From Porphyromonas sp. (GTDB taxonomy: Bacteria; Bacteroidota; Bacteroidia; Bacteroidales; Porphyromonadaceae): a DNA stretch of 64,000 bases. Below, one piece after another: positions 1 through 64,000 of the stretch (position 1 is the stretch's first letter; every line of letters begins with the position of its first letter). Made by a program: the position numbers and the translations under genes. The notes beneath the pieces were generated by a model. That model saw only the letters and a program-made list of their open reading frames with translations, was not told the origin of the DNA and made no database searches. Location: contig JALFBN010000010.1 of NCBI GenBank assembly GCA_022772085.1, positions 88,755-152,754 of the forward strand. Reading direction: 5' to 3'.

Positions 1-775
1 CCAAGCGCCCTTTTATAAGGAGATCCGAAATACAGTAAAAGACGAGCAAGGGAATAACATTGTAGAGCTAAATCAACAAATTCGCTCCCAAGGCTCTCTA
101 CACCTCCTCCTCGGGGGGGACTACAACTTCAAGTTCGACGATAGGAACTTCCGCTTGACAACGGAACTCTACTACAAGTACCTGTACCACCTCAATCCTT
201 ACCGCGTAGACAACGTAAAGGTGCGCTATCTCGGGAATAATATCGGATCTGGATATGTTGCCGGGCTTGATTTGAAACTTTTTGGGCAATTTGTTCCTGA
301 CGTGGATTCTTGGGTTACTGCTTCCATCTTGACGAGCAAACAACATATTCCCGGAGTAGGCGATATGCCCCTACCCAATGCTCCTCGGTACAACCTATCG
401 CTATTTTTCCAAGATTACTTCCCGGGATACAAACGCATTCGAATGAGCCTTCGAGGGGCTCTCTCGGGGGGATTGCCCCAATTCCGCCCCACGGCAGAGT
501 TTCTCCCCCCGGCATTCATCGGCTCACCTTATAAGCGTGTAGATATTGGTCTCACCTATCGACTATTCGATAAAAACCTCAATACAACTCAAAATAAAAA
601 GGCGTTTTGGAAGTATTTTTCTGCCATAGATCTTAGCTTGGAGTGCTTCAACCTCTTGGACAATGCCAATGTAAGCGGTTTTTATTGGGTTACAGATGCC
701 TTTCACCAACAGTTTGCCGTACCCAACTACCTCACACGCAGACAACTCAATATCCGTTTGCGTGTCGATTTCTAA
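1..775 (+). CDS. TonB-dependent receptor, C-terminal part (cut by window edge)
   Basis: The reading frame is open from base 2 to the TAA at 773-775, giving 257 residues with no start, so the gene begins outside the window. The protein is an alternation of short aromatic-rich strands and polar turns (for example LLLGGDYNFKF and GLDLKLFGQFVPD) and ends in a strand closing on phenylalanine (LNIRLRVDF), as outer-membrane beta-barrels do. The run of YLGNNIGSGYVAGLDLK followed by a long periplasmic-turn strand pattern fits the last third of a TonB-dependent receptor barrel. Such proteins import siderophores, haem, vitamins or glycans; the substrate cannot be told from this fragment. hflX follows 18 nt downstream. 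A TTG at 155 could start a shorter product but lies in the middle of the barrel and is not credible. Confidence 0.8.
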   Translation, partial: QAPFYKEIRNTVKDEQGNNIVELNQQIRSQGSLHLLLGGDYNFKFDDRNFRLTTELYYKYLYHLNPYRVDNVKVRYLGNNIGSGYVAGLDLKLFGQFVPDVDSWVTASILTSKQHIPGVGDMPLPNAPRYNLSLFFQDYFPGYKRIRMSLRGALSGGLPQFRPTAEFLPPAFIGSPYKRVDIGLTYRLFDKNLNTTQNKKAFWKYFSAIDLSLECFNLLDNANVSGFYWVTDAFHQQFAVPNYLTRRQLNIRLRVDF

Positions 776-793
776 CAATCTACAAGTCCCTAA

Positions 794-2029
794 ATGAAAG
801 AATTCATCTTAACGGAATCTGCAACAGAACGGGCCGTCCTCATCGGACTAATCACGCCTAAAGTAACGGAGAGGCAGGTCAAAGACTACCTAGACGAACT
901 CGCATTTCTCTCCACTACTGCTGGCATAGAACCTGTAAAAAACTTCGTTCAACGGCTCAACATGCCCAATACAGCCACCTTTGTAGGCAAAGGGAAACTG
1001 GAAGAAATTGCTACCTATATCCAAGAAAATGAAATAGGAATCGCTATTTTTGATGATGAACTCAGTCCCAAGCAACTCCGTTGCATCGAAACAGCTTTGC
1101 GGGTGCGTATTCTTGATCGGACAAGCCTGATCCTCGACATCTTTGCAACTCGGGCTCAAACAGCTCATGCCAAAACGCAGGTAGAACTGGCACAATACCG
1201 ATATATGCTCCCCCGACTGACCCGACTATGGACCCATCTTGAACGCCAACGAGGAGGTGTCGGTATGCGTGGTCCCGGAGAAACCCAACTCGAAACGGAC
1301 AAGCGAATCATTCTCGACAAAATAAGCCGTCTCAAGGAAGAACTTGTGCAGATAGATAAACAGAAAAGTGTACAACGTAAGAATCGGGGAAAAATGGTGC
1401 GTGTAGCCCTTGTGGGGTATACTAACGTCGGGAAATCAACCCTCATGAATGTCCTGGCCAAAAGTGAGGTATTTGCCGAGAATAAGCTCTTTGCAACTCT
1501 GGATACCACGGTGCGAAAGGTAATTCTACACAATCTGCCTTTTCTCATGAGCGATACGGTCGGCTTCATCCGTAAGTTACCTACTGAACTCATCGAAAGT
1601 TTCAAGAGCACTCTAGATGAGGTACGTGAGGCAGATCTTCTATTGCACATAGTAGATATATCCCATCCCGATTTTGAATCCCAAATTGCTGTGGTGGAGT
1701 CAACTTTACGAGATATACTTGGAGCAGAGGACAAGCCCACAATCTTAATATTTAACAAGATCGATGCCTTTTCCTACATCCCTAAAGACGAAGACGATCT
1801 CTCACCCAAAGAGCGAGAAAACTACAGTAGAGAGGAGTTGGAACGGTCGTGGATCTCCAAACTAGGGCGTAACTGCCTATTCATTTCGGCACAAACAGGC
1901 GATGGTATAGAGGCTCTCAGAGCCCTTTTGTACGATAAAGTTCGAGAGATTCATACCAAACGTTATCCCTACAATGACTTCCTTTTTCAGGATTACGATA
2001 ATATACTGACAGACGATTTCCCCATCTAA
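794..2029 (+). CDS. hflX: GTPase HflX
   Basis: The 411-residue protein matches ribosome-associated GTPase HflX, which splits stalled or hibernating ribosomes. The N-terminal HflX domain carries the glycine-rich signature GGVGMRGPGETQLETDKR near residue 155, followed by a helical linker. The G domain has G1 GYTNVGKST (about 208-216), G3 DTVGFIRKLP and G4 NKID. Length is normal for the family. It starts 18 nt after the TonB-receptor gene and may be read from the same transcript. A hairpin at 2122-2164 ends it. Confidence 0.95.
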   Translation: MKEFILTESATERAVLIGLITPKVTERQVKDYLDELAFLSTTAGIEPVKNFVQRLNMPNTATFVGKGKLEEIATYIQENEIGIAIFDDELSPKQLRCIETALRVRILDRTSLILDIFATRAQTAHAKTQVELAQYRYMLPRLTRLWTHLERQRGGVGMRGPGETQLETDKRIILDKISRLKEELVQIDKQKSVQRKNRGKMVRVALVGYTNVGKSTLMNVLAKSEVFAENKLFATLDTTVRKVILHNLPFLMSDTVGFIRKLPTELIESFKSTLDEVREADLLLHIVDISHPDFESQIAVVESTLRDILGAEDKPTILIFNKIDAFSYIPKDEDDLSPKERENYSREELERSWISKLGRNCLFISAQTGDGIEALRALLYDKVREIHTKRYPYNDFLFQDYDNILTDDFPI

Positions 2030-2121
2030 TATCCCTCTCGTAAAGACAAAAAATCCACCTCAGCCAATGGTATCTCATAAGTTTGGGCTAAGGCGAAAAA
2101 AACTTCTCGGATAAAAATGAC

Positions 2122-2170
2122 ACTACCCCAGCGGTGCCCCTCATTGAGTCTCCGCTAGGGTAGTTTTCTT
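2122..2170 (+). terminator. Rho-independent terminator after hflX
   Basis: ACTACCCCAGCGG (2122-2134) and CCGCTAGGGTAGT (2152-2164) form a 13-bp stem with one mismatch, followed by TTTTCTT. It lies between hflX and the convergent barrel gene and may serve both. Confidence 0.75.
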
Positions 2171-2226
2171 AATTTCATTCAGCGCATACCATCAGTACAT
2201 ACGATGGTAAGCTAACTTCTCTACTT

Positions 2227-2820
2227 CTAAAATTCTAATTCTAAACCAATCTCTAACTCTTCGGGAGCAAAGCGCACACCGAATCCTTTGGTACCGATCT
2301 CTGGCTCTTCTCCCATGATAAAACGATCGCGATAGCCCAAAAATCCTAGGCGTAGGCAGAGACATAGACCTTCGGTAAGATCAATACAGGCTCCTGGGCG
2401 TACCCCAAGCTCCCAACCATATTGAGGGCTCTTCACATTACTTCCTGGCATAGGCTTACTGATTACAGCATTCCATCCAAAGCACCCATCCAAATACAAA
2501 TTAAATGGTAAGCGGTGGAGGTAGTAGTAGCGCACAAAGGGTGTTACGGAAAAGGCTCTTGTATCATCCTCGAACTCATAAGCCAAAAAGGCTCCTACTC
2601 CCCAAGTATCATTGAAAAGGTATCCAGCTTCCGGACGAATGGAGAAGGTACTTGCCTTTTCGGAGGTGTTATACCAATAGTTTAGGCTACCCCCAATGAA
2701 AAATCGTCCATTATGATCATGCTCATGCGGCTCTGTGTTGGGAAAATTGGCCTGCTGTGCTTCCAACATCCAAAGGGAAGCCAAAAGTCCTACGACGAGG
2801 AGAGAAAAACGTTTTAGCAT
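2227..2820 (-). CDS. Small outer-membrane beta-barrel protein
   Basis: This predicts 197 residues from the ATG at 2820. I chose that start because the next residues, MLKRFSLLVVGLLASLWMLE, form a signal peptide ending near EAQQ; an upstream ATG at 2850 would put ten non-signal residues in front. The mature part begins with a His/Glu-rich stretch (EPHEHDHNGRFF) and then shows paired amphipathic strands with terminal aromatic residues, including FFIGGSLNYWYN, GVGAFLAYEF and a last strand ending LELEF. This is the pattern of an OmpW/OmpX-like porin-family barrel (outer membrane protein beta-barrel domain). The His-rich N-terminus could bind metal, but that is a guess. Function unknown. Confidence 0.75.
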   Translation of the reverse strand: MLKRFSLLVVGLLASLWMLEAQQANFPNTEPHEHDHNGRFFIGGSLNYWYNTSEKASTFSIRPEAGYLFNDTWGVGAFLAYEFEDDTRAFSVTPFVRYYYLHRLPFNLYLDGCFGWNAVISKPMPGSNVKSPQYGWELGVRPGACIDLTEGLCLCLRLGFLGYRDRFIMGEEPEIGTKGFGVRFAPEELEIGLELEF

Positions 2821-2850
2821 ATCTGTGGTTATATTAAAAGTGGTACACAA

Positions 2851-3873
2851 TCAAAAATAGTACTTTAGTTTGTTGGGATCATTCTGCTTGAAAGCTTTGT
2901 AGGGCTCACTTTTAGAGAGGAGATTTTTTTTCTGCAAATTGCCGAATAATTTCGTAGCTAGTTTGTCGGTTAATGAGCGATTTTTTCGTAGCTCTTCAAA
3001 GAATTCCTCTAGGGAATACTTGCGGAAGTGTATTATTTCTTCCAAGGCATCTCCATCGGCGAAGTATCCACCATGACGATTGTAGGTCGCAAAGGTGCGA
3101 TCAGGAAAGTCCATTTCTCCCCATCCGATGGCAGTAAATAATGAAGATAAAAAATTGGAATAAACCGTTTGACAGCTCTTACCACCCCCAACATTGTACA
3201 CTTTATTCCAAATTGCAGATCTATGCTGAAAGCTTTCGATCAAAGCATAGGCTAAATCTTCGGCATATATGAACTCTAGATGAGACTCCAAAGGCATCAA
3301 AAAGAGGTCTCCATCAACCTCCTCCATATCTGTTCCCATAACAATCCCTGGCCGGAAGATCGTCCACTCCAGGCTGCTATCCTGAACAAATTTTTCAGCC
3401 TGAATGCGGGTCATAGCAGAGAAGTTGCCAATTGATGGAGCCAAAAAGTCACTTATACGGATCATTGGAGCGGTCAGTCTATCGCCATAAACCTCAATTG
3501 AAGAGAGCATCACAAGGTAGGCCTTAGGCGAGTAATGCTCCAAATTCTCAATAAGGAATCGAGTGCCAAGGGCATTAACTTCTTCAGCTAAGACATATCG
3601 TTTGCAGGCTGTACGAGAAGAAAGGAATCCACAATGAATAACAAAATCTTGATTTTTTGCTACCTCTATGGTATCCACAGGCTGAGCCAAATTTCCATAC
3701 ACGATATTCAGTTCATCACGCAGGGGCTCTAGCAAAGTCTGAGATCGACTCTTTTTGACGTCAAACACCGTAATCTTAAACTCCTCCTTACGTGTCAACA
3801 ATTGTTTTAACACGTAGCGACCAACTTCGGTACTGGGACCCACAAGTAGTACGTTTATCTTATCGTTCATCAT
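2851..3873 (-). CDS. Atypical NAD(P)-dependent epimerase/dehydratase (extended SDR fold)
   Basis: The 340-residue protein begins with a Rossmann strand and glycine turn (VLLVGPSTEVGRYVLKQLL), an acidic residue after the second strand (FDV, about 38) and the usual SSIEVYG strand near 124-130, then FRPG and YNVGGG segments typical of sugar-nucleotide epimerases and dehydratases. The catalytic YxxxK is not present: at the expected place (about 152-156) the sequence is SAMTR, so both Tyr and Lys are replaced. The fold and dinucleotide binding are therefore likely, but ordinary epimerase chemistry is not. Substrate unknown. Either ATG at 3873 or 3870 can start it; a -7 box lies at 3898-3905. Confidence 0.75.
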   Translation of the reverse strand: MMNDKINVLLVGPSTEVGRYVLKQLLTRKEEFKITVFDVKKSRSQTLLEPLRDELNIVYGNLAQPVDTIEVAKNQDFVIHCGFLSSRTACKRYVLAEEVNALGTRFLIENLEHYSPKAYLVMLSSIEVYGDRLTAPMIRISDFLAPSIGNFSAMTRIQAEKFVQDSSLEWTIFRPGIVMGTDMEEVDGDLFLMPLESHLEFIYAEDLAYALIESFQHRSAIWNKVYNVGGGKSCQTVYSNFLSSLFTAIGWGEMDFPDRTFATYNRHGGYFADGDALEEIIHFRKYSLEEFFEELRKNRSLTDKLATKLFGNLQKKNLLSKSEPYKAFKQNDPNKLKYYF

Positions 3874-3897
3874 GATGTTGCACTAGTTATTTTGTCC

Positions 3898-3905
3898 CAA
3901 ATATA
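3898..3905 (-). promoter_or_regulatory. -7 box before the SDR gene
   Basis: On the minus strand this reads TATATTTG, matching TAnnTTTG, about 25 nt before the start codon. No TTG at the -33 spacing was found. Confidence 0.4.
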
Positions 3906-3932
3906 CGAAATAATTGACATCTTGCCGAATGA

Positions 3933-4466
3933 TCAGTACTCTACAAGGGTGTGTGATGCAAATTCAGGAAGAGAAGCAAAGGCTTTATCAATAGTAAACT
4001 CTCCAATTATAGATCGAATGCAGTTAATCACGCCCCCATGACAGAATAGAAGAATATGCTGAAACCCTGCTGCTTTCTTCTCATCAAGGAAGGCCCTGAC
4101 GCGGTCCATCTGATCATTTAGAGACTCTCCATTGGGCGTGCGATGCTCTATATAATAGGAAAAGAAATCGGGGATATTGGAGGTTGTCAGGATCTCATTC
4201 CAAGGTTTCCCCTCCCAATCTCCAAAGTTCAGTTCCTTGAGACGATCATCTTGCACAGCATCAGGATAGCCACAGTAGATGGCTAATTTGACCGCTCTAC
4301 GCAAAGGACTCGTAAAGATGCCATCAGGATGCAACTCGGCAATGCTCCGAAGAGCTCCCTCGGCCTCCTTCTCAAAGGTGGGATTTACATCCACATCAAG
4401 AGCACCGTAGCAGGTATAATTGCCATCCAATTGCACCGACGTGTGACGTATTAGACTTACTTTCAT
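3933..4466 (-). CDS. Histidine phosphatase family protein (CobC-like)
   Basis: The 177-residue protein has the phosphatase start LIRHTSVQ (catalytic His in RHT, as in alpha-ribazole phosphatases), FTSPLRRAVKLA, the ELNFGDWEGKPWNEI segment and the second catalytic His in FCHGGVINC. These match the phosphoglycerate-mutase superfamily, closest in style to CobC, which removes the 5' phosphate from alpha-ribazole phosphate in cobamide nucleotide-loop assembly. No other cobamide gene adjoins it, although a CobD-like gene lies 31 kb away. CobC function is therefore plausible, not shown; a general phosphatase is the alternative. Confidence 0.75.
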   Translation of the reverse strand: MKVSLIRHTSVQLDGNYTCYGALDVDVNPTFEKEAEGALRSIAELHPDGIFTSPLRRAVKLAIYCGYPDAVQDDRLKELNFGDWEGKPWNEILTTSNIPDFFSYYIEHRTPNGESLNDQMDRVRAFLDEKKAAGFQHILLFCHGGVINCIRSIIGEFTIDKAFASLPEFASHTLVEY

Positions 4467-4500
4467 TGCATTGTTCGCATTTTAGAGGAACGTTTAACTA

Positions 4501-5007
4501 CTAGGAGAAACGTTTTTTGCCCTCACCATAGCCCTTTCCGCTTCGTTTTTTTGTATCAGTGGAGCGGAAAGCCTCTCGACCTCCTCGGAATGAGGGTTGG
4601 TCATCTTCTCGATCCTTTCGAAATTTGGCAGGGCGACCACCCACTGATTTGGGCTTTCCCATGGGAGAGAAAAGGTTGCTTTTGGCAGACTTATTGCCTC
4701 CTTGTCCCTTGGAACGCGAGCGGAAACGAGGTTCATCGTTGTCATCTGCGTCAATGTATTGATGCCCTATGCGTACCGAGGTTTGCTCCGCAATCCGTTG
4801 CTTCTGCTCAGCTGCCATATCTCGGAGTAGCTCTTTTACAGGAAGCTCTTCTCCATCCAACTCCACGATATCGTCCTCAGAGACCGTATCGGTTAGCTCT
4901 GCTCTATCGCCATTGATCCAAACATGTCCTTGCTCTATAAGGGCTTCGACTTCTCTGCGAGAGCCCAAGCCCGTATCGCTTAGGAATTTATTGATTCTCA
5001 CATTCAT
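4501..5007 (-). CDS. S4-domain RNA-binding protein with basic tail
   Basis: Residues 1-60 (MNVRINKFLSDTGLGSRREV and following, with GHVWINGD) are an S4 RNA-binding domain of the kind that opens RsuA/RluB pseudouridine synthases. No synthase catalytic domain follows. Instead residues 85-168 are low-complexity and rich in Arg, Lys, Gly and Ser (RSRSKGQGG, FRGGREAF, KKRSGKGYGEGKKRFS), resembling RGG-type tails. It probably binds structured RNA, perhaps the ribosome. Its start overlaps the end of the upstream glycosyltransferase gene by 20 nt, so the two are translated from one mRNA. Confidence 0.75.
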   Translation of the reverse strand: MNVRINKFLSDTGLGSRREVEALIEQGHVWINGDRAELTDTVSEDDIVELDGEELPVKELLRDMAAEQKQRIAEQTSVRIGHQYIDADDNDEPRFRSRSKGQGGNKSAKSNLFSPMGKPKSVGGRPAKFRKDREDDQPSFRGGREAFRSTDTKKRSGKGYGEGKKRFS

Positions 5008-5905
5008 GGGAAACAGTCTGTTTGCTTGTAATTGATTGTATTTGATGAATTATAGAAAGTAACATTCGATGATCTGCTTTCAGTGCAGGTAATGGTATCG
5101 TAGGGGTTCCCATCAACTGGGCTAAATGGGCAGAAGAGTTGTCTGCACAAACAAGGCATTTTAGGGTAGAGAGCCGAGCTAGCTCACGAGCAAAAGACAC
5201 CTTTGATATGATTTTAACCTCCCGAGGAAATGGATTTTGAAGAACGTTTAGTTGCGACAATGCAGTATCGTTGTTGAAGCCAAACAGATACAATGTAGCC
5301 TTGGGAAACTGTTCTTGCAGAACAGAAATCAGTTGATTGATCTCCTCTAAATCCGCAAGGTCAAACTCCTGCTTTTGCAATGGAGCGATACCTATGGCAA
5401 AGGAATCCGTTTTTATATCGAGATAAGAGACCCGAGGAAATGGGGCAAATGGCTCTTCTACGACAAGTCCTGCTCGAAGAAATGTTTTTTCGAAGAGTCG
5501 TAACATTGTAGGCACATCCGGCATAGCGATACGCTCTTGACTTCTTTTTACCTCAGGAGTTTTCTCGATACGCAAGCAACGAGGATTGTATCCGAAAGAT
5601 CGAAGTCGTCTCACAAGGAACCCACTGCGCCAACTACGTTGTAAATCAATCACTGCATCAAAGCGATCATATTTTAGTTTGCGAGCAAGTGAAAGGAGCC
5701 CGAGAATAGACCTATCAGTATGTCTAATATCAATTGCCATAGCCTCAAGGTTGTGAGGAGGACGTACTAAAATGCCCGTAATAGAAGGTTTCATGAGGTA
5801 CGTAAAACGGTGCTCCGGATAGCGATTGGCCAGTGCATAAATAAGTCGAAGGCTGAGAGCAATATCCCCAAGAGAAGAGGTACGAATGATCAAGTAATGT
5901 GCCAT
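4988..5905 (-). CDS. Glycosyltransferase family 9 protein (heptosyltransferase-like)
   Basis: The 305 residues fit the GT-B family 9 fold: N-terminal IIRTSSLGDIALSLRLIYAL (the nucleotide-sugar enzyme start RxSSxGD), DAVIDLQRSWRSGFLVRR in the first lobe and the sugar-nucleotide-binding segment CADNSSAHLAQLMGTPTI in the second. Members transfer ADP-heptose or related sugars to lipopolysaccharide inner core at the inner face of the membrane. The family assignment is firm, the exact sugar is not. The gene overlaps the S4-domain gene downstream by 20 nt. Confidence 0.85.
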   Translation of the reverse strand: MAHYLIIRTSSLGDIALSLRLIYALANRYPEHRFTYLMKPSITGILVRPPHNLEAMAIDIRHTDRSILGLLSLARKLKYDRFDAVIDLQRSWRSGFLVRRLRSFGYNPRCLRIEKTPEVKRSQERIAMPDVPTMLRLFEKTFLRAGLVVEEPFAPFPRVSYLDIKTDSFAIGIAPLQKQEFDLADLEEINQLISVLQEQFPKATLYLFGFNNDTALSQLNVLQNPFPREVKIISKVSFARELARLSTLKCLVCADNSSAHLAQLMGTPTIPLPALKADHRMLLSIIHQIQSITSKQTVSHECENQ

Positions 5906-6102
5906 GAGTTCTTATGAAAGCGTAATCTAAACTTCATTTCTAGCACAAGAGGTATACCTAAAAGGCTAAACCAAGGGCAATCCATGCGCCCGAATCAAAA
6001 CGTACCATACCCCGATCTCACTAATACTTCGGAAATAATCACTCCTATACAAGGCAAGAAACGATATGTTTCCCTCTTCATATATTTTGAGACTAAGCAA
6101 GA

Positions 6103-6127
6103 CTAAAGAGGGAATGCCCCTCTTTAG
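6103..6127 (-). terminator. Hairpin downstream of folD
   Basis: CTAAAGAGG (6103-6111) and CCTCTTTAG (6119-6127) pair perfectly around a 7-nt loop. Outer arms CTAAGCAA and TTGCTAAG extend the stem with one mismatch. It sits just past the folD stop; the T-run on the minus strand is weak (TCTTGCTT). Confidence 0.6.
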
Positions 6128-6138
6128 CGATTGCTAAG

Positions 6139-7035
6139 CTAATCAAACTTGATCTCTTTTTTTGCAGCTTTGAGTGTATTCATCATGAGCGAAACGATCG
6201 TCATCGGACCGACCCCCCCGGGCACCGGAGTTATGTACGAACAAAGTGGAGCGACTTCGTCAAATTTCACATCACCCATAAGAGTAAATCCGCTCTTCTT
6301 CGTTGCATCGGGCACTCGGGTAGTACCTACATCGACGAGTACTGCTCCTTTCTTAACCATATCGGCAGTAACGAACTCTGGACTCCCGAGAGCTGCAACA
6401 ATGATGTCGGCAGAGAGACACATCTCTTTGATATTGGGAGTACGGCTGTGACACACTGTAACAGTGCAATCTCCAGGGTACCCCTTTTGCATCAAGAGCT
6501 GAGCGATGGGCTTCCCTACAATGTTGCTACGTCCAAGTACAACGCAGTGCTTTCCTTTGGTGGGGATTTCATAACGACGAAGTAGCTCGACGATCCCTTG
6601 TGGAGTTGCTGAAATAAAGCAGGGCAAGCCGATGCTGAGACGTCCCACGTTAATGGGATGGAATCCGTCTACATCTTTACGATAGTCGACACGCTCAATC
6701 ACTTTTTGCTCGTCTATGTGTTTGGGCAAGGGCAATTGAATGATAAAACCATCCACTTCAGGGTCATTATTGAGGCGGTCGATCTCTTGCAAGAGTCTTT
6801 CTTCAGTGACATCGGCATCAAAGCGTACGAGTGAAGAGGCAAATCCTACCTCCTCACAGCTTTTTACTTTAGAGGCGACATAGGTTTCGCTACCTCCGTC
6901 ATGTCCTACGAGGATTGCAGAAAGATGAGGACGACGACCCGTAGAAGCAACCATATCTACTACTTCACGGGCTATTTCTTGTTTAATTTCGGTCGATATT
7001 TTGCGACCATCCAGTATTTGATAGGTAGGTTCCAT
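6139..7035 (-). CDS. folD: Methylenetetrahydrofolate dehydrogenase / cyclohydrolase FolD
   Basis: The 298-residue protein interconverts 5,10-methylene-, methenyl- and 10-formyl-tetrahydrofolate with NADP. Visible hallmarks are the catalytic YVASKVKSC (Tyr and Lys), [13 protein letters not shown], the Rossmann segment [17 protein letters not shown] and the C-terminal [11 protein letters not shown]. Length is typical. It starts 16 nt after ffh ends and is probably in the same minus-strand transcript. Confidence 0.96.
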
Positions 7036-7051
7036 AGTTTGTGTTTTGAAT

Positions 7052-8380
7052 TTATTTGCGACGCATACGAGCCATCTGTTTGGGGGTACTTCCCATGGAC
7101 TGTACAGTTTTCATCATTTTACGAGCTTGGTCGAACTGAGTGATTAGGCGATTCACTTCCTGCACGGAGGTACCACTACCCTTGGCGATACGTTTCCGTC
7201 GTTGCCCATTAAGAAGACTTGGATGTGCACGTTCCTCGGGAGTCATTGAATAGATAATAGCTTCGATCCCCTTGAATGCATCATCGTCTATATCTACATC
7301 TTTTATCGCCTTTCCCACACCGGGGATCATAGCTACCAAATCCTTGAGGTTACCCATCTTCTTAATCTGATGAATCTGCTTCAGGAAGTCATTAAAGTCA
7401 AACTGATCCTTGGCGATACGTTGCTCTAGGCGACGTGCCTCCTGCTCATCGTATTGCTGTTGGGCGCGTTCTACAAGAGAAACAATGTCTCCCATTCCGA
7501 GGATTCGGTCTGCCATACGTTCGGGATGAAATACATCCAAGGCTTCCATCCCTTCACCTGTACCGACAAATTTGATAGGCTTAGTCACAACAGTACGAAT
7601 CGAAAGGGCTGCACCACCACGGGTATCTCCGTCCAACTTGGTTAGCACCACTCCGTCAAAGTTGAGTCGGTCGTTAAATTCCTTTGCCGTATTTACGGCA
7701 TCTTGCCCCGTCATGGAGTCTACGACAAAGAGCACTTCGTCGGGAGTAATGGCAGTCTTGATCGCTGCGATCTCCTGCATCATCTCTTCATCTACAGCCA
7801 AGCGACCAGCGGTATCAACGATCACGACATCGTACCCAGCCTCACGGGCATGAGCCACTCCGTGGAGAGCTATTTCTACGGGTTTCTTGTTGTCCTCTTC
7901 TGCGTATACAGGGATTGAAAGCTGCTCCCCGAGTACCTTTAGCTGATCAATAGCTGCAGGACGATAGACGTCGCAGGCCACCAGCAAAGGGTTCTTTCCG
8001 CGTTGCTTCTTCAGCAGGTTTGCGAGCTTTCCTGAAAACGTTGTCTTTCCAGACCCCTGTAAGCCCGACATGAGTACTACTGACGGGTTGCCCCCTAGCC
8101 GAAGCTCTACGGCCTCACCACCCATAAGTCGAGCCAATTCGTCATGGACGATTTTGACCATCATTTCGCCGGGTCGTACGGCAGTGAGCACGTTACGCCC
8201 TAGAGCAGTCTCTTTGACCGTATCGGTAAACTTCTTTGCTACATTATAATTAACATCGGCATCCAATAACGCACGACGCACATCTTTGAGCGTTTCGGCT
8301 ACGTTAATCTCGGTGATGCGACCTTCACCTTTGAGGCTTTTGAAGGATCTCTCTAAGCGTTCGCTGAGATTTTCAAACAT
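7052..8380 (-). CDS. ffh: Signal recognition particle protein Ffh
   Basis: The 442 residues have the SRP54 order: N-terminal helical bundle ([20 protein letters not shown]), G domain with [20 protein letters not shown] and TKLDGD, and an M domain with the RNA-binding [10 protein letters not shown] stretch ending in [14 protein letters not shown]. It binds 4.5S RNA and signal sequences and hands nascent chains to FtsY at the membrane. Start and length are standard. Confidence 0.97.
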
Positions 8381-8413
8381 ATATCAGGAGTATTGTTAAT
8401 GATCTTATTGGGT

Positions 8414-8776
8414 TTATCGGGAGCTTTGCTCCAATTGGTTCGTTGTAGAATTTGGGAATGCAATACGAGGACGAAATGAACGAGCCTCATTCTCATCCAT
8501 CATAGCATACGCCATTATGATAACGATGTCTCCGGGTTGGGCTAGTCGGGCTGCAGCTCCATTAAGGCAAATCACGCCACTATCGGCAGGACCTTCGATC
8601 ACATAGGTCTCGAAGCGTTCTCCGTTATTATTGTTAACCACCTGCACCCGCTCTCCAGGCAATATATCCACTGCCTGCATCAGAGTTTTATCTATGGTAA
8701 TACTGCCTACATAGTTGAGGTTCGCTTCGGTTACTCGCACACAGTGGAGTTTTGCCTTGAGCATTTGCAGTAACAT
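8414..8776 (-). CDS. panD: Aspartate 1-decarboxylase PanD
   Basis: This 120-residue proenzyme makes beta-alanine for pantothenate and CoA. The self-cleavage site is seen in [10 protein letters not shown], with the scissile Gly24-Ser25 at the usual number, which supports the start at 8776. Ser25 becomes the pyruvoyl cofactor. The [19 protein letters not shown] segment is typical. It lies 33 nt upstream of ffh in the same direction. Confidence 0.96.
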
Positions 8777-8882
8777 AGGGTATTATTCTCTTTTTATCTT
8801 GTACTTTCTTAATCTATTCGTCGTAGCGTAGTTTCGTTTCCTTGAAGCAAGGCTCAATTGACTCTACTATTCTTCTGATAAC

Positions 8883-9533
8883 TTAACGTAAGTCAACAAG
8901 TTCACTATTAGGATACGAAGTTTGCTTCTGAATGAACATCTGACTCGATGGCTTATAATCTTCGAGCGAAGCGATACTCATCACAAGACGCATACCGTCT
9001 GCAAAGATACCTACAATCTGCGAAGGAGCATTCGTCTTGTGTAAAAAAGAGACCTCGAATTTCAAAATGTTATTCATCTTCTTTTTCGGAGTAAAGGCCA
9101 CAATACGGGCAGTTTTGCTCCCCGCAAGCTCCTGAACGCGATAGACAGAGGGAGAAGAGGAAAAGAATACAAAGGGATTGAGCATAGCCAAATCTTCAGT
9201 CGAAGGATTCATAATGGTAAAAGTACGCTCATCCGCATCGTAGTAACTAAATACCCGTCCATCATAATTGGCATCAATGGGTGAGTAACGAAGACGAAAC
9301 TTCTTTCCCAACGTGTATAGTGTGCCTTGGGTACTTTGGATTTGGGTCCCCTTAGCATCAAAAAGCTGACTCGAAAAGGAGACCTTTGCGCCCTTTTCAA
9401 GACGTTGAGCCGTAGAAGAGACGAGACTTTGGAGTGCTAGTTTTCCCGTCTGAGCCGAAGCTATCGATAGCGCAAGACATACGCCGATACATAGGAGGAG
9501 CGTACGCAATGTGTATGAACGGATTATTTTCAT
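8883..9533 (-). CDS. LolA-like outer-membrane lipoprotein carrier
   Basis: The 216 residues open with a signal peptide (RTLLLCIGVCLALSIASA, then QTGK). The mature part fits the LolA/LolB beta-half-barrel: KVSFSSQLFDAKGTQIQSTQG, GKKFRLRYSPIDA and a strand pattern ending SIASLEDYKPSS. LolA escorts lipoproteins across the periplasm. Its ATG overlaps the stop of ftsK (9530-9533, ATGA), so translation is coupled, an arrangement also familiar from other Bacteroidota. Confidence 0.8.
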   Translation of the reverse strand: MKIIRSYTLRTLLLCIGVCLALSIASAQTGKLALQSLVSSTAQRLEKGAKVSFSSQLFDAKGTQIQSTQGTLYTLGKKFRLRYSPIDANYDGRVFSYYDADERTFTIMNPSTEDLAMLNPFVFFSSSPSVYRVQELAGSKTARIVAFTPKKKMNNILKFEVSFLHKTNAPSQIVGIFADGMRLVMSIASLEDYKPSSQMFIQKQTSYPNSELVDLR

Positions 9534-12073
9534 CCGAGATTTTCTAAAAGATTACGAAGAGTATTGAGGTCCGAGATCAAAACTTCTCGGGGTTTGCTTC
9601 CGTGTTGTGCCGAGACGATCCCTGCCGCCTCGAGTTGATCCATAATACGACCTGCACGATTGAATCCGATTTCATATTGGCGCTGAATCTTGGATGCGGA
9701 CCCCTGTTGATTTTCGACAACCATAATGGCCACCTGTTCGAAGAGCGGATCTCGCTTGTCAAGGGAGATCGCTTTAGGCTCGTCCCCCTCCTCCACGGGA
9801 GCTTCAGGGAGTTCATAAGGCTCAGCATACCCCGGCTGAGTTGCTATTTCATCAACAATCTGTTGCGTCTCTGAAGTATCCACGAGGGCACACTGCAGAC
9901 GCAAGGTGTCTTTTCCTTGATAAAAAAGCATATCTCCTCGACCAATAAGATGATTAGCCCCGGGAGCGTCCAAGATTGTCTTAGAATCGACTGCCGAGAA
10001 TACTTTAAAGGCAATACGCGCCGGGAAGTTGGCCTTTATCGTACCTGTAATAATATCCGTTGTGGGGCGTTGGGTTGCAAGCACCATGTGAATACCAGCG
10101 GCACGAGCTTTTTGGGCAATACGAGTAATGGGACGCTCAACCTCTTTGCCCGAAGTCATGATCAGATCGGCAAATTCATCGACGATTAGTACAATATAAG
10201 GTAGGCGTTCATGGCCATCTTGCTGGAGCAATTCCCCCCTATCGCAAAGGCTATTGTACTCAGCAATATTGCGCACACGGGCCTCTGAAAGCAATTTATA
10301 ACGATTGTCCATCTCGATGCAGAGCGAATTGAGAGTGGGTACCACCTTAGCCATATCGGTAATGATGCAATTCTTTTCATCAGGTAGCTTGGCTAGATAG
10401 TGGCGATCGAGGGCTTCGTAGATTGAAAATTCGAGCATCTTGGGGTCAATCATCACGAACTTAAGCTCCGATGGATGCTTGCTGTATAGAAGCGAAGTGA
10501 TCATTACGTTAAGACCCACACTCTTACCCTGCCCTGTGGCCCCCGCAATAAGGAGGTGGGGCATCTTGGCAAGGTCAAACATAAAGACCTCATTGGTAAT
10601 TGTTTTGCCGATGGCTACGGGTAAGTGCATTTGGTTCTCGGCAAACTTGCGCGACGCCAAGAGGGAGTAAAGAGCTACCGTCTGAGGATTACGGTTGGGT
10701 ACCTCGATCCCGATCGTACCCTTACCGGGGATCGGTGCAATGATGCGGATCCCGCCCTCACTCTTAAGCCCCAGGGCAATATCGTCTTCCAGACTCCGTA
10801 TTCGGGAGATCTTAATCCCTGCATCGGGTTCTATCTCGTATAGAGTCACCGTAGGACCTACGGTAGCTTTTGTAGGCCGAGCCTTGATCTTAAAACTGTC
10901 AAGAATATCGATGATCTGATGTTCATTTTCGGAAATCTCCTCCGTGTCGGGCATCGTTGTATCCTTATCGTAACGAATTAGCAAGTCCAGATCAGGGAAT
11001 CGGTATCCGGGAAGATCTCTCGTGGCATCTTGTCTCGAATGTCTCTCGTAGAGCGCATCGCCATTCCCAACTTCATCGCCTTGGGCTACCTCGATGGTCA
11101 TTCCTGAACTGAGTGTCGTCGGGAGGTCGTGAGGTATCGAAGATTGCTCTTCTTTGGGTAAAAGGTCTGAATCTGTCTCCTCACCCATTGGAGCATCTGA
11201 AGAAAGAACCTCCACAGACTCGCTGTCAAGAGTCTGCTCATCATTGGCACCATCCTTAGGTAAAATCTCCTCATTCCCCTCGTTGGAAAGTTCTGGAGTA
11301 TCTTTGGGATCAATGCCGTTAAGAGGGTCTTTATCTTTATTGGGTTTGGAGGGGCGTATGGTCATCGTACGCACCTTACCAACAAGGCTCGATTGACACA
11401 AAACGCACACTATAATAAAAGTGACAACCAATATACTGATCAGCCCAACACTACCTAGGTTAGTTTCTATGGTAGAGACCATCTGATCGCCCGATGCACC
11501 ACCCAAGGCAAAGGGTAATTGCAACTCCAATGCCCAATCCATAGTTGCACAAAAGAGTGAAACCCACAAGGCACTAGAGGCAGAAAAAAGGAAACTTTTT
11601 AATGGAGAAATCCAAGACCGTCCGAGCACAATACGAACGGATAGGCTAAAGAAAAAGAAGGGGAGCAAAAGACTTCCCAATCCAAGAAATCCATCAATTA
11701 ACGCATCTGCAATGCGAGCACCAAAGATCCCTGTGCAATTGCGTATTCGATCCACTTCATCAACCTCTTCCAGTGCCTCTGCAGCCATCTGCACACTGCG
11801 CAAGATACTTTGATCGCTCTTGATCGTAAAGAAGTAGTGTACCATGGCTACCGATACGAAGAGGGCAGCCAAAAATAGAAGTATCCCTATGATAAAATCG
11901 ATGCTGCTACGCGGCACTGAAATACTCTTGACGTCCTCCACAAACCCTTGACGCTTACGAGAGAACCAAGAGTTAGAAGAACTCTTTTTGTAGGATTCCT
12001 TTTGACCACGAGTGACGCGGGGGGATCTGCGCCCCGATGATGCTTTATGCTGTTTCTTATTTTGCGGATTCAT
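9530..12073 (-). CDS. ftsK: DNA translocase FtsK
   Basis: About 847 residues from the ATG at 12073. FtsK pumps DNA at the division septum and helps resolve chromosome dimers. Four N-terminal membrane segments are visible (FIIGILLFLAALFVSVAMVH, ALIDGFLGLGSLLLPFFFFS, two more by residue 230), then an acidic linker (about 240-360), the motor with Walker A GATGQGKSVGLN and Walker B IVLIVDEFADLI, and a C-terminal winged-helix gamma domain (ASKIQRQYEIGFNRAGRIMD). An upstream ATG at 12091 exists, but the promoter at 12081-12111 overlaps it and so favours 12073. That leaves almost no 5' leader. Confidence 0.94.
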   Translation of the reverse strand: MNPQNKKQHKASSGRRSPRVTRGQKESYKKSSSNSWFSRKRQGFVEDVKSISVPRSSIDFIIGILLFLAALFVSVAMVHYFFTIKSDQSILRSVQMAAEALEEVDEVDRIRNCTGIFGARIADALIDGFLGLGSLLLPFFFFSLSVRIVLGRSWISPLKSFLFSASSALWVSLFCATMDWALELQLPFALGGASGDQMVSTIETNLGSVGLISILVVTFIIVCVLCQSSLVGKVRTMTIRPSKPNKDKDPLNGIDPKDTPELSNEGNEEILPKDGANDEQTLDSESVEVLSSDAPMGEETDSDLLPKEEQSSIPHDLPTTLSSGMTIEVAQGDEVGNGDALYERHSRQDATRDLPGYRFPDLDLLIRYDKDTTMPDTEEISENEHQIIDILDSFKIKARPTKATVGPTVTLYEIEPDAGIKISRIRSLEDDIALGLKSEGGIRIIAPIPGKGTIGIEVPNRNPQTVALYSLLASRKFAENQMHLPVAIGKTITNEVFMFDLAKMPHLLIAGATGQGKSVGLNVMITSLLYSKHPSELKFVMIDPKMLEFSIYEALDRHYLAKLPDEKNCIITDMAKVVPTLNSLCIEMDNRYKLLSEARVRNIAEYNSLCDRGELLQQDGHERLPYIVLIVDEFADLIMTSGKEVERPITRIAQKARAAGIHMVLATQRPTTDIITGTIKANFPARIAFKVFSAVDSKTILDAPGANHLIGRGDMLFYQGKDTLRLQCALVDTSETQQIVDEIATQPGYAEPYELPEAPVEEGDEPKAISLDKRDPLFEQVAIMVVENQQGSASKIQRQYEIGFNRAGRIMDQLEAAGIVSAQHGSKPREVLISDLNTLRNLLENLG

Positions 12074-12080
12074 ACATGCG

Positions 12081-12111
12081 CAAAGGTACAATTAAGTGTG
12101 CTATCTACCAA
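12081..12111 (-). promoter_or_regulatory. Promoter of ftsK-lolA, nearly leaderless
   Basis: On the minus strand TTG (12111-12109), 20 nt, then TACCTTTG (12088-12081). The box ends 7 nt before the chosen ATG at 12073, so the transcript would carry only a few untranslated bases. Confidence 0.6.
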
Positions 12112-12533
12112 GCAACACCCATAATAAAGGAATGGATAAAAGACCTCTAATTCAGTAGCCACATACCATTACGGAAGGATCAACCGGCAAGGGAATAGCA
12201 AACCTCCATAAGGAGTACTTTATAGATCTTCGAACAAAAGCCCTCCACGCCACAATGTTGCTCAGGGGGAAATTGTAGGAATGAATCCTTCTGTCTCCTT
12301 TTCTCAAAATTGGCATAGTCCGAAAATCACGTTTAGCATCAGTTGGCTTTGGGGAAATAAAGACTTCAAGACTACTAATTTTCTATGTCGCATTCACCAT
12401 AAATCCTGATTATAAATAGAGGTACGGCGAGGTATGAGTATGCAGTCCTACAACAAAGTGTATATTTGCAAAGAAGTAATATTTGATTCATAAGATGCAA
12501 AGTTTTACATAAAAAAGAGGACAAAGAGATCAC
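12112..12533. other. Intergenic region between divergent ftsK and muiA-like gene
   Basis: Over 400 bases without a credible gene. It holds the ftsK promoter at the left and a -7 box for the MuiA-like gene at 12461-12468. A 68-codon minus-strand frame at 12375-12581 crosses that promoter and a signal-peptide region and is not credible. Nothing else recognised. Confidence 0.5.
12461..12468 (+). promoter_or_regulatory. -7 box for the MuiA-like gene
   Basis: TATATTTG matches TAnnTTTG and lies 65 nt before the ATG at 12534. No clear -33 TTG at 19-20 nt spacing. Confidence 0.45.
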
Positions 12534-14489
12534 ATGAAAAAGCAAACATCGTTCACAAATCCCAAGCCATGCAGACTGCATCTAGGCTCATTGCTCTTGG
12601 CATGCGTAATTGGGCTATCGGGTCAGGCACTCGCCTCTCCCACACTAATTCCTTTAAACGTCCATGGAGAAAGCGGAACTGAAATCCAAGTTACTCCTCC
12701 CATTCGCCACGTAACCGTTTTCTTGAGAGGTGCCGAAGTGGTGCGAGAAGGAGATATATCCATACCACAAGGCTCCTCTGAAGTCGTCATCAAAGGTCTA
12801 TCTCCCTATGCTGATCCCAAGAGCATTCAGGTAAAATTGGGCAATAAAGATCTTACCATTCTCTCTATCAATCACCAATACGATAATATTGGCGAGCACA
12901 AACAGAGCGAGGGCATGGCTCTATGGAGAGAGAGACTAGAGAGCATTGAAGAACAAATTGCCCGAGTGAACAATAAAATTGCCGTAGTGCATGATGAATT
13001 AAAATTCCTCGAAGAGAACCGCTCTCTAAAGGGTACGAACAATGGCATTAGCCTTGCTAACCTAAAGAGCATCAACGAGTATTACAGAGAGCAGGGGCTT
13101 CAACTTCGAGAAAGAAAACTTGGTCTTGAGAAGGAACTCAAGCAACTGAACGAGAAAAAAGAGAGTATTAGTAAAGAAATAGACCAGCAGGGTGAACTCG
13201 ACAAAAAGCCTATGGGCGAGGTACACCTCCTCATTAGTGCAAAGAGAGCAGTCTCTTGCTCGATAGAGCTTAGTTATTACGTCGATAACGCAGGTTGGAT
13301 CCCCTCTTACGATATTCGCTCTTCAGGAGTAGGCAATCCATTGGAGCTCTCTTACAAAGCCACAATTCATCAATCAACTCGTGAGGATTGGAACAAAGTG
13401 CATCTGCGTATCAGTTCTCTCGATCCCAAGATCTCCAATACCCCTCCCACACAACAGATCTATTATCTTAATTACAATACCCGTCCACCTCGTTACTCTC
13501 AGGAGCGGGGAGACCAAGCCACGGGTATCGTTGTTAGTAATGATGATGGCGAACCTCTTGTTGCCGCAACGGTGCGCATTGTAGGGACCAACATTGCTAC
13601 CATGACAGATATCAACGGCCGTTACGGCATCACAATTCCACCCTCGGGAGGTAGTTTGGAGATTTCTTTTATTGGCTATCAAACCAAGATAATACCCCTG
13701 AACAGTGGATTTGCTACAGTCTATTTAGAGCCTGATGATGCTGCGTTAAATGAAGTTGTTGTTTCCGGTTATGCAGCTCCGATGAGAGAGGAAGGCAAAG
13801 GGAGTGCCCTACGAAGAAAAGCATCTGCACGTGACGCTTCTGAACGAAATACAACAATCAGTGTAGAACAAGACGAACGGCAGACCGCCGTTGAATTTGA
13901 CATCCAAACAGCCTATTCGATTTCATCAAACAACAAACCTCTTGTTTTAGAGGTACAGAGACACTCTATGCCAGCCTCTTACGAGTACGTCTGTGTACCC
14001 AAAGCCGATCCCGATGCCTTCCTCTTGGCCCATGTATCGGGATGGGAACGCTACAAACTCCTATCAGGTGAGGCCAATATCTTTTATGAAAACAGTTTCG
14101 TCGGTAAGACAATCCTCGATACACGAGAACTTCGTGAGACACTACGTGTTTCCCTCGGACGCGACAAAGGCATCCAAGTTGCACGTGAGAAAGCCGAAGA
14201 TTCGAGTAATAGCGGATTCCTTAGCAGTAAGAGCGAAGATGTGCGTTCGTGGATCACAACCATTCGCAATAATAAGTCTCGTCCCATTGAGATCACATTA
14301 TTCGATCAAGTACCCGTGTCAACGAACAACGAAATTACCGTCAAAGTTGAGAATCTCTCTAACGGGGAATTTAACAAAGCTAGCGGAGAGGTGAAGTGGA
14401 AAATGACCCTTCAGCCTTCAGAGCGCAAGCAAGTGAATCTCAAATACATCGTCAAAAGCCCTAAAGAGAAAAATCTACAAATAGAATAG
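12534..14489 (+). CDS. MuiA-family (DUF4140/DUF4139) protein with inserted carboxypeptidase-regulatory-like domain
   Basis: The 651-residue protein has a signal peptide (LLLACVIGLSGQALA), an N-terminal DUF4140-like part (VTVFLRGAEVVREGDISIPQG), a coiled coil (about 130-220, rich in Glu, Lys, Leu) and a DUF4139 region beginning YYVDNAGWIPSYDIRS and ending KYIVKSPKEKNLQIE. Between about 322 and 410 sits a foreign-looking module, GIVVSNDDGEPLVAATVRI to FIGYQTKIIPL and NEVVVSGYA, which is the beta-sandwich that usually opens SusC/TonB receptors. The family name comes from a mucoidy inhibitor; biochemical role unknown. Probably periplasmic or surface-exposed. Confidence 0.85.
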   Translation: MKKQTSFTNPKPCRLHLGSLLLACVIGLSGQALASPTLIPLNVHGESGTEIQVTPPIRHVTVFLRGAEVVREGDISIPQGSSEVVIKGLSPYADPKSIQVKLGNKDLTILSINHQYDNIGEHKQSEGMALWRERLESIEEQIARVNNKIAVVHDELKFLEENRSLKGTNNGISLANLKSINEYYREQGLQLRERKLGLEKELKQLNEKKESISKEIDQQGELDKKPMGEVHLLISAKRAVSCSIELSYYVDNAGWIPSYDIRSSGVGNPLELSYKATIHQSTREDWNKVHLRISSLDPKISNTPPTQQIYYLNYNTRPPRYSQERGDQATGIVVSNDDGEPLVAATVRIVGTNIATMTDINGRYGITIPPSGGSLEISFIGYQTKIIPLNSGFATVYLEPDDAALNEVVVSGYAAPMREEGKGSALRRKASARDASERNTTISVEQDERQTAVEFDIQTAYSISSNNKPLVLEVQRHSMPASYEYVCVPKADPDAFLLAHVSGWERYKLLSGEANIFYENSFVGKTILDTRELRETLRVSLGRDKGIQVAREKAEDSSNSGFLSSKSEDVRSWITTIRNNKSRPIEITLFDQVPVSTNNEITVKVENLSNGEFNKASGEVKWKMTLQPSERKQVNLKYIVKSPKEKNLQIE

Positions 14490-14504
14490 TTTAGGCAAAA
14501 TAGT

Positions 14505-14570
14505 GGAGCGAGAAGTCTTTATCCCCAAGCATACATAAGCATAAAAGAGGGAGGCTTCTCGCTCCTTTCT
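14505..14570 (+). terminator. Terminator after the MuiA-like gene
   Basis: GGAGCGAGAAG (14505-14515) and CTTCTCGCTCC (14555-14565) pair perfectly over 11 bp with a 39-nt loop, followed by TTTCT. Confidence 0.7.
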
Positions 14571-14783
14571 GTCCCTATATGGGAGTTATTTCCCTAGGAA
14601 GAACAAACTTTACTCCTCCCTCCATTAGGTAGCAATCACAGTGGTGAGAGTATGAATGAAATGTCCGTTTCTCTCCTTCTATTGCTGTGATGCAACGGCT
14701 TCCAATAGGAAAGCGATTACCAAAAATTAGTCCGAGATACGCACCCCTCTCGGAGAAATCCCACCCTGAGAAAGAGCCTATCT

Positions 14784-15803
14784 TTATTTTAGGGCATATC
14801 GAGCAATAAAGGTACGAATTCGCTCCCGAGATGCCTTTGTTTTTTTATTGTAAGCACTCTCTAAAATGCCTTGACGTTCTACCTCTTGTAGTTGCTGTGC
14901 AATCGTTGTGCGGAGTGTTTCGTCCTGAACGTCTTTGAGGTGACGTGCGATGCATCCTTCGAGTACGGGCCACATACAGTTGCGTTGCCACTGCGCACGT
15001 TGATAGTCGGTAGCCTGCTCTTCGTACCGAGCACAGATGTATAATAATCCCTTAATCCAATCTGTTATTTTATGCGCTCTCTTGGTTGCCATCACTATAG
15101 AACTCACATTAGGGTAGTAGTAGTAAAAAGGCATTTGAGTAATGGTCGTGCGGGGAGCGCGGAGCATCAGTTCACATGTCCAAGGGAAATCTTCAAAGAC
15201 AATTCCCTTGATAAAAGGAAGATCTGCAATCAGTGTTCGACGCATGAGGAATCGCCATACGTAGAGGTGCTTGATAGGCATTTTGATAGACGAGTGCGAA
15301 CGCTCGGTGAAGTGGGCAAAGACATCATCTGTCGTCACCTGTTCCATCGCCTCTAGTTTGTATCTTCTGTAATAACTTTGAGGCCACTTGGTATCCACAT
15401 CAAAACCCAATTTTCGCTTTATGATGGTTCCTACACGATAATAGGGTTCTTTGTACCAAGTTACGAGGTCGCTCCCATTCTGCTGAGCCAACGCAAGACT
15501 AAATTCCAGTGTTTGAGGGTGGATAAAGTCGTCCGAATCAAGGAATACCACATACTCTCCACAGGCATATGCCATCCCTGCATTACGAGCATCAGATGGA
15601 CCTCCATACTCTTTATCGATGACTTTGATACGGGTATCTCGAGCTTCATACTCAGCAAGAATTGCACGACTACCATCGGGGCTTCCGTCATTAACGCAAA
15701 TCGCTTCCCAATCGGTATAGGTTTGATCAAGTACGCTATCAAGACAACGAGCAATGAAACGCTCAACGTTATATACAGGGATAATTACAGATACTGTGGG
15801 CAT
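14784..15803 (-). CDS. Glycosyltransferase family 2 protein
   Basis: About 339 residues from the ATG at 15803, where the family start MPTVSVIIPVYNVERFIARC begins; a longer frame to 15851 would run across the -7 box. The GT-A signatures are present: DWEAICVNDGSPDGS and VVFLDSDDFIHP (the DxD-like metal site). The C-terminal half is alpha-helical with EDFPWTCELMLRAPRT. Such enzymes add sugars to cell-surface polysaccharide or LPS; acceptor unknown. It stands alone with its own promoter, and it is not part of a visible polysaccharide locus. Confidence 0.88.
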   Translation of the reverse strand: MPTVSVIIPVYNVERFIARCLDSVLDQTYTDWEAICVNDGSPDGSRAILAEYEARDTRIKVIDKEYGGPSDARNAGMAYACGEYVVFLDSDDFIHPQTLEFSLALAQQNGSDLVTWYKEPYYRVGTIIKRKLGFDVDTKWPQSYYRRYKLEAMEQVTTDDVFAHFTERSHSSIKMPIKHLYVWRFLMRRTLIADLPFIKGIVFEDFPWTCELMLRAPRTTITQMPFYYYYPNVSSIVMATKRAHKITDWIKGLLYICARYEEQATDYQRAQWQRNCMWPVLEGCIARHLKDVQDETLRTTIAQQLQEVERQGILESAYNKKTKASRERIRTFIARYALK

Positions 15804-15828
15804 ACCGGAGCTTAAAATAAATTCCCTG

Positions 15829-15836
15829 CAAAGGTA
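15829..15836 (-). promoter_or_regulatory. -7 box for the family 2 glycosyltransferase
   Basis: Minus-strand TACCTTTG, 26 nt before the ATG at 15803. It supports that start over one at 15851. Confidence 0.45.
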
Positions 15837-16192
15837 GTAATTCATTGCCATTCCGATCTCGCATTCATCGCCTCTACGAAAAAAACAATTTTGAGAAACA
15901 CGCTCTATAAGATAGCTTCTTATCCTCTGTCGATCACCATTAGATCATCGAAAGCAAAGTAAGGGAGAAGAAAAAAAGTCTTGCCCGGCAGTTCTGAAAA
16001 TAAAGGGCAACAGCTCCAAAATTGCTGGGCAGTGTTTTGAGGTCTGTTCACGAGGCAATTTTTCCTATATCAAGAACGATAAAACGAAAAAAGACTGCTT
16101 GCATTTCTGAATAGAACGACCTCCAGTCCCTTTGTAGTTGCTACTGCAAAGGGACCGGTTCATACAAGATTATGCTACACAGCCTTGTTTAG
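15837..16192. other. Gene-free interval with structured repeats
   Basis: No gene. TTGCCC (15981-15986) and GGGCAA (16005-16010) pair around a loop containing CTGAAAA, followed by TGGGCAGTG at 16026. A similar arrangement occurs at 53476-53552. A second hairpin lies at 16126-16155. Confidence 0.5.
16126..16155 (-). terminator. Hairpin downstream of first LRR gene
   Basis: GTCCCTTTG (16126-16134) and CAAAGGGAC (16147-16155) pair perfectly; an inner GTAG/CTAC can extend the stem. It lies 38 nt past the stop of the LRR gene. No T-run follows on the minus strand, so termination is likely but not certain. Confidence 0.5.
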
Positions 16193-18325
16193 TCAGAGGA
16201 GTACTTTTCGAACGTCTCCCCCGGGTGTAGCCAATAAGATGATTGATGGATATTGCGTTTTGTTGAGATGGTCTGAAGGAATTGTTGTATTACCGAGATA
16301 GTTGCCCTCTATGGAGTATATTCGACAAGAATATGGGGCAAGAATGATAATACCTGTATCACTTTTCTGAATCTGTACTTCATCATAGAGACGCTCCTTT
16401 GAAACCTCGGGTATGGCTAATATGGCCTCTTTTCCGTCCAGCACCTTCCATCCTTTCTTTGTCGCAATAGTTATGTCTGCGGGGGTTAGTCTATTACCTT
16501 CAGGGATTTCATCATCTTTGGATTGAAATACTTTGATCGTGCCATCATTATTTGCTCTTGTGGGAAGGCTCTCGAACAGATCTTTCAGAGCCTCTTCGGA
16601 TAGATTGTTTTTGTAAATGATGATCCAGAAAAGTTGCGAATTTCCTTTTACATTAAGTTCCGTAAGGTGATTATATCCGAGTGATATATCTTCTAGTTTA
16701 GGGCAATGAGATAGATCTATGGAGGTTAATTCGTTGCCTAATAGGGATAGTGATACGAGTTCTTGATTAGCTTCCAGAGATATGGATTTTAGTTGATTGT
16801 TCGCTATGTTCAGATCTTTCAAGTGGGGGAGAGCCACAAGTTCTATTTGCTTGAAAGCGTTATCTTGGAGGTACAGCTCCTCGATCTTAGGAGTTTTGGA
16901 TAAATCAATATGAGTCAATTCATTAGAGAAACAGTGAAGAACTTTAAGTTCGGGTACATCTTTGAGAATCAGCTCCGTGATTTCATTGTTCGTACACAGT
17001 AAACGTGTTACATCTTTTCCGGATATGGTTACTTGATTACCAATGACTTGTCCATTGATTACAGTTCCCCTCTCGGATACAGCTGTCTTCATCCATTTAC
17101 CATCTCCCCAGTTAATGTAAACCTCTTCGGATGGAGCTCCAATGGTTAGAGATAGTTCATTGCTCTTTGTTTTTAGCGCTATGTTCTCTGTATAGTTACC
17201 AGCCAGCTCTTCTCCTTCATAGGGAATATAGTCAGACCCTCCTCCATAGTAGCAGGTATTCCAATTTTTTAGGTTAGCGGCTGTTACATCACTCTTCAGA
17301 CACAAATTCCCATCTTGAGGTCTTGTTTCAGCAGTTGCATGTACTACAAGGTTACCACTAGAGTATTCATTCTTTTTATCCGGGAGATTCTTGACTAATT
17401 GTATCATCTTCTCCCCTCTGATTTTATTGTTGAAGAAAACGACAGCTGTCAATTTAGAACCGGCTGTAAAAGCAATCTCCGTGATCTGATTGTTGTAACA
17501 GTAGATTCCTTCCAGTTCCGGAACATGCCCTATCATTAAGCTTTGCAATTCATTATCGTGACATGTAAGGATGCGTAGTTTAGGACTTTCTTCTCTAAAA
17601 GTTAGTGTATTGAGTTTGTTATTATTGCACAAAACGGATTCAAGCTCCTCACAAGAAGAGAGATCTAGTCGTGCAATTTCGTTTTGATTACACTCTAACT
17701 TTTGTAGCTTAGGACATTTGTTCAGATCAAGAGTTTCTAAGTTGTTTGAATAGCAACTAAGGAGTTCCAGTGATGGATTATCAGATAAATTCAAGTTAGA
17801 AATCGTGTTATTGTAACACTGTACAACCCTTAAGGCAGGGGCTTTAGAGAGATCCAATGCTGTAAGTTTATTATTGTTGCACCAAAGCGTATGTAGCTTG
17901 GGGCAATGTGCTAAATCTATCGAGGTCAGTCCGTTTCCCAAGCAGTAAAGTTCCGTGAGTTCAGGGCAATTTGTGAGAGAGAGGGTTTGAATGCCCATAC
18001 TATTGCATCGCAAGAAAGTAATATCACCTCGTATGGTGAGTGTCTGTGAAGTCAGTGTATACTCCACCGATGGGAATCCTCCAATTTTAGGAGGCTCCTG
18101 CACCCCCTCTATGGTTATATCCCCCTTGGCCTGAATGCCCAGGCGTATCTTATCCCCCACATTCTTCGTTGTTGTTAGAGTCAGGCTACCGGAACCCACA
18201 GCAGGAGGTGTTTGGGCAAAAAGCCTGTATCCGCTTAGATTTAGACTGACGATAACCACAATAAAAGTGCCGAATAGTACTTTCGTGAACATTGCGCCCG
18301 TTACTTGTGTAATCTTTGTTCTCAT
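16193..18325 (-). CDS. Leucine-rich-repeat surface protein, probable type IX secretion substrate
   Basis: The 710-residue protein starts with a signal peptide (FGTFIVVIVSLNLSGYRLFAQ); an internal Met at residue 12 could be the true start. Two LRR blocks (about 95-310 and 440-600) repeat units of the form LTSIDLAHCPKLHTLWCNNN, the internalin-like 21-22-residue type. Each block is preceded by a short beta module with the motif I.WGDGKW. The last 75 residues (YSIEGNYLGNTTIPSDHLN to GGDVRKVLL) resemble the C-terminal domain recognised by the type IX secretion system and then removed at the surface. It is a paralogue of the gene at 60323-62884. Likely role: adhesion or protein binding outside the cell (inference). 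Confidence 0.8.
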   Translation of the reverse strand: MRTKITQVTGAMFTKVLFGTFIVVIVSLNLSGYRLFAQTPPAVGSGSLTLTTTKNVGDKIRLGIQAKGDITIEGVQEPPKIGGFPSVEYTLTSQTLTIRGDITFLRCNSMGIQTLSLTNCPELTELYCLGNGLTSIDLAHCPKLHTLWCNNNKLTALDLSKAPALRVVQCYNNTISNLNLSDNPSLELLSCYSNNLETLDLNKCPKLQKLECNQNEIARLDLSSCEELESVLCNNNKLNTLTFREESPKLRILTCHDNELQSLMIGHVPELEGIYCYNNQITEIAFTAGSKLTAVVFFNNKIRGEKMIQLVKNLPDKKNEYSSGNLVVHATAETRPQDGNLCLKSDVTAANLKNWNTCYYGGGSDYIPYEGEELAGNYTENIALKTKSNELSLTIGAPSEEVYINWGDGKWMKTAVSERGTVINGQVIGNQVTISGKDVTRLLCTNNEITELILKDVPELKVLHCFSNELTHIDLSKTPKIEELYLQDNAFKQIELVALPHLKDLNIANNQLKSISLEANQELVSLSLLGNELTSIDLSHCPKLEDISLGYNHLTELNVKGNSQLFWIIIYKNNLSEEALKDLFESLPTRANNDGTIKVFQSKDDEIPEGNRLTPADITIATKKGWKVLDGKEAILAIPEVSKERLYDEVQIQKSDTGIIILAPYSCRIYSIEGNYLGNTTIPSDHLNKTQYPSIILLATPGGDVRKVLL

Positions 18326-18634
18326 TTTTTTTTTGCGTTGTTTAGTCTTGTATAAATCAATATCATATCCTCTCTTTGAGCGAAAGTTAGTGATAAAAAG
18401 TGATTCATAACAGATTCTTTCTGTGAAACAGAGTGTGTATTATACGCTTCAGAGATATTGCCATTATTTTAGCTACTTTCCTTCTTAGAGGATACTCCAG
18501 TTTTATTTGATCTCAACTCACACAATCTCTAATCGGCTCAAAATATCTACCTTTGTGGGAGATGTAGCGTGAAGTGTGTGCTCTCTGTGAGGGGGACACT
18601 TGTAAAACGCATAGGTGCATAAATTATATAGCAT
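18326..18634. other. Divergent intergenic region
   Basis: About 309 bases, no gene. A -7 box for the plus-strand operon lies at 18548-18555 (TACCTTTG). Promoter for the minus-strand LRR gene not identified. Confidence 0.45.
18548..18555 (+). promoter_or_regulatory. -7 box for DUF4494-yggS operon
   Basis: TACCTTTG, 80 nt before the ATG at 18635. No TTG at the right distance upstream. Confidence 0.4.
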
Positions 18635-19072
18635 ATGAATAATTGGTACGAATGTTCCGTTCGTTATGAAAAATTGGCCGATACAGGGCTTTCTAAGAAA
18701 TCATCAGAGAGCTATTTGGTTGATGCCATGTCTGTTACAGAGGCAGAGGCTCGTTTGACTGAAGAGATTACGCCCTTTTCGTCCACGGGAGAGATCGTTA
18801 TCAGCACTATAAAAAGAGCCAAAATTGCTGAGTTGTTCCTCAATGACAAAGAGGAGGATGACAAATATTACCGTTGCAAGGTACTTTTTATTGTATTGGA
18901 CGAAAAGAATGGAGTGGAAAAGAAGACTCCCGTTACGATGATCGTTAAGTCCGATTCGCTGGCTCATGCTGTGGCAGTGATTGAAGAGGAGATGTCTCAT
19001 ACAACCAATGACTATGCCATAGCCTCTGTTGTAGAAACCAATATAGTGGATGTCTTTACACTAAAGTACTGA
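18635..19072 (+). CDS. DUF4494 domain protein
   Basis: The 145-residue protein begins MNNWYECSVRYEK and carries the DUF4494 features SYLVDAMSVTEAEARLTEEI and YRCKVLFIVLDEKNGVEKKT, with two repeated alpha-beta halves (the second, TMIVKSDSLAHAVAVIEEEM, mirrors the first). No signal peptide, so cytoplasmic. The family is widespread in Bacteroidota and uncharacterised. It lies 23 nt before yggS and is probably cotranscribed with it. Confidence 0.8.
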   Translation: MNNWYECSVRYEKLADTGLSKKSSESYLVDAMSVTEAEARLTEEITPFSSTGEIVISTIKRAKIAELFLNDKEEDDKYYRCKVLFIVLDEKNGVEKKTPVTMIVKSDSLAHAVAVIEEEMSHTTNDYAIASVVETNIVDVFTLKY

Positions 19073-19095
19073 TTGGGGGCGAGAGGATTGTACGT

Positions 19096-19779
19096 ATGTC
19101 AACAATTCAAGAGAGACTGGATCATATCCGTCGGCAGATTCCAGATGGAGTTACGTTGGTAGTGGTGTCTAAGTATCACTCTGTGGAGGAAATTCAGCAG
19201 GCTTATGATGCGGGAGTCCGTGATTTTGGAGAAAATCGGGTGCAGGAGTTGGTCAGCAAAGTGGATCAACTCCCCAAGGATATCCGTTGGCATCTGATTG
19301 GCTCCCTGCAACGAAATAAGGTAAAGTATATTGCTCCTTTTGTTACGTCGATCCAAAGTGTCGATTCCCTTGCTTTGTACCAAGAGGTAGAGCGTCGGGC
19401 TACTCAACAAAATAGAGAGATTGACTGTTTGATAGAGGTATTTGTCGCACAGGAGGAGACCAAGAGTGGGCTCCCTTATGACGAGGTAGAGGCTTTCTTC
19501 GCTATGTTACGAGAGATGCAAGCTCAAGGAGGAAGTCTCATCCGGTTAAGAGGTCTCATGGGTATGGCTACGCATACGGATTGCCGAGAGACAGTGCGTG
19601 CCGAGTTCGCTAAGCTTCGTACCCTATTCCAACGTCTTAAGGAGGGCGTGATGCACGATGTTGAGTACTTCGATACGCTCTCCATGGGAATGAGTGAAGA
19701 CTGGTCGCTTGCCGTGGAAGAGGGGAGTACGATGATCCGTGTGGGTACAGCCATTATGGGGCCTCGATCTTATACCTAA
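19096..19779 (+). CDS. yggS: YggS-family PLP homeostasis protein
   Basis: The 227 residues match the PLP-binding alanine-racemase-like barrel family that buffers pyridoxal phosphate. The PLP lysine is in VVVSKYHSVEE (about 26), followed by DFGENRVQELVSK, WHLIGSLQRNK and near the end SMGMSEDWSLAVEEGSTMIR for phosphate binding. Length is normal. It sits between the DUF4494 gene and a dihydroorotate-dehydrogenase-like gene in one direction. Confidence 0.93.
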   Translation: MSTIQERLDHIRRQIPDGVTLVVVSKYHSVEEIQQAYDAGVRDFGENRVQELVSKVDQLPKDIRWHLIGSLQRNKVKYIAPFVTSIQSVDSLALYQEVERRATQQNREIDCLIEVFVAQEETKSGLPYDEVEAFFAMLREMQAQGGSLIRLRGLMGMATHTDCRETVRAEFAKLRTLFQRLKEGVMHDVEYFDTLSMGMSEDWSLAVEEGSTMIRVGTAIMGPRSYT

Positions 19780-19831
19780 GGGTTGAGTAACTAATTCAGG
19801 TGAATGTAAAGTAAAAGAAAGAGACGAAGAT

Positions 19832-20809
19832 ATGTTGGATTTAACTTCAAACTATGCAGGAATTGCCCTGCGCAACCCTATTGTGGTAGCTAGTTCTGGA
19901 TTGACGAATAGTGTCCAGAAAATCGAAAAGTTGGCAGCTGCCGGAGCCGGAGCCGTTGTCTTGAAATCGCTTTTTGAAGAGCAGATTGATGCTCTCTCTC
20001 ATTCGATGACAACCGATTCTGATTATCCCGAAGCTGCTGATTACATTTCGGGCTATGTCAAAGCTAATGAAATAGAAAAATATCTTGACTTTGTTCGCGA
20101 AGTAAAGAAGCGTGTTAATATCCCCGTTATAGCGAGTGTGAACTGTTACAAAGCTGGAGACTGGACTAGCTATGCACAGCAGATCGCGAGCACAGGTGTT
20201 GATGCTTTGGAGGTAAATATTATGCGCCTCGAGGGTAAGGTAACAGCTGATGCAACTCAGTTGGTTAATGATTACGTTGCTATCGTAAAGGGGGTTGTGG
20301 CTTCTGTGAAGATCCCTGTTCAAGTAAAATTGGCGAAAACATTCTCTTGCATTCCTGCTCTTGTAGATAAACTCCGTCTTGTGGGAGCTGCAGGTGTTAC
20401 GCTTTTCAATCGTTCATATCAAATGGATATTGATATTGAAAATGAGCGTATGTCCGGGGGAGAGGTGTTCACTTCTGCTGCAGATATCTCAGATACACTT
20501 CGCTACACGGGGCTTATTGCAGGTCAGATTGCCGGCTTTCCTATTTCGGCCTCTACGGGGATCCATTCTGCCGAGGGTGTTATCAAGGCTATCATGGCAG
20601 GAGCCTCTTCGGTGCAAATGTGTTCTGCTATTTATAAGCATGGTGCACCATACATTCAAAGGGTCTTGGAGGATCTCAATGCGTGGATGGAGCGTAAGCA
20701 ATATAAGGCCGTAAGTGAGTTTCGTGGTAAACTTAAGGCTGATCAGAGTGCCGATGCAACGCAATACACGCGTATGCAGTTCATGAAATATTTTATGGCT
20801 CACGAGTAA
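19832..20809 (+). CDS. Dihydroorotate dehydrogenase-like flavoprotein
   Basis: The 325-residue protein is a TIM-barrel FMN enzyme resembling PyrD: LTSNYAGIALRNPIVVASSG at the N-terminus, AVVLKSLFEEQI, PVIASVNCYKAGDW, ALEVNIMRLEG, PVQVKLAKTFSCIP and a phosphate-binding end ASTGIHSAEGVIKAIMAGAS. Bacteroidota commonly carry this extra PyrD-like protein beside true PyrD; whether it oxidises dihydroorotate is not known. The usual NCYK region differs from canonical PyrD, so I give no gene name. A hairpin at 20895-20914 follows. Confidence 0.85.
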   Translation: MLDLTSNYAGIALRNPIVVASSGLTNSVQKIEKLAAAGAGAVVLKSLFEEQIDALSHSMTTDSDYPEAADYISGYVKANEIEKYLDFVREVKKRVNIPVIASVNCYKAGDWTSYAQQIASTGVDALEVNIMRLEGKVTADATQLVNDYVAIVKGVVASVKIPVQVKLAKTFSCIPALVDKLRLVGAAGVTLFNRSYQMDIDIENERMSGGEVFTSAADISDTLRYTGLIAGQIAGFPISASTGIHSAEGVIKAIMAGASSVQMCSAIYKHGAPYIQRVLEDLNAWMERKQYKAVSEFRGKLKADQSADATQYTRMQFMKYFMAHE

Positions 20810-20894
20810 TTCATTACTCCGTTAGAGTACGAAAAGAGAGGGGAGAGGGTATTTTTATGGGAATGAGATTTTTCTCTCCCGGCTCTTATCCCGT

Positions 20895-20924
20895 GGGGGA
20901 GGCGAGTATCCCCCTCCCTTTTAT
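20895..20924 (+). terminator. Terminator after the PyrD-like gene
   Basis: GGGGGA (20895-20900) and TCCCCC (20909-20914) with an 8-nt loop, followed by TCCCTTTTAT. Confidence 0.5.
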
Positions 20925-20974
20925 CAAAGAGGATATTGTTGTTCCTCCAAAATAAAGATCTCAAAGAGAAGCGT

Positions 20975-21946
20975 ATGAACAAACACTATTTTTGCCGGCT
21001 TGTCCTATTAGGGGCATTTTCTTCAGCCGTGCTAACCTCTTTTGCCGGTTGTCAGAGTAGTCAAAAACAAAAGACTTCTGGGGAGAAAACGACTACCTCT
21101 GTTGTTGATTCGATGGAGATAGCCCCTGCTTTCCCCTCCCCAAAGATCCCAATGACAATTCAAAATGTGGATGATCGTGCGATCTATTTTGTAGATCACT
21201 TTTGGGATGAATGTAACTTTGATGATCCTAATTTGTTGAAGCGTACTGCTTCACTAGAGCAGTCTGTAGCTAACTTTTTGGGTATTGCTTGTCGCTTGCC
21301 TGTTGATCAAGTAAAGGCTGCTTTCATCCGTCCGCTGGAGGCTTCACAAGGGGAGCTGTTTGCGTTCTTTATTGATACATATGAGAAGTATCTTTTTGAA
21401 CCCAATTCTCCTTTTTTTAACGAGGAATACTATTTCCCTATCGTAGAGTGGATTGCCCATTCCCCCAAGGCCTCTCTTGCTCAAATGGAGCGGGCTAAGT
21501 ATCGCTTGCAGATCATGGGGCGTAATCGGGTAGGGCATCCTGCGGAGCAATTTACCTTTACACAACCATCCGGAGAGGTCGGTAGACTCAGCGACATGCG
21601 TGGGAAGAAGACAATGTTATTCTTTTACACTCCTGGGTGTCATAATTGCGCTCAGGTTCTAGCAGAGCTACAAGAAGATTCATTTTTTCAAAGCCTGATT
21701 GAGGCGAAGCAAATAAATGTTCTGTTTGTAGATGCAGAGACGGATGTGGACGAGTGGATGCGTACAATTGAAGAACTTCCTCCCTTTGGTGTGAAGGGAT
21801 TTAATAGTGATGGTCGGGTGGTTAATGTACCGCTTTACGATCTCAAAGCAAGTCCTACGATCTATCTATTAGATGCCAAAGGAGTCGTCCTCCTCAAAGA
21901 TGCTAACTTGGATCAGATTCGCAAGTCCTTGGCTCTTTCTGAATAG
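20975..21946 (+). CDS. Thioredoxin-fold lipoprotein (DUF5106-like)
   Basis: About 323 residues from the ATG at 20975, where a lipoprotein signal begins (LLGAFSSAVLTSFAGC, Cys lipidated). A longer frame from TTG at 20936 adds only non-signal residues. The middle (about 45-190) is a helical DUF5106-like domain. The C-terminal part is thioredoxin-like: GEVGRLSDMRGKKTMLFFYT, active site CHNC, and a cis-proline segment DLKASPTIYLLDAKG. A CxxC with this context suggests a periplasm-facing thiol oxidoreductase or reductase; direction unknown. Confidence 0.82.
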   Translation: MNKHYFCRLVLLGAFSSAVLTSFAGCQSSQKQKTSGEKTTTSVVDSMEIAPAFPSPKIPMTIQNVDDRAIYFVDHFWDECNFDDPNLLKRTASLEQSVANFLGIACRLPVDQVKAAFIRPLEASQGELFAFFIDTYEKYLFEPNSPFFNEEYYFPIVEWIAHSPKASLAQMERAKYRLQIMGRNRVGHPAEQFTFTQPSGEVGRLSDMRGKKTMLFFYTPGCHNCAQVLAELQEDSFFQSLIEAKQINVLFVDAETDVDEWMRTIEELPPFGVKGFNSDGRVVNVPLYDLKASPTIYLLDAKGVVLLKDANLDQIRKSLALSE

Positions 21947-22081
21947 GAGTTACCCTAGGCAATGCTATTATTGATGAGAATATAGTACCTTTGCCCTAGG
22001 AATAGCGATTCTAACCCATTGCAGACGGAAAAGATTAGTTCGCAGATAGCCTCTAGAGAGTACGGATGTATTCGGCCTTTA

Positions 22082-22111
22082 TTGTCTATATCGAATTTAA
22101 CCTTACCTTTG
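22082..22111 (+). promoter_or_regulatory. Promoter of the OmpA pair
   Basis: TTG (22082-22084), exactly 19 nt, then TACCTTTG (22104-22111). This is the full Bacteroidota housekeeping consensus and lies 67 nt before the ATG at 22179, consistent with strong expression. Confidence 0.7.
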
Positions 22112-22178
22112 CGCAACTTATAAGAATATTTGTTGATAGAAGAACTAAGAAAACGCTAACAATTTGAATAGTAAAATT

Positions 22179-23396
22179 ATGAAGGTAAAGTACTTATTGC
22201 TCTCTCTTATGGGAGCTATGGCACTCTCAGCTAGTGCCCAGACTACGGCACCAGAAGATCAAAACCAGCTTCCTGCTCGCAAGACAGCTTTTGATCGTTC
22301 TGCGGGTCATTGGTTTATCACCTTGCAGGGCGGTGTTAGTGCACAATTTCTAGAGGGAAATCAGGCACAGGATTTCGTGAAGCGTCTTCACGTTATGCCA
22401 ACACTCTCCATTGGTAAGTGGCATAACCCCTATTTTGCAACTCGTTTGCAACTTATGGCAGGTCCTACGCCTACGTATTATAAGACGGCTGCTAATGATG
22501 TTGTCACGCTTAATACTGCGATGGCTGGTGCTCATTTCGATTTTATGTTTGATGTAGTGAACTACTACTCAAAGTACAATGCTAAGCGCGTGTTCCACCT
22601 CATTCCTTTCGCTGGGGTTGGTTACAACTTTAAGTACTATAATGACTTCAAAGACTTCGGTAGCTACTTCTCTACGAGTCAGCCCTATCGTCACTCTTTG
22701 GCTGCTAACATTGGTGCTCAGATGTCTTTCCGTTTAGGTAAGCGTGTGGACTTCGTTCTCGAGGCTCAAGCTGTGTACAATAACCTCAATATCGTTAAGA
22801 AGGACTTTGACTACAAGGATGCTAGTGCAGCCTATATGCCAAAGGGTGCTAATCCTGATGGATACCCTTACAATGGTCTTCTCGGTGTAGTTACTGCCGG
22901 TCTTAACTTCAACCTTGGTAAGGTAGAGTGGGAGGTTATTACCCCTATGGATATGGATCTTATCAACGATCTTAATGGTCAAATCAACAGTCTTCGCGCA
23001 GAAAATGCAGAACTCGCTAAGCGTCCTGTTTCTTGCCCCGAATGCCCTGAAGTAGTTGCTCCCGAAACTAAGGTCGTAGCCGGTCTCAGCGAAAAGGCTC
23101 TTACTTTCAAGTTTGACTCTGACAAGCTTACCCCCAACCAAGAAATCGTTCTTTACGAAATTGCCAAGTTTGTAAAGGATAACAACCAAGCTATCTCTGT
23201 AATTGGTTACGCTGATGTCACGGGTAATGCAGACTACAACCTCGCACTCTCTGAACGTCGTGCTAAGGCTGTTGCTGAAATTCTTATGTCTGAGTATGGT
23301 GTTCCTTCTGACAAGATCAATGTAGAATGGCAGGGTGAAACTGAGCAGTTCGATACTCGTGCTTGGAACCGCGTAGTTATCGTTCGCTCTAAGTAA
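22179..23396 (+). CDS. OmpA-family outer-membrane protein, first of tandem pair
   Basis: About 405 residues from the ATG at 22179, where the signal peptide MKVKYLLLSLMGAMALSASA starts. Residues 30-265 form an N-terminal barrel-like domain; a coiled linker follows (NDLNGQINSLRAENAELAKR) with a Cys-rich CPECPE, then a C-terminal OmpA peptidoglycan-binding domain (LTFKFDSDKLTPNQEIVLYE, GYADVTGNADYNLALSERRA). It resembles the P. gingivalis Pgm6/Pgm7 proteins, which form a heterotrimer that tethers the outer membrane to the wall. Codon use is strongly biased, as in a highly expressed gene. Confidence 0.93.
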   Translation: MKVKYLLLSLMGAMALSASAQTTAPEDQNQLPARKTAFDRSAGHWFITLQGGVSAQFLEGNQAQDFVKRLHVMPTLSIGKWHNPYFATRLQLMAGPTPTYYKTAANDVVTLNTAMAGAHFDFMFDVVNYYSKYNAKRVFHLIPFAGVGYNFKYYNDFKDFGSYFSTSQPYRHSLAANIGAQMSFRLGKRVDFVLEAQAVYNNLNIVKKDFDYKDASAAYMPKGANPDGYPYNGLLGVVTAGLNFNLGKVEWEVITPMDMDLINDLNGQINSLRAENAELAKRPVSCPECPEVVAPETKVVAGLSEKALTFKFDSDKLTPNQEIVLYEIAKFVKDNNQAISVIGYADVTGNADYNLALSERRAKAVAEILMSEYGVPSDKINVEWQGETEQFDTRAWNRVVIVRSK

Positions 23397-23431
23397 TAGA
23401 AACACTAACCATAAAAATAGAAGATTTAGAT

Positions 23432-24631
23432 ATGAAAGCTAAAGTATTAATGCTCGCCCTTATGGGTAGCTTCGCACTTTCTTTTGGTGCTCAAGCTCAG
23501 CAGGAAGTAGCAACTCCCAATACATCCGGTCACAAGACGATTTTTAATCGCGACAAAGGTTGTGATCATTGGTTCCTTGAAGTGCAAGGTGGTGTAGGTC
23601 TCCTTCCTTTCGGAGAAGCTAACAACAAGGCTGCTCTCATGGATCGTATTTACCCCGTTGTCCAACTTGGTGTAGGTAAGTGGTATGAACCCTGGTTCGC
23701 TACTCGTGTACAAGTCGAGGGATGGAATATGAAGGGTTTTGCTCTTGATGCAGCCGGTGCTAATCATGCTTATAATAACCTTTTCGGTGCTGCTCACATG
23801 GACTTTATGTTCGACGTGGTTAATTACTTTGCTAAATACAACGCTAAGCGTGTGTTCCACTTCGTGCCTTACGTAGGTCTTGGTGCTGGTTATAAGCATC
23901 ACTCCACTGTTGGTGCTGGTTTCACAGATCCCTTCACAGGTAAGGCTGTTGATGGTGCAACAAAGAATGACTTCGGAGGCGTTGTTGATGCTGGTGTTAT
24001 CTTCAAGTTCCGTCTAGGTCGTCGTGTAGATCTTAACCTCGAAGCTCAAATGTTGGCAACGAAGACTAACATGATTGGTACTTCTTGGAAGAGTCAAGGT
24101 GCTGATATCATGGCTTTTGCTACTGCGGGTCTTGGGTTCAACTTGGGTAAACCTGAATGGGATGTTCTCATTCCTATGGATTGGGCTCTCGTTAATGATC
24201 TCAATGGTCAAATCAATAACCTTCGTGCAGAAAATGCAGAACTCGCTAAGCGTCCTGCTTCTTGCCCCGAGTGCCCCGAACCTACCGTAGATGGTGGTGA
24301 GGTAGTTAAGACTGTTGTAAACAACGTTGTTTACTTCCGCCTCGGTAGTGCTAAGGTTGATCAAAACCAGTATATCAACATCTACAATACAGCTAAGTAT
24401 GCTCTCGAAAATAATAGCAAGATCTATGTGGTAGGTTATGCTGACGAAGCTACTGGTTCTGCAGACTTCAATATGGCCCTCTCTGAACGTCGTGCTAAGG
24501 CTGTTGCTAAGATTCTTGCTGAAAAGTATGGTGTTGCTGAAGATATGATTGAAGTTGACTTCAAGGGTTCTACCGTACAGCCCTACGAAACCAACGAGTG
24601 GAATCGTATCGTTATCATGACTGCTGAATAA
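23432..24631 (+). CDS. OmpA-family outer-membrane protein, second of tandem pair
   Basis: The 399 residues have the same plan as the preceding gene: signal peptide (MLALMGSFALSFGAQA), barrel-like domain with FNRDKGCDHWFLEVQGGVG, linker NDLNGQINNLRAENAELAKR, CPECPE and OmpA C-terminal domain (VVYFRLGSAKVDQNQ, GYADEATGSADFNMALSERR). The pair share about 30-nt stretches of identical DNA in the linker and in the peptidoglycan-binding domain. They are separated by 35 nt, share one promoter, and the terminator at 24674 follows, so their products are likely made together and may assemble together. Confidence 0.93.
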   Translation: MKAKVLMLALMGSFALSFGAQAQQEVATPNTSGHKTIFNRDKGCDHWFLEVQGGVGLLPFGEANNKAALMDRIYPVVQLGVGKWYEPWFATRVQVEGWNMKGFALDAAGANHAYNNLFGAAHMDFMFDVVNYFAKYNAKRVFHFVPYVGLGAGYKHHSTVGAGFTDPFTGKAVDGATKNDFGGVVDAGVIFKFRLGRRVDLNLEAQMLATKTNMIGTSWKSQGADIMAFATAGLGFNLGKPEWDVLIPMDWALVNDLNGQINNLRAENAELAKRPASCPECPEPTVDGGEVVKTVVNNVVYFRLGSAKVDQNQYINIYNTAKYALENNSKIYVVGYADEATGSADFNMALSERRAKAVAKILAEKYGVAEDMIEVDFKGSTVQPYETNEWNRIVIMTAE

Positions 24632-24673
24632 TTAGTAGATCGAGAATAAGACTCTGAAAGAGTCAATCCTTTA

Positions 24674-24710
24674 GGGAGATGTCTGATATGGGCATCTCCC
24701 TTTCTTTTTA
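24674..24710 (+). terminator. Terminator after the OmpA pair
   Basis: GGGAGATG (24674-24681) pairs with CATCTCCC (24693-24700), 11-nt loop, then TTTCTTTTTA. Confidence 0.85.
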
Positions 24711-25097
24711 ATCTTGGTAGGGAATACTGACCATATCTTGTCCATGAAAATAAGGGAATCCTTGTTTCCCTAGAAATCAAATAGACAGTCTCTTGCTGGA
24801 AACTCAACGGAAGATGATCTCCGTAATGTTTGATAGATTTTGTTGTGACTAGATCTCTGATGATCTCTTTGATGTAGCAAGATCAGCGAAATGAGCAAAA
24901 AGTTCTATCTTTGCAACGAGTAAAAAGAAGAAAGAATGCCTAAAATATAAGAGATAAAAGGGCCGATTCTTTTTTCGATTGATAAATGGGGATGATTGAT
25001 AATGGTGCTCTGATACTATCCTAGAGTAGAGTGAGTAAGGGAATCCATTAGATCATTCCAGTTTCATGTTGGAGAATAATTTAAATAGGCAATCATT
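24711..25097. other. Intergenic region upstream of the GTPase cassette
   Basis: No gene. AGGGAA/TTCCCT (24753-24771) makes a small hairpin. A TATCTTTG -7 box lies at 24906-24913, which would give a leader near 180 nt, long enough for regulation. No known riboswitch recognised. Confidence 0.4.
24906..24913 (+). promoter_or_regulatory. -7 box for the GTPase cassette
   Basis: TATCTTTG matches TAnnTTTG; no TTG at -33 distance. 185 nt before the first gene of the cassette. Confidence 0.35.
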
Positions 25098-26162
25098 ATG
25101 AATTCACAAGCCCTACTAAGGCTCTTCTCGCTGATCGCTTTTGTCGCATTTGCATCAGTTAGTTGTTGGGCTACAGCTGAGTCTTTACATCTACTATTAC
25201 CCAATTGGCCATCCATTCTTTGCTGGATTGTTACCATTGGTTTTTACGTAGTTGCCTCTTATGGAACGAAGCTGGTCGTCGATAGTTTAAATCAATCTGT
25301 ATATGTTGAAAAGCGCGGTGTAAAACTCGTTGGAGGATTTTTACTTGCCTTGTTCTTTTGGATTGTTTGTAGTTTCCCGACCAATACACATACATTTTTT
25401 TACCGTAGTGCCATTGTGGATGTAGTTGTGGACGATATTGCTACTACCCGTACCTATTTGCAAAATCTAGCCAGTGATGCCAAGGGTGAAGAGACGGTCA
25501 AGAAAACCCAAGATAGCATTGGCGCAATTGTAAATGCTCAACTCATTGCTTTGGAAGGGGAGATTGATAATTTGGCGAACCCCGGTTTTGGAGATCGTGC
25601 CAAGGAACATCTTTCCAAAATAGCCCAAACACTGCAGGTTGCTCAGATCCCGATGTTGTCCCATACGGGTACAAATTCCAAACAGATCAAGAGTTTGAAA
25701 GATCAATATCGGAAGACAATCACCGAAATGTTGGAGAAACGTAAGGAGGAGGTTGCTCGTCAGATGACTAATGTACAGGTGGTAAAATACAAACCTGAAG
25801 CTGAAGAGCGTTTGCAGGGGTTGGAGCAGATGGCTGCTAAAATCACTGATATGGCTAATGCTAAAGAGGTAAATGAAGACTTGATCAACCAAGCCGATAT
25901 GGAACTAAAGAAGTCCTATGCTACAATCAAGAATTACCAACAATTCGTTGAACTAAAAACTGTCGATCAAGAGGTATACCTCTCTGAGCGTCCTGTAACC
26001 AAGACCTCTCGTATGTTGAGTGTATTTGATGTTTGGAAGGATTTCTTGGAAGGCAAGTACGCAGGTCGAGGGATTATCTTTTGGGTGATACTCTCTCTAC
26101 TTGTGGATATTGCTGCGTTTATTTTCTTTGATCTTGCATTCAAGCGTCGGGAACAACTTTAA
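25098..26162 (+). CDS. Four-TM protein with periplasmic coiled-coil domain (GTPase cassette, gene 1)
   Basis: The 354 residues are not recognised. Three membrane segments lie at about 8-26, 37-57 and 75-93, and a fourth at about 326-347. The loop between segments 2 and 3 (YVEKRGVKLVGG) and the C-terminus (FKRREQL) are positively charged, which places them in the cytoplasm and so puts the 230-residue central domain in the periplasm. That domain is mainly helical with heptad-like stretches (EGEIDNLANPGFGDRAKEHL, MLEKRKEEVARQM) and no catalytic motif. The next gene follows after 12 nt. Role in the cassette is inferred only: a membrane sensor or anchor. Confidence 0.7.
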   Translation: MNSQALLRLFSLIAFVAFASVSCWATAESLHLLLPNWPSILCWIVTIGFYVVASYGTKLVVDSLNQSVYVEKRGVKLVGGFLLALFFWIVCSFPTNTHTFFYRSAIVDVVVDDIATTRTYLQNLASDAKGEETVKKTQDSIGAIVNAQLIALEGEIDNLANPGFGDRAKEHLSKIAQTLQVAQIPMLSHTGTNSKQIKSLKDQYRKTITEMLEKRKEEVARQMTNVQVVKYKPEAEERLQGLEQMAAKITDMANAKEVNEDLINQADMELKKSYATIKNYQQFVELKTVDQEVYLSERPVTKTSRMLSVFDVWKDFLEGKYAGRGIIFWVILSLLVDIAAFIFFDLAFKRREQL

Positions 26163-26174
26163 ATCTTACTTTTT

Positions 26175-27113
26175 ATGGCTAATATCAATTTTGACAATAA
26201 TGATGAGTTGATCTCCCAAATCCCTGCAATGGAAAATCACGTGGAGGCAAAACCGATGGACGTCTCCGGTTTTTTGCAGAAGGAAGACCCTCGTGATATA
26301 GGACTTAATGAGGTAGAATTGAATGATCCGAACAAGATCAATGTGACCATCGCAGATACATCCGCACCTCTCTTGATGCTTTTTGGCCCCCCCTCTTGCG
26401 GTAAGACGATGACACTGATTCGCTTAACACGTTTCTTGCAAAAGTCGGGATACACGGTTGCTCCAATTCCTAGTTTTCGTCCTAGCTACGATAAAAATTA
26501 TCGAGAATTGTGCGAAAACTTCAATGCGATGATCAATAGTTCGGATGCTGCCAAGGCTACGAGCAATGTGAGCTTTATGCTTGTAGAGGTATTGAAGGAG
26601 GGGCGTCGGGTTTGTCAGATACTGGAGGCTCCCGGAGAATATTACTTTAATCCTGATTTACCCAAAGCTGATTTTCCTGCCTATTTCAATAAGATCATCA
26701 ATATGACGAATCGTAAGATTTGGCTCTTTTTCCTCGAACCGATTTGGCGAGAAGATGTGGATCGTCGCAATTATGTGACACGTATTGAAATGGTAAAGAG
26801 TCGGAGTCGTGCACACGATAAGGCGATTTTCGTTTTTAATAAGATTGATAAGACAAACTATGTGATCGCTCCTGGTCAAGTACATAAGCAACAAGCCCTC
26901 AAGCAGGTGAGCTTTCTTTATCCCAATCTTTTCGTGCCTTTCCGCAACACTAATCCTATAACCTCTTTTATCAGACCCTATAATTTTGATTTCGCTGTTA
27001 TGCACACGGGGGACTATGTCTCTGCTGCAGATGGTACCTTGACCTTTCAAGAGGGACCTGAGGAGTATGTGTCGGAATTGTGGCATATCGTTCGTCGTCA
27101 TATTAGAGGTTGA
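26175..27113 (+). CDS. P-loop GTPase-like protein (GTPase cassette, gene 2)
   Basis: The 312-residue cytoplasmic protein has a Walker A GPPSCGKT (about 71-78) after a hydrophobic strand LLMLF, a segment ILEAPGEYYF in the place of the G3 switch, and FVFNKIDK (about 218-225), a G4 NKxD that points to guanine specificity. G1, G3-like and G4 spacing fits a small-GTPase or double-GTPase type domain, extended by about 60 residues at each end. It resembles, from memory, GTPases in Bacteroidota operons proposed to act in biological conflict; I could not test this. It lies 12 nt after gene 1 and 11 nt before gene 3. Confidence 0.7.
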   Translation: MANINFDNNDELISQIPAMENHVEAKPMDVSGFLQKEDPRDIGLNEVELNDPNKINVTIADTSAPLLMLFGPPSCGKTMTLIRLTRFLQKSGYTVAPIPSFRPSYDKNYRELCENFNAMINSSDAAKATSNVSFMLVEVLKEGRRVCQILEAPGEYYFNPDLPKADFPAYFNKIINMTNRKIWLFFLEPIWREDVDRRNYVTRIEMVKSRSRAHDKAIFVFNKIDKTNYVIAPGQVHKQQALKQVSFLYPNLFVPFRNTNPITSFIRPYNFDFAVMHTGDYVSAADGTLTFQEGPEEYVSELWHIVRRHIRG

Positions 27114-27124
27114 TTGATACGATT

Positions 27125-28336
27125 ATGCAGTTCGAAATCTTTTTACATGGCACTCCACAAGGCCAGCAAATCTTGGGTAAGTCGTCGGATGCATTTGCTC
27201 GTTTCGCTTCGACTTTTTATACGGTAGATACGGCTGATATCACGGAAAAGTTACGCATGGATCAGCTTGTGACAAGTCGAGGATCCGTGCTAATTTATTC
27301 TCTTGTTTGGGCTCGGCAGATTGTGGGCGATGATGGGCGAGAAGGGGGCTATGTGGCACTCTCTCTGCAACTGGATCTCATGGCTCGCAGTACATATCAA
27401 ATCTATAATTTACTGAAGGCGTTGTTTCTAACTAAAGTCTTGGGGCGTATTGTCCGCGTAAAAGAGGGGGATAAAATTCAATTTGCTACATCCAAACTAA
27501 CCTCTTTTGGAGTGGATTATATTGCGGAGTTAGAGGGATTCGTTGGGGCATATATTCGAGATAATATCGGAGCCTCGGGCTTTGCTCCCATACCTCAAGT
27601 GGGGCAATCGGGAAAAGTGCATTCGGGGGGTGTTCGTAAAGTAAATCGATTCGATTTTTCAGAGAATCTCCTATTACAGACACTTGCCAATGGCGATACC
27701 TTGGACGTTTCAGATGAATATCCCTCTCAGCTGACAGAGCAAAAGATCAGGGACTTGAGTCGTCAGCTTGAGGAAACTAAACGATCCTATTCAATGCAAC
27801 TTGCTGAATTACAAGAGCAACATAGGGAGACTTTAACAGCATGGAAGCAACAATGGAACGCTAAGTTAGAGCAATCTTCAGAGCAGTTACAGCAACAAGC
27901 CCAAAAGAGTAAGGTGCAATTGGATCAACTTGCAATGGAACGGAATCAGTTGCGTACGGAGTTGGAGCATTTGCAGATACGGGTAAAAACGGCAGACTTA
28001 CAGAGTTCGCTACTCAAGCAGGAATCTAGTTTAAAGGCTTTGGCAGAGTCGATTTTTCAACTTTTTGGTTTGTCAAAAGGAGGACTCTCCCCTTCTCAAG
28101 AAGACTCTTCAACGTCCGACAAAGTGTTGATTTCGCACCGCTCTTGGTTCCCTATTATACATCTTATACTCACCCTTATATGTGCTTTGTTGCTCACAGT
28201 GGTTTTGATCTTTTTTCGTTCTGATAAGGGGGATAATACGCCTCCCATTGTCACTATTCAACATGATACGGTCTACATAGAGAGTCCAAGGGTCGATTCT
28301 ACAGCTCTTGAAGTACCAGGAATATCCAAATATTGA
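27125..28336 (+). CDS. Single-TM coiled-coil protein with N-terminal regulator-like domain (GTPase cassette, gene 3)
   Basis: About 403 residues from the ATG at 27125; a TTG at 27110 overlaps the previous stop and is less likely. Residues 1-150 form an alpha-beta domain (MQFEIFLHGTPQGQQILGKS, then strands LIYSLVWARQIV and GGYVALSLQLDL). Residues about 205-315 are a long coiled coil rich in Gln and Glu. A membrane helix at about 345-368 (IIHLILTLICALLLTVVLIF) is followed by a 35-residue periplasmic tail. The strand pair resembles one in gene 4, so the two N-terminal domains may be paralogous. They could act on the neighbouring GTPase (inference). Confidence 0.65.
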   Translation: MQFEIFLHGTPQGQQILGKSSDAFARFASTFYTVDTADITEKLRMDQLVTSRGSVLIYSLVWARQIVGDDGREGGYVALSLQLDLMARSTYQIYNLLKALFLTKVLGRIVRVKEGDKIQFATSKLTSFGVDYIAELEGFVGAYIRDNIGASGFAPIPQVGQSGKVHSGGVRKVNRFDFSENLLLQTLANGDTLDVSDEYPSQLTEQKIRDLSRQLEETKRSYSMQLAELQEQHRETLTAWKQQWNAKLEQSSEQLQQQAQKSKVQLDQLAMERNQLRTELEHLQIRVKTADLQSSLLKQESSLKALAESIFQLFGLSKGGLSPSQEDSSTSDKVLISHRSWFPIIHLILTLICALLLTVVLIFFRSDKGDNTPPIVTIQHDTVYIESPRVDSTALEVPGISKY

Positions 28337-28340
28337 GTTA

Positions 28341-28379
28341 TAGATAGAGAGGTTACTTTAACTCCTCTATCTATTTTTT
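28341..28379 (+). terminator. Intercistronic hairpin with T-run
   Basis: TAGATAGAG (28341-28349) and CTCTATCTA (28365-28373) pair, followed directly by TTTTTTT. It sits between cassette genes 3 and 4, so gene 4 would be read through only partly or have its own promoter. Confidence 0.7.
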
Positions 28380-28385
28380 AGCCTG

Positions 28386-29672
28386 ATGAATACTACCATT
28401 TATCTATTTTCGTCGACGTTGTCCTATGAGCAATATCCCAATGATTCGACCTCTCGACTGTTTCAGGGGCTTTTGTCTCGAGCAGAGGCTCCTGAGCAAC
28501 TCTTGATTCATCGGGAGGGTGATCTCGTTTATTACGTTTATATTCGAGCGTTGGGGGAAGAGCCTAAAGGCTTTTGGGGGGTCTCTTTTATCCTCAATGG
28601 AGAACATCTTATAGGGGCTTTTGAGAAATTGATGAAGTTTTGTGAGCAACAATTACGCTATGTGGCTCTTCAGGGAGATTTGCTTCAGCTGGATGATTAT
28701 GGGAACATCCGGCGAACTAATAGCACTTTTCATGATCAATTGCCATTTATCGAATCCTTGGTGCATAAGATCCGTAAACAGTTCTCGGGGCTCGATTTGC
28801 CACTCGCACTTCTTCCTCCCACCAATTATGGTATAGATCGACGGAGCTTTAGTCGATTATCTGTTTCGGAACAGGATGTGGATATTTTAAGGGCTGTTGA
28901 GAGTCATGCTATTGTTGCATTGCTGCAAGCAAAAGACTATGAAGATCCGCTTCTCAGACGTTATGGAGAGCAACTTAGGTGTTTGGCGATAGAACGGGAC
29001 GACTTAAAGAAGAGATGCGAAGAGCTACAATCGTCCTATTGTGCCCTCAATCGACAAAAAAAACAGTACAAAAAAGTAATGTTTCTCTCCCTCCTAACTG
29101 CTTTCATTTTGTGTCTTAGTTCTGTTGGTTTTTTTGTCTTTAGATATCATTTACGTTCGCTCCGGCAGGATGCTTTGGAGCAGTCTTCTCAAAATAAAAA
29201 ACTCACGGCACAAAACGAACGTTTGGAACAGAGCAATCAGGAGTTGTCGTCATCCTACGCACAGGAGCAGCGCAAGCATGAAGAGGCTCGTTCGTTACTT
29301 GATGGATTGACCCAAGGAATGCCTCTTGTTGTTCGGGGGATAGAGGTGGCTATGACGAGTCAAACCTCGGAAGTTCCAACCTCTTTCAGTAGCAAGGCTC
29401 ATTTGGATCGTTACCTTTGGGTTGCTATTGAGTATAAAGAGATAGAGGAAGCTTTGGTTGATTTACAGGTCGAGGTGTATCGCAGAGAGGATAACATCCG
29501 GGTGGCCTCCATCCCACTAAGTGTACAGACACTGATGCTTGGCGAGGGGAGTCGTAAGGTTGTAACTCCGGCTATTTCGGGAGATTGGATCGAGGGTGAA
29601 TACGAGATAGAGGTACGTAGTGGGGAAGTGGTACTCTCTTCCAAGCGTGTTTATATAGATTCCTATCGATAA
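28386..29672 (+). CDS. Single-TM coiled-coil protein with periplasmic beta domain (GTPase cassette, gene 4)
   Basis: The 428 residues are not recognised. The N-terminal part (1-200) contains strands LVYYVYIRALG and GFWGVSFILNG, comparable in order to YSLVWARQIV and GGYVALSLQLDL of gene 3. A short coiled coil leads to a membrane helix at about 233-254 (VMFLSLLTAFILCLSSVGFF). Outside the membrane a second coiled coil (about 258-305) leads to a beta-rich C-terminal domain (about 310-428), ending LSSKRVYIDSYR, that looks immunoglobulin-like. The topology matches gene 3: sensing or tethering outside, regulator-like domain inside. Confidence 0.65.
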   Translation: MNTTIYLFSSTLSYEQYPNDSTSRLFQGLLSRAEAPEQLLIHREGDLVYYVYIRALGEEPKGFWGVSFILNGEHLIGAFEKLMKFCEQQLRYVALQGDLLQLDDYGNIRRTNSTFHDQLPFIESLVHKIRKQFSGLDLPLALLPPTNYGIDRRSFSRLSVSEQDVDILRAVESHAIVALLQAKDYEDPLLRRYGEQLRCLAIERDDLKKRCEELQSSYCALNRQKKQYKKVMFLSLLTAFILCLSSVGFFVFRYHLRSLRQDALEQSSQNKKLTAQNERLEQSNQELSSSYAQEQRKHEEARSLLDGLTQGMPLVVRGIEVAMTSQTSEVPTSFSSKAHLDRYLWVAIEYKEIEEALVDLQVEVYRREDNIRVASIPLSVQTLMLGEGSRKVVTPAISGDWIEGEYEIEVRSGEVVLSSKRVYIDSYR

Positions 29673-30007
29673 ATATGCTATGATTTCTCTTTTTTTACTT
29701 CTATGGCAATAGAGGCCCTTTGACCAAATTCTTAACCTGTTTTGGGAAAGACTATCTCCGAATTATCCTACCTTGTCTTGCTGGATTTATTGATCCACAG
29801 AAAACTCCAAAGCTTTTTCATAATTACTAGAGTATATATAGAAATCCCCTGCTTTTGTCCCCCCAGTAATTGCATCAGTAAGATGTTACCGGAGGTAGAT
29901 TAAAAAACAAAAGGAGGGGATTATTATCTTTAGGCTGGAGATGAAAAGTATTTTAGGGGGAGTCCATGACGGAAATAGATTCCCGACAAAACTTTTTCTC
30001 TTCTTCT
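29673..30007. other. Convergent intergenic region with long inverted repeat
   Basis: No gene. AATCCCCTGCTTTTGT (29843-29858) and ACAAAAGGAGGGGATT (29907-29922) pair over 16 bp with one mismatch around a 48-nt loop. The position between convergent genes fits a two-way terminator for cassette gene 4 and gltX. Confidence 0.6.
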
Positions 30008-31528
30008 TTATCCGAGGACTTCAATAGCTCGCTTAATGCGACGAATACTCTCCTCTAAACCGAGTAGGTAAATAATTTCATTGATATGAGGACCTTTAGG
30101 AGCACCAACGAGAGCTAAACGCAAGGCATTCATCACCCCTCCCATATTGTATTCGTTGCTTTGAATAAAGTTATTGAGAGCCTCTCCAAGAGTATTGCAG
30201 TCCCATTTAGATTGCTCTTGTAGGAGCGCGATTACCTCGCGCATTTGCGTGGGTGATTCGGATTTCCACCGTTTTTTTGCAGTTTTCTCATCGTAAGCCT
30301 CAGGAGCTATGAAAAAGAATGAAGTTTCGTCCCACAGCTGAGGAATGAGCTGTACACGATCCCTTACGACCTGCAAGATCGCCTCTAGATTAGATGGAAT
30401 TGCCACACCCTGTTGCTCCAAAATGGGGATAAATAGTTCTTTGATTAGGGTTAAGGGAGCCTCTTGTAAGTAACGATGATTGAACCATTTTCCCTTCTCG
30501 AAGTCAAATTTAGCCCCTGACTTACTACATTTGTCGAGTGTAAATGCTTCGATGAGCTCCTCTCGTGTCATGACCTCTCGGTTATCACCGGGATTCCATC
30601 CTAGAAGAGCCAGGAAATTCACAACCGCTTCGGGCAAATAACCACTCTCGCGGTAACCCATAGAGATTGCTCCACTCTGAGGATCGATCCACTCCAGGGG
30701 AAATACAGGGAATCCCAAGCGATCCCCATCTCGCTTGCTCAATTTGCCATTCCCCTCGGGCTTGAGCAGGAGTGCCAAATGGGCAAAAACGGGCATTGTA
30801 TCCTCCCAACCCAATGCACGATAGAGCAATTTGTGCAAGGGGGCACTAGGCAACCACTCCTCTCCTCGTATCACATGGGTAATCCCCATTAAGTGATCAT
30901 CTACGATATTAGCTAGGTGGTAAGTGGGAAGGTCATCGCTACTTTTGTAAAGTACCTTATCGTCAATAATAGAAGAATTGATACGCACTTCTCCACGGAT
31001 TAGGTCCTCTACCACAACCTCTTCGTTGGGTTCAATCTTGATACGCACCACGTAGGGTACACCAGCGACTTCTAGTGCAGTAATCTCCTCAGCAGAGAGG
31101 GACAGATCGTTTTTCATCGAACCTCGAGTGGTCGCATCATACTGAAAGTTAGGAATAGCCTCACGCGCAGCTTCCAACTCCTCCGCTGTATCATATGCTT
31201 TGTAGGCCTTACCCTCACGGAGCAATTGCTCTACATAGATCCGATAGATGTCACGGCGTTCACTCTGTCGGTAGGGACCGTGATCACCACCGATACCAAC
31301 ACCTTCATCGATCTCTATACCAAGCCATTGGAGCGACTCTAGGATATACGCTTCGGCTCCCGGTACAAAACGTTTGCTATCCGTATCCTCAATACGGAGG
31401 AGCATATCACCACCAAAATGACGAGCAAAAAGATAGTTGTAGAGAGCTGTACGTACCCCACCAATATGAAGAGGACCCGTAGGACTTGGAGCAAACCGCA
31501 CGCGTGGCTTTTGAGGTAATGAAGTCAT
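30008..31528 (-). CDS. gltX: Glutamyl-tRNA synthetase
   Basis: The 506 residues are a class I synthetase charging tRNA-Glu. The HIGH motif is HIGG in [20 protein letters not shown], and the KMSKS-type loop is KLSKRDG. The region [20 protein letters not shown] between them is typical, and the C-terminal anticodon-binding part is present. Start at 31528 is followed directly by [11 protein letters not shown], as usual. A -7 box lies at 31570-31577. Confidence 0.97.
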
Positions 31529-31569
31529 ATCTAAGTATTGCTTTAATTTTTCTATGTCTAATGTCCTGA

Positions 31570-31577
31570 CAAAAGTA
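31570..31577 (-). promoter_or_regulatory. -7 box for gltX
   Basis: Minus-strand TACTTTTG, 42 nt before the gltX ATG. No -33 TTG at the usual distance. Confidence 0.4.
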
Positions 31578-31788
31578 GCTATTTGTCGGAAAATAGTAGG
31601 TTCTTACAGAGATGCTACTTGTCCTAGAGTCTCGTGAAGAGAGGGATATATATAGAAATCGGTAAAAGCCCTTTCCTGTGGGAACTCCTTGGCAACAGAC
31701 AATTCATCTTCTTGTCTTCTGGTTCTAAATCTACAAGACAGAAGAGATCAATCCGATAGACGGAAAATAAAAACTATTGGAGTATTTC

Positions 31789-32532
31789 TTATTTCAGGAG
31801 TAGCGTTTGTCTGTTTGGATCATAGAGGGGAAGTATAGGATAGCGATCCTCTTCTAAACAGATGGGAATCGTTGGGAGATAACCTAAGCGTTCAAGCCGT
31901 TGATAATGCTCCAGTTGTACAATAAAATCTTGTAGGTGATCCTTATAAGCCAGATAGGAGAGGTGTGCGATTAGCAGTGCATCATTCGCACCCTTTATGG
32001 TGACACCTCGTTCAAGGAAGCGATGGAGCAATATACCTGCAAATAGGCAATCTTCACCCGCTAATTGTCCTTCCCATCCGGCAGCCACGACCAGTACCTG
32101 CTCAAATTGACCCTCTTTCGTATAGCCAATAATACGAGAGATATTACCAAATGATCCTATGGCGATGTATTGAGCTCCTGCTTCGCGTGCAAGATGTAAT
32201 GCCCGAGTGCCGTTTGTCGTTGTGAGTACAACCTTCTTATCTTTTACGAGGGCTGTTGTATATTCTTCGGGATCATTACCCAGTTGAGCACCCTCTACAC
32301 GTACGGCATTGCGCTCCGCTGCTACTAGATAATCAGGATCTACTCGATAATGAAGGCTCTCCTCTACAGTTGCTACGGGGCGAACTTCTATCGCTCCGTG
32401 GTATAGGGCTGAAAGGATGGTGGCAGATGCTCGAAAAACATCTGTGATCACTACGAGTGTCCGATTCCAACGGGATGGAGCATAGTTCTTGATAAGATCA
32501 GGAGAGGGACATAGGTGTAGTGTTGGATTCAT
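31789..32532 (-). CDS. 2-phosphosulfolactate phosphatase family protein (ComB-like)
   Basis: The 247-residue protein matches the ComB phosphatase fold: VVITDVFRASATILSALYHG near the start, DPDYLVAAERNAVRVEGAQL, LGNDPEEYT, VVLTTTNGTRALHLA and VVAAGWEGQLAGEDCLFAGI, which hold the Mg2+ and phosphate site residues. In methanogens this dephosphorylates 2-phosphosulfolactate for coenzyme M. No other coenzyme M gene is near and Bacteroidota do not make it, so the substrate here is open (sulfolactate or another phosphoester). It ends an operon with the small membrane protein 3 nt upstream. Confidence 0.85.
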   Translation of the reverse strand: MNPTLHLCPSPDLIKNYAPSRWNRTLVVITDVFRASATILSALYHGAIEVRPVATVEESLHYRVDPDYLVAAERNAVRVEGAQLGNDPEEYTTALVKDKKVVLTTTNGTRALHLAREAGAQYIAIGSFGNISRIIGYTKEGQFEQVLVVAAGWEGQLAGEDCLFAGILLHRFLERGVTIKGANDALLIAHLSYLAYKDHLQDFIVQLEHYQRLERLGYLPTIPICLEEDRYPILPLYDPNRQTLLLK

Positions 32533-32535
32533 CTC

Positions 32536-33024
32536 TTAGTTTTTTTTGGTGGGCGTGATGTTTTCGGAGGATATTGTGCCTTGATCTTCATTGGTATGCT
32601 CCCCGTCTTCGGGATAGATGCGTTCGAATAACTCCGTTATTTCAATTACAAAGTCTCTCCCTTCGACTAACTTAAGATAGTCTGTTCCTCCTGGTTTTGT
32701 CAATTTTACCTCTTTCGTGTGGGGGAGATAGGTTACTTCCACAATGTCGGTGAATTTGCAGACGATATGCGGTTTACGCCCGTAGTCATTACCGGCATAG
32801 AGTAAATACGACTTGGCATCTATGTAGTAAAAGGTGTCGCGACGGAGGTGTAGAGCAATCCCAATAGGGATGAGCAATGTGGGAGCTATGAGCGTCCACC
32901 AAGGGGCTGTAGTGCTGTGTGAAATAACAGCGATAAAAGCTATAACACCAAGAGTGTAGAGTATTGCTACAAAGTATGCCGTCTTGTAGCTACGTAGACT
33001 GTGGCGTAGATAGTACTTTTTCAT
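32536..33024 (-). CDS. Small two-TM membrane protein with PH-like domain
   Basis: About 162 residues from the ATG at 33024. I prefer this start to 33051 because the longer frame begins inside the gcvT terminator. Two membrane segments lie at about 17-35 and 42-60 (TAYFVAILYTLGVIAFIAVI; LIAPTLLIPIGIALHL). The following 75 residues form a beta-rich domain (TFYYIDAKSYLLYAG, CKFTDIVEVTYLPHTKEVKL) similar in outline to bacterial PH-type domains, then an acidic tail. Function unknown. It precedes the ComB-like gene by 3 nt. Confidence 0.65.
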   Translation of the reverse strand: MKKYYLRHSLRSYKTAYFVAILYTLGVIAFIAVISHSTTAPWWTLIAPTLLIPIGIALHLRRDTFYYIDAKSYLLYAGNDYGRKPHIVCKFTDIVEVTYLPHTKEVKLTKPGGTDYLKLVEGRDFVIEITELFERIYPEDGEHTNEDQGTISSENITPTKKN

Positions 33025-33029
33025 ATAAA

Positions 33030-33071
33030 TCAAGAAAAGAGGGTCTCCCACCTTAAAATGAGAAGACCCTC
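33030..33071 (-). terminator. Terminator after gcvT
   Basis: GAGGGTCT (33039-33046) and AGACCCTC (33064-33071) pair perfectly. On the minus strand the hairpin is followed by TTTTCTT. Confidence 0.8.
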
Positions 33072-33098
33072 AATTATATGCATTACAACTAAGCTCGA

Positions 33099-34187
33099 TT
33101 ATTGACGGAAAGGTGCTTTTACAACTTCAGCTTTGAGTTGGCGACCACGTACAACAATCGCAATAGGCGTACCCACCTTGGCATATTCCTTGGCTACGTA
33201 ACCCATACCGATACCCTTTTTGAGCCATGGAGACATGGTACCGGAGGTGACCTCACCAATGATTTCGCCTGCTTCGTTGGCAATTTCATAGTGTTGACGA
33301 GGTACCCCCTTGTCCTTGAGTTCAAAACTCACGAGCTTACGGGTCAAACCTCCGGCCTTTTGCTCTTCAAGGAGCTTGCGTCCGATGAGATCTTCTTTAC
33401 CCTCTACCAATTTAGTAATCCAGCCAAGACCTGCTTCAATAGGTGAGTGTGTATCATCAATATCATGGCCGTAGAGGCAGAAGCACATTTCAAGACGAAG
33501 GGTGTCACGGCAGCCCAAGCCTGCAGGCATGATACCCTCCGGCTTACCTGCTTCAAAGAGAGCTTTCCAAATTTTGTCTGCATACTCGGGATAGAAATAG
33601 AGCTCAAAGCCACCGGCTCCCGTGTATCCGGTTGCGGAGATAATCACATTGGGACAACCTGCAAATTCACCTACCTTGAAGGTATAGTAGGTGATTTCGG
33701 ACAGGTTGACATTGGTAAGGCGTTGCATCACTTCGGTTGCCTTCGGCCCTTGCACAGCAAGTTGAGCAATGTTGTCAGAGGCGTTTTCAAGCTCTGCCCC
33801 CATGGTATTATGTTTTTGGCACCAAGCCCAGTCCTTTTCTACGTTGGCGGCATTGGGTACCATCATATATTTTTCTTCTTCATATCGATAGAGGAGGAAG
33901 TCATCTACGATACCGCCCTCTTCCGTCGGGAAACAGCAGTATTGTACTTGCCCAACGGCCAACTTGGACGCATCGTTGCTGGATACTTTTTGAAGGAATG
34001 CCAGTGCGTTAGGTCCCTTTACCCAAAACTCGCCCATGTGCGAAACGTCAAATACACCTACATTGTTCACAACATTGAGGTGCTCTTCAATGATACCGGT
34101 GTACTCAATAGGCATATTGTAGCCTGCGAACTCGGCCATCTTAGCGCCAAGCTCAATGTGAGTGTTGGTAAATGGAGTTGTCTTCAT
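33099..34187 (-). CDS. gcvT: Glycine cleavage T-protein (aminomethyltransferase)
   Basis: The 362-residue protein transfers the aminomethyl carbon to tetrahydrofolate, releasing ammonia. Typical segments are [47 protein letters not shown] and the C-terminal [20 protein letters not shown]. It supplies methylene-tetrahydrofolate, the FolD substrate. No other gcv gene adjoins it. It has its own -7 box (34228) and terminator, so it is a single-gene unit. Confidence 0.96.
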
Positions 34188-34227
34188 ATTCGTATAAATG
34201 TATCTAATCAGTATTGTTACTCTAGGA

Positions 34228-34235
34228 CAAAGGTA
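34228..34235 (-). promoter_or_regulatory. -7 box for gcvT
   Basis: Minus-strand TACCTTTG, 41 nt before the gcvT ATG. -33 TTG not found at 19-20 nt. Confidence 0.45.
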
Positions 34236-34264
34236 GCTAATCCGATGGGATTAAGGGGTACGAT

Positions 34265-35011
34265 TTAGCGATAAAGATGAGCAAGAATGGCTGGAGAGGA
34301 GAGCTCGCCTATGGGAGCATAGTGTAGTTTGATATAATCTAGTAGGTAGGTTAAGGTGCGTTTACGCTCTTCTCGTGTAAATCGGAAGAGATGCATATTA
34401 TTGTAATTGATTCGTCGGATCTTCGTGAGCGCACCGACCTCCTTGGGGGAGAGACTGTATCCGTTGTGAGGATTGTAGGGAACAAAAGCTACTTCTTTGA
34501 GGTTGAACCATCCCTTAGGCTCTTCGTCCAATAAATGTGTAGGAAATATACCCAAAGGATCGAGCAATCCTAAAAAGAAGGCAATATGGAAGTTGGCACA
34601 GCTGTTTTTTGTTTCCTCCAATTGGGCAATCCCATGACTGATATAGCGGTACACTTCGGGATCTGCAGGGGCATTGCGTAAGATGTGGTAGAGAGCCTCA
34701 GCTAGAAAAAATGCGATATGAACTTTGTGAGGTTCATAGAGAAGTAGGTTTAAGTTGAGTTTGTGATATTCGGCTTGCTCAATCTGTTGCAAACTTCTTT
34801 GGGGGCGATGCTCAGCTGTAATTGCTAGTTCTGCCAATGGATTCATCATGCGTTGCAGCAGATATTTGCCCGATCGCCTACTCCTCCCCCTCGGCGCGTG
34901 AGGAATACGATAAGCTATCACCCCCTCCTCTTCCGTTAGGAGGTGGGCAATAGCAAATTGATCGTTATAGGCTCGGGTAGTCAGTACGATAGCCCGTGTT
35001 GCAAGCAGCAT
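34265..35011 (-). CDS. recO: DNA repair protein RecO
   Basis: The 248 residues begin MLLATRAIVLTTRAYNDQFA, the RecO OB-fold start in which the protein promotes RecA loading with RecR. A helical domain with KVHIAFFLAEALYHILR and ANFHIAFFLGLLDPLGIFP follows. The zinc-finger cysteines found in some RecO are not evident, as is usual in Bacteroidota. It lies 35 nt after the CobD-like gene. Confidence 0.85.
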   Translation of the reverse strand: MLLATRAIVLTTRAYNDQFAIAHLLTEEEGVIAYRIPHAPRGRSRRSGKYLLQRMMNPLAELAITAEHRPQRSLQQIEQAEYHKLNLNLLLYEPHKVHIAFFLAEALYHILRNAPADPEVYRYISHGIAQLEETKNSCANFHIAFFLGLLDPLGIFPTHLLDEEPKGWFNLKEVAFVPYNPHNGYSLSPKEVGALTKIRRINYNNMHLFRFTREERKRTLTYLLDYIKLHYAPIGELSSPAILAHLYR

Positions 35012-35046
35012 ACTTTTCTAGTTCTCTTCCCCTCCGTGTGCCGTGC

Positions 35047-36078
35047 TTATTGTTGTTGCAACCAAGTACTGATACCCGCAACGAGTTTGTTGTTACTGGC
35101 TTCGTCTCGAGATGTAATACGTGCATAGCTTTCGTCTAGACCTGCAAAGTTACTTGCATCTCGGATCAGGATGTTGTGCTCATTAGCCAAATACTCTTTG
35201 AGCTCTCTGGCAGTACCTTTTTTGAGGCGAATGAGGAAGAATGTAGTCTCACTTGGTAGTACCTCAAGTCCATCCAACTGATGCAACTTGCTCATAAGCT
35301 CTTGGGTTGAACGCAACCATGAACGTATGGGGAGTGTAAATTGAGCAGGGTGAATTAAGATATATTTGGCTGCCTCCAAAGCAATCGTATTAACTGACCA
35401 AGGAATTACGAGACGTCGCATCCGGTGCGTATGTTGCTCGGTTGCCACGATGTAGCCGATACGTAGTCCCGGAATCCCATAGGCATGGCTAAAGCTCCAA
35501 AAAGAGATTACGTTGGGGTGTTGTTTGCTATCGTTAGGTTTGATCTTATTGGTTGTGGTGTAGTTGGCATAGCTCTGATCCAATACAAATAAAACAGCGG
35601 GATACCTCTCAATCGTTTGCATCAGCTCGGCATACGATAGGATGCGCCCGTCAGGATTATTGGGTGAGGCTATGTAGCAGATATCAACTTCTTCCAGGGG
35701 CCACTCAGAAATGGGTGTATTACCTGCGATGAGGCGCACATCCGATTGATACAGACGAGAGGCATCTTCATACTCGGCAAAAGCGGGCGATGGGATAAGT
35801 ACACGCTTCCCCGCAAAGGCCTCTGCAATCAGATAAATGGCTTGTGTGGGACCATTGGTTACGATGATGCAGTCCTCTTTGAGCCCATGGCGTCGGGCAA
35901 TCATTTTCCTAAGGGTTGCTGCATCGGGTTCGGGATACTGGCGCATACAATCAGCCAACGAACGAGACAAATGTTCTCCGAGTAGCGTGTGATCAGCTCC
36001 GTGCCAAACGGTATTACTAAAATTGAGGCAAGGTGTCGTGCCTGTGGTCAGGCGTTCATCTCCGTGTCCGTTAATCAT
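35047..36078 (-). CDS. CobD/HisC-like fold type I aminotransferase homologue lacking the PLP lysine
   Basis: The 343 residues resemble L-threonine-phosphate decarboxylase CobD (start MINGHGDE, then YPEPDAATLRKMIARRHG and VTNGPTQAIYLIAEAF). PLP-pocket residues are kept: SPNNPDG, LDQSYANY and the substrate Arg in PGLRIGY. The lysine that should bind PLP, expected in a stretch like SFTKxYAIPG, is histidine: SFSHAYGIPG, His198, codon at 35485-35487. I checked the bases and they read CAT on the minus strand. Known precedent for Lys-to-His is ColD, a dehydratase using PMP. The protein may have changed chemistry or lost it. It precedes recO by 35 nt. Confidence 0.8.
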   Translation of the reverse strand: MINGHGDERLTTGTTPCLNFSNTVWHGADHTLLGEHLSRSLADCMRQYPEPDAATLRKMIARRHGLKEDCIIVTNGPTQAIYLIAEAFAGKRVLIPSPAFAEYEDASRLYQSDVRLIAGNTPISEWPLEEVDICYIASPNNPDGRILSYAELMQTIERYPAVLFVLDQSYANYTTTNKIKPNDSKQHPNVISFWSFSHAYGIPGLRIGYIVATEQHTHRMRRLVIPWSVNTIALEAAKYILIHPAQFTLPIRSWLRSTQELMSKLHQLDGLEVLPSETTFFLIRLKKGTARELKEYLANEHNILIRDASNFAGLDESYARITSRDEASNNKLVAGISTWLQQQ

Positions 36079-36125
36079 TTTTTTTCTTCAGTCTCTCTCT
36101 AGTATGTAATATTTAGAAGTAGCGT

Positions 36126-39122
36126 TTACTTGTATTGTGAGTCAATAGCATCTATGGCCGCCTCCATGAGTTTAGGGCGTACTTGCAGTGTATTGAGTTT
36201 TTTATTCATGCGAGAAGGATAGGTCCTGTTGGATAAGAATACATAAACCAGCTCTCTAGAGGGATCGATCCATACTGCACAACCTGTAAACCCCGTGTGT
36301 CCATAGGTATTCACAGAGGCATTCGAGGGAATTTGCCCATAGCCCGAACGATTATGGTCAAACCCTAGTGCACGTTTATTCCCTCTACCCAAAGTGTTTA
36401 TAAAAAGTCGCACAATCCGGTCGGGTAGAATCCGCTTCCCCTTAAATGTTCCTTGGCATCGGATCATCTCTGCTACTTGAGCTAGGTCGCTTGCTGTGGC
36501 AAAAATACCTGCATTACCGGCAATACCTCCGAGTACGGCAGCAGACTCGTCGTCAACCGTTCCGCGCACCAATCCCCGAAGAGGGCAGGCCGCCTGAGTT
36601 GGAGCGATGTCTCTCATATTCACTCCATGCTCCAACGGATTGTAGGTGTAGCTCTTGAGATGCATCGGTTGAACTATAAGTTGTCTTAATAACTCATTTA
36701 GAGGTTGCTTGCTAACTCGCTCTGCGATCATTCCCAACAGGATAAAACTGACATCCGAATAGGTATAAGAGCCAATACTTCGTAGGGGACTTTGGGCTAT
36801 CTGTTGTAGAACAGACTCTCGAAATGTCTTGTTAATGAAGGAGCGACCAAAGTGTAATGAAAAGTTAGAATCCTCGTGATCTTGCACCAGTTCTTTGCGC
36901 CATCTAAAGTTCGGATCGACCCATACATTTTCATCTATTTGAGTCCATTGGGGTTGATAGCGGTAGGAAAAATAAGATCCGTTAGAGAGGCTTGATGGCT
37001 CCATGAGTGCCAAATAAAAGTTGATCGTAGGGATCAATCCCGCTTGGTGTAGTAGAAGGTCTTTGATATTGATGGCTCCAACTGGAGTGTTGGCTAATTC
37101 TGGCAGGTGTGTATCTACTCTTTCGGATAGCTTCAGTTTTTTCTTGGCAACCAAATCCATGATGATTGGGGTCGTGCCAAAGGCCTTGGTCACAGAGGCG
37201 ATGTCAAATAGCGTCTTTTCTGTCACACGAGGGGAATTTGTCGATCCATCAAGTGTTCCAAAGGCTTTGTTGTACAGGGTCTTCCCCCGATGGAGTACCA
37301 CAATCTGACATCCGGGGAATGCTTTTTGGGAGAGAGCTGCTTCGGCAATGCTATCCAGTGCTGCAAAGGTACGGTACGAACCTTTTTTCTCAGGAGATTT
37401 GTTTTTTTTTACCTCCATTTTACCTTTTGGAGGTCTACATATTTCGAGGTCTTGGGGCTCTATGTTGTAGAAGCGTGCCGCAACTGCGCGCAGAGCTTCG
37501 TCATTAGATTCATAAGCAATAGCGATCGCTTTAGCTCTTTTGAGTGAGTTTGTCCACTTAGGTAGCTGATAGTCGGATGCAAAGAGCGTAAAAACGACAT
37601 CTGTCTCATTGGATAACTGTTCCACGAGTTGGGCTAAGTCGGCATTATAATCCGTGTAGCAATTAACATATACCAAAGAGCAAGATTTGAGAGCTTGGAA
37701 TACTACTTGGCATTTCTCTCTACTCGTTTGTTTGGATAGCGTATAATGCTCTTTTGGTGTAATTCCGATCGTCTTCAGAGCCTCGACGAATGCTCTTTTG
37801 CCCGATTCATTCAGATCCAAAATACCTATGGGGCTAGAGTTTTTTCGGTCCTGTGGGAGGATCTTGTCGTTTTTTTGAATATCAATGGATTCGTACCATA
37901 GTTCATCCGCGAGATTGAGAGCTTCGGGGGTGTTGAGTTTGGCATAAAAATCATCTCTGGAGAGTATGTTTTTTTTCGTGTTGGCAAGGGATTGTCCCAT
38001 CAGTATCCACTTGTATAGGAGTACTTTGCGGCATCGTTGTTCGATTAGTTTTTTGCTCAAAATGCCCTGCTGTACGGCTGTCAGAATCTCTGAATGCACC
38101 TTGATTGGATCAATCGGTCCAAGGAGTAGGTCATTGCCGGCAAGCAGTGCACGTACGCTGATGGGGTAACCGCCTTTTTGCTGCATCCCTTGCATCTGCA
38201 TTCCGTCAGTGAATATCAGCCCTGAGAACCCCATCTCCTTCTGAAGGAGTTCTGTGGTAATGGCATAGCTCATAGAGGCAGGAGTTCCCGATTTGTCTAG
38301 TGCAGGTACGTTGAGGTGCCCTATCATGACTCCGCCGAATCCCGCTTTGAAGTAGGAGGCGAAGGGAGCCAGTTCGATCTTTTCGAGAACAGAGCGGGAA
38401 CCCGTTATTGTCGGAAGGGTCTTATGAGAATCAAGCGTTGTGTTGCCATGTCCCGGGAAGTGTTTGGCTACGGACAAGACGCCTCCTTCTTCCAGCCCCC
38501 GGGCGTAAGCCAAACTATAGTCCGTTACATTTCTGGGATTGTCTCCGAAGCTACGAGTCCCGATAACGGGATTCTTAGGATTGTTGTTTACATCCACCAC
38601 AGGGGCAAAATTGACCTGTATTCCCATAATTTGGCACTGCTTGGCCATACTCCGTCCATATCGAGTTATCAGTTCAATATCCGATATGTTGGCTAAGGCC
38701 TTATTGCGAGGGTAGCGGATGGTGTTTGCGAGGCGCATCGCCAACCCCCACTCGGCATCAGCCGTGATCAGCAGGGGTATCTTGGAGGAGCTGTTCAGAT
38801 TTTGGGTCATAAGCCACTGATCATAGGCCTCCCCCTTTTGAAATAGGATCCCTCCAGCGTGGCAACGCTTGATCGTCTGCTGTGCAGCTGCAATTTGAGA
38901 AGCTCCGCTGGAGGGGTATATGATGGGGATTATGAGTTGTCCGATCTGTTCCTCAAGGGAGAGTGTACGTATCACTCCTTCCACCTCTTTCTCACCCGAA
39001 TCGATTGAGCCGGAGGTCAGCATGTTTGGTCGATAGGAGACCCTTTGAGCACATATTGTTGAGGGAATCCACGGGAGAGCCAGTGCCAAAGCCCATAGGA
39101 CGGTTATTCGTTGCCAATTCAT
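36126..39122 (-). CDS. Glycoside hydrolase family 3 / serine beta-lactamase-type fusion
   Basis: About 998 residues with signal peptide (VLWALALALPWIPSTICA). Residues about 45-410 form a GH3 N-acetylglucosaminidase domain with the NagZ signature AKHFPGHGNTTLDSHKTLP and FTDGMQMQG. A linker domain to about 590 follows. Residues about 615-998 are a class C beta-lactamase/PBP-like hydrolase with SVTK (SxxK), YSD in place of YxN, and HTGFTG in place of KTG. Joining a muramyl-glycan hydrolase to a peptidase or esterase suggests peptidoglycan recycling in the periplasm (inference). Start 39122 is favoured over 39128 because the promoter's -7 box ends at 39128. Confidence 0.88.
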   Translation of the reverse strand: MNWQRITVLWALALALPWIPSTICAQRVSYRPNMLTSGSIDSGEKEVEGVIRTLSLEEQIGQLIIPIIYPSSGASQIAAAQQTIKRCHAGGILFQKGEAYDQWLMTQNLNSSSKIPLLITADAEWGLAMRLANTIRYPRNKALANISDIELITRYGRSMAKQCQIMGIQVNFAPVVDVNNNPKNPVIGTRSFGDNPRNVTDYSLAYARGLEEGGVLSVAKHFPGHGNTTLDSHKTLPTITGSRSVLEKIELAPFASYFKAGFGGVMIGHLNVPALDKSGTPASMSYAITTELLQKEMGFSGLIFTDGMQMQGMQQKGGYPISVRALLAGNDLLLGPIDPIKVHSEILTAVQQGILSKKLIEQRCRKVLLYKWILMGQSLANTKKNILSRDDFYAKLNTPEALNLADELWYESIDIQKNDKILPQDRKNSSPIGILDLNESGKRAFVEALKTIGITPKEHYTLSKQTSREKCQVVFQALKSCSLVYVNCYTDYNADLAQLVEQLSNETDVVFTLFASDYQLPKWTNSLKRAKAIAIAYESNDEALRAVAARFYNIEPQDLEICRPPKGKMEVKKNKSPEKKGSYRTFAALDSIAEAALSQKAFPGCQIVVLHRGKTLYNKAFGTLDGSTNSPRVTEKTLFDIASVTKAFGTTPIIMDLVAKKKLKLSERVDTHLPELANTPVGAINIKDLLLHQAGLIPTINFYLALMEPSSLSNGSYFSYRYQPQWTQIDENVWVDPNFRWRKELVQDHEDSNFSLHFGRSFINKTFRESVLQQIAQSPLRSIGSYTYSDVSFILLGMIAERVSKQPLNELLRQLIVQPMHLKSYTYNPLEHGVNMRDIAPTQAACPLRGLVRGTVDDESAAVLGGIAGNAGIFATASDLAQVAEMIRCQGTFKGKRILPDRIVRLFINTLGRGNKRALGFDHNRSGYGQIPSNASVNTYGHTGFTGCAVWIDPSRELVYVFLSNRTYPSRMNKKLNTLQVRPKLMEAAIDAIDSQYK

Positions 39123-39127
39123 GCCCA

Positions 39128-39157
39128 CAAAATTAGCGTGAATTCCTGACTAAACAA
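39128..39157 (-). promoter_or_regulatory. Promoter of GH3/beta-lactamase gene, leaderless-like
   Basis: Minus-strand TTG (39157-39155), exactly 19 nt, then TAATTTTG (39135-39128). The box ends 6 nt from the ATG at 39122, so transcription would begin almost at the start codon. Confidence 0.6.
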
Positions 39158-39173
39158 CCTTTTTTCGGAATTG

Positions 39174-40013
39174 TTACCTAATGGGGCGATTGTTTTGGTC
39201 ATACTTGTGAGGGAAGTAGTGCTTCAGAACTCCCGGCTTTAGTAGTGCTCTGACTCTATCGAAAGGAACAAACACCTCGATAAGTCCCTCTGCATAGCTT
39301 GCTATTTCGTAGGGATTGTAAACATAGGTGATTCCTTTTTTGTCGAGGTAGAAGATATCGTGTGCCTTTACATCTCGGCTTTCCAGGTCCGATCTCTCCT
39401 CGGCAGAGAGGGCAGGAGCATTCTTTTGACGATTTTTGATCATTTGGATTAGGGCACAATCCTTGACAATTGCATTCAGTTGCTTCTCAAAACCCGGGCG
39501 GAAGAGTGTCTTATTTTGGATCTGTTCCAAAGTGGAGAGGTCGAAGAGTAGAGGGTAAGTGCCATACATGCCATGTGCACCGCCCCAGTAGTCCATATTG
39601 TTGATTTGGAAACAACAGAAGTTGCCCTCTGTCTCTCTTACCATAACTTCACGGGTGGATTCAAAACAAAGAAAGTACATCGGTTCGTCCGACTTAGCCT
39701 CTTTTTTCTCCTCTTGATAGGTCTCTAATGCAGACTTTTTGTACGATTGAAACTCTATTTCGATCTCTTTTTCTATGGAGCGTAAGATGCTGGTCTCTCG
39801 GGCTGCCGTCGGCGAAAATATCTTGGACTTGTAGAGATCCAATACTTTTTTGAACTGTTGCCGGTCACCGCTTCGCAGTGCTTTTGGGTAGACGAGACGA
39901 TAGCTAAAAGTGTATCCCTCCCGGGATTGTTTGCCGTTTTCTACGACGAGAGGAATAAACCTCTGTACGGAGCAGGAGTCTAGGATTATCGGACTTGTTT
40001 TCTGTTGTGCCAC
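39174..40013 (-). CDS. DUF3298/RsiV-like protein, signal peptide out of frame
   Basis: The frame gives 279 residues from a GTG at 40013. The C-terminal half has the DUF3298 look: YWGGAHGMYGTYPLLFDLST, LFRPGFEKQL and YNPYEIASYAEGLIEVFVPF, found in extracytoplasmic RsiV-like proteins. In the next frame upstream an ATG at 40080 starts MMKKSIWRIFMILLTV, an evident signal peptide, which stops at 40024. Dropping one A near 40033 would join it to CCSIRAVAQQK, a good cleavage site. So the gene is probably frameshifted, or the base is a sequencing error. As read, the protein would lack export. Confidence 0.7.
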   Translation of the reverse strand: MAQQKTSPIILDSCSVQRFIPLVVENGKQSREGYTFSYRLVYPKALRSGDRQQFKKVLDLYKSKIFSPTAARETSILRSIEKEIEIEFQSYKKSALETYQEEKKEAKSDEPMYFLCFESTREVMVRETEGNFCCFQINNMDYWGGAHGMYGTYPLLFDLSTLEQIQNKTLFRPGFEKQLNAIVKDCALIQMIKNRQKNAPALSAEERSDLESRDVKAHDIFYLDKKGITYVYNPYEIASYAEGLIEVFVPFDRVRALLKPGVLKHYFPHKYDQNNRPIR

Positions 40014-40080
40014 GGCTCGGATACTACAACATTACCGTGAGGAGTATCATAAAGATCCTCCAAATACTCTTTTTCATCAT
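40014..40080 (-). pseudogene. Signal-peptide fragment of the DUF3298 gene in another frame
   Basis: ATG at 40080 (or 40077) encodes MMKKSIWRIFMILLTVML then TAG at 40026-40024. A +1 shift near 40033 would continue into the DUF3298 frame. See the preceding gene. Confidence 0.6.
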
Positions 40081-40341
40081 ATTGATTCTATCTCTATCAA
40101 TACATTGCAAGTGTTATCCTCATTGTGAGGAGTTTCACCTCAAAGCAAAGATAGTGTTTTTGATTGATTTTCCCTCTCGTGAAACGTACAAGATCATAGG
40201 CTTTCAGTTTCTGAGATCTTGCCCATGAGAAAAAGATTTCACAGCCTGCACGAAAAATGTTGTTAGGCGAAAAAATATTTCCATAGGGGGAAAATGTTAT
40301 TTTTGTGCTCGGAATTATAGCAAATGGAGGAATATAACGAG
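40081..40341. other. Divergent promoter region
   Basis: Holds -7 boxes in both directions: TATCTTTG on the minus strand (40153-40146) for the DUF3298 gene and TATTTTTG on the plus strand (40299-40306) for the dehydrogenase. Neither has a clear TTG at -33. Confidence 0.45.
40299..40306 (+). promoter_or_regulatory. -7 box for alcohol dehydrogenase
   Basis: TATTTTTG, with transcription expected near 40311. This favours the ATG at 40342 over 40324. Confidence 0.45.
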
Positions 40342-41493
40342 ATGAACAATTTTAGACATTATAACCCCACACAACTGATATTTGGCAAAGGCAGCATTGC
40401 TAAGTTGAGCAAATTGCTCCCTTCGGAGGCGAAGATCCTCGTAACTTTTGGAGGAGGAAGCGTGCGTCGTAATGGAGTGTACGACCAAGTCCATGCTGCC
40501 CTTGAGGGCTTTGAGTACAGTGAGTTTTGGGGGCTGGAATCTAATCCGACCGTAGAAACGATCCGCCGTGCTGTGGCTCAAGGTAAAGAGCATCAGTGCA
40601 ACTTTGTGTTGGCTGTCGGCGGAGGGTCGGTGATTGATGCCTCTAAGCTAATCTCTGCATCTCTATTGCGCGATGACGACCCATGGCAATTAGTCCTTGG
40701 AGGCAGTGTGCGCGATGGCTTTGTTCCTCTGGGTACAGTGCTAACCATACCCGCCACAGGATCCGAAATGAACTCGGGTGCGGTGATTTCTTCTTCGGAG
40801 ACGAAGGAGAAGTTTGCTTTCCATGGGCAATTCCCCACTTTCTCCATCCTCGACCCTGAGGTTACCTATTCTTTGCCACCGTTCCAACTCGCTTGTGGCA
40901 TTGCCGATAGCTATGTACATGTCATGGAGCAATACATGACTACTCCCGGGCAGAGCCGTCTGATGGATCGCTTCGCCGAAGGAATCCTCATGACCCTTAA
41001 AGAGGTTGCTCCTCTCGTACTTGGTGAAGAGCCGAACTATCAGGCGAGAGCCGACTTTATGGTGGCTGCTACTCATGCGCTCAATGGTTCGATCCGTTGG
41101 GGTGTTACCGAAGATTGGGCGACCCATATGATTGGTCATGAAATAACGGCATTAGCGGGATTGACGCATGCGCACTCTCTTGTGATTGTGTTACCCTCGA
41201 CCCTACGGATCATGAGTGCTCGTGGAGATAAACGAGCCAAGATGCTTCAATACGCACAAAACATTTGGGGAATCTCCTCGGGAACGGAGGAGGACCGGAT
41301 CGAAGCGGCTATTAAAGCTACCGAAGAGTTTTTCCGCTCGCTAGGTCTCTCTACACGCCTTCGTGAGTCCGGAGTGGCTCAAGAGGTTGAAGATGAAATT
41401 GTGCGGAGATTCACCGAGCGAGGGGTAACCTTGGGCGAAAATGGTACGGTCACACCCGACGTGGTGCGCGCAATACTGGCTGATTGTCGCTAA
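40342..41493 (+). CDS. Iron-containing alcohol dehydrogenase (YqhD/butanol-dehydrogenase type)
   Basis: About 383 residues from the ATG at 40342 (MNNFRHYNPTQLIFGKGSI, the family start); an ATG at 40324 adds six residues and lies too near the predicted transcription start. Cofactor loops LVTFGGGSVRRNG and AVGGGSVIDASKLI, the metal ligands in GIADSYVHVMEQYM (Asp, His) and GLTHAHSLVIVLP (His), and the pattern LTIPATGSEMNSGAVIS match the NADPH-dependent type that reduces aldehydes to alcohols. Physiological substrate unknown. Confidence 0.92.
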   Translation: MNNFRHYNPTQLIFGKGSIAKLSKLLPSEAKILVTFGGGSVRRNGVYDQVHAALEGFEYSEFWGLESNPTVETIRRAVAQGKEHQCNFVLAVGGGSVIDASKLISASLLRDDDPWQLVLGGSVRDGFVPLGTVLTIPATGSEMNSGAVISSSETKEKFAFHGQFPTFSILDPEVTYSLPPFQLACGIADSYVHVMEQYMTTPGQSRLMDRFAEGILMTLKEVAPLVLGEEPNYQARADFMVAATHALNGSIRWGVTEDWATHMIGHEITALAGLTHAHSLVIVLPSTLRIMSARGDKRAKMLQYAQNIWGISSGTEEDRIEAAIKATEEFFRSLGLSTRLRESGVAQEVEDEIVRRFTERGVTLGENGTVTPDVVRAILADCR

Positions 41494-41555
41494 TCAATCA
41501 CTACCTACAAAAGACCTAAAACCATAAGTATTATCAATAAGAATTTCGACAAAAG

Positions 41556-44114
41556 ATGAATGTATCAAGACGTCTTCTGGCGATTATTGCCCTAGGTATT
41601 TTGCTACCTATCGCAGGGTGTGCGACCAAGAAGAAGAAACAAGTCCCCGAAAAGAGTAAGTACGAACAGACGGTGGCCGATGCACGTGAGAGCAAAGGGC
41701 TTTTTACCGTTTATCAGGATAAGAAGAATAAGCTCTATTTTGCGATTCCTGATTCACTGATTGGGCGTGACCTTTACTTCATGACCCGCATTGCAGGGAT
41801 CAGTGATACTCGCGAGTGGGTCGCCGGGGTTGTCAATGCCTCTCCATTCCTGTTTCGCTTTACTAAGGATCAGAATTACGTTTATATCGTACGTCCCAAT
41901 ACGACCGATGTAGTGCGAAAGGGAGATGCCATTGCCAGTTCTTTTCGCAATAATGCCCTCGACAGAGTGGTCAAGGCTTTCCCCATTATCACTCGTGAGG
42001 GCGATCGTTCCCTCATAGAGGTGACCAAATACTTCGCGGGAGACGAGAAGTCAATCTCTCCGCTTAACATCGCCACAGGGCCTTTGGCCGAGCGGTTTAT
42101 ACAAGGTACGCTCGATACAGAGGCTTCTCGTGTAGCTCAGGCTAAGGCTTATCCCAAGAATGTGGAGATCACAAGCCAATTGACCTATAACACGCGTCCC
42201 TATGGAGAGCCCTACACGGTGGAGATGCAACGCTCAATCCTGCTACTTCCCGAGAAACCAATGCAACCCCGTTACGCTGATAATCGAATGGGTTACTTCT
42301 CCTCTAATCGTCGTCTTTTCACCTCCAATAAAGATAAGGTAGAGAGTTTCCGACTGATCCACCGCTGGAGATTGGAACCGAAAGACACCGCTGCTTATCA
42401 GCGCGGGGAGCTGGTAGAGCCGGTGCAGCCCATTATCTTCTATGTCGATCCTGCTTTCCCCGAGAAGTGGCGTCCGACGATCAAGCAGGGTATTGAGGAT
42501 TGGAATACAGCCTTTGAAGCTGCGGGATTCAAAAATGCCATTAAGGCTTTGGACTATCCTGCAGACTCAACCTTCGACCCCAACGATGCACGTTACAATA
42601 CATTCCGCTATGCCACTACGGCTATTGAGAACGCCATGGGGCCCAGCTATGTAGATCCTCGTTCGGGTGAAATAATCTCTGCTCAGGTTATTTGGTACCA
42701 TAACGTGATCAGCCTTGTACACAATTGGCGGTTGGTACAAACGGGGGCAGTGGATCCTCGAGTGCGTAAGTTGGTATTCTCCGATGAGGTGATGCGCGAG
42801 AGCTTGCGCTATGTTGCTTCACACGAAGTAGGTCATACTCTCGGATTGATGCACAATATGGGTGCAAGTAACTCTTATACCATAGAGAACTTGCGTTCTC
42901 CTGAGTTTACCAAAGAGCATGGAACAACTCCGAGTATCATGGACTATGCTCGCAACAACTTTGTGGCCCAGCCCGGAGACTACGAGCGTGGCGTACGCCT
43001 TACGCCTCCGATCCTTGGTAAGTATGATATTGCTGCCATCAAGTGGGGGTATTCGCTCTTCCCTGAAACCTTTAAGGGCGATGCCAAGGGTGAGAAGAAG
43101 CAACTCCGTAAGTTGTTGGAAGAGTATGCCAAAGATCCTATGCTGCACTTTGGTGCTCAGCAATTCCCTTTCACCGTAGATCCGACGGCTCAGACCGAAG
43201 ACCTCTCTAATGACCACTTTACCGCGAGTGATCTATCGATCTCCAACCTCAAGATCATTACCAAAAACATGGATAAGTGGTTGTATCAAGAGGGAGAAGA
43301 TTATCGGGATATGAAGGAGGTCTACTATCAGATCATCAATCAGTATATGCGTCACATTGGGCACGTATCGGCTCATATCGGCGGTATCGTATTTGCAGAG
43401 AGTCGCCAAGGCGATGGTGCTCCCTCCTTTACCTATACCCCAAAGAGTGAGCAGAAACGAGCCGTTGAGTGGTTGGGTAAGGAGGCACACGAGTCGGCAC
43501 GCTGGCTCTTGCGCCAAGATCTCTTGCGACGCATTGACGACGGTAGCAATACCATAGCAAGGCAGTTGGTCAATGCCTTTGTGGGCAACTTCTTTAGAGG
43601 AAGCAATCTCAGACGGATTCACGAGTTTGCCCTCTCCGGTGCTAAAGATGCTTACTCGTTGGCGGATTATACGCACGATGTCGTAACGGTACTCTTCTCC
43701 GAGACTCGCGCCGGTCGTGCAACTGAATATGATCGCCTGCTCGAGGCTAAGGCAATCGATTTGATGCTGGAGAATGCTCTTCTGACGCCTACGGTTAAGG
43801 TGGCTGATAAGAAGTTCTCTCTTACGGAAGCCTGCCTTAATGAGTTCGATCAGTGGGTGCAAGATCCTGCCCTCCCTTGCAGCCACGCTTCGCACAGGGC
43901 TCTTGGGAAGCAAGATCAGGAGGATGCCGCCTTTACACGTATGACCTTCATATACAGACCTCTTAGTCCCGAGGTGGTTGCTCCCTATTGGATGGCAGCC
44001 CTCGAAGAGGTGGAGAAACTTTACAAGCAAAAGGTCAATGGTGGAGATGCCACTGCAAAGGCTTTCTATCGTTACCAACTGCGTCGTATTGCTTCTGCTT
44101 TGGCCGCCAAGTAA
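41556..44114 (+). CDS. Zinc metalloprotease lipoprotein (DUF5117/DUF5118 type)
   Basis: The 852 residues begin with a lipoprotein signal (IIALGILLPIAGC). The N-terminal regions fit DUF5118 and DUF5117 (LFTVYQDKKNKLYFAIPDSL; RDLYFMTRIAGIS). The zinc site HEVGHTLGLMHN lies near 425, with a Met-turn SIMDYARNNFVAQPGD downstream, as in metzincin-like proteases. A long C-terminal domain follows. This family is common and often multi-copy in Bacteroidota; substrates are mostly unknown. Predicted to sit on the outer membrane. A terminator follows at 44142. Confidence 0.9.
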   Translation: MNVSRRLLAIIALGILLPIAGCATKKKKQVPEKSKYEQTVADARESKGLFTVYQDKKNKLYFAIPDSLIGRDLYFMTRIAGISDTREWVAGVVNASPFLFRFTKDQNYVYIVRPNTTDVVRKGDAIASSFRNNALDRVVKAFPIITREGDRSLIEVTKYFAGDEKSISPLNIATGPLAERFIQGTLDTEASRVAQAKAYPKNVEITSQLTYNTRPYGEPYTVEMQRSILLLPEKPMQPRYADNRMGYFSSNRRLFTSNKDKVESFRLIHRWRLEPKDTAAYQRGELVEPVQPIIFYVDPAFPEKWRPTIKQGIEDWNTAFEAAGFKNAIKALDYPADSTFDPNDARYNTFRYATTAIENAMGPSYVDPRSGEIISAQVIWYHNVISLVHNWRLVQTGAVDPRVRKLVFSDEVMRESLRYVASHEVGHTLGLMHNMGASNSYTIENLRSPEFTKEHGTTPSIMDYARNNFVAQPGDYERGVRLTPPILGKYDIAAIKWGYSLFPETFKGDAKGEKKQLRKLLEEYAKDPMLHFGAQQFPFTVDPTAQTEDLSNDHFTASDLSISNLKIITKNMDKWLYQEGEDYRDMKEVYYQIINQYMRHIGHVSAHIGGIVFAESRQGDGAPSFTYTPKSEQKRAVEWLGKEAHESARWLLRQDLLRRIDDGSNTIARQLVNAFVGNFFRGSNLRRIHEFALSGAKDAYSLADYTHDVVTVLFSETRAGRATEYDRLLEAKAIDLMLENALLTPTVKVADKKFSLTEACLNEFDQWVQDPALPCSHASHRALGKQDQEDAAFTRMTFIYRPLSPEVVAPYWMAALEEVEKLYKQKVNGGDATAKAFYRYQLRRIASALAAK

Positions 44115-44141
44115 TCCACTTGTTGAAGTAAATATGTTTGG

Positions 44142-44186
44142 AAGCAGCTCTTTCTCATATGTTGTGAAGGAGCTGCTTTCTCTTTT
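44142..44186 (+). terminator. Terminator after metalloprotease gene
   Basis: AAGCAGCTC (44142-44150) pairs with GAGCTGCTT (44170-44178), then TCTCTTTT. Confidence 0.8.
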
Positions 44187-44272
44187 ATGCTCAGCTCCAT
44201 GAACTTTTCGCCCCATAGTATGTTTTGAAAGTAAAAGAATAAACTGAAGTAAATAAAGAAAGGAAGAAGAAT

Positions 44273-44854
44273 ATGACACACGAACTTATTACCTTACCCT
44301 ATGCAGCCGATGCGCTTGCTCCCGTTATCAGCAAGGAAACTGTTGAATTTCACCATGGGAAGCACCTTCTCGGTTACGTGAATACACTCAATAGTCTTAT
44401 CCCCGGTACAGAGTTTGAGAATGCCGATCTCCTCGATATTGTACGCAAGAGCGAGGGCAAAATGTTCAATCAAGCGGGTCAAGTATTGAATCATAACCTC
44501 TACTTTACACAATTTGCTCCCAATGCAGGTGGAGCTCCCAAGGGAGCCCTTGCAGAGGCTATTGCTAAGGAATGGGGTTCTTTTGAGGCTTTTCAGGCTG
44601 CATTCCTCGACGCTTGTACGAGTCTTTTTGGCTCGGGTTGGGTATGGCTTGCCTCCGACGAAAATGGAACTTTGACCATTGAAAAGGAACCCAATGCCGG
44701 TAATCCCATCCGTAAGGGTTTGAATCCGCTCCTCGGCTTTGACGTATGGGAGCACGCTTACTACCTCACTTACCAAAACCGCCGTGCCGATCATATCAAA
44801 GATCTTTGGTCCATTGTTAAGTGGGATGTCGTAGAGGAGCGTTACGGTAAGTAA
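44273..44854 (+). CDS. sodB: Superoxide dismutase (Fe/Mn type)
   Basis: The 193 residues convert superoxide to peroxide and oxygen. Metal ligands are visible: first His in VEFHHGKHLLGY, second in NHNLYFTQF, then Asp and His in DVWEHAYYL. It is very close in pattern to the cambialistic P. gingivalis enzyme, which works with Fe or Mn. The metal preference cannot be read from sequence with certainty. No signal peptide, so cytoplasmic. Confidence 0.96.
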   Translation: MTHELITLPYAADALAPVISKETVEFHHGKHLLGYVNTLNSLIPGTEFENADLLDIVRKSEGKMFNQAGQVLNHNLYFTQFAPNAGGAPKGALAEAIAKEWGSFEAFQAAFLDACTSLFGSGWVWLASDENGTLTIEKEPNAGNPIRKGLNPLLGFDVWEHAYYLTYQNRRADHIKDLWSIVKWDVVEERYGK

Positions 44855-44875
44855 TATCCCTATACCCGAATCGTG

Positions 44876-44941
44876 GGGGAGACTCTGTCGCCTCTCCGAC
44901 ATCAGCCGACTCTCGGCAAGAGAGTCGGGGATGATCTCCCC
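44876..44941. other. Nested hairpin downstream of sodB
   Basis: CCGACTCTC (44906-44914) and GAGAGTCGG (44920-44928) pair perfectly with loop GGCAA. An outer GGGGAGA/TCTCCCC (about 44876 and 44935) can enclose it. No T-run follows, so it may protect the sodB mRNA or end transcription weakly. Confidence 0.5.
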
Positions 44942-44980
44942 GATCACTACCATTGGAAACAAGCACTTGGAAGGACTGAA

Positions 44981-45043
44981 AAAATCAGTCGTCACTTTCT
45001 CAAAATCAGTCGACAGATTTTTAAAATTAGTCGACTGATTTTT
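44981..45043. repeat. Three tandem 21-bp dyad repeats
   Basis: Units start at 44981, 45002 and 45023, exactly 21 bp apart: AAAATCAGTCGTC..., AAAATCAGTCGAC..., AAAATTAGTCGAC... Units two and three are close to palindromic about GTCGAC (AAAATnAGTCGACnGATTTT), unit one is degraded. The array lies 109-170 nt before the sufS promoter box. Possible tandem operator. Confidence 0.75.
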
Positions 45044-45151
45044 CCGTTTATGGCGGCTGATTCTGTACCTTCTCCATACATACCGAGAAATTCTACTCGA
45101 CAGAGGGAGATTGTTGCCTTTTGCCATAGTCTTATGTGTACCCTCAAAGTG
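45044..45151. other. Remainder of sodB-sufS interval
   Basis: Between the 21-bp repeats and the sufS promoter no feature was recognised. The 277-codon antisense frame across this region and sodB is a shadow. Confidence 0.4.
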
Positions 45152-45181
45152 TTGTTATACGTTTGAATACCCTTACCTTTG
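45152..45181 (+). promoter_or_regulatory. Promoter of sufS-rnhB
   Basis: TTG (45152-45154), exactly 19 nt, TACCTTTG (45174-45181), the same form as the OmpA promoter. 36 nt before the ATG at 45218. Confidence 0.7.
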
Positions 45182-45217
45182 CGGAGCAATTAGATACAGA
45201 ATAGTGTAAAGCCAATA

Positions 45218-46432
45218 ATGATGTACGACATAGCCACTTATCGCAAAGACTTCCCCATCCTGCAAACAGAGATGAACGGAAAACCTTTGATCTACCTCGA
45301 TAATGCCGCCACCACCCAAAAACCTCAAGTCGTTATAGATACTTTGGTCGAGGCTTATACTACATGCAATGCCAACGTACACCGAGGGGTTTATCGTTTG
45401 AGCCGTGAGGCTACCGAGAGGCATGAGGGTGCTCGTGCTGCCGTTGCTCGCTTTATCGGAGCTCAAAGCGAAGAAATCCTTTTTACGCGAGGTACCACGG
45501 AGAGTCTCAATCTCGTTGCTTCGACCTACGGGATGACCTTCCTCCATGAGGGTGATGAGATCATGATCAGCACGATGGAGCATCACTCCAACATTGTTCC
45601 TTGGCAACAGGTTGCTCTTGCAAGAGGGTGTCGCTTGGTTGTCGTGCCTATACACGATGATGGTACGCTCGACCTCGAAGCCTACCGATCGTTACTATCC
45701 GAGCGTACCAAGCTCGTTTCGATAGCCCACGTCAGCAATGTATTGGGCACGGTCAATCCCCTCAAAGAAATTATTGGAGAGGCTCATGCCGTGGGGGCTA
45801 TTGTCGTTGTGGATGGCGCGCAGGGTATTGCGCATGAAGTGGTTAATGTCAAGGAGTTGGACTGCGACTTCTATGCTTTTTCAGCTCACAAGCTCTATGC
45901 ACCTACGGGTATTGGGGTACTCTATGGCAAAGCGGAACTTCTGGAAAAAATACCTCCCTATCAGTTTGGGGGAGAGATGATTGAAAAGGTGACGTTTGAG
46001 TGCACAACTTTCAATACAAATCCCTATAAATTTGAAGCAGGCACCCCGAACTTTGTCGGATCAGTGGCCCTTGCCAAAGCGATAGAGTATGTACAAGGTA
46101 TCGGCATGGAGGCGATCGCTCGGCACGAGAAAGGGTTATTACAATTGGCTTTGTCAGAGATCTCTCTTCTAAAAGGAGTGCGACTTATTGGTACGGCTCC
46201 TGACAAAGAGGCTGTTTTGACTTTCGTTGTGGATGGTGTGCATCCCTACGACTTGGCATTGCTCCTCGATCAGCAGGGGATTGCTCTACGCACGGGGCAC
46301 CATTGTGCCGAACCATTACTCAATCGTTTTGGCGTAACCTCAACCCTTAGAGCCTCATTTGCATTATACAATACCGAGGAAGATGTTCATGCTTTTATTT
46401 CTGCATTGAGTCGGGCCTTGCGCTTCTTTTAA
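45218..46432 (+). CDS. sufS: Cysteine desulfurase SufS
   Basis: The 404 residues supply sulfur for Fe-S cluster assembly by removing it from cysteine with PLP. Features: [19 protein letters not shown], the PLP lysine in [18 protein letters not shown], and the catalytic Cys in [15 protein letters not shown], a sequence typical of the SufS group (compare RTGHHCAQP). SufS usually sits with sufBCD and sufE; here no other suf gene is nearby. rnhB starts 5 nt downstream. Confidence 0.95.
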
Positions 46433-46437
46433 CCTGT

Positions 46438-47037
46438 ATGTTGGAACTCAATTATTCAGCTGATGGATTGATCGAGTGCGGTTGCGACGAGGCAGGGCGA
46501 GGTTCTTTGGTTGGTGATGTCTTTGCTGCTGCGGTTATTCTTCCCGATCATTGCGTTATCCCTGAACTGAACGATTCTAAAAAGCTCACCGAAAAGGTAC
46601 GCTATCGACTTCGACTTCGGATTGAGCAATGTGCCGTTGCATGGGCTGTGGGACGGGCTTCGGCAGAGGAGATTGATAAATACAACATCCTCCATGCCTC
46701 CTTTTTGGCGATGCATCGTGCCATCGATGCACTTCACATTCTTCCCGAGCGTTTGCTTATCGATGGCAATCGTTTTGACGCCCACTCCAAGATTCCACAT
46801 CATTGTATTATAAAAGGGGATGCCAAGTTTGCCTCCATTGCAGCTGCCTCCATCCTAGCCAAGACCTATCGGGATGATTACATGGCTGCGGCCCACAAGA
46901 GGTACCCCTCTTACGGATGGGATCGGAATAAAGGCTATCCCACACCGCTACATCGCAAGAATATCGAGCAGTTCGGACCCTCTCCCCTACATCGTTACTC
47001 CTTCATAAAAAAAATATCCCCTATCTCGGACCGATGA
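46438..47037 (+). CDS. rnhB: Ribonuclease HII
   Basis: The 199-residue protein removes ribonucleotides from DNA and primers. The catalytic start [21 protein letters not shown] (Asp, Glu) and [19 protein letters not shown] and [13 protein letters not shown] match. Length is typical. Start codon 5 nt after sufS, so cotranscribed. Confidence 0.96.
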
Positions 47038-47055
47038 CCGGAGTAGGGGATTCTT
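47016..47055. terminator. Two-way terminator between rnhB and the EEP gene
   Basis: ATCCCCTA (47016-47023) and TAGGGGAT (47044-47051) pair perfectly, followed by TTCTTGTT on the plus strand and by TTTTTTTTA-like A-runs on the minus side. The stem begins inside the last codons of rnhB and lies between convergent genes. Confidence 0.75.
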
Positions 47056-47074
47056 GTTCGGAGTCGATTAAAAG

Positions 47075-48118
47075 CTATCGTACAAGGTACAGATAGACAG
47101 GTAAGTGGTCTGAATATCCACCCAAATACTTTCCTCCTGCAAATGTCCTAAAGGGTGTACCTCTATATTTTTCATCTTGTTGTAAGAGGTAGTCTCTACG
47201 GAATATATAGGCCAGTTGATGGTCTTCAGGATTTTCGTAGAGGTGTAGACCATTGGTATTTTTCTCCAGCAGATTGCCACTGACGACCAGCATGTCGAAT
47301 AAATTCCACCTCCCTCTGTAAGCAAGCGTACCACCTCCTTGGCGGAAGAGATCCAGCATAGGAGTATAAAGATCAAGGGCTCGTGTTTCTTCTCTCGTAG
47401 TGCATATCTCAAGACCCTCTTGTACGGACGGATCAATAGGATCATCATTAAAATCCCCCATTAAGATCGCTTTGCTCCCCGGATATTGAGCAATGAGAGA
47501 GTCCGTTAGTGAACGCATTGTTTCTGCCGTTACCCGACGACGCGCTTCCGAGAGAGGATCTCCTCCGAAGCGAGAGGGCCAATGTCCTACGATGATATGA
47601 AATATCTCTCCTTTTATATGGCCTGTGGCAAAGAGCAGATCTCGGGTAAAGAGTTGTGGTCTGTCGGGCAGATCAACAAAGCGCACGCCACTGCTTTGCA
47701 GATGGAAGACCTCAGGATCGTAGAGTAGTGCACAATCCACACCACGTACATCAGGTGAATCGTAATGAACGATTTGGTAATGACGCTTTTGGAGGTAGGG
47801 CTCTCGAACAAGATCTTCCAGAACTTTTCTATTTTCAATTTCAGCCAATCCCACAATTGCAGCACCCTCGTCAGCAATATCTCCAAGTACACGTGCTATA
47901 TTGCCCAACTTATTGCGGTATCGATCTTCGGTCCATTGGCGTTTTCCCAGTGGCAGGAATTCGGCATCATCGTTTGGACCATCAATGTAGTCAAAGGCAT
48001 TCTCCACATTATAGAAAGCGATAGGAATACGAGGATTTTCACCCTTTTGGGCAAAGGCTGAAGCCCTGGAAAGTATAAGTAAGAGCAGTAGAATAAAGGA
48101 TTTTTTTTTCATATTCAT
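47075..48118 (-). CDS. Secreted endonuclease/exonuclease/phosphatase-family protein
   Basis: The 347 residues have a signal peptide (KKKSFILLLLLILSRASAFA); start may be the ATG at 48118 or the one at 48112. The metal-dependent hydrolase motifs are present in order: IAFYNVENAFD, GLAEIENRKVL (catalytic Glu), VGHWPSRFGG, LMGDFNDDP and GGYSDHLPV (catalytic His). Such proteins cut phosphodiester or phosphomonoester bonds. The exported form in this group could degrade DNA or lipid head groups; substrate unknown. Confidence 0.88.
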   Translation of the reverse strand: MNMKKKSFILLLLLILSRASAFAQKGENPRIPIAFYNVENAFDYIDGPNDDAEFLPLGKRQWTEDRYRNKLGNIARVLGDIADEGAAIVGLAEIENRKVLEDLVREPYLQKRHYQIVHYDSPDVRGVDCALLYDPEVFHLQSSGVRFVDLPDRPQLFTRDLLFATGHIKGEIFHIIVGHWPSRFGGDPLSEARRRVTAETMRSLTDSLIAQYPGSKAILMGDFNDDPIDPSVQEGLEICTTREETRALDLYTPMLDLFRQGGGTLAYRGRWNLFDMLVVSGNLLEKNTNGLHLYENPEDHQLAYIFRRDYLLQQDEKYRGTPFRTFAGGKYLGGYSDHLPVYLYLVR

Positions 48119-48214
48119 GAGATCTTGATACAGATGATTGATGTTCGGTTCAGCTCCTTGTCAAAGCTTTTTTGTGATGCATTTGTTTGAGATAGAGAAT
48201 TTGATTACCGGTTT

Positions 48215-49087
48215 TCAGAATGAAAGCCGATCGTCGTACAGCAATAGCCTATCGTCTCCTACCTCACTCTCCTCGAGGCCTCGGATGCAAGAGGTTCGGA
48301 TCTCCCGAATATAGAGCGGATAGCTGGGGGCTTCGGGGTCTCCCAAATGATACAGAGCAATGGTTAGCCGCCCTGCTTCTTTCTTCTCGGGAAAAGTCAG
48401 AGAGAGCGAGGTTTCTCCATTCTGGATAATTCTTTTCTCGATCGTCAGAGGGATGCTGTCGGCGGTATAATAGCTGATTTCCAATATAGGAGCCCATTCA
48501 GGATGGCTTTGTAACGAAGAGGGCAATCCCTGTACCACAATCTGAGTTGTGATCTCTGTATTCTTGGGTATATGGTTTGTTACCAAGACGCTATGCGCCA
48601 CCCAATTGCTCTTTTGGGTGAACTGGATATAGCGGGGATAGTAATTTATTGGGATGATCTGCTCAAGGCTATAACTGCTGATCTCACTGGGAGGCATCAG
48701 ATTTATGAGAGCTTCCTCAAAAGGTAGGTCCGAACCATTTGGGTTGAGCATGGCAAGTTCTTTGTTAATATCAAGGGCTGCTCGTCGAACTATATCGGCA
48801 AAGTAGAGCGGCTTCTCCGTATTGTAGTGAAAAACAATACTATCAAAATCCGAACGTGTAAGGTGGTATTTTGTGAAGATCTCCTGCTCAATGGACAAAC
48901 GCATTGTGTCATTAATGCGGTCTCCCATGGTATCCATGAGACAATCGGCCTTATAAAGTTCACCGATAAGACTTCTTAGTTCTTTCTCACTTAGCTTTCG
49001 TCTCCATTTATTGCCACATCCCATTAAAGTAATGAGGCTCAGTAGGAGAGCGATGGCTCCTGATAAGTAGTGCCTTGGGCAGTGCAT
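48215..49087 (-). CDS. DUF4296 lipoprotein
   Basis: About 290 residues from the ATG at 49087, where a lipoprotein signal begins (YLSGAIALLLSLITLMGC). Longer frames lack a signal. The N-terminal part (KLSEKELRSLIGELYKADCL ... LTRSDFDSIVFHYNTEKP) is DUF4296. The C-terminal half is beta-rich. DUF4296 lipoproteins follow lspA in many Bacteroidota; here the start lies 5 nt after lspA. Function unknown. Confidence 0.82.
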   Translation of the reverse strand: MHCPRHYLSGAIALLLSLITLMGCGNKWRRKLSEKELRSLIGELYKADCLMDTMGDRINDTMRLSIEQEIFTKYHLTRSDFDSIVFHYNTEKPLYFADIVRRAALDINKELAMLNPNGSDLPFEEALINLMPPSEISSYSLEQIIPINYYPRYIQFTQKSNWVAHSVLVTNHIPKNTEITTQIVVQGLPSSLQSHPEWAPILEISYYTADSIPLTIEKRIIQNGETSLSLTFPEKKEAGRLTIALYHLGDPEAPSYPLYIREIRTSCIRGLEESEVGDDRLLLYDDRLSF

Positions 49088-49091
49088 TTTT

Positions 49092-49796
49092 TTATTGTTC
49101 GTCCTCTTGGGGCGTTTTGCGGTTGCTTTTCGGGAAGAGCATCTCCAAAGCATTACTGAGAGACTTCCTGCAGAATAGGATCAACGCCACTGTGCCTACG
49201 CTGATGCACGAGTCCGCAAAATTAAATATAGGGTCAAAGAAGGTAAAGTGCTGTCCTCCCCAAATAGGAATCCATGAAGGCAGATCGCAATCTATCAGCG
49301 GACATGAAAACATATCAACCACACGACCATAAAACAAGGAGGCATATCCCCCATCAGGAGGGAAAGCCTGCGCAATAGTTCCGTGACTGGAGGAGAAGAT
49401 AATTCCATAGAAAAGGGAGTCGATAATGTTACCGATACCCCCGGCCGTCACAAGAGCGAGCACGACAAGAAACCACGTTGAGAACCTGCCACTGCGGATT
49501 AATCGAGCTAATCCCCACCCGAGCAAACCCATGGCAACAATCCGAAATAAGGTCAAAAATAATTTGCTCCCGAGGGTGATGCCATAGGCCATTCCCTCAT
49601 TTTCGACAAAGTATATATGAAACCATTTGAAGATCTCAATATCATCGCCAATCATCATGTGAGTCTTTACCCAAACCTTGATCGCTTGATCAATGAAAAG
49701 GAGGAGAGCAACAAGCCCCCACACCAAGAGCGATTGTTTGACACGTTTTTGGTGTAGGGCTTTGCCGGAGAGGAGCTCTTGATCGGAAGAGTTCAT
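49092..49796 (-). CDS. lspA: Lipoprotein signal peptidase LspA
   Basis: About 234 residues (an ATG at 49808 is also possible). LspA removes signal peptides from lipoproteins in the inner membrane. Four membrane segments are seen (SLLVWGLVALLLFIDQAIKV and three more); the catalytic Asps are in GGIGNIIDSLFY and FNFADSCISV. The long loop with FSCPLIDCDLPSWIPIWGG between them is the usual Bacteroidota insertion. It is followed by a DUF4296 lipoprotein, a likely substrate (inference). Confidence 0.94.
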   Translation of the reverse strand: MNSSDQELLSGKALHQKRVKQSLLVWGLVALLLFIDQAIKVWVKTHMMIGDDIEIFKWFHIYFVENEGMAYGITLGSKLFLTLFRIVAMGLLGWGLARLIRSGRFSTWFLVVLALVTAGGIGNIIDSLFYGIIFSSSHGTIAQAFPPDGGYASLFYGRVVDMFSCPLIDCDLPSWIPIWGGQHFTFFDPIFNFADSCISVGTVALILFCRKSLSNALEMLFPKSNRKTPQEDEQ

Positions 49797-49819
49797 TGTA
49801 CTACTCAAAAGAATCTATA

Positions 49820-52800
49820 TCAAAGGCTTTTAGTTACACTCACCGAGAGATTAAAGTCATCAAACTCTAATACAACGGCATCACTGACGGTATCACTTAA
49901 TTGGATGCTCTCGGCTTGTACTTGATGGGTAATGTAATCGTAATGGTGTTTGATAACTTCGTCCATCTTGCTTCCTGCGAGTACAATCACATCAATATGG
50001 TCATTGACCTCAAAATTAGCCTGTTTACGTACATTTTGAATGCGATTGACAAACTCCCTTGCCAAACCTTCTTCGACTAAAGATTCTGTAAGAGTCACAT
50101 CCAAAGCCACAGTACGTATACCCTCAGTGGCAACAAGCCATCCTGGAATATCCTCAACGATAATATCGACATCGGCACGTTCCAAGCGGACGGGAGTTCC
50201 CTCTACAGTGAGGTCGAGGACGCCCTCTTTTTCGAGCATTGTGATAGAGTTTGTTGGAAGTTCCGCTATAACTTGAGCTAGAGGTTTCATGATTTTTCCA
50301 TAGCGAGGCCCGAGTTTTTTGAAGTCCGGCTTGATCCGTTTGCTCCAAATGCTCTCTGAGGCATCAACGTACTTGATCTCTTTTACATTGACCTCTGTGA
50401 GGATGAGTGAACGTACAGCTTCGATCTGAGCTTTTTCGTGCTCATCCGATATAGGTAGCATGATCAAACTCAATGGCTGACGCACCTTGATATTGACTTT
50501 GCGACGCAGGGCTAAGATCATGGAGGAGAGGTCTTGAGCAACTTGCATACGTTCTTCCAATTCCTTGTCGATGAGCTCTGATCTGCTTTCGGGGAAGTCC
50601 ACAAGGTGTACCGATCTGCCATCTCCAACAAGATCTCTATACAAGTGATCGGCATAGAATGGTGCTATCGGGGCAATCAGTTTAGCGATCGTAGAAAGGC
50701 ATTCGTAGAGTGTTTGGTAAGCACTAAGCTTATCGTTGGTCATCTCACCAGCCCAAAAACGTTTCCTTGACAGACGTACATACCAGTTACTCAGATTGAT
50801 GGATACGAAATTGTCAATGGCACGTCCTGCCTTCGTGGGCTCATAGTTCGCAAGGTGCTCATCTACTTCGGCGATAAGGCTGTGGAGTAGTGATCGTATC
50901 CAACGATCTATTTCGGGTCTTTCTTTGTCTGAGAGGGGTTGCTCTCCTCCCATGAATCCGTCAAGATTGGCATAGAGAGCAAAGAATTGATAGGTGTTAT
51001 AAAGGGTTCCGAAGAACTTACGGCTGACCTCCTTGATCCCCTCGGGGTCGAATTTGATATTGTCCCAAGGAGAGGCATTGGTGATCATGTACCACCGAAG
51101 CGGATCCGATCCGTATTGTTCTATGGTGGCGAATGGGTCTACGGCATTGCCGAGGCGCTTACTCATCTTATTCCCGTTTTTGTCGAGAACAAGACCGTTA
51201 GCGAGCACATTTTTGAACGCAACGCTACCTCGTATCATCGTGGCAATGGCGTGAAGTGTAAAGAACCAACCTCTTGTTTGGTCAATACCCTCAGCAATAA
51301 AATCTGCGGGGAATAGTTCACCACTTTCGATGTCTTCTTTGTGTTCGAAGGGGTAGTGCACTTGGGCAAATGGCATTGCACCGGAGTCAAACCACACATC
51401 AATGAGGTCTTGTTCGCGGAGCATCACTTTCCCCGATGGGGAGACGAGTCTGATTTCATCCACAACAGGGCGGTGTAGATCAATTTTTTCATAGTTCTCG
51501 TCACTGTAATCTCCGGGCACAAATCCTTTGAACGGATTACTCTTCATAACCCCTTTGGCAATAGATTCTTCCACGGCGTGATACAACTCTTCTACTGAAG
51601 CAATACAACGCTCTTCGGATCCATCCTCGCTACGCCAAATGTTTAGCGGAGTACCCCAAAAGCGGCTGCGAGAGAGATTCCAGTCTTGCAGATTTTCAAG
51701 CCACTTGCCAAATCGCCCGGACCCCGTGCTTTCGGGTTTCCAGTTAATCGTGTTGTTTAGAGCGATCATCTCCTCACGACAAGCAGTTGTACGGATGAAC
51801 CAACTATCCAATGGATAATATAGAATGGGCTTATCGGTACGCCAGCAGTGAGGGTAATTGTGGGTGTGCTTCTCAATACGGAAGGCTTTGTTTTCCATTT
51901 TGAGCATTACACAGATATCAACATCCAGACTCTCTTTGTCATCAATAGGCGTTGGAGAGTAGGCATTTTTTACATAACGCCCCGCATAGACATCGTACAG
52001 GGGTAGATCAACGTGGGTCGTGATAAACTCTTTGGATAGATGTTCTATTTTGTAGAACCGACCCTTGAGATCGACCATGGGGCGTTCTTGTCCATCACGA
52101 TCCACCACAATGAGAGAGGGAATACCATTTTGCTGTGCTACCCGGCGGTCATCAGCACCAAAGGTGGGCGCAATGTGTACAATACCTGTACCATCTTCTG
52201 TGGTGACAAAGTCTCCCGTGATCACTCTAAAGGCCCCCTTTTCGGGTTTTACCCAAGGGATCAGCTGTTCGTATTCAAGCCCTGCAAGCTCCCGACCTTG
52301 ATACCTACCAATGATGCGCCAAGGTAGTTTCTTCGTCTCTTGGGGAGCCTCTTCGGGCATCTTTTCTACTTGGCATTTGGGATCGAAATAGGCGTCAATG
52401 CGAGGTGCTCCCATGATGACGGTTTGCTTGAGGGAAGTGTAGGGATTGAATGTCTCAATCGCGACATACTCGATCTGAGGACCTACGCATAGAGCAGTAT
52501 TGGAGGGCAATGTCCATGGTGTTGTGGTCCATGCCAAGAAGTAAACATCTCCCCAATTAGACCATTCAACCTTGGGTCGGAGTACTTTGAACTGAGCGGT
52601 GCAAACAGTATCCTTGACATCTCGGTAACACCCGGGTTGATTCAGCTCGTGGGTACTTAGTCCGGTCCCGGCAGCGGGGGAGTAGGGTTGTATGGTGTAT
52701 CCCTTATAGAGATATCCTTTTTTATAGAGCTCTGCAAGGAGCCACCAAAGGGACTCAATATATTTATTCTTATAGGTGATGTAGGGATGCTCCATATCGA

Positions 52801-53230
52801 CCCAGTAACCCATCTTTTGGGTGAGCTGTTCCCACTCAGCGGTATACTTCATAACCTCCTTGCGACAAGTGGCGTTGTAGTCTGAGACGCTGATGGTCTT
52901 GCCGATGCTATCTTTGGTTATGCCGAGGAGCTTTTCTACACCAAGCTCCACGGGGAGCCCGTGTGTGTCCCACCCGGCACGACGATCTACACGGTAGCCC
53001 TTCATCGTCTTGTACCGGCAGAAAATATCTTTTAGAGAACGGGCTATAACGTGGTGGATCCCGGGCATTCCGTTTGCGGAGGGCGGTCCCTCGTAAAAGA
53101 TGAAAGCGGGGGCATCATTCCGTTGGCGAAGGCTTTCGGCAAAGAGGTTTTCCTTCTCCCATTTGGAGAGGATTTCTTTGTTTATTCCCGAGAAGTCGGG
53201 CTGGGTATATTCTCTAAATTTCTTTTTCAT
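49820..53230 (-). CDS. ileS: Isoleucyl-tRNA synthetase
   Basis: The 1136 residues are the long type. The HIGH-like motif lies in PSANGMPGIHHVIARSLKDI, the editing domain in LAWTTTPWTLPSNTALC, and the KMSKS motif in KNGNKMSKRLGNAVDPF. The catalytic GWDTHGLPVELGVEK is also visible. Charges tRNA-Ile and clears valine. It ends 23 nt before lspA. Many Bacteroidota have a DksA/TraR gene at that junction; none fits here. Confidence 0.97.
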   Translation of the reverse strand: MKKKFREYTQPDFSGINKEILSKWEKENLFAESLRQRNDAPAFIFYEGPPSANGMPGIHHVIARSLKDIFCRYKTMKGYRVDRRAGWDTHGLPVELGVEKLLGITKDSIGKTISVSDYNATCRKEVMKYTAEWEQLTQKMGYWVDMEHPYITYKNKYIESLWWLLAELYKKGYLYKGYTIQPYSPAAGTGLSTHELNQPGCYRDVKDTVCTAQFKVLRPKVEWSNWGDVYFLAWTTTPWTLPSNTALCVGPQIEYVAIETFNPYTSLKQTVIMGAPRIDAYFDPKCQVEKMPEEAPQETKKLPWRIIGRYQGRELAGLEYEQLIPWVKPEKGAFRVITGDFVTTEDGTGIVHIAPTFGADDRRVAQQNGIPSLIVVDRDGQERPMVDLKGRFYKIEHLSKEFITTHVDLPLYDVYAGRYVKNAYSPTPIDDKESLDVDICVMLKMENKAFRIEKHTHNYPHCWRTDKPILYYPLDSWFIRTTACREEMIALNNTINWKPESTGSGRFGKWLENLQDWNLSRSRFWGTPLNIWRSEDGSEERCIASVEELYHAVEESIAKGVMKSNPFKGFVPGDYSDENYEKIDLHRPVVDEIRLVSPSGKVMLREQDLIDVWFDSGAMPFAQVHYPFEHKEDIESGELFPADFIAEGIDQTRGWFFTLHAIATMIRGSVAFKNVLANGLVLDKNGNKMSKRLGNAVDPFATIEQYGSDPLRWYMITNASPWDNIKFDPEGIKEVSRKFFGTLYNTYQFFALYANLDGFMGGEQPLSDKERPEIDRWIRSLLHSLIAEVDEHLANYEPTKAGRAIDNFVSINLSNWYVRLSRKRFWAGEMTNDKLSAYQTLYECLSTIAKLIAPIAPFYADHLYRDLVGDGRSVHLVDFPESRSELIDKELEERMQVAQDLSSMILALRRKVNIKVRQPLSLIMLPISDEHEKAQIEAVRSLILTEVNVKEIKYVDASESIWSKRIKPDFKKLGPRYGKIMKPLAQVIAELPTNSITMLEKEGVLDLTVEGTPVRLERADVDIIVEDIPGWLVATEGIRTVALDVTLTESLVEEGLAREFVNRIQNVRKQANFEVNDHIDVIVLAGSKMDEVIKHHYDYITHQVQAESIQLSDTVSDAVVLEFDDFNLSVSVTKSL

Positions 53231-53264
53231 TGTCTACTCTTCTCTAGGCTATTATATAGCAACG

Positions 53265-53272
53265 CAAAGGTA
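53265..53272 (-). promoter_or_regulatory. -7 box for ileS-lspA-DUF4296
   Basis: Minus-strand TACCTTTG, 35 nt before the ileS ATG at 53230. No TTG at -33 distance. Confidence 0.45.
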
Positions 53273-53657
53273 ATATATTTATAGTGACTGATGGGCTTTT
53301 GCTTGGTAGAAGTTGGTCGATCTTTCCATGTTGTTCTATGATGTTCAGGTATATAAAATAGATCCATTGCCTTGTCGTAGGATTGTAGTACTCGATGGAT
53401 GGCATGGCTTGCAATATCTCTAGGAAACTGCATGGCCCGGAAGAAGGAGGCGTCGTTGGGCAGGAGAATAAACACTCTGCCCTAAACCTGAAAAAAATCC
53501 AGGGCAAAACCATTTTGACTTCTGCTTGTGAAACAAAAAAGTGTAGGGCAGACTTTTTGCGTTTCACGGGATCCCTTTGCATTCCCTTGCAACCAAAGGA
53601 TTTTCCCTTCTTTCCCCTTTTTATATCTCTTGCATTTCAACTCTTCCCAATGTGGGC

Positions 53658-53695
53658 AAAAAAAAACTGTGCCGAAACGGATGTTCCGACACAGT
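53658..53695 (-). terminator. Terminator of the rocD-ctlX-pruA operon
   Basis: ACTGTGCCGAAAC (53666-53678) and GTTCCGACACAGT (53683-53695) form a 13-bp stem with two G-U pairs. On the minus strand it is followed by TTTTTTTTT. Confidence 0.85.
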
Positions 53696-53765
53696 CTCCT
53701 AAGGGAGGAACAGCACTTTTTGTGGAAAGTTTTTACCCTCTTTGCTTGATATAACCTAGGATCGC

Positions 53766-55391
53766 TTACTTTAAGAAAGGATAGGCATAGTCCGTGGGAG
53801 GTGTATATGTCTCTTTGATACAACGAGGACTGCACCACTTTAGGAGGTTGATAGGTCCCCCTGCTTTATCGTTAGTCCCTGATGCCCGAGATCCACCGAA
53901 AGGCTGTTGTCCGACTACAGCTCCCGTAGGTTTGTCATTGATGTAGAAGTTGCCTGCCGCATGTTCTAGGCTTTGTAGCGCGAGTTCGGTAGCATAGCGA
54001 TCGTAAGAGAAGATAGAGCCCGTGAGTCCGTATTTGGCTGTGCGATCTACAAGGCGAAGCGTCTCGGCATACTCCCCATCGGGATAAACATAGACGGAAA
54101 GAACGGGACCGAAGAGTTCGTCGCACATGGTTTCATAATCAGGTGTTTGGGCTAAGATCACCGTCGGTTGTACATAGTATCCAACCGATTTGTCATAACC
54201 ACCTCCGAATATGATATCAGCATTGTTGCTTTGTTTGGCTCTTTCGATATAGCCTGCAAGGTTATCAAAAGAGGCTTCATCGATCACTGCATTCACAAAA
54301 TTATCGAATTCTCGGACGTCTCCCATCTTAACAGTCGATAGCATATCACCCAAACGGCTTTTTACATCCTGCCACATACTTTGAGGAATGTAAGCACGGC
54401 TGGCTGCAGAGCACTTCTGCCCTTGGTATTCAAAGGCCCCCCGCAAGAGAGCTACTGCCACCTCTTGTGCATCGGCAGAGGGGTGTACCATTACAAAGTT
54501 CTTGCCTCCGGTTTCGCCCACAATGCGTGGATAAGTACGATAGCGGTCTATGCTCGACGCAATACTTTTCCAAATAGAATTGAATGTTGCCGTTGATCCC
54601 GTGAAATGGAATCCTGCTAAATGTTCGCTAGCCGTTACAACTTTGCCAATGGTGCTACCTTGTCCCGGTACGAAATTGACCACGCCATCGGGTAAGCCTG
54701 CCTCCTTGAAAATCTTCATGAGCAGATAATTGCTGTAAAGAGAGGTGGATGAAGGTTTCCATACCGATGTGTTCCCCATCATGGCAGGAGCGAGGTTAAG
54801 GTTGGAGGCAATACTCGTAAAATTGAATGGAGTTACGGCGAAAACAAATCCTTCAAGACCTCGGTACTCCATCCTATTGAGCATGGTAGCATCGCTGATG
54901 GGTTGTTCGCTGTAAATCTGCCCTGCGTAGTAAGTACTGAAGGTGAGGAAGTCGATAAGTTCGCAAGGAGCATCTATCTCTGCCTGCATGGGGTTTTTAC
55001 TTTGCCCAAGCATCAGGGATGCATTGAGTTCGTAGCGATATTTTGTTGCAATGAGGCGGGCAATACGCATCATGATGGCAGCTCGCTCCGTCCAGGGGAG
55101 TCGGCTCCACTCTTGGCGTGCCTTCAGAGCTGCATCAATGGCGAGTTGTACTTCCTTTTCGGTTGCCTTATGATACACACCTAAGCAGTGCTTATGGTCG
55201 TGAGGCATAATGACATCGCCTAAGTTGCCTGTGCGATATTCTTGTCCTCCTATGATGAGGGGGATCTCTATCTCTTGGGCGGCTTGTCGGTCTAGGGCTG
55301 CCTTAAGAGCTTCCCGCTCGGGAGTGCCTGGGGCATAGCTATATACGGGTTCGTTTTTTGGTTTTTCGAAAAGATATACTGAATTGTTCAT
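53766..55391 (-). CDS. pruA: L-glutamate gamma-semialdehyde dehydrogenase (P5C dehydrogenase)
   Basis: The 541 residues oxidise glutamate semialdehyde (from proline or ornithine) to glutamate with NAD. The catalytic Glu is in GETGGKNFVMVHPS and the catalytic Cys in EYQGQKCSAASRAYI; FHFTGSTATFNSIW binds the cofactor. The family length is about 540. It ends the operon rocD-ctlX-pruA, in which ornithine is converted to glutamate. Confidence 0.95.
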   Translation of the reverse strand: MNNSVYLFEKPKNEPVYSYAPGTPEREALKAALDRQAAQEIEIPLIIGGQEYRTGNLGDVIMPHDHKHCLGVYHKATEKEVQLAIDAALKARQEWSRLPWTERAAIMMRIARLIATKYRYELNASLMLGQSKNPMQAEIDAPCELIDFLTFSTYYAGQIYSEQPISDATMLNRMEYRGLEGFVFAVTPFNFTSIASNLNLAPAMMGNTSVWKPSSTSLYSNYLLMKIFKEAGLPDGVVNFVPGQGSTIGKVVTASEHLAGFHFTGSTATFNSIWKSIASSIDRYRTYPRIVGETGGKNFVMVHPSADAQEVAVALLRGAFEYQGQKCSAASRAYIPQSMWQDVKSRLGDMLSTVKMGDVREFDNFVNAVIDEASFDNLAGYIERAKQSNNADIIFGGGYDKSVGYYVQPTVILAQTPDYETMCDELFGPVLSVYVYPDGEYAETLRLVDRTAKYGLTGSIFSYDRYATELALQSLEHAAGNFYINDKPTGAVVGQQPFGGSRASGTNDKAGGPINLLKWCSPRCIKETYTPPTDYAYPFLK

Positions 55392-55424
55392 ACGTATAAC
55401 TAGGATAAGTGGGATAATGTTTTA

Positions 55425-56339
55425 TTAAATGAATATCTCTGCTACCATGCAGCGTGCGCTACCTCCCCCGATTGATTCGATAGTGCTCAGATCAGGGGCT
55501 AGGATGCGACTGTGTCGTTGTAAGGCTCGGATCTGATCCTCTCGTAGCGATGCTTTAGCTGCTGCTGACATCAAGAGTAGAGGTTGTCCTTTATCGTCGA
55601 GGACTTCGAGCATATTGCCGGCGAAGTGATACACCTGCTCTAGTGTGATAGGAATGATCTCGTGACCGCTTTCTTCGAGGTTTTGTACGACAGTTTTCCG
55701 CTCGGTTTCGTCACGGATACTCTCAAGGCACACCACTGCGTAGTCCTTGGCGATGCACATCATGACGTTGGTATGATAAATGGGTTGCCCTTCGCTATCA
55801 AAAGAGTGGAAGAAGATACTCGTGTAGTCCAGCTCATTGCAATACTCGGCTACTACCTTTTCGCTCGATCGCTCACTCGCACAATAGTAAACCTTTTTGT
55901 GGATGCGATCGAGGCACATACTACCCGTACCTTCGAGGTAGAGATGCTCCTTCTCAAAGCCCGATAGATTGACAATTTTTGTGACTCCTTCGAGCATCCC
56001 CACTGTGGCAAGAGCTGATAACTTCCGCTCCTTTTGTCTATTTGGGGCAAACATGGGGTAGAGGATCAACTCTCCTGTAATGTGAGTGCTGAACCAGTTA
56101 TTAGGAAAGATGGAGTCGGGGGTATAGGGTTGAGGAGTATCTTGTACCACCCATACATCTACACCATTGCGACGTAAGAGATCTACGTAATCATCAAACT
56201 CCCGGCGAGCACGGGCTGCCGTATCTACACTTTGTGCCTCTGCATTCTGAAAATGGTTGTTGGCCGCTGTCTCGCTATTAAAGCCAAAGTTAGCAGGGCG
56301 TACCATAAGGACCTTATTGGTTGCTTGACGTCTCTCCAT
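55425..56339 (-). CDS. ctlX: Citrulline-utilisation hydrolase CtlX-like (arginine-deiminase-related)
   Basis: About 304 residues from the ATG at 56339 (MERRQATNKVLMVRPANFGF); a longer frame to 56405 overlaps rocD. The guanidino-modifying fold shows NNWFSTH, LEGTGSMCLDR and the C-terminal nucleophile in GGGSARCMVAEIF, with a His in IYHTNVMMCIAKD. Members near rocD and pruA cleave citrulline to ornithine, carbon dioxide and ammonia. That fits its place between those two genes. Exact substrate is inferred from the operon. Confidence 0.85.
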   Translation of the reverse strand: MERRQATNKVLMVRPANFGFNSETAANNHFQNAEAQSVDTAARARREFDDYVDLLRRNGVDVWVVQDTPQPYTPDSIFPNNWFSTHITGELILYPMFAPNRQKERKLSALATVGMLEGVTKIVNLSGFEKEHLYLEGTGSMCLDRIHKKVYYCASERSSEKVVAEYCNELDYTSIFFHSFDSEGQPIYHTNVMMCIAKDYAVVCLESIRDETERKTVVQNLEESGHEIIPITLEQVYHFAGNMLEVLDDKGQPLLLMSAAAKASLREDQIRALQRHSRILAPDLSTIESIGGGSARCMVAEIFI

Positions 56340-56367
56340 AGGGATCGATCTGTTAGAGTAATCTTGT

Positions 56368-57597
56368 TTATGCCAATTCTTCGAGAGAGTGGCGGATAAT
56401 GTCAATCGCCTCCATCAGTTGCTCGCGTGTAATGGGGATGGGAGGAGCAAGACGGATTATATGGCGGTGAGTTGGTTTGGCGAGCAATCCATTTTGTGCA
56501 AATTGTTCGCATACATTCCACGCTTCTATACCATTTTGCGGTTTAATAATGATGGCATTGAGCAATCCCTTGCCTCGGATAAGTTCAATGAATGGGCTTT
56601 GGATCTTGGCGAGTTCGGCGCGAAATAGATGACCCAACTCCTCGGCATGTTCCGCAAGACGCTCCTCACGTACCACCTCTAGGGCGGCAATGGCTACTTT
56701 GCATGCCAGCGGAAATCCTCCAAAGGTCGATCCATGTTCTCCCGGTCCAATGGTGAGCATAACTTCATCGTCAGCGAGCACCGCACTAACGGGGAGTACG
56801 CCTCCAGAGATGGCTTTCCCAAGTACTAAGATGTCAGGGCGTACATCCTCATGATCACAAGCCAAGAGGCGTCCCGTTCGTGCAATACCTGTCTGCACCT
56901 CATCGGCAACAAAGAGTACATGGTGTTGTTTACACAAGTCATAGCAAGCCTTGAGATAGCCGTCATCGGGCACCATGACTCCAGCTTCGCCCTGTATAGG
57001 TTCGAGTAGGAAGGCGGCTACGCGTTTCCCTTCGCGCTCTAACACTTCATGTAGTTGATCTACATTGTTGTAGTCAATCTTAGCAAATCCAGGGGTGAAA
57101 GGACCGTAATCGGTGTAGCTGTCCGGGTCACTACTCATAGATATGATACTAATCGTACGTCCATGGAAGTTCCCATTACATACCACTATGATAGACTGAT
57201 CCTCGGGTACTCCCTTGACGCGATACCCCCAGCGACGGGCCAATTTGAGAGCTGTCTCTACTGCTTCAGCTCCTGTGTTCATGGGCAATACCTTATCGTA
57301 GCCGAAGTAATGGTGCATGAATTCTTCGTATTCGCCCAAACAGTCGTTGTAGAAGGCACGTGAGGTTAGACATATTTTAGCTGCCTGATCGGTGAGTGCT
57401 TTGACGATTTTCGGGTGGCAATGCCCCTGATTTACGGCACTATAAGAAGATAAAAAATCGAAGTACTTCTTGCCATCGACATCCCAAACAAAAGGACCTT
57501 CGCCACGAGATAATACGACCTCCAGTGGATGGTAGTTGTGTGCTCCATACTGTTGCTCTAAGTCAATGTAGTGTTGTGCATTTTTACTGATCTGCAT
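56368..57597 (-). CDS. rocD: Ornithine aminotransferase
   Basis: The 409-residue PLP enzyme turns ornithine and 2-oxoglutarate into glutamate semialdehyde and glutamate. Typical are [54 protein letters not shown] and the PLP lysine in [17 protein letters not shown]. First gene of the operon with ctlX and pruA. Confidence 0.95.
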
Positions 57598-57674
57598 AGT
57601 ACTGTATCTATTATAATGTTACTTTCTTGTTTGTATAGCTTTCTATTTGCGCTTATTTTTATTATTGCTGCTTT

Positions 57675-57682
57675 CAAAATTA
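57675..57682 (-). promoter_or_regulatory. -7 box for the rocD operon
   Basis: Minus-strand TAATTTTG, 77 nt before the rocD ATG. Upstream AT-rich DNA contains repeated TATGCAT-like palindromes (57767-57792), which may be regulatory. Confidence 0.4.
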
Positions 57683-57866
57683 GTGCATTATTTGCACTGT
57701 ACTGTCACGCAATGTAATGTAAATTATTTATAGAGGATTTATGTTGGTTGCATATTGAATCTCGATTATGCATAAATGACATATGCATTGGTTTTTGTTA
57801 TATGTGTAAACTGTTGGTATTTAGATGGTTGTGTTTTGTGCGCTCAAGATGGTTTTTATCCACTTG

Positions 57867-59447
57867 TCACCTCTTCGGTTTGATCCTTTCGGTTAATATC
57901 TTTTCGATGTAGCCGACTTCTTCTTTTAGGATACGGTGTTTCTTCTTAAAGTAAAAGAGGGTGCCATAGATTCCTACGAAAAGTAGGGATAGGCCCCAGG
58001 CCTGCATTTCATTGAGTTGGAGTTGTAGATACCTTCCTTCGGGAGCATTAAAAAGTGTCGCTGTTTGGTATAAGAGGTGGGTGAGGATACGTACACAATC
58101 TCCGAGTATTGCAATGGGAATACCGATACCGGCGAGTAGGGCATAGGCTAAGCAACAGGGGATTACCAACGTCGCAAGTAGCATGAGGGGGATATTGCTC
58201 CAAAGGAATAGGGTTGAGAGCGTCCCAAAATGGTATAGGACGAGAGGGATTGTGAGGATTTGTGCTGAGAGGCATACGGTTATCGAAAGGTAGAGATAGC
58301 GTATGATGGGATTGTACAGTTTGGCGGCATAGGAGACAAAAAAAGGTTGGTATAATAGGATTGAGATCAGAGCTGTATAGCTGAGTTGGAACCCAATGTC
58401 GAAGATGTATCCGGGGTGATAGATGAGTAAGAAGATCGCGCTAATGGCTAGTGTATTGAGCTTCTTCTGGGGGCGGAAGAGGAGTTCTCCAAAGGAATAG
58501 ATCGTGTACATGGTAGCTGCACGGACGGTGGGGGCTGCAAATCCTGTCATAAGGGTAAAGCCCCAAGCGACTGCAAGGCAAATTGCCCAGCGTAAGAGTC
58601 GAGATCTTTGTTTGTTGGAGCAGGGAATTAGGAGAGAGAATAGACTTAGCACAACGACGAGGTGAAATCCGCTGACGGAAAGCAGGTGAGCCGCTCCTGC
58701 GTTGCGAAAGGTCTCTTGAACACTCCCAAGGGCATTGCGTTGTCCTAGTGATATGGTGCAGGCTAGGTCTTGCTCCTCTTGGGGGAGACCTAATTGTTTA
58801 AGTTGATTGCTGAGATTCCTTTGTAGGTCACTGGTCCAGTCGGAGAGGGAGTGCATCCCCTTCCTTGGGGTGATGGTGTAGTACTTGGGGTATAGCGTGG
58901 CGTAGGAGCCTTGTGCGATGAGAAAGTGTTGATATGATGGAGCTTTGAGTGCTTTGATCGGAGTGGCTCCTCGAGAAGATTTGAGCATTAGGGTATCACC
59001 ATAGGAGAGGGAGGGTGGCTCCTCTCGAATTGGTAGGTAGACGAGGATTGTTTTGGCGGATTCTATCTGTAACGGTTGTAGTGTTAAACGTAAAAATCCT
59101 GACACTGTTCGTTGCGGAGTGTTGCGCACGATTCCTCTAAAAGAGGAAGTGGGGAGTGGAGCAGATTGGAGTTGCATTAAATCCCACTGTGCCCAAATAC
59201 TCCCAAAAGCAAGGGTCGTGAGACATAGTACTCCATGTTTGAGAAATGGGGTACTCCTCCTATAACGCATCCAAGATGTTTGGCACACGCCGAAAAGAAG
59301 TAGTGCAATTAAAAGGGCAAGAAGCGTAGGGCAAGAGCGTTCTGAGGAGTAACCGTACAAAAGCCCTACCACAAGCAACGAGGCATGTAATAGGGCAGGG
59401 TAATGTACAAAAAGGGGGTGTTCTGGTATTGGGTGAGCTAGCGACAT
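57867..59447 (-). CDS. comEC: ComEC/Rec2-family DNA uptake channel, short form
   Basis: The 526 residues are hydrophobic with about ten membrane segments, an N-terminal DUF4131-like domain (GIVRNTPQRTVSGFLRLTLQ) and the Competence core marked by AGAAHLLSVSGFHLVVVLSL and IGFQLSYTALISILLYQP. Full ComEC carries a C-terminal metallo-beta-lactamase domain that degrades one DNA strand; it is absent here. The protein could still form the inner-membrane channel for transformation. It overlaps rpe by 10 nt. Confidence 0.82.
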   Translation of the reverse strand: MSLAHPIPEHPLFVHYPALLHASLLVVGLLYGYSSERSCPTLLALLIALLLFGVCQTSWMRYRRSTPFLKHGVLCLTTLAFGSIWAQWDLMQLQSAPLPTSSFRGIVRNTPQRTVSGFLRLTLQPLQIESAKTILVYLPIREEPPSLSYGDTLMLKSSRGATPIKALKAPSYQHFLIAQGSYATLYPKYYTITPRKGMHSLSDWTSDLQRNLSNQLKQLGLPQEEQDLACTISLGQRNALGSVQETFRNAGAAHLLSVSGFHLVVVLSLFSLLIPCSNKQRSRLLRWAICLAVAWGFTLMTGFAAPTVRAATMYTIYSFGELLFRPQKKLNTLAISAIFLLIYHPGYIFDIGFQLSYTALISILLYQPFFVSYAAKLYNPIIRYLYLSITVCLSAQILTIPLVLYHFGTLSTLFLWSNIPLMLLATLVIPCCLAYALLAGIGIPIAILGDCVRILTHLLYQTATLFNAPEGRYLQLQLNEMQAWGLSLLFVGIYGTLFYFKKKHRILKEEVGYIEKILTERIKPKR

Positions 59448-60094
59448 AGAGCTTTTAGCCCATCAATAGCCTTCAGAGGCTCGGTATGACCAAACACATA
59501 GCTCCCTGCTACGAGGGCGTCGGCTCCTGCCTCTACGAGGAGTGGAGCTGTGATGGCATTAACCCCACCATCGACTTCTAGGATGGTATTAAGTCCACGT
59601 TCGTCAATCATGCGACGCAGTTTGCGTGTCTTTTCGAGGGTACGTTGGATGAATTTTTGCCCACCGAATCCGGGGTTTACACTCATCAGTAGAACCAAAT
59701 CGCACTCTTCGAGTATATCCTCCAATACTTCTACGGGGGTGTGTGGATTCAGAGTAACGCCCGACTTCATACCCATAGAGCGGATGGCCGACAGTGACCG
59801 ATGGAGGTGTGGGCTTACTTCGTAGTGTACGTTCATGATATGTACGCCGAGTTGGGCTAGGGGATCGATGAACTTGAGTGGGTCTACGATCATCAGATGC
59901 ACGTCCAAGGGTTTTTGACATATCGGTTTGATTGCCTCGAGTATGGGGAATCCAAAGGAGAGGTTGGGTACGAAGACCCCATCCATTATATCGATATGAA
60001 GCCAATCGGCCTGACTTTGATTGATCATCTTTACCGACTCTTCAAGGTGGAGGAAGTCCGCACTGAGTAGTGATGGAGATATGATAGGAGCCAT
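59438..60094 (-). CDS. rpe: Ribulose-phosphate 3-epimerase
   Basis: About 218 residues from the ATG at 60094 (MAPIISPSLLSADFLHLEES). A longer frame to 60130 would precede the predicted transcription start, since the -7 box lies at 60128-60135. TIM-barrel metal and catalytic residues are in WLHIDIMDGVFVPNLSFG, DVHLMI, MSVNPGFGGQKF and LEVDGGVN. It interconverts ribulose 5-phosphate and xylulose 5-phosphate in the pentose phosphate pathway. Its stop overlaps comEC. Confidence 0.95.
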   Translation of the reverse strand: MAPIISPSLLSADFLHLEESVKMINQSQADWLHIDIMDGVFVPNLSFGFPILEAIKPICQKPLDVHLMIVDPLKFIDPLAQLGVHIMNVHYEVSPHLHRSLSAIRSMGMKSGVTLNPHTPVEVLEDILEECDLVLLMSVNPGFGGQKFIQRTLEKTRKLRRMIDERGLNTILEVDGGVNAITAPLLVEAGADALVAGSYVFGHTEPLKAIDGLKALCR

Positions 60095-60127
60095 AGGGTT
60101 ACTTGCGTATTTAGGGATTTCTGAGTG

Positions 60128-60135
60128 CAAAGGTA
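60128..60135 (-). promoter_or_regulatory. -7 box for rpe-comEC
   Basis: Minus-strand TACCTTTG, 34 nt before the ATG at 60094. It decides that start. Confidence 0.5.
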
Positions 60136-60277
60136 TAGATTTTAGTGCTTGATAAAAAAGAACCCCACGACTTTGTCTCTTTTCCTTTGTCTTCAGGGGA
60201 GACTGGGTCGTAGGGTCTTTTGGGAGGAGCTTAACGGCCCTTGTGGGTAGGGTGTTAGGCTAAATGGTATGTATAAG

Positions 60278-60310
60278 AGGGGGAGGGCAATTGCTCCATC
60301 ACCTCCCCCT
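60278..60310 (-). terminator. Terminator after second LRR gene
   Basis: AGGGGGAGG (60278-60286) and CCTCCCCCT (60302-60310) pair perfectly; weak T-run. It lies 13 nt past the stop of the LRR gene. Confidence 0.55.
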
Positions 60311-60322
60311 GCTATGATATTT

Positions 60323-62884
60323 TTAGAAAGATAGTTTGAGGCTAGAGTCGTTAACCGATAGAATGTAACTTCCCGTCGTTAGGGAGAGGAGGAGTGATCC
60401 GTCCGTTGTGGTGCCTTGGGCTATAAGTGTTCCATTTACAGAGTAAAGATTATAGCTTGCACCGGTAGGGAGTCCGCTGAGGCGATAACCCTCGGCAACA
60501 CGGGCGATAGAGATGGCTTGGGCAAAGACATCATCAATAGCATTGTCCTCGCTGAATGTATAGATGAGATAGCTATTGTGCTCTAGTCTGAGAGCAAATT
60601 CGTTTTCCTTTCCTGCATCAGCCTTCACCTCTTTATTGGCGAATTTTACCGAAGCTACCTTATAACCTTGCTTGGGAGTGATCACAGCTGTGACAGCACT
60701 TGCCTTGGCAATAGGAGCACCAAACAGAGTCTCTTCTCCTGCTATCATCAGTTTGGCAGAGCCTTTTTCGCTCTTTGAGAGGTCGAAAATCTTAGCTGTT
60801 GTACAGCCTGTGCCGTCTCCTTGTGAGTCTGATACCCAAACGATGTTATTTTGTCCCTCTTGTGTGGGAATAAGAGTTTGGTCAAATGTGTTTGCACCGG
60901 GGTTACCTGCAAGTTTTACGATATAGCTATCAGCCTTGTTTTCAGGCGTCTGAACGGAGGGGAGTAGCATGAGGTAATCATTGATGGCACAGGCATCAAG
61001 TTTGTTTTTACCCAAGTCAAAAGCATAGAGGTTGGGAGCGTACATTCCCTCAAAGGTGATTGCCGTTAGTTGATTGTTGTTGAGGAGTACCTTTTTGAGT
61101 TCCTTCGCTTGTACCTTGAGTTCGCTCAGTTGGTTATTCATGAGGTCGAACGAATAGAGTTTTTTGTTGCTTAGGAGGTCGAGGCTGGTGAGCTTATTGT
61201 CACTGGCTACGAGGATCTCTAGGTTGGCTAGTGACTGGGTATTGAGCGATTCAAACTTGTTATTATTGATATTCAATACAGAGAGTTCGGAGACTTTTTC
61301 GAGGGGTAATTGTGCAATGTCGTTGTAACCGCAATAGAGTTCTGAGAGTTTGGGCATTCTCCCCAGATCAATCGTGGTAAACTTATTGTCGGTAATCATC
61401 AGTTCGGTGAGGTTGGGCACCTTGGTCCAATTCAATGAGGCTATCTTATTTTGAGCTAGACGCAATTTTCTTAGGTTCTGTGCTTTGGCTCCAAGCACTA
61501 CACCCGTAAGGTGTACTTTAGAGGCATCCAAAAGAGTAATGTCTCCGTAGATACGTACAGTATTGCCGAGTTCTACACCCTCTTCGCGTACTTGTTGGGC
61601 TTCGGTCGTGGCAATTGTATATTCTTTACGTTCTCCATTACCCCAATCAATTTGGATCTTTGTGTTAGGTTCTCCGGCGATTTGTAGAGTCATCTCGAAG
61701 TTCTCGAGTTCTTCTCCGTCGCTATCTTGACCGATAGATTCCTTGGTAACATTCAATTTGGCTACGAGGTTAGGGTCGGTTAGACCTACGTTGAAAGAGC
61801 GATTGCCCGTGGTGGTGTTGAATGCCAAATCAGGGTAACCTGCATTATCAATTTTGCAACGCACGGTAGCCTCTCCATTGGTGAGGATCGATGGATCGAA
61901 CGTGAATACCCCGTCTTTTTCAGTTACTTTGCTGGCATCCAGAGCGGTCGTCTGCCAAGTGTCCCCCTCCTTTTTATACCATGTGAATTGGGTCTCTACG
62001 GGTGTTGCTGAAAGCCCCTTCACCATCTTGATGTTCTTAAAGTCTACGGTTAAGCCACTGATTCGCTCAGGCTTTACGTAGTGGAAGTACATTTTCCTGA
62101 TTTGGAATTGCTCCAATTCCGTTTCGTTGAGGTCGGGCAATTCGTCCAACCCTATTGCACAGAACGTGATGCTGACACGTTTGAGATTCTTGAGATCCTT
62201 ACCACCAAAGAGTTCACGAGGATATTCTTTGTTGTTAAACCCTTTGATCACGAGCTCCGTAAGTGTTTGGCTACAAGCACGTACATCAATAGATGGTAGA
62301 GATACACCATTCAAGGAGAGACTTTTCAGTTGATTGCATTTGCTCAAGTCAAGGCTCTTCAGTCCTTTACCCCCAATGAGCGATGGCCCCACAAGTAGGG
62401 ATTTGAGTTTGGGCTGCTCGGGTAGCTTGATTGCTGTAACATTGCCATCGACAAGTGTGATATCCTCAATGTTGGGGCAGTTGGAAAAGTCCAATTCAGG
62501 ACTTTCTGAGAGCGTCGTACCATCCATATTGAGGTGGATCAATGATTTCGATACAAGACTCTTGATCCCTGTTACACTTTTACTTCCGAGGATGCGTAAG
62601 GTAACGAGCTTATCTCCTTGGATTGTTAGTTCATAGTCGGTATCTTGCTTCGTTAGATCCAATTGGAATTGTTCGATTTCATTTGCCTTTTTTTGAGCGA
62701 TGGTAGCGGTTTGTCCGTTGCCCAGGGTAATAGTGGCTTGGTCGCCTACATTAGGGAAGCGATAGCCTAACTTGAGGGTTGTTGCATCTCCCTTTACATT
62801 GAATTTGAGCTCCTCTTTTTGAGCCATAGCTTGCCACGAAAGGGCAATGAGGAGTGAAAAGATAAATAGTAGTCGTTGTCTCAT
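60323..62884 (-). CDS. Leucine-rich-repeat surface protein with type IX secretion-like C-terminus (second copy)
   Basis: About 853 residues from the ATG at 62884, where a signal peptide starts (LLFIFSLLIALSWQAMAQ). Early LRR-like units (about 120-260) and a second LRR block (about 470-640: LRKLRLAQNKIASLNWTKVP and similar) flank a beta region (about 290-450) that includes IDWGNGERKEYTI, which is also found in the paralogue at 16193. The last 75 residues (YNLYSVNGTLIAQGTTTDG to SYILSVNDSSLKLSF) are a good fit to the type IX secretion C-terminal domain. Likely exported and attached to the cell surface; binding target unknown. Confidence 0.82.
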   Translation of the reverse strand: MRQRLLFIFSLLIALSWQAMAQKEELKFNVKGDATTLKLGYRFPNVGDQATITLGNGQTATIAQKKANEIEQFQLDLTKQDTDYELTIQGDKLVTLRILGSKSVTGIKSLVSKSLIHLNMDGTTLSESPELDFSNCPNIEDITLVDGNVTAIKLPEQPKLKSLLVGPSLIGGKGLKSLDLSKCNQLKSLSLNGVSLPSIDVRACSQTLTELVIKGFNNKEYPRELFGGKDLKNLKRVSITFCAIGLDELPDLNETELEQFQIRKMYFHYVKPERISGLTVDFKNIKMVKGLSATPVETQFTWYKKEGDTWQTTALDASKVTEKDGVFTFDPSILTNGEATVRCKIDNAGYPDLAFNTTTGNRSFNVGLTDPNLVAKLNVTKESIGQDSDGEELENFEMTLQIAGEPNTKIQIDWGNGERKEYTIATTEAQQVREEGVELGNTVRIYGDITLLDASKVHLTGVVLGAKAQNLRKLRLAQNKIASLNWTKVPNLTELMITDNKFTTIDLGRMPKLSELYCGYNDIAQLPLEKVSELSVLNINNNKFESLNTQSLANLEILVASDNKLTSLDLLSNKKLYSFDLMNNQLSELKVQAKELKKVLLNNNQLTAITFEGMYAPNLYAFDLGKNKLDACAINDYLMLLPSVQTPENKADSYIVKLAGNPGANTFDQTLIPTQEGQNNIVWVSDSQGDGTGCTTAKIFDLSKSEKGSAKLMIAGEETLFGAPIAKASAVTAVITPKQGYKVASVKFANKEVKADAGKENEFALRLEHNSYLIYTFSEDNAIDDVFAQAISIARVAEGYRLSGLPTGASYNLYSVNGTLIAQGTTTDGSLLLSLTTGSYILSVNDSSLKLSF

Positions 62885-63318
62885 TTTTTTTATTCCTTTT
62901 CTAGTTATGAATACGTACAATATCCTCAAGATATAGAGCGAACAAAGAGGTTTGATGATGCTTCGACCGCTCTGTTATTGCTTTATCCCTTGAGAATTGT
63001 CAAGAATCTGCCAAACTTACAAAAATAAGTCGATATAGAGATGCTTCCAAGCAAAGCAATCCTTTTGCCTCCCTAGCATGAATTTCAAAAGAGGTGCTTG
63101 GAGATTTTTCGTTTGCGAACTATCTTGCTGAGGAGTAGAGTGTTACCGTTTAGCAGTGGATAGATAGGTAACGATTTAGAAATGAGCGGAGTGCTTTGAG
63201 GTACATCGTTTTGAATAGCCAAAGAACGCTCACTATTATCACTTGCAAAGGTACAGATTTGCGAGCGAAAGCGAGCGTTCTTTCGTGATTTTCTTCTTGG
63301 GGAAGGCGTATTTGTTTC
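62885..63318. other. Junction region between LRR gene and mobile element
   Basis: No gene. It holds the LRR promoter (63020-63050) and an 11-bp perfect inverted repeat, AAAGAACGCTC (63221-63231) and GAGCGTTCTTT (63273-63283), just past the relaxase stop. A minus-strand TACCTTTG (63253-63246) lies between the arms. The element boundary is probably in this stretch, but no attachment site was recognised. Confidence 0.5.
63020..63050 (-). promoter_or_regulatory. Promoter of second LRR gene
   Basis: Minus-strand TTG (63050-63048), 20 nt, TATTTTTG (63027-63020). Leader of about 130 nt to the ATG at 62884. Confidence 0.55.
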
Positions 63319-64000
63319 CTACATCCTTCTTCCCCGTTTCTTTTTCTTGTTGGCTTCGTGGCGCAATTTTCGCTGAAAGGCGGTCTCGGCATAATCCTCT
63401 CCGTGGACTTGGAAGTCCAACACTCCGCCAACACCCGATGCAATCCCTTCGGCAACTTCCACCACGCTTTCAACAAGGCTTGGTTCAAGACTTGGTGTTG
63501 GCTGTAGCTTTTCTGCTTTCGGCTGATAAATCGGGACAGAAGACAGATGGGGGGCGGCATAGGACAATCCGAATTGCTTCAACAGCGAGTTGTATCCCAA
63601 CTCTCGTCCTATCTCCGAAGCCTTGAAAGTCTGCCCCTCAAAATGAAACTTCAGTCCATAGACGCTACCTTTCTTGTTCGCCATCTGTTCCACGGTTACT
63701 CCTTGTCGTCTCAAATCATATCGAAAGGATGCGTAGCCATTCAGTCCTCCGTTCGCATACTTTCCCAACAATCCGTAAGCCATTGCACGCAGTCTCTCCT
63801 TGCTCACCTCCCGTGTCTGATTGGCCCTCGGCTTTTGATACCGTTTCTCTGCCCGTATCTCATTGGCAATCGTCAGACCGTGCTTGCGACTCAACTCTTC
63901 TGCCACTCGTGCAGCCTTGTTACTCACAAAGGTCGTATCATAAACCGCCCCGCTCATACTCATCCGATTGGCAATGATATGAATGTGCAGATTGTCGGTG
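63319..64000 (-). CDS. Relaxase/mobilization nuclease, C-terminal part (cut by window edge)
   Basis: The frame runs from beyond the window to the stop at 63319 (about 226 residues visible). Just inside the edge it reads TDNLHIHIIANRMS (HxH codons near 63987-63979), the metal-binding HUH motif of pfam03432-type relaxases found in Bacteroidota mobilizable and conjugative elements. The rest is helical and basic, with KRYQKPRANQTREVSKERLR, and ends KKKKRGRRM. The relaxase nicks the transfer origin and leads the strand into the recipient. Its catalytic Tyr should lie upstream, outside the window. Mob genes of this type mark an integrated element whose body continues to the right. Confidence 0.85.
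   Translation of the reverse strand, partial: TDNLHIHIIANRMSMSGAVYDTTFVSNKAARVAEELSRKHGLTIANEIRAEKRYQKPRANQTREVSKERLRAMAYGLLGKYANGGLNGYASFRYDLRRQGVTVEQMANKKGSVYGLKFHFEGQTFKASEIGRELGYNSLLKQFGLSYAAPHLSSVPIYQPKAEKLQPTPSLEPSLVESVVEVAEGIASGVGGVLDFQVHGEDYAETAFQRKLRHEANKKKKRGRRM

Follow-up and report, generated by a model that had tools for sequence, protein, structure and literature searches.

A Porphyromonas gene cassette encoding a putative membrane-anchored GTPase switch with two longin-type proteins

In a 64,000-nucleotide stretch of a Porphyromonas sp. genome (the window), we found four adjacent genes which, with slightly better than even probability, encode a membrane-anchored GTPase switch. 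Gene 2 would be the GTPase, gene 3 a longin GAP with Arg72 as its finger, and gene 4 a longin partner that is catalytically silent. A membrane GTPase switch with paired regulators of longin or roadblock type had been proposed in an earlier note made from the sequence alone, and it is supported by the longin model, the homologous N-domains, the GTPase-fold model and the conserved gene order.

The cassette occupies positions 25098-29672 of the plus strand, and the gaps between its four genes (12, 11 and 49 nt) reproduce exactly those of the earlier note (Table 1). A TTG is present at 27110, upstream of the gene 3 ATG. None of the four proteins scored above a Pfam or NCBIfam cut-off, and no RNA family reached its threshold between 24000 and 30500. 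Weak matches of the four proteins to coiled-coil families, and of gene 2 to AAA_22, were taken as composition, not kinship.

With 1099 homologues of gene 2 at E ≤ 0.001 and the same gene order in other Bacteroidales families, the cassette is far beyond chance. Related loci were collected via gene 2, hence its presence in them is by design. We kept 77 of 80 loci, dropping L014 (a truncated second copy within one genome) as well as L050 and L052, which start inside gene 2 and are without gene 1. The order was counted only in the 63 loci with at least 5 kb past gene 2: a membrane gene, the GTPase, a longin-type gene (63/63 after the GTPase), usually a retropepsin-like lipoprotein (51/63, directly after gene 3) and a second longin-type gene (61/63). 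Relatives from animal guts have this order, and among gut commensals the five-gene form is carried by Parabacteroides distasonis and Segatella copri. The earlier note had named the four-gene order in other Bacteroidota as a check, and it was conserved in the relatives. Its description of a four-gene cassette holds for the window, which has no lipoprotein gene after gene 3, but most relatives have this fifth gene.

Table 1. Positions of the cassette features within the window.
Feature	Position	Strand	Basis or remark
Gene 1	25098..26162	+	ORF; inner-membrane protein
Gene 2	26175..27113	+	ORF; cytoplasmic P-loop protein, GTPase by predicted Rag/Gtr/Arf-like fold
P-loop GPPSCGKT, gene 2 residues 71-78	26385..26408	+	G71, G76, K77 invariant in 51 sequences
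ILEAPGE, gene 2 residues 149-155, G3/Walker B position	26619..26639	+	Glu replaces the usual Asp
NKID, gene 2 residues 222-225, G4 motif	26838..26849	+	K223, D225 invariant in 51 sequences
Gene 3	27125..28336	+	ORF, ATG start; predicted GAP subunit with an N-terminal longin domain, a coiled coil, a single TM segment and a short tail in the periplasm
Longin domain of gene 3, residues 1-200	27125..27724	+	AlphaFold model
Arg72 codon of gene 3, predicted arginine finger	27338..27340	+	beta4-beta5 loop in model
Coiled coil of gene 3, about residues 205-320	27737..28084	+	Weak matches to coiled-coil-rich families at 203-327; extent approximate
TM segment of gene 3, residues 344-362	28154..28210	+	Hydropathy; one TM in 72/76 loci
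Gene 3-gene 4 gap	28337..28385	+	Site of retropepsin-like lipoprotein gene in 51/63 loci; empty here
Gene 4	28386..29672	+	ORF; N-domain of longin type lacking the arginine motif, a single TM segment and a C-terminal part in the periplasm
N-domain of gene 4, residues 1-175	28386..28910	+	Homologous to gene 3 longin domain, hhalign E 1e-18
TM segment of gene 4, residues 233-251	29082..29138	+	Hydropathy; one TM in 55/69 loci

Gene 2 has no TM segment by hydropathy, and both motifs that the earlier note had read in the cassette, GPPSCGKT and NKID, are located in it. Around the G3 position I149, L150, E151, P153, G154 and E155 are each at least 90% conserved in the 51 sequences. The note had proposed structure prediction as a check, and the AlphaFold model of gene 2 has a Rag/Gtr/Arf-like GTPase fold that contains the P-loop and the NKxD motif. 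The sole PADLOC row for gene 2 was mad8 (E 0.004; PADLOC supplies no cut-offs).

The N-terminus of gene 3 was modelled as a longin fold with the element order beta-beta-alpha-beta-beta-beta-alpha, and the best structural matches of this model were FLCN-FNIP2, VAMP7 and Lst4. Foldseek returned nothing for the domain at E 0.001 (the best was TagF, 0.002), and a PDB sequence search with the longin profile gave no match (best E 0.45). We know of no GTPase partner of TagF, a protein of type VI secretion. MglB was absent among the matches listed for the gene 3 model (50 VIA rows), which excludes nothing with regard to roadblock domains.

Arg72 sits between predicted strands 53-62 and 77-83 of the AlphaFold model, and an arginine is found here in the window and in 76/76 loci. 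It is invariant in the longin alignment (71/71), which consists of the window and 70 of the 76 loci; L015, L029, L053, L057, L082 and L087 were left out on account of extended or cut starts. These six also carry the arginine, which a pattern detected in five of them and visual inspection in the sixth. The pattern missed five loci, whose stretches all show the arginine, and four of them are also in the alignment. According to excerpts of PMC12803157, the beta4-beta5 loop is the site of the catalytic arginine in Avl9-type DENN/longin GAPs, a placing given only for proteins of this type. Among the 21 pairs compared, co-divergence was closest between gene 2 and the longin domain of gene 3 (49 loci with all five genes near full length).

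The N-domains of genes 3 and 4, in which the earlier note had noticed a similar strand order, proved to be homologous (profile-profile E 1e-18, probability 99; 2.9e-17 on the first cut). The two genes were separated by operon place; the searches converged on each other's families after the first round. Hydropathy gave one TM segment for each protein, as the note had described. Since the coiled coil of gene 3 precedes its TM segment, it is cytoplasmic by orientation, and the note's idea of coils reaching across the membrane does not hold for it. In gene 4 the equivalent loop has R-x-G in only 3/77 proteins and some arginine within the stretch in 26/77, and R43 is conserved in 75/77. Through its arginines, including R43, gene 4 could touch a nucleotide too. 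Its periplasmic C-terminus is variable among relatives and loosely coupled. We rejected an FtsL-like identity for its TM segment and coil (E 6e-7; 29.2 bits, cut-off 42.45) and took this match as composition as well.

On the envelope side, gene 1 has N-terminal TM segments, a periplasmic helical region and one C-terminal TM segment, and includes SFPTNTHTFFYR. The four TM segments claimed by the earlier note were counted by hydropathy in 66/77 related loci, but only three are clear in the window. By profile it matches the gene that opens the related three-gene systems of other Bacteroidota (E 9.4e-13). The lipoproteins of the relatives carry the DTG/DSG of the retropepsin (clan AA) gag-asp domain in 58/58, and PF13975 was above cut-off in both lipoproteins scanned. 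The lipoprotein and gene 1 co-diverge (0.80), which suggests that the protease may cut the periplasmic part of gene 1. No homologue was found in this genome by a search that detects one in P. uenonis, and the system in the window, without the protease of most relatives, may be a reduced form. In the literature on retropepsin we found no paper with a GTPase switch and a periplasmic retropepsin-like lipoprotein.

In the mechanism that we propose, genes 3 and 4 would pair via their longin domains in the cytoplasm, like FLCN-FNIP and NPRL2-NPRL3, and the gene 3 domain would supply Arg72 to gene 2 while gene 4 stays silent. Judging from topology, gene 1 and the variable periplasmic part of gene 4 may sense or act in the envelope, and in most relatives the retropepsin-like lipoprotein would share this role. 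An envelope event would then alter the contact between the longin pair and the GTPase, shift the nucleotide state of gene 2 and pass the signal on.

The pairing of a GTPase with a longin GAP is best known from nutrient-sensing complexes of human cells. FLCN-FNIP, GATOR1 NPRL2-NPRL3 and C9orf72-SMCR8 resemble the cassette in having two longin proteins, one of them with an invariant arginine in the longin loop, as well as a GTPase of Rag/Arf type and a membrane location. Unlike them, the cassette has no DENN domain match and no sequence match, its subunits span the membrane, its GTPase has a glutamate in G3 and it is a bacterial operon. By analogy, the cassette would work like these complexes; membership is not implied. 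Excerpts of PMC8534245 and PMC12803157 describe longin-domain GAPs for eukaryotes, with Rag and Arf GTPases as their targets, and an excerpt of PMC3521125 holds longin domains to derive from prokaryotic roadblock GAPs. MglA-MglB of Myxococcus and other prokaryotes likewise joins a small GTPase of bacteria to a regulator from the roadblock/longin superfamily, in which the two folds are circular permutations of each other (excerpt of PMC3521125); in contrast, gene 3 encodes a membrane-crossing protein whose model shows the element order of longin.

Against the GAP reading, a shared longin fold shows no function. Longin pairs serve as GEFs too (excerpt of PMC8534245), and the pair could instead be a GEF or scaffold that, like Mon1-Ccz1, TRAPP and DENN proteins with Rabs, would charge gene 2 with GTP at the membrane. 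The arginines that gene 4 has of its own, and the restriction of the beta4-beta5 placing to Avl9-type proteins, favour this explanation, yet an arginine in 76/76 loci at the Avl9-type GAP loop, with the motif lacking in the partner, is the pattern of a GAP, and we regard a GEF or scaffold as unlikely. We give little probability to a docking platform of the kind seen in the eukaryotic SRP receptor, where a longin domain sits on an Arf-like GTPase. Such a platform would involve no GAP step and would serve to guide cargo or to build an envelope machine. A housekeeping role of this sort would predict presence in more relatives, whereas the spread is patchy and accessory: strong matches occur in 4 of 295 Bacteroidales genomes, and within the genus the count is 4 of 26. 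The gene 4 C-terminus, moreover, is loosely coupled.

Gene 2 also weakly matches AAA-type P-loop families (AAA_22, E 2e-4, below cut-off), and these matches count against the GTPase-switch explanation. It is quite improbable, in our view, that gene 2 is an ATP-driven AAA-like P-loop protein, that genes 3 and 4 begin with ordinary sensor domains of PAS type and that the likeness to GTPase regulators is one of shared fold only. If the preferred reading of a GTPase with a longin GAP is true, a bacterial operon with a GTPase, an arginine-bearing longin protein and its partner becomes a test bed for how longin GAPs work and originated.

The proposed DO-GTPase/GAP1 conflict systems (excerpt of PMC7159879) are alike in a GTPase followed directly by a dedicated partner gene, in the Walker B glutamate, stated there as a mark of DO-GTPases, and in membrane parts. 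Gene 2 shares this mark with E151. Pfam DO-GTPase1 (PF19975) and DO-GTPase2 (PF19993) gave no match to gene 2 at E up to 1 and none anywhere in this genome. Direct profile comparison with DO-GTPase1 gave E 1.3e-4 (probability 53), and intermediate families from three-gene systems, two of which pass the Pfam cut-off, connect the two with E 1.5e-10 and 6.5e-16. Judged from sequence profiles, gene 2 is thus distantly related to DO-GTPase1 by way of these intermediates. DO-GTPase1 rows below cut-off occurred in nine genomes and were mostly short P-loop stretches.

Gene 3 matched its counterpart in the three-gene systems weakly (E 0.0044, probability 8), and the GAP1-N1 profile weakly too (E 0.029, probability 1.7), in an alignment that stays collinear from HG-x-G through to R-x-G; the GAP1-N1 score beat 60/60 shuffles and 21/21 natural windows. 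Comparison of the three-gene counterpart with GAP1-N1 was also weak (2/60 shuffles). Gene 4 came near chance against the counterpart (2/60 shuffles) and was at chance against GAP1-N1 (reached by 40/60 shuffles), and we therefore draw no conclusion from gene 4 with regard to GAP1. No window protein matched Pfam GAP1-N1, GAP1-N2, GAP1-M or GAP1-C at E up to 1. GAP1 families were found neither among all 20 Pfam families of the 77 gene 4 proteins nor among the best 25 of the 97 families of the 76 gene 3 proteins. GAP1-N2 was absent from 148 Bacteroidota genomes and GAP1-N1 was rare (3/395 genomes, 2 over cut-off). The link to GTPase-centred conflict systems drawn in the earlier note thus stands for the GTPase, through the intermediates, but is only suggestive for GAP1-N.

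Unlike DO-GTPase/GAP1 systems, 38% of which have two paralogous GTPases, the window has a single one (a second is present in 3/63 relatives), coiled-coil TM partners and two longin-type genes, and GASH and FNIII parts were not seen in the cassette. In the main text of PMC7159879, "longin" has 0 occurrences.

With regard to Zorya (ZorA-ZorB), the operon of 3/63 relatives includes a ZorB-like gene immediately upstream of the cassette, and wherever the contig extends far enough this is preceded by a ZorA-like gene. Neither gene was seen among the genes at window positions 20000-35000. The patchy spread, together with the few cases of an operon linked to a Zorya-like motor, points towards a role in defence or in envelope injury. 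A broader reading, which we hold as a doubtful possibility, is that one Bacteroidota operon contains a complete, envelope-tied longin-GAP pathway, the counterpart of FLCN-FNIP/GATOR1, that GAP1-N is the same longin GAP, and that the whole DO-GTPase conflict class works by a GTPase/longin switch which the retropepsin-like lipoprotein triggers from the periplasm and which is sometimes coupled to a Zorya-like motor. If true, the GAP1 proteins of GTPase-centred conflict systems would gain a fold and a mechanism checkable at one residue, and a whole class of predicted immune systems would work by this switch.

Gene 2 had no match in plasmids or phages when we checked for an origin from mobile elements, and among 26 pattern matches in viral contigs there was one gene 2 relative. 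The GC content of the cassette is 0.415-0.452 and that of its flanks 0.413-0.472.

The four genes of the cassette lie on the plus strand of the window, and their position and gaps of 12, 11 and 49 nt are as the earlier note had described them. None of the four proteins reached the cut-off of any Pfam or NCBIfam model, and a PADLOC scan gave no convincing match to them. The window belongs to a Porphyromonas genome; the closest copy of the cassette is that of P. endodontalis ATCC 35406, with a gene 2 identity of 80-81%. There, an OmpA-like tandem pair also precedes the cassette, while the downstream neighbours are unlike, a gltX-like gene in the window versus a FeoB-like gene in P. endodontalis.

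Searched against the protein database, gene 2, the predicted GTPase, has 1099 homologues with E values up to 0.001. The scan of named genomes yielded 80 loci, 75 titled Bacteroidales or Bacteroidetes and five from MAGs titled Firmicutes (L050, L052, L067, L080, L082), and the membrane protein gene 1 adjoins gene 2 in 77 of them. Gene order was counted in the 63 of these 77 loci with at least 5 kb past gene 2. A gene-3-type protein follows gene 2 in all 63, gene 4, the second protein with the same class of N-terminal domain, is present in 61, and a small protein stands behind gene 3 in 51. Median intergenic gaps across all loci are 24, 5, 1 and 3 nt. The cassette is patchily distributed. Of 295 Bacteroidales genomes, 4 have a strong match to gene 2, as do 4 of 26 genomes of the genus Porphyromonas, the window's genome counted both times. 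Two further matches among the 295 (E 3e-4) look like chance P-loop similarity. A gene 2 relative (36% identical) was also seen on L103, a contig from a viral collection, which is possibly a bacterial contig inside that collection or a prophage neighbourhood.

The 71 aligned gene 3 domains share three residues without exception, G9, Y58 and R72. The six loci outside the alignment also have the arginine (five by pattern, one by eye), so it is present in the window and in 76/76 loci. The gene 3 model places Arg72 between strands 53-62 (beta4) and 77-83 (beta5). In Avl9-type DENN GAPs the arginine is likewise assigned to the beta4-beta5 loop (PMC12803157). The FLCN Arg164 loop in the longin domain is described as analogous to the NPRL2 Arg78 loop (PMC7464330; PMC8534245), and SMCR8 Arg147 was observed within the Arf1 active site (PMC8213707). 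We infer that the loop in FLCN, NPRL2 and SMCR8 is the same one as in gene 3; the accessible text on these three proteins names no strands. In gene 4 the equivalent loop is shorter, R-x-G occurs in 3/77 proteins and any arginine within that stretch in 26/77, and another arginine, R43, is conserved in 75/77. FLCN-FNIP and NPRL2-NPRL3 likewise set a longin bearing the arginine finger beside a second one.

To compare the divergence of the parts, distance matrices were correlated for 21 pairs of parts in 49 complete systems; common ancestry raises these values as well, so only their differences count. The top value (0.82) was that of gene 2 with the longin domain of gene 3; gene 1 and the protease gave 0.80, and gene 2 and gene 1 gave 0.62. 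The gene 4 C-terminus gave 0.21-0.30 with other parts and 0.43 with its own N-domain. This fits a cytoplasmic pair of GTPase and GAP, an envelope pair of gene 1 and protease, and an exchangeable periplasmic module in gene 4.

Beyond fold, order and conservation, each step of the following mechanism, which explains the cassette best, is proposed. At the inner membrane, gene 2 would switch between its GTP and GDP states. The longin domain of gene 3, tethered via its coil and TM, would use Arg72 to accelerate hydrolysis. Gene 4 would complete the longin pair and connect it to the periplasm, while gene 1 would keep the complex in the membrane and, together with the protease where present, read the envelope.

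The nearest described kind are the DO-GTPase/GAP1 systems (PMC7159879). Profile comparison indicates that the gene 2 GTPase is kin to them; since the window proteins do not match their Pfam models, the cassette is not classed with them. A literature search for this operon, with most subscription journals outside its reach, found no paper.

Features in the window and at related loci
Sequence	Coordinates	Feature
Window	25098-29672	cassette, genes 1-4
Window	22164-23396; 23432-24631	tandem pair of OmpA-like outer-membrane proteins resembling each other (name assigned by eye), immediately 5' of cassette
L029	530-1213	ZorB-like, directly upstream of gene 1, Bacteroidales
L042	125-2351	ZorA-like and ZorB-like, directly upstream of gene 1, Bacteroidales
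L053	4387-6722	ZorA-like and ZorB-like, directly upstream of gene 1, Bacteroidales
L029	9927-11993	long protein near, outside, cassette; matched by protease profile
L041	14145-16187	as above
L044	15234-17318	as above
L011	12704-19489	array of several gene-4-type genes, after one cassette
L107	3987-4661	DUF805 membrane protein, distant three-gene relative
L015	14347-16329	member of downstream family

Behind gene 3, the small protein belongs to the retropepsin-type aspartyl proteases, with PF13975 above cut-off in both proteins scanned. DTG/DSG is present in 58/58 small proteins, and a loose pattern finds a lipobox-like cysteine in 56/58. At the cassette, the protease is present in P. uenonis and absent in the window, P. 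endodontalis and the compared genome G006. The protease profile matched P. uenonis at E 3.6e-62, had no match in the window's genome or that of P. endodontalis, and gave only a marginal stretch in G006, away from the cassette (E 6.7e-4). Among the three long proteins, the one scanned, in L029, has TPR repeats and then a retropepsin-type domain at its end.

Of the 63 loci that extend more than 1 kb upstream, 3 have a ZorB-like gene whose end lies 11-40 nt ahead of gene 1. These genes match PADLOC ZorB1 (E 3.5e-11 to 1.8e-12), and Pfam MotB_plug below cut-off only. The preceding ZorA-like gene matches MotA_ExbB in L053 (E 4.5e-4, 20.4 bits vs cut-off 22.9) and was recognised by reading in L042; the L029 contig starts within the preceding gene. 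Zorya is proposed to respond to phage-inflicted cell wall damage (PMC11890865). The genes next to the cassette in the window resemble housekeeping genes, so defence, to which these relatives provide a link, is possible rather than established. By clustering alone, a fourth locus joins the Zor-like group, on the downstream side. In L053 the pair has a gene-4-type gene on its upstream side.

Among the proposed periplasmic modules of gene 4 are FGE-sulfatase-like (L011), Ig-like, SH3 and DUF805 domains, with every type seen in 1-3 of 77. One member of the L011 array ends in the FGE-sulfatase (formylglycine-enzyme-like) domain, and DUF805, seen also in the L107 protein, occurs in 3/77 gene-4-type proteins. 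Clustering found one downstream protein family in 7/77 loci, and it may supply a variable component, either at the surface or for output; the member scanned, in L015, carries BACON and fn3-like domains.
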